Shown one piece after another: positions 1 to 25,789 of a stretch of DNA of 25,789 nt. The notes below the pieces were generated by a model that was not told where the DNA came from, did not search any database, and saw only the letters and a list, made by a program, of their open reading frames with translations. The translations under genes and the position numbers were made by a program. This DNA comes from a virus: IMG/VR virus record IMGVR_UViG_3300040801_003173, positions 1 to 25,789 of that record, one strand, 5' to 3'. Within the stretch, counting starts at the first letter, position 1. Each line of letters starts with the position of its first letter.

Positions 1-3000
1 GCCCATCCTGTAGGCTGTATCATTACTTCATCATCAGTTACAGCGTAACCTGCCACCCTTACATATTGTCCTGTGGTTGAAGGTGCTGTTCCTGTAATAT
101 CACCTGCTGTAGCTGATAAAAACAAAGTATCGCCTTTAGTAAAACTATACGTTGAATCATCTCTTATTGTACCATAAAGTAACACGTTACAAGTATTACC
201 ATCTGTGCAAGTTCCACCACATACAGCACCTACAAGACCAGTTGATGCTGCTTCAGTATCAGCATCAGTCTTCTCAAGCCTTCCGTCTACAGTGCTTATA
301 TAGACAATCTCACCGACAGCCAAAGTATCACCTGCTGTCATCGTTTTTATTATACCTACACAAGTATCATCAGTCCCTGCTTCAGCATCCATTGTTAGAG
401 TAAAATCATCAGTTATTGCAGGTGCTGTAGAATAGACAATATTACCTGTGCCTGTTTCATCAGTTATCCTTGATGCCCAGTTACTTGAAGTTGTAGCATC
501 AATATTACTATACACATGATTATGTGAATCGTCTATGACGTCACCGTTAGCATCAAGGTCGTTTGCATCTTCCCATTCAATGGTTCCGTCTGCAGCTATA
601 TTGGCTGATGCAGCACCTAAATCTGCTGAGGTTACTGTATAATCGGTAATAAAACCGCTTACAGCGTTAGAATATGCTGACAAATCATTATTTACCACGA
701 AATCTAAAGTCCCGTCAGCATCCTCGTATGTAACGGCGATAAGCGTTTCAGTGTTACCTGTTACCATTCCACCTACGTAATCTTCAACCTGTTCTTCTGT
801 AAGCTGGGTATCAGTATTAACCTCAGATATATCTATAGATCCGCCATCTGTTAAAGAGATTACATCAGTTCCAGTATCATAAGATATAGTTTGAAGCTCG
901 TTTGTAGTGCTTCCGTCTACTTCTGTGCTAGTTATCGTGAGAGTATCACCAGTTATAGCTGTGCTAGAAATACCTGCACCCACTATATTGACTGTGTCAC
1001 CCTTGCTAGCCGCCGAGAAACTTCCACTGTCGCTTCCTACGGTTAAAAAGTAATTTACACCTAGCTCAGTATTACCTACCGTCCCTGCGCCTATTTGGAG
1101 GTTAGAAAACACTCCTGAAAGGTCGCCACCGGCTGTATCTGCTATATCAAGCACACTCTGACCATTTTGAGTAAATGTTGTAGCGCTTACGTCTCCTGTT
1201 GAAGCATCAGCTGATATAACCGTAGAACCTGCGCTTTTTAAATCAAGAAGGCCTGCGGTTGAGCTTACGTTAAGATATGCTTGGAATGTCCCAGATATAT
1301 CTGCTACAGCTACGCTTCCAGTAACATTAAGCTGGCCAACATCGGTTACAAAGACATCATTCCTGAAATATACAGGAGAATCAAAGATGGATGTACCAGA
1401 GTCTACCGTAAAGTTTGTACTTGGACTTATAAGGAATCTTCCTCCGGAGAAACTATAGGTGCCTACACCAGAATCGCCATCATTCCTTAAATAAACATCT
1501 TCTATCTGAGTAGAATTTATAGTAGTATTTATTTCTCCTGCGGGTATGCCTGAAGCTGACCAGTCTGAGACTTCAGATTCAACAGACGCAGTAAGATGAT
1601 AATATTCTCCTGCTTGGCCACCTTGTTTATTAGCAAGGTCATTATGATTCTGGACTAAAGATGTTGTAAATGTCTGTGTGAAAGGACTTTCTACGCTACT
1701 GAAGTTTGTTGCATCTTTCTGTACGATTATCTTACCCACTAAAGATGCGTATGAACTTATAAGACCAGGAATGTCTGCTAATGGGTTTGCATTATTTGCC
1801 TGGGTAGAAGTATAATCCCCTCTTCCAAATACTACGTGCATGGTAGAATCATGTACAATATAAACCCAATGTACACCGTATCTGTTCGCTGTCAATTCTG
1901 CAAGCGTTCCTGAACCATCATCATAATGTGTATTATTTATCTGGCTGGTTTCATTATATCTTGTAAATCCGCCTAACCCGTCTTGATACCAGTACGTAAA
2001 ATTATCTGAGTCTAATGATGAATCAAAAGCGTCAGTCGTAAACCTGTTTACTAATTCTGCCCATAATACTCCAGCTGAAACACTTATATTCAAACCATCA
2101 CTCCCGATAGCTAAACCTGTGGCTCTTTCTACAGGGAATCGTTCTTCACCAAATAACTGAACACGTCTGTTAAAATTCCATAGATTAGTTCCGCATAACC
2201 TGATAGTAAGGTCGCCGTTATCAGAGTATACTCTTCCTACGGTGAAATCTTGGGTATAATCTATAGAATAAAAGTTCGTGGTAGCCACCATTGTGCCTGA
2301 ACTTCCATCATAATAAATATAATTGTAAGCATTATCTGTAAGACTTACGTTAGTATTTTCCCAGGTTACATAAGAAATGTTACTTATTGCAGGACAAGAA
2401 CCGGCTAAACATTCTTCACCATCACCAGGAGCACTGCTTTCTTCGTGAATAAGACCTCTACCGAATGCCACATTAACTTCTGCTGTGCCTATATCAGTAA
2501 TTTCACCACCAGATATTCTTCCTGCACCCTGGATAGTATTGAACCAGTCAACAAGCTCAAAATCCTGGTTCATTTCAACCTGAGTATAATTCAGATTAGT
2601 AAGATATTTACCGTCACCGGCTATAGTCCCTGATACGTTTAAATCATTTGTTACATTTAGTTCGTCTATAACATCGCCAGAGTTAAGAACATAAATATCT
2701 TGGATATTTGTAGTGTCAAGATTACTTATGCTTGTACAAGTATTAGCATCACCGTTTGCAGTTACATAAGTTTGAGTACTGCCACTTCCCGTACACGCTG
2801 CAGGATAATTCTGTAGATTTGTCCAGTTCATATCACCATCAAATTGACCTAGGGTAATTACATTATTTACTGAGGTTATAGTGTTTTCTGCATAAATATC
2901 TTTTATCAAAAAACCGTCTGAAGGGTCTATTGTAGGCGAGACAAATACTGAACCGGTATTAACGTGTATTCTTATAGCTGTTGCTACCCATACAGGATTG

Positions 3001-3884
3001 TTAGGTAATGTAGGCTTAACATTTGTAAGGCTTCCTGGAGAACTTTCATCAATATAAAGCTTATCCCCTGTTGTCCATGCAGAAGTATCTACGTTATTTA
3101 CAAAACCGAATACTGTTACAGGACATAATTCGTCAGCTGCACAAGAAACAGTTAATACACCTATAAGGCCTGACTTATTAACGTCTGTAGAATCCGCTTT
3201 AAGAAATTCAGGGTTATCGCCAGTGACTCCAGATAAAGCTACAACCGCACCATCAGGTAAAGTTTCTCCTGCCTTGTTAATACCATCATCACCCATTTCT
3301 TTACCTACTTGGATAACTTGGTCATTACCTCTTACGATGTTTAAAGTATCTTGGTCAGCATTCCAACAGATAGTACCTTCTGCTTGAGTACCATCACAAC
3401 CCACAATATCAAATACTAACTGGGAAACATCATTAAGATTATTATCGGATAAAGATAAATCACCTGTCATAGTGTCACCTGACTTATTAACATATTTAGC
3501 GTCCTGTGTATCAACGTAAGTTTTCATGGAAGTGTTTGCATCAGAGATTTTTGTGTCTACCTCAGAAGTGTTATAAGTCTCATTTTTAGTATAATGTAAA
3601 GAGTTTATATATGAATCTAACCAACTTAATATAAGATTAAGCTTTGCACCGTTCTTGATTACAAATTGAGTAGTGTTTACAGAAGTATTATCAAGGCTTG
3701 CCGTAGAAGTTACATCAGTAAGACCTGAACCGTCTCCTGTAAAATTAGTTGCATTTATCTCTAAGAAATTCTTAATATTATAACGGTCTTTACCGTTTAT
3801 GTCGCCTTTAGGATCTAAATCTATTGCAAAAGCTACACTGGATATTGATATGAGTAGGAAAATAAAAAAAATTAATTTTTTCAT
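1..3884 (-). CDS. Giant tail-fibre-like protein with signal peptide (partial, runs off left edge)
   Basis: A single open frame of 1294 complete codons with no stop, continuing beyond base 1. It starts at ATG 3884 behind a GGAGG Shine-Dalgarno. Residues 1-20 are a textbook signal peptide (MKK, hydrophobic core, cut after AFA). Next come phage-fibre hallmarks: a GDGSGLTDV motif near residue 50, a helical stretch near 90-130 and KSGDTMTGDLSL near 134-144. Residues about 205-318 and 1180-1293 look like two diverged copies of one beta-rich domain. About 25 N-X-S/T sequons lie in residues 1-872 and none after. Position beyond the capsid genes and the fibre motifs suggest a virion adhesin or fibre; the signal peptide argues for export, which is unusual for a virion protein. 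Function is inferred. Confidence 0.8.
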   Translation of the reverse strand, partial: MKKLIFFIFLLISISSVAFAIDLDPKGDINGKDRYNIKNFLEINATNFTGDGSGLTDVTSTASLDNTSVNTTQFVIKNGAKLNLILSWLDSYINSLHYTKNETYNTSEVDTKISDANTSMKTYVDTQDAKYVNKSGDTMTGDLSLSDNNLNDVSQLVFDIVGCDGTQAEGTICWNADQDTLNIVRGNDQVIQVGKEMGDDGINKAGETLPDGAVVALSGVTGDNPEFLKADSTDVNKSGLIGVLTVSCAADELCPVTVFGFVNNVDTSAWTTGDKLYIDESSPGSLTNVKPTLPNNPVWVATAIRIHVNTGSVFVSPTIDPSDGFLIKDIYAENTITSVNNVITLGQFDGDMNWTNLQNYPAACTGSGSTQTYVTANGDANTCTSISNLDTTNIQDIYVLNSGDVIDELNVTNDLNVSGTIAGDGKYLTNLNYTQVEMNQDFELVDWFNTIQGAGRISGGEITDIGTAEVNVAFGRGLIHEESSAPGDGEECLAGSCPAISNISYVTWENTNVSLTDNAYNYIYYDGSSGTMVATTNFYSIDYTQDFTVGRVYSDNGDLTIRLCGTNLWNFNRRVQLFGEERFPVERATGLAIGSDGLNISVSAGVLWAELVNRFTTDAFDSSLDSDNFTYWYQDGLGGFTRYNETSQINNTHYDDGSGTLAELTANRYGVHWVYIVHDSTMHVVFGRGDYTSTQANNANPLADIPGLISSYASLVGKIIVQKDATNFSSVESPFTQTFTTSLVQNHNDLANKQGGQAGEYYHLTASVESEVSDWSASGIPAGEINTTINSTQIEDVYLRNDGDSGVGTYSFSGGRFLISPSTNFTVDSGTSIFDSPVYFRNDVFVTDVGQLNVTGSVAVADISGTFQAYLNVSSTAGLLDLKSAGSTVISADASTGDVSATTFTQNGQSVLDIADTAGGDLSGVFSNLQIGAGTVGNTELGVNYFLTVGSDSGSFSAASKGDTVNIVGAGISSTAITGDTLTITSTEVDGSTTNELQTISYDTGTDVISLTDGGSIDISEVNTDTQLTEEQVEDYVGGMVTGNTETLIAVTYEDADGTLDFVVNNDLSAYSNAVSGFITDYTVTSADLGAASANIAADGTIEWEDANDLDANGDVIDDSHNHVYSNIDATTSSNWASRITDETGTGNIVYSTAPAITDDFTLTMDAEAGTDDTCVGIIKTMTAGDTLAVGEIVYISTVDGRLEKTDADTEAASTGLVGAVCGGTCTDGNTCNVLLYGTIRDDSTYSFTKGDTLFLSATAGDITGTAPSTTGQYVRVAGYAVTDDEVMIQPTGW

Positions 3885-3898
3885 CTGAAAAACCTCCG

Positions 3899-4051
3899 TT
3901 AAGGTGTAATCTTGGCTACAATCACTTGTGAACCTTGCTTATAAGATATTACAAAGTCTCCTGTGGTAGGTGCTAAAGCTTCAAGCTCAGCTTTTACTTC
4001 AGCAGTAGTTTTAGAGGCATCATAGATGATTGCGGTTGCTACAGCTGCCAT
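3899..4051 (-). CDS. Small protein (50 aa) of the head module
   Basis: A 50-residue protein beginning MAAVATAIIYDASKTT, with an acidic helix and then two predicted strands (GDFVISY and QVIVAKITP). Its ATG shares a base with the stop of the upstream lysine-rich gene (TAATG), and the stop lies just before the GGAGG of the fibre gene, so it is translationally embedded in the operon. The M(T/A)AV start recalls the two genes further upstream (4362-4622 and 4671-4949), which hints at a shared origin, but similarity beyond that is weak. Function unknown; a minor head or fibre-associated protein is a guess from position. Confidence 0.65.
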   Translation of the reverse strand: MAAVATAIIYDASKTTAEVKAELEALAPTTGDFVISYKQGSQVIVAKITP

Positions 4052-4359
4052 TATTTCTTACCTCCTTTCTTCTTAGGCTTACGCCCTGGACTCTTCTTGT
4101 TTGGATCGTTACTATAGTTCCTTTTTCCGTCATCAAGCAAATCTTCAGCTACATCCTTAATCCTGTTAAGAATGCCCTTTTTTACTTTAGGTTTATCTTC
4201 AACCTTCTCTTTAGCTTTTTCTTCTTTGCCAAGTACAAGAGATTCTACCTCTTCAGGCACAACGTCGCCATCCTGGAGAGTGAACCATTTGTAATCATCT
4301 TGTTTAGACTTGTTATTGTCTATCCGGATATGTTTAGTTTCACCGAAATACTTTTTCAT
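4051..4359 (-). CDS. Lysine-rich protein with AT-hook-like tail
   Basis: A 102-residue, highly charged protein. The N-terminal half holds a short folded-looking segment (KWFTLQDGDVVPEEVESLV). The C-terminus is strongly basic, with SPGRKPKKKGGKK near residues 89-102, reminiscent of an AT-hook (GRKP in place of GRP). It sits two bases downstream of the 4362-4622 gene, and its stop overlaps the next ATG. A role in contacting packaged DNA or the inner capsid surface is possible but inferred only from charge and position. I do not recognise the family. Confidence 0.7.
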   Translation of the reverse strand: MKKYFGETKHIRIDNNKSKQDDYKWFTLQDGDVVPEEVESLVLGKEEKAKEKVEDKPKVKKGILNRIKDVAEDLLDDGKRNYSNDPNKKSPGRKPKKKGGKK

Positions 4360-4361
4360 TT

Positions 4362-4622
4362 TCAGTTACCTAACTGGCCTGATAGCAATAATGAAACTGC
4401 CCTTGCTGTTGTTGTCTCGCCTTCAAGGTTTAGTGTCACGACGTTTCCACTTACGGTTGCGTTTATAGCAGTATCAAGGTCTGCATTATATGTAGCCACA
4501 GCTGCTTTTACAGTTCCGAACTTCTTGCTTGTGTAAGTATAACCATCAAGCGCACTTACCTGAACAATCTCAAGGCCTGGAATGTGTATCTCAGCATCAG
4601 CTAATTCTGTTACAGCGGTCAT
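4362..4622 (-). CDS. Small head protein, decoration-like
   Basis: An 86-residue protein starting MTAVTELAD, preceded by AGGAGGTAAAACAAA at good spacing. Predicted as beta strand (GLEIVQVSAL), helix (TVKAAVATYNADLDTAINAT), a strand pair (NVVTLNLEG) and a final helix. The overall plan and the MTAV start resemble the neighbouring 92-residue gene, so the two may be paralogues. Small proteins directly after the major capsid gene are often capsid decoration or stabilising proteins; that role here is inferred from position and size. Confidence 0.7.
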   Translation of the reverse strand: MTAVTELADAEIHIPGLEIVQVSALDGYTYTSKKFGTVKAAVATYNADLDTAINATVSGNVVTLNLEGETTTARAVSLLLSGQLGN

Positions 4623-4644
4623 TTTGTTTTACCTCCTAATAGTT

Positions 4645-4679
4645 AATAAAAAGAAAAAATAAAAGGCTATTTAGTAGCC
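4645..4679 (-). terminator. Hairpin plus T-tract between two head genes
   Basis: On the minus strand GGCTA-CTAAA-TAGCC is followed by TTTTATTTTTTCTTTTT. The hairpin includes the stop codon of the 4671-4949 gene. It fits a leaky terminator that would make capsid and first decoration transcripts more abundant than the downstream fibre transcript. Stem is only 5 bp, but the T-tract alone could terminate in archaea. Confidence 0.5.
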
Positions 4680-4949
4680 GATTATTGTTATGTTATGGAT
4701 TCCTGTCGTAATAGTACCAAGTGTTATGATACCAGTACTAGGGTCCCATGTTGAAGTCTTGTCAGCGCCTGCGTCATCCTGAACTAAAGTGTTTAGGATA
4801 GTGTTTATCTCAGCACCACGTCCATCTGTAGCATCGCTTCCCAGGTCAATTGTATGGCCTGTAGCGGCTGCGCTAGATGTCTGGATAGTGATAAACTTCA
4901 GGTCGCCAACGACTGCTTTCTTTCTGAATGTTTCTACAACTGCGGTCAT
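4671..4949 (-). CDS. Small head protein, decoration-like
   Basis: A 92-residue protein (MTAVVETFRKKAVVGDLKF start) directly downstream of the major capsid gene, with a GGAGGCGATGAAAC leader. It contains an early strand (GDLKFITIQTS), a helix with a Gly/Asp-rich approach (GRGAEINTILNTLV) and a terminal beta pair (GIITLGTI, HNITIIGY). It shares its opening residues and architecture with the 4362-4622 product. Decoration or capsid-cementing role is inferred from location and length, not from a recognised family. Confidence 0.7.
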   Translation of the reverse strand: MTAVVETFRKKAVVGDLKFITIQTSSAAATGHTIDLGSDATDGRGAEINTILNTLVQDDAGADKTSTWDPSTGIITLGTITTGIHNITIIGY

Positions 4950-4963
4950 GTTTCATCGCCTCC

Positions 4964-6019
4964 TTATGCAATTCCATATATCTGTGAGCAAGATGCCTCA
5001 AACGTAAGTACGAGAGCAAGATACTCTTTTAGCATATATGGATAACTGTCTGCTGTCTGTGCTAGTTCCTCATATGTGACATCCTGTAAGAGTGCCATAA
5101 AGACATATCTCATGTCAAGGAACAATATTCTACGTGAGCCTGAAGTTGTTGGCATGTACCTATCTCTTATGAAGGTTACACCGTCAAACTCAAAGCTTCC
5201 TGGAATACCAAACGGTAGATTCTCTGCAGGTGGTGCTGGTTGTCTCTGGATGTCCAGAAGAAGTCCCTTAATGTAATTAAGAGTACTAGCATCTGTCACA
5301 GCAAGAGTGACCATACCGTTTGCATTGAAGGTTGTTGCAAGCTCAGCCCTGATATTAGCTAGAGTCACTGACGCACTTGACTTGTTTGTCGTGTTTGTCG
5401 TGATAAGCTGTATCAATCCATCAAACTCTTCAGGGTTTGTTGAAGCATCGCCGTTTATGATAGCATCTTCTTCAGCTTCCTTGATACTTTTTACCTTAAC
5501 CCTTAGGTCAAGAGCGTTAGGATCAATGAAACCTTGCATTGCAGCTCTAGCCTGGCCAGTTATTCTGCCCTTAGCATAAAGATACTTCATATTGACAGAA
5601 ACCCTGTCATAAGTATCTTCCTGGTCAGCAATTGCCTGGTCTTCAAGTGCAAATGCAGCACCGTTTTTAGCTGTTAGTGGTATGTAATCGTATGTTAGTC
5701 CTTTTACAGCTCTCCTTGGTAGAAGGTCCGTAAGAGGTGTCATTCTATCAGTCCTATCAACTACTGCAGGGTCAACATATACAGGTATCAAAGCTGTTCC
5801 AGCTGTACCTGCTCCACCTGTCTGAGTGTCAATTGACTGTTTCTGGAGCATTTTCTCTTTAATCTCTGGCCTCAGGTCTTTCTGTGTCCATGGGTTTAGA
5901 TATTCTTTGGATGAACCGCCGAACTCGTCCTTGGAAACTTCAAGATCTGCAAAGACTTTGTTGAATCTGCTGTGTGCCTCATCGCCTGACAAGGACATTG
6001 TATCAAATCCTCTTTCCAT
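4964..6019 (-). CDS. HK97-fold major capsid protein
   Basis: 351 residues. Start ATG 6019 has AAGGAGGAGATGAAAG just upstream. The N-terminal ~70 residues are helical and charged, consistent with the delta/N-arm region removed by a prohead protease. The body shows HK97-type features: a GTALIPVYVDPAVVDR entry, an E-loop-like region with KGLTYDYIPLTAKNGAAFALED, a spine helix (KVKSIKEAEEDAIINGD) and the A-domain ending SYPYMLKEYLALVL. Encoded between the protease-scaffold gene and small decoration-like genes, exactly the expected order. It would assemble the icosahedral shell. Confidence 0.9.
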   Translation of the reverse strand: MERGFDTMSLSGDEAHSRFNKVFADLEVSKDEFGGSSKEYLNPWTQKDLRPEIKEKMLQKQSIDTQTGGAGTAGTALIPVYVDPAVVDRTDRMTPLTDLLPRRAVKGLTYDYIPLTAKNGAAFALEDQAIADQEDTYDRVSVNMKYLYAKGRITGQARAAMQGFIDPNALDLRVKVKSIKEAEEDAIINGDASTNPEEFDGLIQLITTNTTNKSSASVTLANIRAELATTFNANGMVTLAVTDASTLNYIKGLLLDIQRQPAPPAENLPFGIPGSFEFDGVTFIRDRYMPTTSGSRRILFLDMRYVFMALLQDVTYEELAQTADSYPYMLKEYLALVLTFEASCSQIYGIA

Positions 6020-6033
6020 CTTTCATCTCCTCC

Positions 6034-6351
6034 TTATTTTAGCACAGGGATTCCCTTAGGTGCTTCTTTCTGAGTTTTCTCGTAAATCTCTTTATACTTT
6101 GTCTCGGAATCCTTGACTTTTTCTTTGAGATTTGCTATCTCTGCGTCCTTTGCTTTGATGTCTGTTTTCATCTTCTCAAGCTCAGGGTTAGGTGCTTGTT
6201 TCTCAGCTTCAACCTTATCTTCTTCCTTAGGTTCTTCCTTAGGCTTCTCTTCAGGTTCTTCTGATTTTGTAAGCGCCTCAATCATTTTTGTCAGTTCGGC
6301 GAGTTTCTCGTCGACGGACTTCTTATACTCTTCTAGTTTATCGTCTTCCAT
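6034..6351 (-). CDS. Nested in-frame scaffold protein (internal start)
   Basis: Inside the protease gene, codon 180 is ATG 6351 preceded by AAAGGAGG with 8 nt spacing, the strongest Shine-Dalgarno in this gene. Translation from here gives 105 residues (MEDDKLEEYKK start) comprising exactly the charged coiled-coil scaffold. Separate in-frame scaffold production from a protease-scaffold gene is established for lambda C/Nu3; here it is inferred from the SD position and the domain boundary. Confidence 0.72.
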   Translation of the reverse strand: MEDDKLEEYKKSVDEKLAELTKMIEALTKSEEPEEKPKEEPKEEDKVEAEKQAPNPELEKMKTDIKAKDAEIANLKEKVKDSETKYKEIYEKTQKEAPKGIPVLK

Positions 6352-6888
6352 TGTACTTTCCTCCTTTGATTTATCTTTATGTTCAGTTTTTGGCATATTC
6401 CCTAAACTCTTTGCTACGGCCATAGCCCTTGCGTGACTATTGGCTGGTATCGCTACAAAACTTGCCTCTAGAAGTTCTCCATCAGTGTATTCTCTATAAG
6501 ACTTACCATCAATCTTAGTATCTTTGTAATCTTTAGGTATAGCTCCAATGGAAATGCCTATCTTGGCACCTTCATCAAGCATCCCTTTTATTATCGCTGA
6601 GTTTGGATTGCTTTTATAGAATTTCGGTTCGGCTACAAGAGCATTGTGACCATTTATCTTCTCAATTCTCTTATTAACCCATTCACCTACTTGCATGAAC
6701 ACGTTATTGTCGTGGTTAGCTAGTGCAGGGACATAATCAAAATCGTTTCCAACCTTAAGCAGAAAATCTTTACCGATTATTTCATTTTCCCTATCAATGC
6801 TGTCATCTGATAAGATGCACATATACTTGCCTGTCTGTTTATTTTTTAGCACAGGAGCATACATTAAAAGCTTAGTTTTAGGTTCCAT
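6034..6888 (-). CDS. Prohead protease fused to scaffold domain
   Basis: 284 residues. Residues 1-160 match the HK97/U35 prohead protease fold: His59 in ALANHD, Ser113 in GISIGAIPKDY and acidic ELLEASFVAIPANS at about 138-151 form the expected catalytic set. Residues 180-275 are a highly charged coiled coil (KLEEYKKSVDEKLAEL onward; then PEEKPKEEPKEED and another heptad stretch), the scaffold. The gene begins with ATG 6888, about 24 nt from a TATA box and without a Shine-Dalgarno, fitting a leaderless mRNA. A second in-frame start inside makes the scaffold alone (see 6034-6351). It would cleave scaffold and capsid N-arms during head maturation. Confidence 0.88.
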   Translation of the reverse strand: MEPKTKLLMYAPVLKNKQTGKYMCILSDDSIDRENEIIGKDFLLKVGNDFDYVPALANHDNNVFMQVGEWVNKRIEKINGHNALVAEPKFYKSNPNSAIIKGMLDEGAKIGISIGAIPKDYKDTKIDGKSYREYTDGELLEASFVAIPANSHARAMAVAKSLGNMPKTEHKDKSKEESTMEDDKLEEYKKSVDEKLAELTKMIEALTKSEEPEEKPKEEPKEEDKVEAEKQAPNPELEKMKTDIKAKDAEIANLKEKVKDSETKYKEIYEKTQKEAPKGIPVLK

Positions 6889-6911
6889 GAGAATTATTAT
6901 TTCAAAACTTC

Positions 6912-6924
6912 TATATAAATAATA
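6912..6924 (-). promoter_or_regulatory. TATA promoter of protease-capsid operon
   Basis: Minus strand reads TATTATTTATATA. The TATA core centre lies about 28 nt before ATG 6888, which has no Shine-Dalgarno, so the transcript would be leaderless or nearly so. The identical 13-mer occurs at 9163-9175 and 10830-10842. A 9-bp inverted repeat (6894-6902 with 6917-6925) overlaps it, though it is low-complexity AT sequence. Confidence 0.65.
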
Positions 6925-6933
6925 AGCTAATTT

Positions 6934-9126
6934 CTATTCTTCATCACTAAATACAGCTTTTAGCACTGATCGGCAGTTAACATGGCTGGGGGGGTACGGA
7001 TAAGCTTTATTTGTCTCAGGATCAATAAAATCTTCATCAATATTTACAATTTTTCCATGGAGCCGGTTACATATATCAGAAGTCCTATCATCAAGAGCTG
7101 CATCCCATTGTTTCCTTTGTACGCCAACGTCTTTATAAGATAACATCTTGCTCTCGTTAACAAACCTTGTACTTTCTGTTCTTGCTATACGCACAGCTTG
7201 AGTATTCTCAGCTTTACCAAAAATATCTTTTATATCCTCAGTTATCTCTTTTTTAGTCTTGCCAGATGATACTCCTTCTTCTACTTTACTAAGTATCTCA
7301 CTCTGTAATTCTTTTGTAGCACCTTTAATACCATGCCATTTTTTGCCATTTATAAGATAACCGTTAAGCTCCTGGCCTTCAAACTTTTTAAGTTTATCAT
7401 CATGCTGAGAAGTAAACCCGACATCTAAGTCAAGCTCCTGTTCAACCGACTGGATTCCTTCATTCATAGAACGTCGGATTATTCTTCTCAAATTTCGTAT
7501 AAATCCTTGTGAATTTACTGTGTTCATAAGATTCTGTAAAAATTCACCCATTGTCTTTTTATTGTATTCAAGACTTTTATTCAGATCTAATTTATCAAGC
7601 CCACGTATAACACGATTTTCCCATATCTTAAGCTGGTCAAGATAAAATGTTTCATAGGAAGAACTTTCCGCAACCATCTCTTCACCAGGTTCTAAGACAT
7701 CAGCCTTAATCACCATAGACTTCTCTTCAGGTTTTGGCTGCGGAGGTTCTTCTGCAGTATCCTCTTCGGGTTGCACATTCGGGGGTGAACTAAAAGGATT
7801 ATTAACAACAGGAGAGTCTCCCCATTCTACGGGTTCTCTACCTTGTTCAAGTCTATACTCATTTATCGTGAGCATATTAGCCTTAACTTCTCTCTCCCTT
7901 TGTTCAAATCTCATCTTCTCTTCATAAGGGTCCTTAGGGAAGAATTTTAATTTTATATTAGGATTAGGATCCTGTAATAATTCAGGGATGATTTCACGAT
8001 TAATCTTTTTAGCGAATAAATCAAGATATGGCTGTAAAGCGTTCTTTATACTTATACGTTCTTGACCTTCCTGAGTACTACGGTTTACGTTTTCATGGAA
8101 TCCGGCTTCTGCAGGAGAAAGACCAAACACTCCAAAGATTAAATGGAAATACCATTTCTGACCTTCTATCCATTCCATGTCACGCATATTATTTGATAAC
8201 TTGATTAACTCTGCAGCATCAGCTTTCATAAAACCAAACTTATGAGCCTTACCCTTCATGTTCTGCTCCCATTCGTTCTTAATCTTCGTAAGAGATTCCT
8301 TGGAAGCGTTTTGAACCATTAACATTGCGTCAGGAATAGCATTATTTTTAAAGAAATCTTTATTATATCTTGTCGACTCAATCATAAGCTCTATGACCTG
8401 TGCGGCTGATTGAATCGGAGAAAACCCATACACTGAATCTGTACGTTTATTTATCATAAAATAGCATACTTCATCGTTATCAAACCAACGTGGCGCACCT
8501 TGTGGATGCTTGAAACTATACTGATAATAACCTCTATTTCGTCTATAAATGTCAGGGTTTTTAAGAAATGATGCACCGTCAGCTTCAAATATCTGCAATA
8601 GGTTTCTCTGGCCAAAAGGTTTTAACACGAGTTCTTTCCTTTGTTCTATTACTTGACCGGTACCATCTAATATCTCAACAGTACCTTCTTCATATGAATC
8701 CTGAGAATAAGCTTTAACCCATACACCAGCGTCAAGGTCAGCTAAATCTTCAAAAGCTGCACCCATCATGTCACTTATATCATCCTTATTTACGTTCATC
8801 TGTTCAAGAAAGTTAGTAATTTTGTCAACATCTGCCTGATAATTATCTATAGAATCGCCTTCATCATTTTCATCTTTAAGAACTATTTTCCAATCTGTAC
8901 GCTGAATAGCTTTCTTGATAGAACTCTTGACCATCTGTGGCCATGTGTTTTTACCGAACTCTCGTATCTCTGAAGCATTTAATTGCCTAGGTTGACCTAG
9001 TCTTGCAGAATAAAACCACTGAGGATAGACAGGTAACTTATTCTCAGTTACGGGAGTGGATACCAGTTCGCTTACCCTCTCTCTTAGTTTGACCTTCAGG
9101 TCGATAAATGATTTTATGAGATCCAT
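6934..9126 (-). CDS. Portal protein fused to MuF-type C-terminal domain
   Basis: 730 residues. Residues about 20-430 are an HK97-family portal: QPRQLNASEIREFG region, an aromatic core (NRGYYQYSFKHPQG), RTDSVYGFSPIQSA and the late IFGVFGLSPAEAGFHENVNRST stretch. A Pro/Glu-rich linker (about 445-480) leads to a MuF-C domain with ARTESTRFVNESKML, RKQWDAALDDRTSDICNRLHG and the terminal SHVNCRSVLKAVF, the Cys/His pattern of phage Mu F family proteins. Portal-MuF fusions occur in other tailed viruses; the portal forms the DNA channel at one vertex and MuF domains are minor head or injected proteins. No Shine-Dalgarno precedes ATG 9126; a TATA box lies about 40 nt upstream. Confidence 0.9.
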   Translation of the reverse strand: MDLIKSFIDLKVKLRERVSELVSTPVTENKLPVYPQWFYSARLGQPRQLNASEIREFGKNTWPQMVKSSIKKAIQRTDWKIVLKDENDEGDSIDNYQADVDKITNFLEQMNVNKDDISDMMGAAFEDLADLDAGVWVKAYSQDSYEEGTVEILDGTGQVIEQRKELVLKPFGQRNLLQIFEADGASFLKNPDIYRRNRGYYQYSFKHPQGAPRWFDNDEVCYFMINKRTDSVYGFSPIQSAAQVIELMIESTRYNKDFFKNNAIPDAMLMVQNASKESLTKIKNEWEQNMKGKAHKFGFMKADAAELIKLSNNMRDMEWIEGQKWYFHLIFGVFGLSPAEAGFHENVNRSTQEGQERISIKNALQPYLDLFAKKINREIIPELLQDPNPNIKLKFFPKDPYEEKMRFEQREREVKANMLTINEYRLEQGREPVEWGDSPVVNNPFSSPPNVQPEEDTAEEPPQPKPEEKSMVIKADVLEPGEEMVAESSSYETFYLDQLKIWENRVIRGLDKLDLNKSLEYNKKTMGEFLQNLMNTVNSQGFIRNLRRIIRRSMNEGIQSVEQELDLDVGFTSQHDDKLKKFEGQELNGYLINGKKWHGIKGATKELQSEILSKVEEGVSSGKTKKEITEDIKDIFGKAENTQAVRIARTESTRFVNESKMLSYKDVGVQRKQWDAALDDRTSDICNRLHGKIVNIDEDFIDPETNKAYPYPPSHVNCRSVLKAVFSDEE

Positions 9127-9145
9127 GAATATGAAATATAAAAAA

Positions 9146-9175
9146 ATATATGAGAGAACTCATATATAAATAATA
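9146..9175 (-). promoter_or_regulatory. TATA promoter of portal gene with perfect inverted repeat
   Basis: The 13-mer TATTATTTATATA (minus strand, 9163-9175) overlaps a perfect 9-bp inverted repeat, ATATATGAG-AGAA-CTCATATAT (9146-9154 and 9159-9167). The repeat covers the TATA box and the sequence just inside it, as an operator would. The transcript start would be near 9140, giving a leader of about 14 nt that lacks a Shine-Dalgarno. Confidence 0.6.
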
Positions 9176-9177
9176 AG

Positions 9178-9669
9178 TTATTTTTCTTTAATCCAGGGAT
9201 TTTCCATCACAGGTTTATTAAAATAAAACTCTTTGATGATAGCCGGAGCAAGATGTTCTGCAACAACTTTATGCGTGCCTAGCTTTCTTTGAAATAAAGC
9301 AAACTTCTGCAGATTATTAGCCCTTTCATCCATGGTAGGATCATAGTTATACTCTTTTTCTACAGCTTCTTTGCATTCAGAATAGTAATCTTTAGCATAA
9401 TTCTTTGCCTTAGATACCTGTATCTTCTTTGCATCGTCATAGAACTTATCAATCTTCTTAAGACGTTTAGTCGTTAATTCTTTGTTCTGCTCCTGATTAG
9501 ATAAGTTCTGTTTTAGCTGAGTGATAGAATTTTCTATGTTTACGATGTTTTCTTTCATCTGTTCTACCATAACAACTATATCTTTCGGAGTAAGAACATC
9601 ATCGTCTATGTGTGTTTTAAGGACGATATTGACTCCTTCTTTCTTGAATGTATGTTTAGGTTCTCCCAT
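9178..9669 (-). CDS. Coiled-coil protein of the head module, unknown
   Basis: 163 residues, unrecognised. Residues 30-95 form an extended coiled coil (MVEQMKENIVNIENSITQL and following heptads), then a charged helical region (KAKNYAKDYYSECKEAVEKEY) and a compact C-terminus with HLAPAIIKEFYF. AAGGTGAATTAAG upstream of ATG 9669 is a good ribosome site, and the gene starts 2 nt after the previous stop, so the two are co-translated. Sitting between terminase and portal, it could be a head-assembly or portal-associated factor; this is positional inference only. Confidence 0.7.
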   Translation of the reverse strand: MGEPKHTFKKEGVNIVLKTHIDDDVLTPKDIVVMVEQMKENIVNIENSITQLKQNLSNQEQNKELTTKRLKKIDKFYDDAKKIQVSKAKNYAKDYYSECKEAVEKEYNYDPTMDERANNLQKFALFQRKLGTHKVVAEHLAPAIIKEFYFNKPVMENPWIKEK

Positions 9670-9670
9670 C

Positions 9671-10117
9671 TTAATTCACCTTGAATCTGTCAACCTTTAT
9701 AGGTTTATGCTTTTTAACTGTCTCTGTCACGCTTTCTACTATTACCGGTTCACTTCTTTCGTCTATGTATTTCTCACCGACAACTCTGTTGATTTCTTCG
9801 CCGTCCTTAGATTTCATATCTTTCTTAACATCATCTTCGGTTACAGACTTGTAAACATCATAAGTTATCATACCTTCGTTGTTTACTATCTGCACGTTAA
9901 GATTCCTTGAATGAATCCTTGGCGGGGTAGTAATATGTTCAATCCTGCCACCTTTTAACACTTTCTCGTGATGAGCTCTTGTCATTTCTTGTAATTCTTT
10001 GTACCTGTTCATTGTTCTAGTCCTTACCGGTCTAGTTAAATCAAAGTTTTCTTTTACGACACCTGTTGCAGCCTTAGCTGTGTCTGTTGCCTTATTTACT
10101 AAATCTTTTGCATCCAT
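9671..10117 (-). CDS. Unknown basic protein of the head module
   Basis: 148 residues, start behind GGAGGAGAAAGACA. An amphipathic Ala/Lys-rich N-terminus (VNKATDTAKAATGVVKENF) is followed by an Arg-rich segment (RPVRTRTMNRYKEL), a beta-like centre (NLNVQIVNNEGMITYDVYKS) and a Lys-rich C-terminus. The start lies inside the end of the Cys-cluster reading frame at 10092. No family recognised. Its partner downstream gene and its place before the portal suggest a structural or assembly role, but nothing in the sequence proves it. Confidence 0.7.
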   Translation of the reverse strand: MDAKDLVNKATDTAKAATGVVKENFDLTRPVRTRTMNRYKELQEMTRAHHEKVLKGGRIEHITTPPRIHSRNLNVQIVNNEGMITYDVYKSVTEDDVKKDMKSKDGEEINRVVGEKYIDERSEPVIVESVTETVKKHKPIKVDRFKVN

Positions 10118-10380
10118 TGTCTTTCTCCTCCTCCCATACGGGTTTATCTGTGTTTAGCGGACAACCTTTATAGTCGTATGCAGAATCCGCTCTATTTCTG
10201 CAAACAATAACATTCCCATTATCTAATTTATCTATCACCCTCCCTAATCTTGTCTTATAAACTCTACAAAGTGTTTTACCGTTACTTAACTTGACAAGAA
10301 ATTTACATTTCTTAAGTTTTCCGTCTTTTAAATAGTGACAACATCTTCCGCTAACAACGGAGACAAGTTTTAATCTCCAT
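10092..10380 (-). pseudogene. Cys-cluster protein split by a +1 frameshift at UAG
   Basis: ATG 10380 opens MEIKTCLRC and then meets TAG at 10351-10353. Skipping one base continues as SGRCCHYLKD and an 86-codon frame to 10092 with ordered Cys residues (CKFL, LCRVYKTRLGRVID, VCRNR, KGCPLN). The joined 95-residue product has a CxxC-x3-CC cluster like the YkgJ-type metal-chelating family (often CxxCGxCC). The downstream frame has no ATG, GTG or TTG before the CC cluster, so it cannot be made on its own intact. Either programmed +1 frameshifting at a stop followed by C, a real mutation or an assembly error explains this. The start overlaps the end of the HNH gene, with AGAGGTG 6 nt ahead. Confidence 0.65.
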
Positions 10381-10804
10381 TGGCATCACCTCTTTTTTTG
10401 GCTTCCCACCATGCCTTTTTTTTTTCACTTAATATTTTCTTTTGTTCGTCTGATATTGTCCTCTCTCTATATTTCCAAGAATTTTTATTATATGTAAACA
10501 ATCTTCCATCTATTAACATATGACATCTTCTACAAACCTTCATTAAATTATCCCTATTATTATTTTTCTGATTACCATCTTTATGGTGTACTTCTAGTTT
10601 GTATTTCCTTCCACAATTTTCACAACAATTTATATCTTTCATTATTCTCTTCCACTGTCTATGACCATTATTAAATTTAGGATTTTTTTTTCCTATTTTA
10701 CCTATACTTAATAATTTATAAAAACATTCTTGTGAGCAAGTTTGCTTACTCCTTCGTGTAGCTTTGAATTCTTTATTACATATTTTACAATTATTTATTA
10801 CCAT
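10370..10804 (-). CDS. Free-standing HNH endonuclease
   Basis: 144 residues. An N-terminal Cys-type finger (NCKICNKEF ... QTCSQECF) is followed by an HNH nuclease core: CCENCGRKYKLEVHHKDGNQ, then NNNRDNLMKVCRRCHMLID, giving the His-His, Asn and the two zinc-binding CxxC pairs. The C-terminus is basic and helical. This is the layout of mobile, homing-type HNH endonucleases common in tailed viruses. It interrupts an otherwise structural operon, has its own TATA box and a leaderless start at ATG 10804. It overlaps the start of the Cys-cluster gene, which it may have been inserted against. Confidence 0.85.
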   Translation of the reverse strand: MVINNCKICNKEFKATRRSKQTCSQECFYKLLSIGKIGKKNPKFNNGHRQWKRIMKDINCCENCGRKYKLEVHHKDGNQKNNNRDNLMKVCRRCHMLIDGRLFTYNKNSWKYRERTISDEQKKILSEKKKAWWEAKKRGDANGD

Positions 10805-10814
10805 TTTATTTAAA

Positions 10815-10860
10815 TAATGTAGTAGGTGATATATAAATAATACGTTTACCTATTACATTA
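10815..10860 (-). promoter_or_regulatory. Promoter of HNH gene flanked by 15-nt inverted repeat
   Basis: TATTATTTATATA (10830-10842, minus strand) is centred about 28 nt before ATG 10804. It is flanked by arms at 10815-10829 and 10846-10860 (TAATGTA-N-TAGGT-N-A) that match in 13 of 15 positions as an inverted repeat. Placement of the TATA box between the arms suggests a repressor operator; the HTH protein encoded immediately upstream (10883-11119) is the obvious candidate binder, by inference. Confidence 0.6.
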
Positions 10861-10882
10861 TAACCACATCTTTCGCAAACTT

Positions 10883-11119
10883 TTATTCATCATCACCTAT
10901 ATAAGTATATACAAATATCTTAAATCTATGTTTTCGTTTATGGTTCATTTTTTCAGTCATAACCGTTGTACTATATATGCCTTGCCTCTTTGAAACATTC
11001 TTGGTAAGACACCGACATACAACGCTCCGGCTTAAGTTAAGTTTGTTTGATATTTGTTCTGCAGAAAAAAACTTACCTTTGTTCTTCTCTAATAATTCAA
11101 TTATATCACGTGCACCCAT
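10883..11119 (-). CDS. Small helix-turn-helix DNA-binding protein
   Basis: 78 residues. Residues 4-40 read as a winged/tri-helical HTH: DIIELLEKNKGKFFSAEQIS then NKLNLSRSVVCRCL as the recognition helix. The basic C-terminus (NHKRKHRFKIFVYTYI) fits a wing. Its ATG overlaps the terminase stop (TAATG), so it is translationally coupled to the large terminase; an alternative GTG 9 nt upstream is less likely. It probably regulates a nearby promoter, perhaps the inverted repeat at 10815-10860. Confidence 0.75.
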   Translation of the reverse strand: MGARDIIELLEKNKGKFFSAEQISNKLNLSRSVVCRCLTKNVSKRQGIYSTTVMTEKMNHKRKHRFKIFVYTYIGDDE

Positions 11120-13371
11120 TATCCCCACAATACCTCAGCATCAGTATCCTTTATCTCAAATATCATACGCATCATAAGAACATCAGCCCAGTCAGGTGAC
11201 CTATTTATTAGTTCCTTTATCAGCTCTTTTTTTATAATTCTCTTCTTTTTCTCGTCATCATCTATCTTATCACGTTTGATTACGCTTAATTCTTCAATTA
11301 TCTCCTGTTTAACAAGAGGATCGTTGCATTCAATAAATATAAGCCGTTTATTGACTAACTCTGCAAGTTTAAAATAACATTCACTTCTAAGATTAGTGTA
11401 TTCTTCCTTATTTATGGCCGAGCTTCCACCATGAAATTCTGCAATATCTTCCATGTAACTTTCAAGGTAACTGCCTAAACCGTCAGAATCTACAACAATA
11501 TGGCTTCTGGAAACTTTATGCTTAAAAGATAACTGCTTAAGGTCTTGCTCAATCTCTTTGCCCCGAGCCTTCTCTTTGACTAGGGGAAACTTTACACGTA
11601 ACCCCGACCAAACACCGCAGATAAACTTATCTCTTCCCTGCATGGCTAAATCGCTTGTTATATAGCTTTCTCCTTTATCAACGTAATCATTAGTGAATAA
11701 GTCAGTAATAGCATCATAATCCATTAATATAGCAGGATCATCGTCATAGTTCCAGTTACCGTAATAAAGACGTTCTTTTGATACCTTGTCAAGCTTCTGT
11801 AGCTGTTTCTCATAATTTGAGTCAATATAAGGATTATCCTGGACCTTTGCAGGAATGAATATCTTACCATCTTTCTCTTGTTTATTTTCCCATGGCTTAT
11901 AAAATTCCAAGAATAACCAGTTTTTAGCAGGATTAGAAGTATAAAGAGATTTAGGGATTATTCCGAAATCATCATTCTTATATCTTAGCCTGGACTGAAT
12001 CACGTTCTTAGCTTTAACTGATACCTGAGAAGCCTCGTCTATAAAACAACCTGTATATTCTGTACTTCCTAATGAATCAAACTCAGGGTCACTTGGATAA
12101 TGAAACAGGTCCTTAAGATATATCTCGCTACCGTTATTAAATCTTACTACTCCAGATTGCTGATTATAACGATAATCTCTGCCAGATTGTAACTTAAACG
12201 TTTTACACACGTCAAATAATGAAAGAAGGGTAGTCTCCTTAAGAGTCTTAAGAACAGCTCTTCCCATTAACCACCGAGTTCCAGGATATTTCAAACAAGA
12301 AGTTACAAGCCAGATACAACCTAGCCAAGATTTCCCGCTATTATGGGTAATTATATTATTTCTAGTGATAATATAATTATGGTTATCCTGTACATTTAAA
12401 TCATAAACTTCACAAGAACCTTTATAAAATTTAATTTCTGTAACTTCGTTAATGTTTAATTCACGTGCTTCCAGGTTCTTTTTAGAATTACGTCTTTTAT
12501 TGTGACATCTTTGACACCATATTCTTCTGCAAGCATCTTCCTGGTATATATTCTGGGTTTGAATTTCTTTCTTATTTCTATAATATCTTTCTCTTTTAGT
12601 TTGCTGTAACCGTTTTCTTCGCCACGTTTTATTTTCAAGTTTGAAGAATCTCCAGAGTTTTTTATAAAATCCAAATTCTTTCCATTTATCACCGCATGAA
12701 GATAATTCTCTTTTGGTGTTACCCATTCCAGATTTTCTATTACATTGTTCTCCTTGTTCATATCTATATGATTTATCTGTGGCTTGTTCAAAGGATTTGG
12801 AATAAAATGCTGAGCAACAATTCTGTGCATCTTTATCGTTGTAAGCTTCCCATTTAATATAATTGCCGTTCTTAAGTAACCGTGATGATCCTTCGCAGGC
12901 TTCATAATCTTTGTTAAATTTGAACCTTTCCAACCTAAGGTCTTTAATCTTCCTTTGTTGCTTATCATATAACGAGAGCTCCCCATCACAGTTCTCCATT
13001 TTTCCCCTGGCAAATTTAAAGATAGGTTCCCATTTCCCTTTATACAAGAATCTGTGGTTTGCTGTGCATTCAATGTGTTCACCTGATTTGAGTTTTATTT
13101 TGATAAGATTATGTCTATCAACAGCACCACCATATATATATTTTGCGTTTACAGGCTTAAATTCAAGTTTTAAAGAGGATTCATTCAAACTTAGTACAAG
13201 GTCAGAAGTCTTAATATCTTTTATAGGTTTATAACCATTCTCTGTTAATACTAGAGTATGCCCTAAATGACATCCGGCACTGCCACCGTATAATATTTCA
13301 GAGGTTTCACTATCAGTAAGCTTCTCATAAGCTTCAAATTGTTTCGGACTTAGCTTTATATCGACTTCCAT
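11119..13371 (-). CDS. Large terminase subunit interrupted by an intein
   Basis: 750 codons in one frame. After removal of residues 34-344 (the intein) 439 residues remain, a normal large-terminase length. Rejoined, Walker A reads GGSAG-SGKS; Walker B is GCFIDEAS; the nuclease half has YITSDLAMQGRDKF and HIVVDSDGLG as metal-binding acidic motifs. It is the ATPase motor and nuclease that cuts and packages concatemeric DNA into the prohead. ATG 13371 has no Shine-Dalgarno; instead a palindrome lies 11-26 nt upstream. It follows the small subunit by 23 nt, and its stop overlaps the HTH gene start. Confidence 0.92.
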   Translation of the reverse strand: MEVDIKLSPKQFEAYEKLTDSETSEILYGGSAGCHLGHTLVLTENGYKPIKDIKTSDLVLSLNESSLKLEFKPVNAKYIYGGAVDRHNLIKIKLKSGEHIECTANHRFLYKGKWEPIFKFARGKMENCDGELSLYDKQQRKIKDLRLERFKFNKDYEACEGSSRLLKNGNYIKWEAYNDKDAQNCCSAFYSKSFEQATDKSYRYEQGEQCNRKSGMGNTKRELSSCGDKWKEFGFYKKLWRFFKLENKTWRRKRLQQTKRERYYRNKKEIQTQNIYQEDACRRIWCQRCHNKRRNSKKNLEARELNINEVTEIKFYKGSCEVYDLNVQDNHNYIITRNNIITHNSGKSWLGCIWLVTSCLKYPGTRWLMGRAVLKTLKETTLLSLFDVCKTFKLQSGRDYRYNQQSGVVRFNNGSEIYLKDLFHYPSDPEFDSLGSTEYTGCFIDEASQVSVKAKNVIQSRLRYKNDDFGIIPKSLYTSNPAKNWLFLEFYKPWENKQEKDGKIFIPAKVQDNPYIDSNYEKQLQKLDKVSKERLYYGNWNYDDDPAILMDYDAITDLFTNDYVDKGESYITSDLAMQGRDKFICGVWSGLRVKFPLVKEKARGKEIEQDLKQLSFKHKVSRSHIVVDSDGLGSYLESYMEDIAEFHGGSSAINKEEYTNLRSECYFKLAELVNKRLIFIECNDPLVKQEIIEELSVIKRDKIDDDEKKKRIIKKELIKELINRSPDWADVLMMRMIFEIKDTDAEVLWG
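12340..13272 (-). mobile_element. Intein in the terminase Walker A motif
   Basis: 311 codons. It begins with Cys at terminase residue 34 (CHLGHTLVLTENGYKPIKDI, block A), has block B GEHIECTANHRFLYKGKW with the TxxH-type histidine, and ends CEVYDLNVQDNHNYIIT (block F) and IITHN with Ser as +1 extein residue (block G). Splicing would rejoin GSAG to SGKS. The real splicing halves cover about residues 1-95 and 275-311 of the intein. Between them the frame is open but reads as a shadow of the endonuclease encoded in another frame (12456-13082). Confidence 0.9.
12456..13082 (-). CDS. NUMOD4-HNH homing endonuclease nested in intein, other frame
   Basis: 208 codons, offset by one base from the terminase/intein frame. 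Residues ~26-50 are a NUMOD4 domain (GEKWRTVMGSSRYMISNKGR), residues ~84-131 an HNH core (KMHRIVAQHFIPNPLNKPQ, INHIDMNKENNVIENLEWVT), and residues ~158-207 a DNA-binding repeat with an HTH (TRKMLAEEYGVKDVTIKDVI). It ends TWKHVN, exactly where the C-terminal splicing domain resumes in the other frame. Candidate starts are GTG 13082 or TTG 13073, the latter with AGGTGA at fitting distance; the first ~24 codons are shadow of intein block B. It would cleave intein-less terminase genes to drive homing. Confidence 0.88.
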   Translation of the reverse strand: MNTLNAQQTTDSCIKGNGNLSLNLPGEKWRTVMGSSRYMISNKGRLKTLGWKGSNLTKIMKPAKDHHGYLRTAIILNGKLTTIKMHRIVAQHFIPNPLNKPQINHIDMNKENNVIENLEWVTPKENYLHAVINGKNLDFIKNSGDSSNLKIKRGEENGYSKLKEKDIIEIRKKFKPRIYTRKMLAEEYGVKDVTIKDVILKRTWKHVN

Positions 13372-13381
13372 TTACAGTATT

Positions 13382-13397
13382 TGACATAAATATGTCA
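13382..13397. repeat. 16-bp palindrome before large terminase gene
   Basis: TGACATA-AA-TATGTCA, 7-bp perfect arms, spanning the small terminase stop codon and lying where the large terminase ribosome site should be. It pairs with a near-identical palindrome at 13446-13461. Confidence 0.65.
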
Positions 13398-13787
13398 CTT
13401 GCTCTCGGGCGACTTTTGTTTTTTCGCATTAGATTTCTTATTTTTTGACACATCTGTGTCACGAATAAGGTTAATTGTGACCGGAGCCATCTCTCCTGAG
13501 TGTTCTACTTCCTGTCTTTCAACGTAACCACGATGTTTACCTTGCGTCTGAAGATAGAACTTGATAGAACCTAGGTCCCCAACATTTATCTTCTCAGCAA
13601 GCTTAGACTCAGCCACGTCTATTAACTGCTCTTTAGATTGCATCAAAGCATCTTTTATATCAGGATCTTTCTCTACACGTTCATATATTGTTAATCTACT
13701 ACAGCCTACTCTGTTAGCAATTACTGTGATAATCCCGGCGCTACCGTCAATAGCTTTAAGGATTCTCCTCTTAGATATTCTTACCAT
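13395..13787 (-). CDS. Small terminase subunit
   Basis: 130 residues. Residues 6-45 form an HTH (RRILKAIDGSAGIITVIANR, then VGCSRLTIYERV), followed by an oligomerisation helix (IKDALMQSKEQLIDVAESKL) and the stretch LGSIKFYLQTQGKHRGYVER that is typical of small terminases of HK97-like viruses; the tail is Lys-rich. It recognises the packaging site and recruits the large subunit encoded 23 nt downstream. The GGAGG upstream is an unusual 16 nt from ATG 13787; a TATA-like stretch further up suggests its own promoter. Twin palindromes lie in its 3' end. Confidence 0.85.
   Translation of the reverse strand: MVRISKRRILKAIDGSAGIITVIANRVGCSRLTIYERVEKDPDIKDALMQSKEQLIDVAESKLAEKINVGDLGSIKFYLQTQGKHRGYVERQEVEHSGEMAPVTINLIRDTDVSKNKKSNAKKQKSPESK
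13446..13461. repeat. 16-bp palindrome inside small terminase gene
   Basis: TGACACA-TC-TGTGTCA, 7-bp perfect arms, coding for DTDVS in the small terminase. Same TGACAYA/TRTGTCA pattern as the palindrome at 13382-13397, 64 bp away centre to centre (about six helical turns). Confidence 0.65.
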
Positions 13788-13846
13788 TGTTATGTTATAT
13801 TAACCTCCTTCTTGTTTTTTATTTATAAGCTGTCGAGGATATTTAT

Positions 13847-13972
13847 TTATTCTTCGTAATCAGCTTTAAGATGATAAAGTGACCTTGCACCTTTCATATT
13901 ATAGTTACATTCTATTGAATTAACCTTGTTTGCTATAGTTTTTCTGCTTTTTTTGACGTTAATTTCTCCCAC
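13847..13972 (-). CDS. Possible small basic protein (41 aa)
   Basis: A GTG-initiated frame of 41 residues (MGEINVKKSRKTIANKVNSI start) that overlaps the last 40 nt of the methyltransferase gene in another frame and ends in KADYEE. It fills most of the gap between the methyltransferase and small terminase. No strong Shine-Dalgarno precedes the GTG (AGAAAG only), so translation is uncertain. No family recognised. Confidence 0.35.
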   Translation of the reverse strand: MGEINVKKSRKTIANKVNSIECNYNMKGARSLYHLKADYEE

Positions 13973-15168
13973 CTTTCTATTATGACTGAACAATATATTG
14001 GATCTATCTCCATCATAAGACATCTTCTGTTTAATTGTTCTGCTGCAATAAGTGTACTTCCTGAACCACCAAAACCATCAAATATTATTTCTTCTTCTTC
14101 TGAACTATCTTGAATAAAATCTGCACATAATTGAACTGGTTTCATTGTGGGATGTAAATCACTCTTCTCTCTATTTAATCTATATATATCTCCTCTTAAA
14201 GTTTTCTGTCCTCCAAATGGACCATGATACAAAATAAATTCATGTTGTTTATAATATTTGTCTAAATTTTGAACTCCTCTTTCCTTATCCCAAACTATAC
14301 AAGACTTCACATTATGCCCTATATTACTCATTGCTTGATAAAATGAATGATAACACTTCCAGTTACAAAACAAATATTCTTTAATTTCTGTATTTTTATG
14401 AAATTGATTTGCTGTACTAAGTAAAAATTCTTTAATAAATTCAATAAAATCTCTTTCCCCCATTGCATCGTTTTCTATTTTTTTGTGTTTTCCTTTCAAA
14501 TCTTTGTAATCTATATTATATGGAGGATCTGTCAAAACCATATTTATCTTATCTTCTTGCATTAGTATTCCTACATCTTCGCTTTTTGTACTGTCCCCGC
14601 ACATAAGTCTATGTTCACCTAGTTTCCAGACTTCACCAGGTTTAATATCATACTTAACCTTCTTTTTTGCAGCTTCAACATCAAAATCGTCTTCTTTTGC
14701 TTCGCCACTAGCAAGAAATTCTACCTTATTAAGATTTATATCCAAATTTAAGCTCATTTTTATATCAGAAATCTCAAGATTGAAATCCTTAATAAAATCT
14801 TTTAGTCCTTCTTCAGTTATCTCGTTATACTTGCTTGAAAACTGTAAGACTAACTCTGCAGCTTCTTTTTTATCTTTGGCCACTATCTCTATATAAGGTA
14901 CCTTTGTAGTCTCTATTCCGTTTTTTTCTAGAGAGTAACCTTCACGCATCATATCTCTTAAGGCCATTACTCTAGCATGACCATCTAATATGAAATCATT
15001 ATCCTTCCAGACAAATATTGGGGTATTAAAGCCTCGCTTTAAAAAAGATTCTTTTAGCTTCTTATAGTTTTCTGTGGATAATTTCTTTAAATGCCCTTGA
15101 AAGTTCTTAAACTCAGATATTTCTTTCATAGGTAACTCTGATAATGTAATCTCTATTACTTTCTTCAT
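13933..15168 (-). CDS. ParB-like domain fused to DNA methyltransferase
   Basis: 411 residues. Residues ~1-120 match a ParB/sulfiredoxin-like N-terminus (LSTENYKKLKESFLKRGF, FILDGHARVMALR). The rest is a beta-class amino-methyltransferase: motif IV LTDPPYNIDY near 215 comes before the SAM-binding motif I DGFGGSGSTLIAAEQ near 370, and HPTMKPVQL lies between. It would methylate adenine N6 or cytosine N4 in a specific site, protecting viral DNA from host restriction. No partner endonuclease gene is adjacent. Its start overlaps the stop of the upstream gene (ATGA). ParB-methyltransferase fusions are common in viruses. Confidence 0.9.
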   Translation of the reverse strand: MKKVIEITLSELPMKEISEFKNFQGHLKKLSTENYKKLKESFLKRGFNTPIFVWKDNDFILDGHARVMALRDMMREGYSLEKNGIETTKVPYIEIVAKDKKEAAELVLQFSSKYNEITEEGLKDFIKDFNLEISDIKMSLNLDINLNKVEFLASGEAKEDDFDVEAAKKKVKYDIKPGEVWKLGEHRLMCGDSTKSEDVGILMQEDKINMVLTDPPYNIDYKDLKGKHKKIENDAMGERDFIEFIKEFLLSTANQFHKNTEIKEYLFCNWKCYHSFYQAMSNIGHNVKSCIVWDKERGVQNLDKYYKQHEFILYHGPFGGQKTLRGDIYRLNREKSDLHPTMKPVQLCADFIQDSSEEEEIIFDGFGGSGSTLIAAEQLNRRCLMMEIDPIYCSVIIERWEKLTSKKAEKL

Positions 15169-15878
15169 TTTGCTCCCCCTAACATGGTATTTAGATTAAA
15201 CTTAACCTTTTGTTTCTTTCCTCTATTGTCTACTTTATAAATAATCGTCTCAGAACTATTATTTATTATGCTACCTAAAGCTAAATATTCAACATCTTGT
15301 ATGTTATTGCTTGTATAAAATAAATGATAATGTTTTTTTGCATACTCTTTTTGCATTCTTTGGCTTATCTTAAACATGAATATATTAATAAATTCTCTAT
15401 AAGCTGTATCAAGCAAATACATACGCATAGTTAATTTTTTAATTACTTTGAGACTTCGGTTACTGATATTTGTGTCAAAATTACGTCTGATCTTACCGAT
15501 ACTCTTTAATCTCTTTGGATTATTTCTTGGAGTATTTGCTCTGAAAGAATAATTCCAGGTCTTAAGAGAATCATCAAAAACTTCGTCAAATATCTTAATG
15601 TTCTTATTATACCATACATCATCATACTTGATTTTAACCTTTTTATCCATCAACCATTCAATAATCAAAAGAATAGGCAAGATAATCTTATACTTGATAA
15701 TATAATGAAAAACGTGAAACTTTTTCATGTGACGATTTAAAACTTCTCCTGTTTCGTATATATTCCAGGGCATCTTTTGTTTAGAACTAAACACCTTAGG
15801 ATTATTTTTTTTAAGAATATCTCTAATCTTGAAAGTATGTTTAAGATTCTTATACAGTTCCTTATATTGCTGTAACAT
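15165..15878 (-). CDS. Unknown basic protein (237 aa)
   Basis: A 237-residue Lys/Arg-rich protein with no family I recognise. It has a hydrophobic patch near 75-95 (YIIKYKIILPILLIIEWLMD) that could be a buried helix or membrane segment, then a basic region (NPKRLKSIGKIRRNFDTN), and a C-terminal beta-like part. It is coupled by ATGA overlap to the ParB-methyltransferase, so a role connected with that enzyme is possible but unproven. Confidence 0.65.
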   Translation of the reverse strand: MLQQYKELYKNLKHTFKIRDILKKNNPKVFSSKQKMPWNIYETGEVLNRHMKKFHVFHYIIKYKIILPILLIIEWLMDKKVKIKYDDVWYNKNIKIFDEVFDDSLKTWNYSFRANTPRNNPKRLKSIGKIRRNFDTNISNRSLKVIKKLTMRMYLLDTAYREFINIFMFKISQRMQKEYAKKHYHLFYTSNNIQDVEYLALGSIINNSSETIIYKVDNRGKKQKVKFNLNTMLGGAK

Positions 15879-15883
15879 TAGAT

Positions 15884-16036
15884 TTAATCCTCTACCTTAA
15901 CGATCCTGACATCTATTTCGTCACCTTTTTTGTAACCTGCAGCAAGTAATCGTGACTTGTCTAAACTTACAAGAAATGTACCATCTGTACTCTGTTGAAG
16001 TTTCCTGGACCTTGATAGAATTTCTTTTTTACCCAT
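15884..16036 (-). CDS. AbrB/SpoVT-like DNA-binding protein
   Basis: 50 residues from ATG 16036 (MGKKEILSRSRKLQQSTDGT start). The pattern TFLVSLDKSRLLAAGYKKGDEIDVRIVK is the swapped-hairpin AbrB fold: strand, LDKS helix, GYKKGDEIDV turn, final strand. A GTG 30 nt upstream would extend it, but AGGAAGGGGGTTAAAATT fits ATG 16036. A TATA box at 16069-16080 lies upstream. Small AbrB-type proteins are common archaeal transcription regulators or antitoxin halves; here it probably regulates this cluster. Confidence 0.78.
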   Translation of the reverse strand: MGKKEILSRSRKLQQSTDGTFLVSLDKSRLLAAGYKKGDEIDVRIVKVED

Positions 16037-16068
16037 AATTTTAACCCCCTTCCTATATTTATCCACAT

Positions 16069-16080
16069 AGATATATATAA
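16069..16080 (-). promoter_or_regulatory. TATA promoter of AbrB-like gene
   Basis: Minus strand ATTTATATATAT, about 26 nt from a predicted start near 16050, leaving a short leader that carries the purine-rich ribosome site of ATG 16036. Confidence 0.55.
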
Positions 16081-16086
16081 ATCTTT

Positions 16087-16470
16087 CTATAACAAAGTAT
16101 AAATATCTTTTATGTCTAGTGCTTTGACTGAGTGTACTTTTACCAAATAAAGATTATTGTGAGCTTTTTTAACTTTTATCTGAAACTTTTGTTCTGATTC
16201 AGAATCTAAAACCTCAATACCTATAAGTGGATTACCGAAAACAGTTATATCTGGGATATTATGACCGCCTTTATCATTTGGAATTTTAAGCCTGGTCCAA
16301 AAAGGTATCTTCTCAAGAAGTAAAAGTTTACATAAATGATTAACTGCATCAATATGCCTCTCTGTGACATTATTGTCATGGCGGATCGTATTTATCATTA
16401 GCATTATATGACTGTTTAAAGAATGTAAGTCTAATCTTCTTATCATATCATTTATTTTTCTTTGATTCAA
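16087..16470 (-). CDS. Possible PD-(D/E)XK-like nuclease
   Basis: 127 residues. After an all-helical N-terminus (residues 1-55, with NHLCKLLLLEKIPFWTRLKI), the core GGHNIPDITVFGNPLIGIEVLDSES resembles the PD ... (D/E)xK site of restriction-like nucleases, with Pro-Asp, a beta strand and Glu, although Leu stands where the catalytic Lys is expected. The C-terminal strand-helix (NNLYLVKVHSVKALDI) fits the fold. It could be an inactive or divergent nuclease; function is inferred only. Confidence 0.5.
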   Translation of the reverse strand: MNQRKINDMIRRLDLHSLNSHIMLMINTIRHDNNVTERHIDAVNHLCKLLLLEKIPFWTRLKIPNDKGGHNIPDITVFGNPLIGIEVLDSESEQKFQIKVKKAHNNLYLVKVHSVKALDIKDIYTLL

Positions 16471-16525
16471 TTAATCCACCTCAGCTATTTTTATTATATT
16501 TTTGTTTGTCCTCTATAAATGGACG

Positions 16526-16984
16526 TTAGTCTTTATTATTAGGTGATTTTCTACCTCTGAATATTACAAACATACTACCACTCTGACCGCATTTATTTGT
16601 AACATACTCCCCTTTTGAATTATAACCTTTAAATTTAACACGTCCTTTTAAAAATCGTATTTCTGCATTAGGTAAGATTATTTCGTGAAAAATTGCTATA
16701 TCTGTGCTTGCAGGAATAAGCATAATAGTAGTATTTCCTTTTAGAGATTCTTCATAAGCCTTTTTGATAAAAGCGACCTTATCCTTATTATTATAAGGAG
16801 GATTCACATAATTAAGAGGTTTCCAATCAATCTTTAAGCCATTCCATTTATTTAGGTTGTGATTCAAAGGACAAGGATCAAACATATCTTTAAACCCGTA
16901 TAACTGCTCTATCATATCATAAATATACTCAGGAGTAGCCCAGTTATCGTTTTTACTTCCGTTTTGTTCTGTTCTTTGTTTCAT
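16526..16984 (-). CDS. DNA N6-adenine methyltransferase (phage Dam family)
   Basis: 152 residues from ATG 16984, which overlaps the stop of the zinc-finger gene upstream (ATGA); a TTG 6 nt earlier is less likely. Features of the phage Dam family: NDNWATPEYIYDMIEQLYGF near the start, DPCPLNHNLN, catalytic NPPYNNKD near 62, then MLIPASTDIAIFHEI and RFLKGRVKF, closing with SMFVIFRG. It methylates adenine in DNA, probably to evade restriction. This is the second methyltransferase in the window, again without a partner nuclease next to it. Confidence 0.9.
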   Translation of the reverse strand: MKQRTEQNGSKNDNWATPEYIYDMIEQLYGFKDMFDPCPLNHNLNKWNGLKIDWKPLNYVNPPYNNKDKVAFIKKAYEESLKGNTTIMLIPASTDIAIFHEIILPNAEIRFLKGRVKFKGYNSKGEYVTNKCGQSGSMFVIFRGRKSPNNKD

Positions 16985-17127
16985 AAACAATCACTTGATT
17001 CCAGTTCGGCTTTAGGATTCATAACAAATCCACCGCAATGCCTTACTCTTCCAGCTTTATGTTTCCATATCTTTTCTCTTCCTCTAAAGTATGCTTCTAT
17101 TTCCTTTCCACAATGTTTACATTTCAT
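16981..17127 (-). CDS. Small zinc-finger-like protein (48 aa)
   Basis: 48 residues: MKCKHCGKEIEAYFRGR gives one CxxC pair and VRHCGGF ... SSDCL adds Cys and His residues. ATGA overlaps join it both to the gene before (17124) and to the Dam methyltransferase after it. AGAGG lies 9 nt before the ATG. Probably a nucleic-acid or protein-binding zinc module; no specific family recognised. Confidence 0.7.
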   Translation of the reverse strand: MKCKHCGKEIEAYFRGREKIWKHKAGRVRHCGGFVMNPKAELESSDCL

Positions 17128-17384
17128 TTGCCAAACCTCTCCAAACTATTACTTATTAATTTACCAGTTTGAAAATCTAATCCCTTAGGATATAATCCCT
17201 TAGGGTCTCCCATTTCAATTTCAAAGCCACACTCTAAACACTTCTGTTCATCTGTGTAAGGACTTGAATGTTGCCAAGTAACAATTTTATCACAATAAGG
17301 ACACCATCTTTGAAATTGTAAATCCTTTTTTGTTAGTCCTGTTCCTGCGAAGAAACTATCTGTTGTACATATATGGTCTGCCAT
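17124..17384 (-). CDS. Zinc-ribbon protein (86 aa)
   Basis: 86 residues with a clear zinc ribbon: RWCPYCDKIVTWQH at ~27-40 and EQKCLECGFEIEMG at ~46-59 give two CxxC pairs about 20 apart. The rest is short, ending QTGKLISNSLERFGK. It is coupled by ATGA to the following zinc-finger gene. Likely a nucleic-acid-binding accessory protein; not assigned further. Confidence 0.72.
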   Translation of the reverse strand: MADHICTTDSFFAGTGLTKKDLQFQRWCPYCDKIVTWQHSSPYTDEQKCLECGFEIEMGDPKGLYPKGLDFQTGKLISNSLERFGK

Positions 17385-17558
17385 TTTAATTAATCACTTC
17401 TTATTTTAATAAAGAGGACAGAGAAAACATAAAGTCTTCCCTGCCCAGTGTTCAAACAGATTATTCATCTGTGTTTTTGGTCAGCTTCATTGAAAGGAAA
17501 AAGAGGTGAAACCAAAACCTTCCTCAGCTCTTGTTCATAGATGAGAACCATCTAATGA
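17385..17558 (-). other. Gap with inverted repeats, no convincing gene
   Basis: 174 nt between two zinc-protein genes. It contains a 6-bp hairpin ACAGAT-ATCTGT near 17456-17472 and two tiny frames (28 and 20 codons, 17465-17551 and 17406-17468) that lack ribosome sites. It may be a leader or small RNA; nothing firm is seen. Confidence 0.3.
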
Positions 17559-17828
17559 CTATGAAATATTTAACTTGCTTTGTACTGCGAATTTATGATA
17601 ACATTGTTCTTTGTTTTCCCTTTGGCCACGCCATAAAGAACATTGAGCATTGAAACATTTAATCTCCTTTGTACTCTTAATAAACGATACCTCTGTAACA
17701 GAACCTTTATCGTTTGTAACCTGAAAGCGTATCTCGTAATTATCTTGAAAGAAGATCTTAACTTTATCTTCTTGAACATATCGTTTACCTCGCTCCTTTG
17801 GAGTCTCTAAATATGTGCCGAATTTCAT
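17559..17828 (-). CDS. SWIM-like zinc-finger protein
   Basis: 89 residues from ATG 17828 (MKFGTYLETPKERGKRYVQE start). A beta-rich body (KIFFQDNYEIRFQVTND) leads to CFNAQCSLWRGQRENKE and QCYHKFAV: a Cys pair followed by Cys-x-His, the SWIM pattern, here with C-x4-C instead of CxC. SWIM fingers bind DNA or proteins and occur in viral and archaeal accessory proteins. A terminator-like hairpin lies directly before the start, so expression may be attenuated. Confidence 0.6.
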   Translation of the reverse strand: MKFGTYLETPKERGKRYVQEDKVKIFFQDNYEIRFQVTNDKGSVTEVSFIKSTKEIKCFNAQCSLWRGQRENKEQCYHKFAVQSKLNIS

Positions 17829-17830
17829 GG

Positions 17831-17891
17831 TAAAAAAGGGCAGAGAAAGGCTGAAAAAGGTCACAACAACCCCCCCTGGACCTTTCTCTGC
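17831..17891 (-). terminator. Terminator with alternative hairpin (attenuator-like)
   Basis: Minus strand: GCAGAGAAAGG (17881-17891) pairs with CCTTTCTCTGC (17840-17850), an 11-bp perfect stem followed by CCTTTTTTA. A competing 7-bp stem, AAAGGTC with GACCTTT, uses part of the same left arm. The loop holds a G7 run. It stands between the 17917-18345 gene and the SWIM-like gene. Confidence 0.65.
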
Positions 17892-17916
17892 TAATAGGTG
17901 TATAACTCCAGGAGCA

Positions 17917-18345
17917 TTATGTTTCTACAGACTCACCCCCGTTTGCCTGTTTTTTTTCTCTCTTCTTCGCTCTTGCCTTCTTCTCTTCTTTTGCTTCGTC
18001 TATTGTTTTCTGTTTAGGAACGTATTTATCAAGACCTGTTTCACGTAAAAAAGCACCCTCTAAAGCTGCACCAAAATCGCCAGTCTTATTAAGTTCTTTC
18101 CATACAAAATCTTTATCCTTAGCAAATACTAAAGCCATCTTTTTTCTTATCTCTGGACCAAGTAGATTATGAAACGTAAGACGTTTATCCATCCTATCTT
18201 TTATCTGTTTTACAAGGTCTTTCTTTTGGTCGTCTTTAAACTTTAATACGGCCTTGATACCCAAAACAGTTTCATCCTCAGCGATAAATGTAAGCTTGTT
18301 ATAAGCTTCCACTTCTTCAGTTTCTTTAGTTACTCTTATTGCCAT
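17917..18345 (-). CDS. Unknown protein with charged C-terminus (142 aa)
   Basis: 142 residues. A compact N-terminus (YNKLTFIAEDETVLGIKAVL) is followed by helices (KKDLVKQIKDRMDKRLTF, GPEIRKKMALVFAKD) and a highly basic coiled tail (DEAKEEKKARAKKREKKQ). It starts in a TAATG overlap with the 48-residue gene upstream and is the last gene before the attenuator-like hairpin. No family recognised; neighbours suggest DNA metabolism. Confidence 0.65.
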   Translation of the reverse strand: MAIRVTKETEEVEAYNKLTFIAEDETVLGIKAVLKFKDDQKKDLVKQIKDRMDKRLTFHNLLGPEIRKKMALVFAKDKDFVWKELNKTGDFGAALEGAFLRETGLDKYVPKQKTIDEAKEEKKARAKKREKKQANGGESVET

Positions 18346-18491
18346 TAGTTCCCCCCCTCAAGTCTAGTTTTATGTTGTTCTAATTCTTTTAATTGTGCGG
18401 AATAAAACAAAATAGCACGCTCAAGAACAGCAATCTCACGATTAATCTGACCTAAAGCGGCATACTTTGCATCAAAAACTTTTAGATTCAT
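18345..18491 (-). CDS. Small coiled-coil protein (48 aa)
   Basis: 48 residues (MNLKVFDAKYAALGQINREI start), one long amphipathic helix with heptads through LKELEQHKTRLEG. It is joined by ATGA to the gene before (18488-18910) and by TAATG to the one after, and the GAGGGGGG at its end serves as ribosome site for the next gene. Probably a partner or oligomerisation subunit of a neighbour. Confidence 0.7.
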   Translation of the reverse strand: MNLKVFDAKYAALGQINREIAVLERAILFYSAQLKELEQHKTRLEGGN

Positions 18492-18910
18492 TTTTTAGGT
18501 GCATCTATTACACTGGTTTCAATCCATTTGAACTGACCACGTTCTTTTGCATTCATTAAGATTCTTGTCCCTACTATGTCAGCTCCACTCTTAACTTCTA
18601 TACTTGCCTTTCTTAGCTCGTTTGTTAGATTCCTTGCACCGTTCTCACTCATTTCAAAGTCATATATGTTACCGCTTGGAAACTGTAGAGAAAATATAGC
18701 TTTAGTGTATTCTTCTCCTTCTTGACTCTTTTTTGTTTCAAATCCTTTATAATTGATTACTACTGCCTTGTTTCCTTCTTTCTCTAAAACATCCTTGTTA
18801 ACCTTGGACTCTCTTATGAACTCGTCCCAAGGATTAGCTTTCTTTGGTGCTTTTTCTTCAATATCTACTATCTCGTCTTCTTTGTTTGTCTTGTCTTTTT
18901 CGTCTGCCAT
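18488..18910 (-). CDS. Possible OB-fold / single-strand-binding-like protein
   Basis: 140 residues. An acidic Lys/Glu N-terminus (residues 1-45) precedes a beta-rich body: KAVVINYKGFETKKSQEGEE, TKAIFSLQFPSGNIYDFEMS, then a helix ARNLTNELRKA and strands DIVGTRILMNAKERGQFKWI. The alternating strands with Gly turns are compatible with an OB-fold nucleic-acid binder, but no signature is decisive. It lies one base after the HIRAN gene in a four-gene overlapping run. Confidence 0.45.
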   Translation of the reverse strand: MADEKDKTNKEDEIVDIEEKAPKKANPWDEFIRESKVNKDVLEKEGNKAVVINYKGFETKKSQEGEEYTKAIFSLQFPSGNIYDFEMSENGARNLTNELRKASIEVKSGADIVGTRILMNAKERGQFKWIETSVIDAPKK

Positions 18911-18911
18911 T

Positions 18912-19583
18912 TTATTTCTCCTGTGCTTTTAATGTTGCAGCTTCAAGGTCGCACAAATGCCTGAAACTTCTCAGAATTTCTTTCTGATAGTCATATTCAA
19001 TTTTATTAAAATCTTCTTCCTTGATATAAGCATTAAGGTCCTCAGATAATTTAGAATAATCCTGGTTAAACATTAATTCTTGATCACGTGCGTGCTCTCG
19101 CATAATTTCGTTTGTATATTTAACCTTTCCTTCTTCAGTTTTTTCTTCTTTTACCTTGAAATATGCAGCTTTTTCTAGCTTAGACATCTGACGTTTTATA
19201 TCTTCAATCTTATATCTAAGAGCTAGTTTCTTGCTTTCCAGAACCCTTAACTTATCTGGAGCATCCATAAGCACGTTTTTAATGTTCATCTTATCTATGG
19301 AAATATTACAACCAAGTGTATCTTTATCTTCTCCGGTAACTTCTATCACTTCTGCTATAAATCTGTTTCCATTTTCCATGCTAACTTTGACTTCTTCTGC
19401 AAGCTGTCTACTCAAATAACCTAAATGTTTACCTTTAAGACTTTCAAGCCTTATAGCGTTAGGATCATGTTTGTTATTTTCTTCTGGAACCATAAATATA
19501 AGTTCCCCAGGTTGAAGCTTTTTAATATCTTCTTGCCTGTTATCAAAACTTACGCCCGCAATCTTTGTATATAATTTTTTCAT
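18912..19583 (-). CDS. HIRAN-domain protein with coiled coil
   Basis: 223 residues from ATG 19583, 5 nt after AGGTGA (a GTG 9 nt earlier is less likely). Residues ~5-75 are a HIRAN domain: TKIAGVSFDNRQEDI, PGELIFMVPEENNKHDPNAI and LKGKHLGYLSRQLAEEV, the HDPNAI ... LGYL pattern being diagnostic. HIRAN binds 3' DNA ends or stalled-fork-like DNA. The remainder is helical coiled coil. It may recognise viral DNA ends or damaged DNA during replication or recombination. Confidence 0.85.
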   Translation of the reverse strand: MKKLYTKIAGVSFDNRQEDIKKLQPGELIFMVPEENNKHDPNAIRLESLKGKHLGYLSRQLAEEVKVSMENGNRFIAEVIEVTGEDKDTLGCNISIDKMNIKNVLMDAPDKLRVLESKKLALRYKIEDIKRQMSKLEKAAYFKVKEEKTEEGKVKYTNEIMREHARDQELMFNQDYSKLSEDLNAYIKEEDFNKIEYDYQKEILRSFRHLCDLEAATLKAQEK

Positions 19584-19594
19584 TTGTCTCACCT
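19577..19594 (-). repeat. Duplicated ribosome-site segment, copy 1
   Basis: AGGTGAGACAAATGAAAA (minus strand) at the start of the HIRAN gene. The identical 18 nt recur at 19750-19767 at the start of the next upstream gene, which suggests a local duplication or shared translational control. Confidence 0.7.
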
Positions 19595-19756
19595 TTCATT
19601 AATGTAGTATATACCTAAACTCAAATTAATAATGAGTAATAGATAAATTATAATAAATTCCGCTATTGAAAAATTATTAAAAGTAAATAAAATAATTACC
19701 ATTAAAATGGCGCCACTAAATAAACCCCCTGACAAAAAAGTATTTTCAATTTTCAT
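19589..19756 (-). CDS. Small two-helix membrane protein (55 aa)
   Basis: 55 residues from ATG 19756 (MKIENTFLSGG start). Two hydrophobic segments are separated by a short polar turn: GAILMVIILFTFNN and AEFIIIYLLLIINLSLGIYY. The ATG sits in the same 18-nt ribosome-site segment as the HIRAN gene downstream. It would insert in the host membrane; a holin-like, exclusion or anchor role cannot be told apart here. Confidence 0.7.
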   Translation of the reverse strand: MKIENTFLSGGLFSGAILMVIILFTFNNFSIAEFIIIYLLLIINLSLGIYYINER

Positions 19757-19767
19757 TTGTCTCACCT
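19750..19767 (-). repeat. Duplicated ribosome-site segment, copy 2
   Basis: Identical to 19577-19594; contains AGGTGA and the ATG of the two-helix membrane protein. Confidence 0.7.
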
Positions 19768-19807
19768 GTTGTTTGAATATAACCACCCGCCAGAGTAGTT
19801 AAGGTAT

Positions 19808-20140
19808 TTAATAATGTTTATTTACCCAATAATCAGGAAAATGCTTATGATAAATGCTTATGTATCTTTCTGCAAGTTTTCCCGCTTTCTCGTCAAGACC
19901 TCCTATTTCAGAGATACTATCTGTAGTTTTGTACAAACCTGATTTTATAGCTTTATCATATAACTTAGTCTGTGCTTGGTTATATATCATAAGAGCTGTA
20001 TCTGGATTTAGATACTTATCCATGCCATGTCTTACAACCCTGCTAAGTATCTCTCCTTTAGTCATATTAATCACTGCTTGTATTATTCTGGATAAGCTTA
20101 ATCTCCCAGGATTCTCTGTTCTTGCCATAAAGTTTGCCAT
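19808..20140 (-). CDS. Unknown protein (110 aa, start uncertain)
   Basis: An open frame of 110 residues whose C-terminal two thirds look coding: MTKGEILSRVVRHGMDKYLN, then helices through MIYNQAQTKLYDKAI and GKLAERYISIYHKHFPDYW. The first 25 codons overlap a 29-residue frame with a better ribosome site (20067-20156), so the real start may be ATG 20065, giving 85 residues. No family recognised. Confidence 0.6.
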   Translation of the reverse strand: MANFMARTENPGRLSLSRIIQAVINMTKGEILSRVVRHGMDKYLNPDTALMIYNQAQTKLYDKAIKSGLYKTTDSISEIGGLDEKAGKLAERYISIYHKHFPDYWVNKHY

Positions 20141-20156
20141 TGCTCACAAGTATCAT
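20067..20156 (-). CDS. Possible 29-residue peptide with strong ribosome site
   Basis: ATG 20156 lies 10 nt after AAGGAG and opens MILVSNGKLYGKNRESWEIK, ending at TAA 20067-20069 just above ATG 20065 of the next frame. It could be a leader peptide or a small protein coupled to the downstream gene. Confidence 0.4.
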   Translation of the reverse strand: MILVSNGKLYGKNRESWEIKLIQNNTSSD

Positions 20157-20157
20157 T

Positions 20158-20427
20158 TTAGATCATCTCCTTAACATGTCCACAGTTACAAGATATAATC
20201 CCTAATCTATTGGTTTTCATCCAAAAACCGTCACTTTTACAATCAGGACATACCCCTGAATAACCATTATCGTAAGGTTCACCTTCAACCCAGTTATTAC
20301 TGTTTATAGATTTTTCAACATCTGCATATATCCTAATAAATTGACTGTGGTTTATAGCTTTTGAATCTCTAAGGCCTTTAAGACCAGAAAAAATAACATC
20401 TTTAAAATTTCGGGTGTGGGCGTCCAT
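20158..20427 (-). CDS. Zinc-ribbon protein (89 aa)
   Basis: 89 residues. A helical N-terminus (residues 1-45, with KDVIFSGLKGLRDSKAI) leads to a zinc ribbon: GVCPDCKSDGFWMKTN and IISCNCGHVKEMI, giving CxxC and CxC pairs. Starts right after the stop of the 39-residue gene (TAA ATG). Likely a small nucleic-acid-binding protein. Confidence 0.7.
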   Translation of the reverse strand: MDAHTRNFKDVIFSGLKGLRDSKAINHSQFIRIYADVEKSINSNNWVEGEPYDNGYSGVCPDCKSDGFWMKTNRLGIISCNCGHVKEMI

Positions 20428-20547
20428 TTAGAACACCTCTATACCCTGAGAAATAATCCGACCTTTTGAATCCTTACGGGTTATCTCCAGACCAGACATA
20501 TCGTTGATTAAGGCAAGATTTTGCCATCCGTTGTATTTTGTTTTCAT
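20428..20547 (-). CDS. Small protein (39 aa), first gene of an operon
   Basis: 39 residues (MKTKYNGWQNLALINDMSGL start), with a GLEITRKDSKGRIISQGIEVF beta-like tail. AGGTGA precedes ATG 20547 and a good BRE/TATA promoter lies at 20581-20596. Unknown function; being promoter-proximal it may be an early regulator or inhibitor. Confidence 0.65.
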   Translation of the reverse strand: MKTKYNGWQNLALINDMSGLEITRKDSKGRIISQGIEVF

Positions 20548-20580
20548 TCATATCACCTATGTATATCTATGTAGGAACTG

Positions 20581-20596
20581 ATATATATATGTTTCG
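20581..20596 (-). promoter_or_regulatory. Archaeal-type BRE + TATA promoter
   Basis: Minus strand CGAAAC followed by ATATATATAT: a purine-rich BRE-like element directly upstream of a TATA box. Predicted start near 20560, with AGGTGA then in the short leader of the 39-residue gene. Confidence 0.65.
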
Positions 20597-20667
20597 CTTT
20601 TTCGGGCTATTTTTGGCACTTTTTATCATAATTTCACTCAAATACCACACATAAGTGAACAAAAAGC

Positions 20668-20868
20668 TTATCTTGATAATACTTCACCAAAAGCATAACT
20701 ATCCAAGACCTTATAGATCCTTATGTCATAAGACTGGCCAATTATAACATCTTTGACAAATATAACAAATCCACTAACCTTTGCTACACCGTCTCTTTTG
20801 CTGGCAATATTTTCTATATATACTTTTAACTCATCCCCTTCTTTAACTGGTACAGGTTTTTCATTCAT
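20668..20868 (-). CDS. Stand-alone TRAM-domain protein
   Basis: 66 residues covering one TRAM domain: VKEGDELKVYIENIASKRDG, VAKVSGFVIFVKD, then VIIGQSYDIRIYKVLDSYAF. The G-D ... I ... DG-A.V.GFVIFV ... G ... I pattern is characteristic. Single-domain TRAM proteins are typical of archaea, where they act as small RNA-binding, chaperone-like proteins. A viral copy may aid RNA folding or translation. This is one of the better host indicators in the window. Confidence 0.88.
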   Translation of the reverse strand: MNEKPVPVKEGDELKVYIENIASKRDGVAKVSGFVIFVKDVIIGQSYDIRIYKVLDSYAFGEVLSR

Positions 20869-20870
20869 AT

Positions 20871-20990
20871 CTATCTCCTCACAAATCTTTCAATTTTGTT
20901 CTTTTTCTCAATAGTATCAAATACTGCTTCATATATCTCAGAGTATCTTGGGTCAGCTTTACATTGTGGACAACTGCAAAATTTAGTCAC
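20871..20990 (-). CDS. Small Cys-cluster protein (39 aa)
   Basis: 39 residues from GTG 20990 (MTKFCSCPQCKADPRYSEIY start), overlapping the stop of the gene upstream. CSCPQC gives three closely spaced Cys residues, suited to metal binding; the rest is a helix (EAVFDTIEKKNKIERF). A longer version in the same frame starts further upstream but overlaps the previous gene entirely. Ends 3 nt before the TRAM start. Confidence 0.55.
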   Translation of the reverse strand: MTKFCSCPQCKADPRYSEIYEAVFDTIEKKNKIERFVRR

Positions 20991-21123
20991 TGTTATACAA
21001 CTCTTCAATTTCTTTTTTAGTGAATTCTTTTTTCCAATGATAACAACTATTTTCTTGTGGATAAAAAAAATCACCACCCTTACCTTCCATCTCAATTTGA
21101 CATACTGGACATTTATTAGTCAT
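20983..21123 (-). CDS. Small zinc-binding protein (46 aa)
   Basis: 46 residues (MTNKCPVCQIEMEGKGGDFF start). CPVC and a later SCYHWKKEF supply CxxC plus Cys/His ligands, with an acidic helix (TKKEIEELYNSD) to end. The ATG overlaps the stop of the Tad2-like gene (TAATG), so it is coupled to it. Accessory zinc module, no family assigned. Confidence 0.65.
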   Translation of the reverse strand: MTNKCPVCQIEMEGKGGDFFYPQENSCYHWKKEFTKKEIEELYNSD

Positions 21124-21509
21124 TATAAATCACCAAATCTTTTATTGATTATCTCTTCCAATTGCTTCTGTGCTTTGTCTATCATATGCCACCCTTTGAT
21201 ATCTTCAAGTATCTTGTCTCTGCATTTCTTGACATCTTCTTCAGTATAACCATCTGAATCGCCAGGGACAACTGCATTATGGAAATTATCGGTCAAGTTC
21301 CAGTTATCCTCTTTTTCATAAATCATCCAGTCAGTTGCTTCAAAATCTCGGATATTAAATACTGAGGAAGCATCCATAAATACGCAATCTCCTTTGTTTG
21401 CATCCCAAGATTTACATCTAACTTTCTTACCTCCTTTCATCTGTTCAACTGCCCACATGAATGTGCCTTTTTCAAAAGGTCTTTTTTCTTCTTCAGATAT
21501 AAAATCCAT
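21123..21509 (-). CDS. Tad2-like (DUF2829) protein, possible anti-Thoeris factor
   Basis: 128 residues from ATG 21509, 9 nt after GGAGG. Residues ~17-65 fit the DUF2829/Tad2 pattern: TFMWAVEQMKGGKKVRCKSWD at the start (F-x-x-A-(x)5-GKKVR-x-x-W) and FEATDWMIYEKEDNW at the end (A-x-DW-x-I). Tad2 proteins of other viruses sequester the cyclic ADP-ribose signal of the Thoeris defence system. A ~65-residue helical extension (EEDVKKCRDKILEDIKGWHM onward) is extra. Assigned by motif only; binding residues cannot be checked here. Confidence 0.65.
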   Translation of the reverse strand: MDFISEEEKRPFEKGTFMWAVEQMKGGKKVRCKSWDANKGDCVFMDASSVFNIRDFEATDWMIYEKEDNWNLTDNFHNAVVPGDSDGYTEEDVKKCRDKILEDIKGWHMIDKAQKQLEEIINKRFGDL

Positions 21510-21510
21510 C

Positions 21511-21630
21511 TTAATCATCCTCCAGTCCAAGTTCTTTTTTAAGAATACTTTTTAATGACTCATTAATTTCTTCAAGTGAATTTGTAATTCTGTGCAAATA
21601 TCTCTCTAACATTTCATCATTTATTTCCAT
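21511..21630 (-). CDS. Small helical protein (39 aa)
   Basis: 39 residues (MEINDEMLERYLHRITNSLE start), an acidic amphipathic helix over its whole length. AAGGAGG stands 9 nt before ATG 21630. It ends just ahead of the Tad2-like start and may be its partner; no family recognised. Confidence 0.6.
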   Translation of the reverse strand: MEINDEMLERYLHRITNSLEEINESLKSILKKELGLEDD

Positions 21631-21715
21631 CTTCTTCAACCTCCTTAAACCCATAAGTAACCGCAGCTATCTTTAACTGCTCCTCTGGTGTTTGCCATAT
21701 CTCGCTCCATTCCAT
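21617..21715 (-). CDS. Small protein (32 aa)
   Basis: 32 residues (MEWSEIWQTPEEQLKIAAVT start), overlapping the next gene's ATG by a few bases; its end encodes the next gene's Shine-Dalgarno. Weak evidence for its own ribosome site. Unknown. Confidence 0.45.
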   Translation of the reverse strand: MEWSEIWQTPEEQLKIAAVTYGFKEVEEDGNK

Positions 21716-21719
21716 TTTT

Positions 21720-22295
21720 TTAACCATTAATCAATCTTATTATCCCTTGAGGTCTTGCTAACTTTCTTGCATAACATACATAATTAGCAAACCCTAAGGT
21801 AGGATGTCTTTTAACAGGATAACCTCTCAGGACCACGTCTGCTACAAATCCACAAAGATAAGCATTTAATTCGTATATCGCTATAAAGAAATAAAAGTCG
21901 CTTGGGTGTTCGTTTATCTGCCTTTCAGTTATCCTAAAACAAGAAGTAAAGTCCCATTTTAATGGATAACTTGAATATTTCCCAGTCTTAACATCAATAG
22001 TCTTATCTTTCTTGTCTATCTTTATCTTAAAATCAAAAGTATCACCTTGACCAGTTACTTCGTTTGTTTGATATTTTACGCCTTGAGAATCTAACCAGTC
22101 GGCAAAAATTAACTCGCCTATGTTACCTATTGTTTTATTTTCTAGTTCATTTGTATTAAACCTAGAAGTAAGACCGTTATTCTGAGCATTAAGTATGTCT
22201 TCTTTAGCTTTCTCCTCAGCTTTCTGTTTTATCTCTTCAGAAATAGGTATCTCAATCAAATTCTCTCTCCAGCTTAAATCAAATAAATCTTCCAT
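21720..22295 (-). CDS. PD-(D/E)XK-family nuclease-like protein
   Basis: 191 residues from ATG 22295 (MEDLFDLSWRENLIEIPISE start). The core GNIGELIFADWLDSQGVKYQ, GDTFDFKIKI and KTIDVKTGKY gives the Glu, Asp and Asp-x-Lys of a restriction-endonuclease-like site in the right order; FRITERQINEHPSDFYFFIA follows, as in many such enzymes. It may be a DNA nuclease, a Holliday-junction or host-DNA degrading enzyme; the substrate is unknown. Overlaps the 61-residue gene upstream. Confidence 0.7.
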   Translation of the reverse strand: MEDLFDLSWRENLIEIPISEEIKQKAEEKAKEDILNAQNNGLTSRFNTNELENKTIGNIGELIFADWLDSQGVKYQTNEVTGQGDTFDFKIKIDKKDKTIDVKTGKYSSYPLKWDFTSCFRITERQINEHPSDFYFFIAIYELNAYLCGFVADVVLRGYPVKRHPTLGFANYVCYARKLARPQGIIRLING

Positions 22296-22464
22296 TCTCA
22301 AATTTACCGATAGATTCCCCACCGTTTAATTTATCTATAACCAAAGGTTCAAGACGTGCTATCTCTGCAGAATAATACATAGCCTTATTTTCATGGTACT
22401 GCTTTAAGATCCTTGCTGCAGATAAAGCTTTATGTTCGCTTGACCTCTCTTTTTTTATTGTCAT
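22279..22464 (-). CDS. Small helical protein (61 aa), promoter-proximal
   Basis: 61 residues (MTIKKERSSEHKALSAARIL start): a long basic helix, then EIARLEPLVIDKL and a short tail. ATG 22464 lies at leaderless distance from a TATA-like sequence at 22485-22498. First gene of the run that includes the nuclease and the Tad2-like protein. Family unknown. Confidence 0.6.
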   Translation of the reverse strand: MTIKKERSSEHKALSAARILKQYHENKAMYYSAEIARLEPLVIDKLNGGESIGKFENGRFI

Positions 22465-22484
22465 CTTAAATCTTTATAGATATA

Positions 22485-22498
22485 CATATATTTATATC
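22485..22498 (-). promoter_or_regulatory. TATA promoter for the nuclease/Tad2-like run
   Basis: Minus strand GATATAAATATATG about 27 nt before ATG 22464, which has no Shine-Dalgarno. Confidence 0.5.
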
Positions 22499-22505
22499 TT
22501 TGCAT

Positions 22506-22706
22506 TTACCCAAAAAAGCCCACTCCTTCCTGCTGCAAGCTTTCTTTCTTTGTTTCTACCTTCTTTTGCATGGCTTCTTGATACATTTTATCTTTATCCA
22601 TAAGTTCTGCAGGATTCTTAATATAATAACAAACAAGACCACAGAATCTGTTTCCTGCAGGCATTGAACCGTTACATACCGGGCATTTACCATTTTCAAA
22701 GCTCAT
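22506..22706 (-). CDS. Zinc-finger-like protein (66 aa)
   Basis: 66 residues from ATG 22706 (MSFENGKCPVCNGSMPAGNR start). CPVC and NRFCGLVCYYI supply two Cys pairs, a treble-clef-like arrangement; the remainder is a charged helix. Starts inside the end of the winged-helix-like gene. Probably nucleic-acid or protein binding. Confidence 0.65.
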   Translation of the reverse strand: MSFENGKCPVCNGSMPAGNRFCGLVCYYIKNPAELMDKDKMYQEAMQKKVETKKESLQQEGVGFFG

Positions 22707-23088
22707 GTTTATCACACCGTCTAATATATAGCCTATTACCGTCTTTATTGATATATCTTAGATTTACACGTTTCTTCTGCTTAAGATAATTCAAGTCACG
22801 TCTTAAGGTTTTCCTGCATATAACCAGGCCTTTTTGTTTTAATCTTCTATAAAAAGTTTCAAAACTTGGCTCATCAGGAAGGCTTTTTATTATAAAATTG
22901 TGTCTTTCCGCCATTACTTTAGAGATATAGTGGTTGTGAAATCTTATATGTTCTATTTTTGGAACAGTGTCTATCTTTGCTTCTTTTTCTACAAACTCAA
23001 TATTTGTCTGTCCTTCAAGATAACTTAAGATATGTCCTATCTGGCCAGCACTTGCACCCCGAATGTTTATTTCTATCAAATCAATCAC
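22696..23088 (-). CDS. Winged-helix-like DNA-binding protein
   Basis: 130 residues from GTG 23088, which overlaps the stop of the secreted-peptide gene (GTGA). The C-terminal half looks like a winged helix: SFETFYRRLKQKGLVICRKT, LRRDLNYLKQKKRV and the wing NLRYINKDGNRLYI. The N-terminal half is not recognised. Likely a transcription regulator for this early region. Confidence 0.6.
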   Translation of the reverse strand: MIDLIEINIRGASAGQIGHILSYLEGQTNIEFVEKEAKIDTVPKIEHIRFHNHYISKVMAERHNFIIKSLPDEPSFETFYRRLKQKGLVICRKTLRRDLNYLKQKKRVNLRYINKDGNRLYIRRCDKHEL

Positions 23089-23288
23089 CCCAAACAATTT
23101 AATGTTTTTGTATCGTTGTTTTCAGTTACACAGCAATCCCCTAAACATTGACCAGGATCTAAAATTATAATTTCTGGTTCTATGGTTAGCTTTGTCTCTA
23201 CTGTTTGGCTTTGTGCCAAAGATATAACGCTCATAAAAAATATTATAAACGAAATCACTAACACTATTATCTCAACTTTCCCGTACAT
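23085..23288 (-). CDS. Secreted or membrane-anchored Cys-rich peptide
   Basis: 67 residues from ATG 23288 (a GTG 6 nt earlier is possible); the GAGGTGA ribosome site overlaps the stop of the GIY-YIG gene, which supports this start over one at 23366. Residues 5-25 are a strong hydrophobic segment (VEIIVLVISFIIFFMSVISL) cut or anchored near LAQSQ. The exported part is about 42 residues, with QCLGDCCVTENN and NCLG giving four Cys suited to disulfides. Function unknown; acting at the cell surface is inferred. Confidence 0.65.
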   Translation of the reverse strand: MYGKVEIIVLVISFIIFFMSVISLAQSQTVETKLTIEPEIIILDPGQCLGDCCVTENNDTKTLNCLG

Positions 23289-23304
23289 CTTCACTTTTTT
23301 CACC

Positions 23305-23733
23305 TCAAAAACTTTCGTAACCCTTTTTATCAAAAGGCATAAAATATCTTTTATCTTTATCATCAATATGTCTTAAAATAATCATTTGAAGAGGTTTATA
23401 TTCTATCAAATAATTATCATCACTTGCAATTAAATCTTTTTTCTGATTTTTATTCATAGATTTTACTTTATGCTCAAATATTAAAGAATCATATTCAGTC
23501 CCTACAACATAAGTAACAAACACAATTATTTTTTTAGAGTCTTTAAAATTCTTATTTAGAAATTTTGAATTTATCCCTTTAATATGCTCTTTAAATCTTC
23601 TTACAAGATTATCAGTCTGACCTGTATAATATATTTTTCTATGACCATAAAATTTGCTTTTGCTACCTCTATTGTCTATCTCTAAAATATAAACATATCT
23701 GATCTTAACTTCATCACAATTATTATGATTCAT
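23305..23733 (-). CDS. GIY-YIG endonuclease
   Basis: 142 residues from ATG 23733. YVYILEI near residue 14 and KIYYTGQTDNLVRRFKEHIKG near 33-53 are the GIY and YIG motifs with the catalytic Arg, and the conserved Glu probably follows in SLIFEHKVKSMNKNQK. The C-terminus is short and basic. Such single-domain enzymes are often mobile (homing) nucleases or repair factors. It is the third mobile-type endonuclease in the window. Confidence 0.8.
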   Translation of the reverse strand: MNHNNCDEVKIRYVYILEIDNRGSKSKFYGHRKIYYTGQTDNLVRRFKEHIKGINSKFLNKNFKDSKKIIVFVTYVVGTEYDSLIFEHKVKSMNKNQKKDLIASDDNYLIEYKPLQMIILRHIDDKDKRYFMPFDKKGYESF

Positions 23734-24124
23734 TTTTCTCACCCATTAATTTAACAAGCTGCTTAAATTTATGTAATGAATATCTCTTCTTATACTCATT
23801 ATTAAAACGATTACATAGTGGTTGCCATTCTTTGCCTTCAGAAATCCATGTTTTTACAGTAGATAAGAATCTTTTTTCTGATTGAGTTAATTCATTCTGA
23901 ATCTCATCATTTCTTAAATTAATCATTGAAATTTCATTTTTAAGATTTTTTATCTCTTTTTCTTTTATCATTATCTCTGCTTCTTTCTCTGAAACACTTT
24001 GAAATTCAGACCGATATTTATTCACAACCCACTCAGAAAAATTAAATCCAAATTTGTCTCTCCTTTTTTTAATATCATCAAACATATCAAGATCTATGCT
24101 TATTATTTTAGAGGTTTTTACCAT
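23723..24124 (-). CDS. RHH-like DNA-binding protein with coiled coil
   Basis: 133 residues from ATG 24124. Residues 3-40 look like a ribbon-helix-helix (KIISIDLDMFDDIKKRRDKF, then GFNFSEWVVNKYRSEF). A coiled coil follows (EKEAEIMIKEKEIKNLKNEI onward), then a basic C-terminal part (NRFNNEYKKRYSLHKFKQLV). Probably a dimeric DNA-binding regulator near the early promoter region; its start overlaps the end of the 58-residue gene. Confidence 0.62.
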   Translation of the reverse strand: MVKTSKIISIDLDMFDDIKKRRDKFGFNFSEWVVNKYRSEFQSVSEKEAEIMIKEKEIKNLKNEISMINLRNDEIQNELTQSEKRFLSTVKTWISEGKEWQPLCNRFNNEYKKRYSLHKFKQLVKLMGEKNES

Positions 24125-24284
24125 TTTCTCTCTCACCTTGTCTTATACTTATTATAGCCCTTTTACCAATCCTATAATTACTTCCATTATCTAAGTCTAA
24201 ACTAATAAAAAAATCATCTTCAGAAGTAATTTTTCCTTTTAAGAGCCTTTCCTTGTCTCCATCTTGGTATAATATTTTATCCAT
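24108..24284 (-). CDS. Small protein (58 aa), first gene after early promoter region
   Basis: 58 residues (MDKILYQDGDKERLLKGKIT start) with alternating strands (DDFFISLDLDNGSNYRIG, RAIISIRQ), like a small beta-barrel. It lies directly downstream of a TATA promoter and overlaps the RHH gene. Weak Shine-Dalgarno (AAGG). Family unknown; may be a regulator. Confidence 0.6.
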   Translation of the reverse strand: MDKILYQDGDKERLLKGKITSEDDFFISLDLDNGSNYRIGKRAIISIRQGERENGKNL

Positions 24285-24534
24285 TTTTCTTGCCTTATCT
24301 CAATTTTTGTAAATATACGCATTTCTATGTAGAAGGTAATATATAAAAGTTTCTTTTTTACATATATACGATTTGGCAGTTTGTATATAGTTTATCACTA
24401 AAGCCTATTCTTTAATATGTATACTCCAGTCCTATATATATACTATATATATATGAAAAAAACCCATTAATATAAAATAGGATATAGTGACTTTATATAT
24501 ATTATTACCGCAATCATATATATGGTTTTAGAAT
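24285..24534 (-). promoter_or_regulatory. AT-rich promoter region between two operons
   Basis: About 250 nt without a convincing gene. The minus strand has a TATA box ACTTTTATATATTACC (about 24340-24355) for the 24284 gene, with a predicted start near 24322. Several further TATATA runs at 24425-24530 could serve as alternative promoters or an AT-rich unwinding element. No iterons were seen. Confidence 0.5.
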
Positions 24535-24580
24535 TAAGAAAAAGATGGCTCTCCAAACCACAAATCTAGCCTGAAGAGCC
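24535..24580 (-). terminator. Terminator of the lysis-like cassette
   Basis: Minus strand: GGCTCT (24575-24580) pairs with AGAGCC (24547-24552), extended by further G-U, C-G and A-T pairs to about 11 bp, then ATCTTTTTCTT. A second 7-bp inverted repeat, ATTTCTA/TAGAAAT (24594-24600 and 24615-24621), lies just after the holin-like stop codon. Confidence 0.7.
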
Positions 24581-24623
24581 AAAGGGTTACTTAATTTCTA
24601 CCGTCGGGGTGACATAGAAATGA

Positions 24624-24839
24624 TTATTTGTTGTTATTTACCCACTTTCTCCCGAAATTTATCAGGATCGAGCCTACAGCAACAGCTATAGGAGTGTATT
24701 CCCCAATCTCAAGGACTTTAAGAAAATCCCCAAGATATACAAGAACAGCTCCTCCTGCAGCTATACCTGCACCTTTTAGCACTTTCTTTGCATCTTCCCA
24801 GGTGAAACTTCCTGCTGGGCTTGTGTATTGTTTTACCAT
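24624..24839 (-). CDS. Holin-like small membrane protein
   Basis: 71 residues (MVKQYTSPAGSFTWEDAKKV start) behind AAGGAGGGATAAAC. Two weakly hydrophobic helices, GAGIAAGGAVLVYLGDFLKV and YTPIAVAVGSILINFG, with a basic tail (RKWVNNNK), fit a small holin. It is the last gene of the cassette that begins with the papain-like peptidase, which supports a lysis role, though other small membrane roles are possible. Confidence 0.6.
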   Translation of the reverse strand: MVKQYTSPAGSFTWEDAKKVLKGAGIAAGGAVLVYLGDFLKVLEIGEYTPIAVAVGSILINFGRKWVNNNK

Positions 24840-24851
24840 GTTTATCCCTCC

Positions 24852-24986
24852 TTAGATTAATATAAGCGTAATAGTAAGTATTGCAGCAATAAATAACCAG
24901 ACTGGATATTCTTTTGCTTTCTTCTTTACTTTTTCAAACCTGCTTAATCTGATATTATCAAGCCTGTGGTCATACGTTATTATCAT
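24852..24986 (-). CDS. Tail-anchored small membrane protein (44 aa)
   Basis: 44 residues (MIITYDHRLDNIRLSRFEKV start): a basic amphipathic N-terminus (KVKKKAKEYP) and a C-terminal membrane helix (VWLFIAAILTITLILI). Starts within the end of the 24970-25260 gene and ends before the holin-like gene's ribosome site. Could be an antiholin or spanin-like partner; this is inferred from context. Confidence 0.6.
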   Translation of the reverse strand: MIITYDHRLDNIRLSRFEKVKKKAKEYPVWLFIAAILTITLILI

Positions 24987-25260
24987 ACTTACTCACGTAA
25001 TTATAATGGTCGATTAAATTATCTATAGATTCAGCCAAAGCAAATACAACCGAATCTGTCTCAGAGTTAAGGTTTCTGTTCTTACCTCTGTATTTACAGT
25101 ATAATTCAACCAATCCATGTAATTTATCTTTGTAATATACTTCTTGATGATCCTTTGTAAGGATATGATACATCTTTCTGAAATGTTTTTCTGCTTGTTT
25201 TTTAAAAACCACGTCATACATATCCTCTAAACTGACTTTATAATGTCGAGCATGGCCCAT
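24970..25260 (-). CDS. Unknown helical protein (96 aa)
   Basis: 96 residues from ATG 25260, overlapping the stop of the Cys-rich gene upstream (TGATG), with GGGGAT as a weak ribosome site. Mostly helical and basic (MGHARHYKVSLEDMYDVVF, KKQAEKHFRKMYHILTKDH, then LAESIDNLIDHYNY). No family recognised. Part of the coupled cassette between peptidase and holin-like gene. Confidence 0.6.
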   Translation of the reverse strand: MGHARHYKVSLEDMYDVVFKKQAEKHFRKMYHILTKDHQEVYYKDKLHGLVELYCKYRGKNRNLNSETDSVVFALAESIDNLIDHYNYVSKYDNNV

Positions 25261-25448
25261 CAATATCCCCTGCAATACTCATGGTTTCCTTTCTTTTGAT
25301 AATATATACAGGTATTATCGCTTAATGCACAATATTGTCTTCCGTTCTTATCTTGTGACCGGTAATGATATATACCGTTTACAAAACATCTTCCGAGCTT
25401 AGCGTCTGCTTCTTTAATTATTTTGTTGATTGTTGTATATTGCTTCAT
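25260..25448 (-). CDS. Small Cys-rich protein (62 aa)
   Basis: 62 residues (MKQYTTINKIIKEADAKLGR start) with Cys residues at GRCFVNG, QYCALSDNTCIYYQ and EYCRGY; the spacing would allow two disulfides or one metal site. No signal peptide. ATGA overlap with the preceding zinc protein. Function unknown. Confidence 0.6.
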   Translation of the reverse strand: MKQYTTINKIIKEADAKLGRCFVNGIYHYRSQDKNGRQYCALSDNTCIYYQKKGNHEYCRGY

Positions 25449-25546
25449 TTGAATTTTCTCGCTGCTTTATGCCAACAAATATCACACATTTGTTCATCTG
25501 AACGACAAGTATTGCCACAGATAGGGCAACACCTGCTAAATATCAC
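25445..25546 (-). CDS. Tiny zinc-ribbon protein (33 aa)
   Basis: 33 residues from GTG 25546 (MIFSRCCPICGNTCRSDEQM start): CPIC and CDIC pairs about 15 residues apart make a minimal zinc ribbon, followed by WHKAARKFK. It begins just after the peptidase stop and ends in an ATGA overlap. Confidence 0.6.
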   Translation of the reverse strand: MIFSRCCPICGNTCRSDEQMCDICWHKAARKFK

Positions 25547-25549
25547 TTA

Positions 25550-25789
25550 TTATCCCTCATAAAGTTTAATTACATAAATATCATAGATGACATCTTTGTC
25601 TTCTATCATCTTATAGGGCATATAAGCATGGCCCTTGTCAGCCCAATACTTGCTCCAGGAGTTACGAACTTTTAACTCTTCTGTTAGGTCGTTTGCTTCT
25701 ACTATTGCCATGGCATGACCAAATCTTGGGCTTCCTGTGGCTTCCATGACATTATCTTTAGGACTAATCATTCCGTCATACATTCTACA
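25550..25789 (-). CDS. Papain-like cysteine peptidase, C-terminal part (runs off right edge)
   Basis: The frame is open to the right edge; 79 codons are visible, so the true start and the catalytic Cys lie outside. The visible part has the late papain (C1) signatures: RFGHAMAIVEAND with the catalytic His and KVRNSWSKYWADKGHAYMPY with the Asn-Ser-Trp and Gly-x-x-Tyr pattern. It might degrade an archaeal cell-wall or S-layer component for lysis or entry, as other cysteine-fold viral endolysins do; this is inferred. First gene of the cassette ending in the holin-like protein. Confidence 0.75.
   Translation of the reverse strand, partial: CRMYDGMISPKDNVMEATGSPRFGHAMAIVEANDLTEELKVRNSWSKYWADKGHAYMPYKMIEDKDVIYDIYVIKLYEG

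What the first reader, a model, noticed from the sequence alone, without database searches (positions are those of the whole stretch)
12456..13082. Homing endonuclease encoded out of frame inside a terminase intein
A NUMOD4-HNH endonuclease occupies exactly the space between the N- and C-terminal splicing halves of an intein, but in a frame shifted by one base. The intein/terminase frame stays free of stops for about 200 codons across it, though in AT-rich DNA a random frame would almost surely contain stops. The host frame there reads as gibberish rich in Cys, Arg and Lys. This suggests a dual-coding element: one frame keeps the terminase splicing, the other makes a free endonuclease from an internal start. 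Canonical inteins fuse the endonuclease in frame. I know of no described example, but have not searched.
Basis: partly seen in the sequence, partly recalled or inferred. Interest (0 to 1): 0.92.

Follow-up and report, generated by a model that had tools for sequence, protein, structure and literature searches.

The report
Homing endonuclease overprinted inside terminase intein
A phage DNA-packaging gene carries a self-removing protein insert whose middle also encodes, in a different reading frame, the DNA-cutting enzyme thought to spread the insert, and dozens of other phage contigs show the same arrangement, so one stretch of DNA appears to make two proteins and the arrangement is neither an error nor unique.

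Summary
TerL (11119-13371, minus strand) contains a complete class-1-type intein (13272-12340) in its ATPase P-loop. A NUMOD4-HNH endonuclease (12456-13082) lies between the two splicing halves in the +1 frame. Keeping the endonuclease protein but drawing its codons from this phage's usage predicts 24 stops in the intein frame; there are none (exact P = 2.6e-14). AlphaFold gives a Hint fold split by a disordered 175-residue segment.

It is not unique. Four homologues at the same site (L060, L068, L069, L071; inteins 32-37% identical to the window's) keep the same frame offset. A second endonuclease family is hidden the same way in about 36 further contigs, mostly at TerL's nuclease-domain site, including phages TJE1 and Highwayman. 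Constraint switches frame at the endonuclease borders. One second-family intein is 100% identical over 831 nt between two contigs whose flanks are about 80% identical, which indicates recent homing.

Best reading: a dual-coding mobile intein. The intein frame only has to stay open; the endonuclease is translated from an internal start. Hidden out-of-frame HNHs were published in 2025 (ShiLan), but without splicing domains. Splicing, internal translation and DNA cutting remain untested.

The parts
13273..13371 (-). TerL N-extein, ends ...GGSAG (first half of Walker A P-loop)
   Evidence: uninvaded relatives read GGGAGGGKS here
12340..13272 (-). intein in the TerL frame, 311 aa, Cys1 ... HN followed by Ser (+1)
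   Evidence: Pfam Intein_splicing, NCBIfam intein_Nterm and intein_Cterm; AF2 plus PDB comparison Z 14.7 to NpuDnaE intein
13000..13272 (-). N-terminal Hint half (aa 1-91), with Cys1 and block B T-A-N-H
   Evidence: pLDDT 66-83 over most of it; C1, T70 and H73 invariant in five homologues
12472..12999 (-). overprinted segment: intein frame open, predicted disordered (aa 92-267)
   Evidence: pLDDT mostly 25-35; 0 stops, P0 2.6e-14 for the HNH ORF
12340..12471 (-). C-terminal Hint half (aa 268-311), ending ITHN
   Evidence: pLDDT 62-72; NCBIfam intein_Cterm
11119..12339 (-). TerL C-extein, starts SGKSW (second half of P-loop)
   Evidence: Terminase_6N; phrog_979
12456..13082 (-). NUMOD4-HNH endonuclease ORF in the +1 frame, TAA stop
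   Evidence: phrog_59 E 8e-42; I-HmuI (1u3e) E 2e-10
13079..13084 (-). AGGTGA, candidate Shine-Dalgarno sequence 5 nt before TTG 13073
   Evidence: not tested
13071..13073 (-). candidate start codon TTG of the endonuclease (alternative: GTG 13082)
   Evidence: inference
13395..13787 (-). terminase small subunit (context)
   Evidence: phrog_309

Best explanation
It is a mobile intein in the TerL P-loop that carries its homing endonuclease gene overprinted in the +1 frame. Ribosomes that start at the TerL start translate straight through and make TerL plus intein; the two Hint halves fold together around a disordered ~175-residue loop and splice out, restoring the P-loop. Other ribosomes start inside the gene, near the end of the N-terminal splicing half, and make a separate NUMOD4-HNH protein. 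That protein cuts intein-free TerL genes at the P-loop, and repair copies the whole intein in. The intein frame across the endonuclease is kept only free of stops; the endonuclease frame is the one under protein-level selection. Shown by sequence: the architecture, its conservation at the same offset in divergent homologues, the frame-switching constraint, the stop avoidance, and the recent transfer of a sister element. Inferred: splicing, internal initiation, and cutting of the empty site.
For: P0 2.6e-14 for the open frame. Four same-site homologues with the same offset and an almost constant C-part of 36.7-38.7 aa. Substitutions fall at intein codon position 3 in the two splicing halves for pairs with L068 (mixed in the N-half for L069/L071), and at endonuclease position 3 in the overlap for all pairs. 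Stop-forming codon pairs 0/259 against 349/690 in free relatives. Hint fold with the insert disordered. Endonuclease matches I-HmuI and keeps the family's invariant H and N residues. Internal ATG/GTG/TTG in nested endonucleases, some with strong ribosome-binding sites. Empty and filled sites in related TerLs. Sister intein identical over 831 nt between contigs whose flanks are ~80% identical. An early-found relative, L003, is free-standing next to a TerL gene.
Against: No expression, splicing or cleavage data. The window's endonuclease lacks an ATG start before NUMOD4. Strict two-frame dN/dS was not computed; position-specific rates were used. No close relative of the window itself was found, so its own recent mobility is not shown. 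The 831-nt identity is between metagenome contigs from different datasets, so a mis-assembly is unlikely but not excluded.
Confidence: 0.88

Rival explanations
1. Sequencing or assembly error: two compensating indels moved an in-frame endonuclease domain out of frame.
For: Single metagenome contig; no reads available.
Against: The resulting frame would hold ~24 stops, not 0. Same offset in L060, L068, L069 and L071 from independent contigs. The endonuclease has its own stop codon.
Confidence: 0.01
2. The endonuclease is made by ribosomal frameshifting from TerL into the +1 frame, giving an intein-N/HNH fusion rather than a free protein.
For: The HNH frame is open for ~30 codons that overlap the N-terminal splicing half; the window's start is GTG or TTG.
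Against: Family A ORFs begin with ATG soon after a stop in L068, L069 and L071; many second-family ORFs have ATG with a ribosome-binding site (e.g. L166 GGAGGTG, L169 AGGAGG, L163 AAGGAG). Offset differs between families, so one shift mechanism does not fit. No frameshift signal was searched for systematically.
Confidence: 0.08
3. The intein-frame product of the overlap has its own selected function, so both frames are constrained as proteins.
For: In-frame residues show some conservation between window and L060, partly forced by the HNH frame.
Against: Substitutions concentrate at intein position 1 (= HNH position 3) in the overlap; AF2 finds no fold there.
Confidence: 0.04
4. The region is removed at RNA level (intron) and the Hint motifs are relics.
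For: Phage HNHs often sit in group I introns (established knowledge).
Against: No Rfam match in the window; complete splicing residues and fold; frame kept open.
Confidence: 0.01

Closest known systems
ShiLan domain and Pacc40 gp60 insertion: hidden out-of-frame HNH in phage DNA methylases (Arsenault, Gosselin, Gogarten 2025, PMC11855218)
   Same: HNH encoded out of frame inside a host gene that stays open across it; GTG start; own stop near the insertion end; disjunct distribution suggesting homing
   Different: The authors found no splicing domains and infer the extra segment stays in the methylase; here it sits inside an intact intein in an essential P-loop or nuclease motif
Canonical homing-endonuclease inteins (e.g. 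mycobacteriophage TerL inteins, PMC5050341)
   Same: Same host protein, P-loop site, class-1-type splicing residues, endonuclease between the Hint halves
   Different: There the endonuclease is an in-frame domain of the intein; here it is a separate ORF in another frame
Fractured genes with split inteins and a free endonuclease between the halves (Dassa et al. 2009, cited in PMC3229294; not readable here)
   Same: Separate endonuclease ORF between IntN and IntC; comparable arrangements seen here in L043, L046 and L049
   Different: There stops separate three ORFs and splicing is in trans; here host and intein remain one ORF
Free-standing phage HNH homing endonucleases (I-HmuI-like, PHROG 59)
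   Same: Same protein family and residues; L003 relative sits beside TerL
   Different: Not embedded; their other frames hold many stops
bioRxiv 10.1101/2025.01.02.630785, 'Actinobacteriophage inteins ... non-canonical architecture' (not readable here)
   Same: Cited by the ShiLan paper for overlapping frames in actinobacteriophages; may describe related cases
   Different: Unknown; could reduce the novelty claimed here

Membership tests
Class 1 intein | Cys1 and C-terminal His-Asn followed by Cys/Ser/Thr | tested here: met
   C34...H343 N344, then S345
Class 1 intein | Block B TxxH | tested here: met
   T70 and H73 invariant across five homologues
Class 1 intein | Hint fold | tested here: met
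   AF2 model matches NpuDnaE intein Z 14.7, rmsd 2.4, 127 residues aligned
Class 1 intein | Protein splicing | not testable with these tools
   needs expression
Canonical homing-endonuclease intein | Endonuclease domain fused in the intein frame | tested here: not met
   HNH is +1; intein-frame segment disordered
HNH homing endonuclease (I-HmuI type) | NUMOD4 plus HNH motif with invariant H/N residues | tested here: met
HNH homing endonuclease (I-HmuI type) | Site-specific cutting of the empty allele | not testable with these tools
   needs enzyme assay; mobility of a sister element seen
Fractured gene / split intein | Host and intein split into separate ORFs | tested here: not met
   single 750-aa ORF, no stop
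ShiLan-type hidden HNH insertion | Out-of-frame HNH in an open host frame | tested here: met
ShiLan-type hidden HNH insertion | No intein splicing domains in the insertion | tested here: not met

The most novel reading that the evidence does not exclude
A widespread, repeatedly evolved class of 'overprinted inteins' in phage terminases: a free-standing TerL-adjacent HNH gene enters a mini-intein out of frame, selection purges intein-frame stops, and the unit homes as one. When a stop reappears the host breaks into IntN and IntC genes, giving a natural route to split inteins (Brochothrix phage BL3 looks like a fossil of this step).
Probability: 0.55. Interest if true: 0.87.

Novelty: new variant of a known kind. 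Interest (0 to 1): 0.8.

Why it matters
Inteins are taught as having the endonuclease as an in-frame domain. Here endonuclease and splicing are two proteins from the same DNA, so each could evolve, be regulated and be lost separately, and each insertion needs the loss of some 5-25 intein-frame stops. It links three things treated separately: free-standing homing genes, canonical inteins and split inteins. Annotation pipelines usually call only one frame, so these endonucleases are missed (for example in TJE1 and Highwayman terL). It is also a long, natural, bacterial-virus gene overlap with several apparently independent replicates, suitable for testing how overprinting arises.

Tried and rejected
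A viral-contig scan with the whole TerL-intein protein found nothing. tblastn of the L071 intein frame in cultured phages found nothing, so no cultured member of the window's own family is known here. Assembly error, RNA intron and in-frame relatives were considered and rejected (see rivals). The preprint on actinobacteriophage inteins and Gorbalenya 1998 'Non-canonical inteins' are not held. Ten literature searches found no described intein with an out-of-frame endonuclease, but the library is open-access only. Classical dN/dS in both frames was not run because window relatives are too diverged; position-specific rates on L068/L069/L071 were used instead. For GC-rich second-family cases (L160, L184, L222) the open frame alone is not significant (P0 0.2-0.3); they count only through their intein motifs.

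Full report
WHAT IS THERE. The window is a 25,789-base virus record. Its minus strand carries a small terminase subunit, TerL, portal (with a Mu-F domain), protease and capsid genes. TerL (11119-13371) is interrupted in the Walker A P-loop, GGSAG^SGKS, by a 311-aa intein (13272-12340). The intein has Cys1, a TANH block B and a terminal HN followed by Ser. Pfam and NCBIfam recognise both splicing ends. Uninvaded relatives in Bacteroidota phages and other contigs read through the P-loop without a break, as GGGAGGGKS or GGAAGGGKS. In the +1 frame, 12456-13082 encodes a NUMOD4-HNH endonuclease related to I-HmuI.

IS IT MORE THAN CHANCE. Keeping the HNH protein fixed and drawing codons from this phage's usage predicts 23.9 stops in the intein frame; zero are seen, exact probability 2.6e-14. 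Permuting the gene's own synonymous codons never gave fewer than 6 in 100,000 trials. L003, the nearest relative in the first scan (52% identical), is free-standing upstream of a TerL gene and has 25 stops in the corresponding frame; it and 13 other free relatives average 25. To avoid intein-frame stops the HNH may not place a T-ending codon before AA-, AG- or GA-starting codons. Five nested copies do so 0 times in 259 chances, against 349 of 690 in free relatives; elsewhere T-ending use is ordinary, 44% and 48%. These figures also dispose of an assembly artefact.

HOMOLOGUES WITH THE SAME ARCHITECTURE. A genome scan with intein motifs found L060, a Bacteroidetes MAG contig with TerL, an intein at the same P-loop position, and a NUMOD4-HNH in the same +1 frame. 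An HNH-profile scan returned 80 loci; only L068, L069 and L071 have an open host frame through the HNH, and all three are TerL P-loop inteins, inserted one codon further along, with the same offset. In all five the HNH starts at frame 1 of the intein and stops 36.7-38.7 codons before its end. HNH identity to the window is 47-53%, intein identity 32-37%.

A SECOND FAMILY. L030 has an HNH with zinc fingers out of frame in an intein at the TerL nuclease motif, DH^CMDAIRY, P0 about 2e-6. L071's TerL has both inteins, each with its own hidden HNH. A scan with this HNH gave 80 loci, 39 nested out of frame by the criteria used, mostly at the same nuclease-motif site; L149 repeats L071, some are near-duplicates, and L225 is a methylase. 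Of 44 host ORFs tested (both families), 38 match Pfam Intein_splicing at E 0.01 or better, and terminase models match widely. Offset is the opposite one in nearly all, but L191 and L193 differ, suggesting separate insertions. Two cultured phages carry it unannotated: Tetrasphaera phage TJE1 and Acinetobacter phage Highwayman. Free-standing members sit beside TerL in PAE1, vB_EauM-23, CL2 and Shemara, and beside the small subunit in BP10. In the two scans six HNHs had long in-frame flanks but none showed an in-frame intein end motif.

WHICH FRAME IS SELECTED. Among L068, L069 and L071, changes in the C-terminal splicing half fall mostly at intein codon position 3 (L068/L069: 0.32 against 0.08), and likewise in the N-terminal half for pairs with L068 (L068/L069: 0.27 against 0.14 and 0.06); the L069/L071 N-half is mixed. 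In the overlap they fall at intein position 1, which is HNH position 3 (L068/L069: 0.245 against 0.109 and 0.076). The zone where the HNH start overlaps block B is slow in most positions. So the HNH is the selected protein in the overlap and the intein frame is merely kept open. AlphaFold agrees: a Hint fold from residues 1-91 and 268-311, pLDDT mostly 62-83, with 92-266 below 50; the fold matches NpuDnaE and many other inteins (Z 14.7).

EXPRESSION. The likely window start is TTG 13073 after AGGTGA; GTG 13082 is possible. Most other members have an ATG, several with good ribosome-binding sites. Frameshifting is not excluded for the window.

MOBILITY. Empty and filled states occur in TerLs 82% identical (L068 against L071 at the second site). 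L071/L149 and L150 share a second-family intein identical over all 831 nt, while the adjacent TerL DNA is about 78-82% identical and downstream DNA less. That is the signature of recent homing. At filled second-family sites the +1 residue differs from empty ones (Cys in place of Val, Ala or Thr), as if carried in with the element.

RELATION TO KNOWN KINDS. The ShiLan insertion (PMC11855218) is the published precedent for a hidden out-of-frame HNH, but its authors found no intein or intron features. Mycobacteriophage TerL inteins were reported only in the ATPase domain, and two of them had a recognisable endonuclease domain and cut DNA (PMC5050341). Fractured genes separate the parts by stops; such cases turned up here too (L043, L046, L049). 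The present class lies between these: one open host-intein frame plus a separate endonuclease frame. I file it as a new variant of the homing-endonuclease intein, not a member of any of the three. A 2025 preprint by the ShiLan authors, unavailable here, may overlap.

LIMITS. All evidence is computational and mostly from metagenome contigs; splicing, internal initiation and cutting are inferred.

Noticed in passing
L235 (Brochothrix phage BL3, HM144386.1) 727-2607: TerL (gp2) ends inside an intein N-half; an out-of-frame zinc-finger remnant of the hidden HNH follows, and gp3 starts right after two stops in the same frame and carries the intein C-half plus the TerL end. Looks like a hidden-HNH intein decaying into a split intein.
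   Followed up: partly
L071 2197-5418: One TerL gene with two inteins, each with its own out-of-frame HNH of a different family and with opposite frame offsets.
   Followed up: yes
L225 2-883: DNA methylase with an out-of-frame HNH insertion and no Hint motif seen, in a 30% GC contig: a ShiLan-like element apparently outside actinobacteriophages.
   Followed up: no
L025/L048, L046, L047, L049: The same helicase-like gene shows a contiguous mini-intein (L047), a split mini-intein with adjoining stop and ATG (L025/L048), and split inteins with an endonuclease ORF in between (L046, L049).
   Followed up: no
L026 3701-5000: An intein in a DNA polymerase-like gene with an in-frame HNH domain, the canonical arrangement, useful as a comparator.
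   Followed up: no
L039 (Staphylococcus phage IME1318_01) 1492-2415: HNH match lies under a gene annotated as dUTPase; whether fused in frame or not was not checked.
   Followed up: no
window 10370-10804: A second, different HNH gene downstream of TerL (HNH_3/HNH).
   Followed up: no
window 6934-9126: Portal protein and Mu-F-like domain fused in one 730-aa ORF.
   Followed up: no
window 12348-12379: AT-rich inverted repeat at the 3' end of the intein coding region (88% self-complementary match).
   Followed up: no
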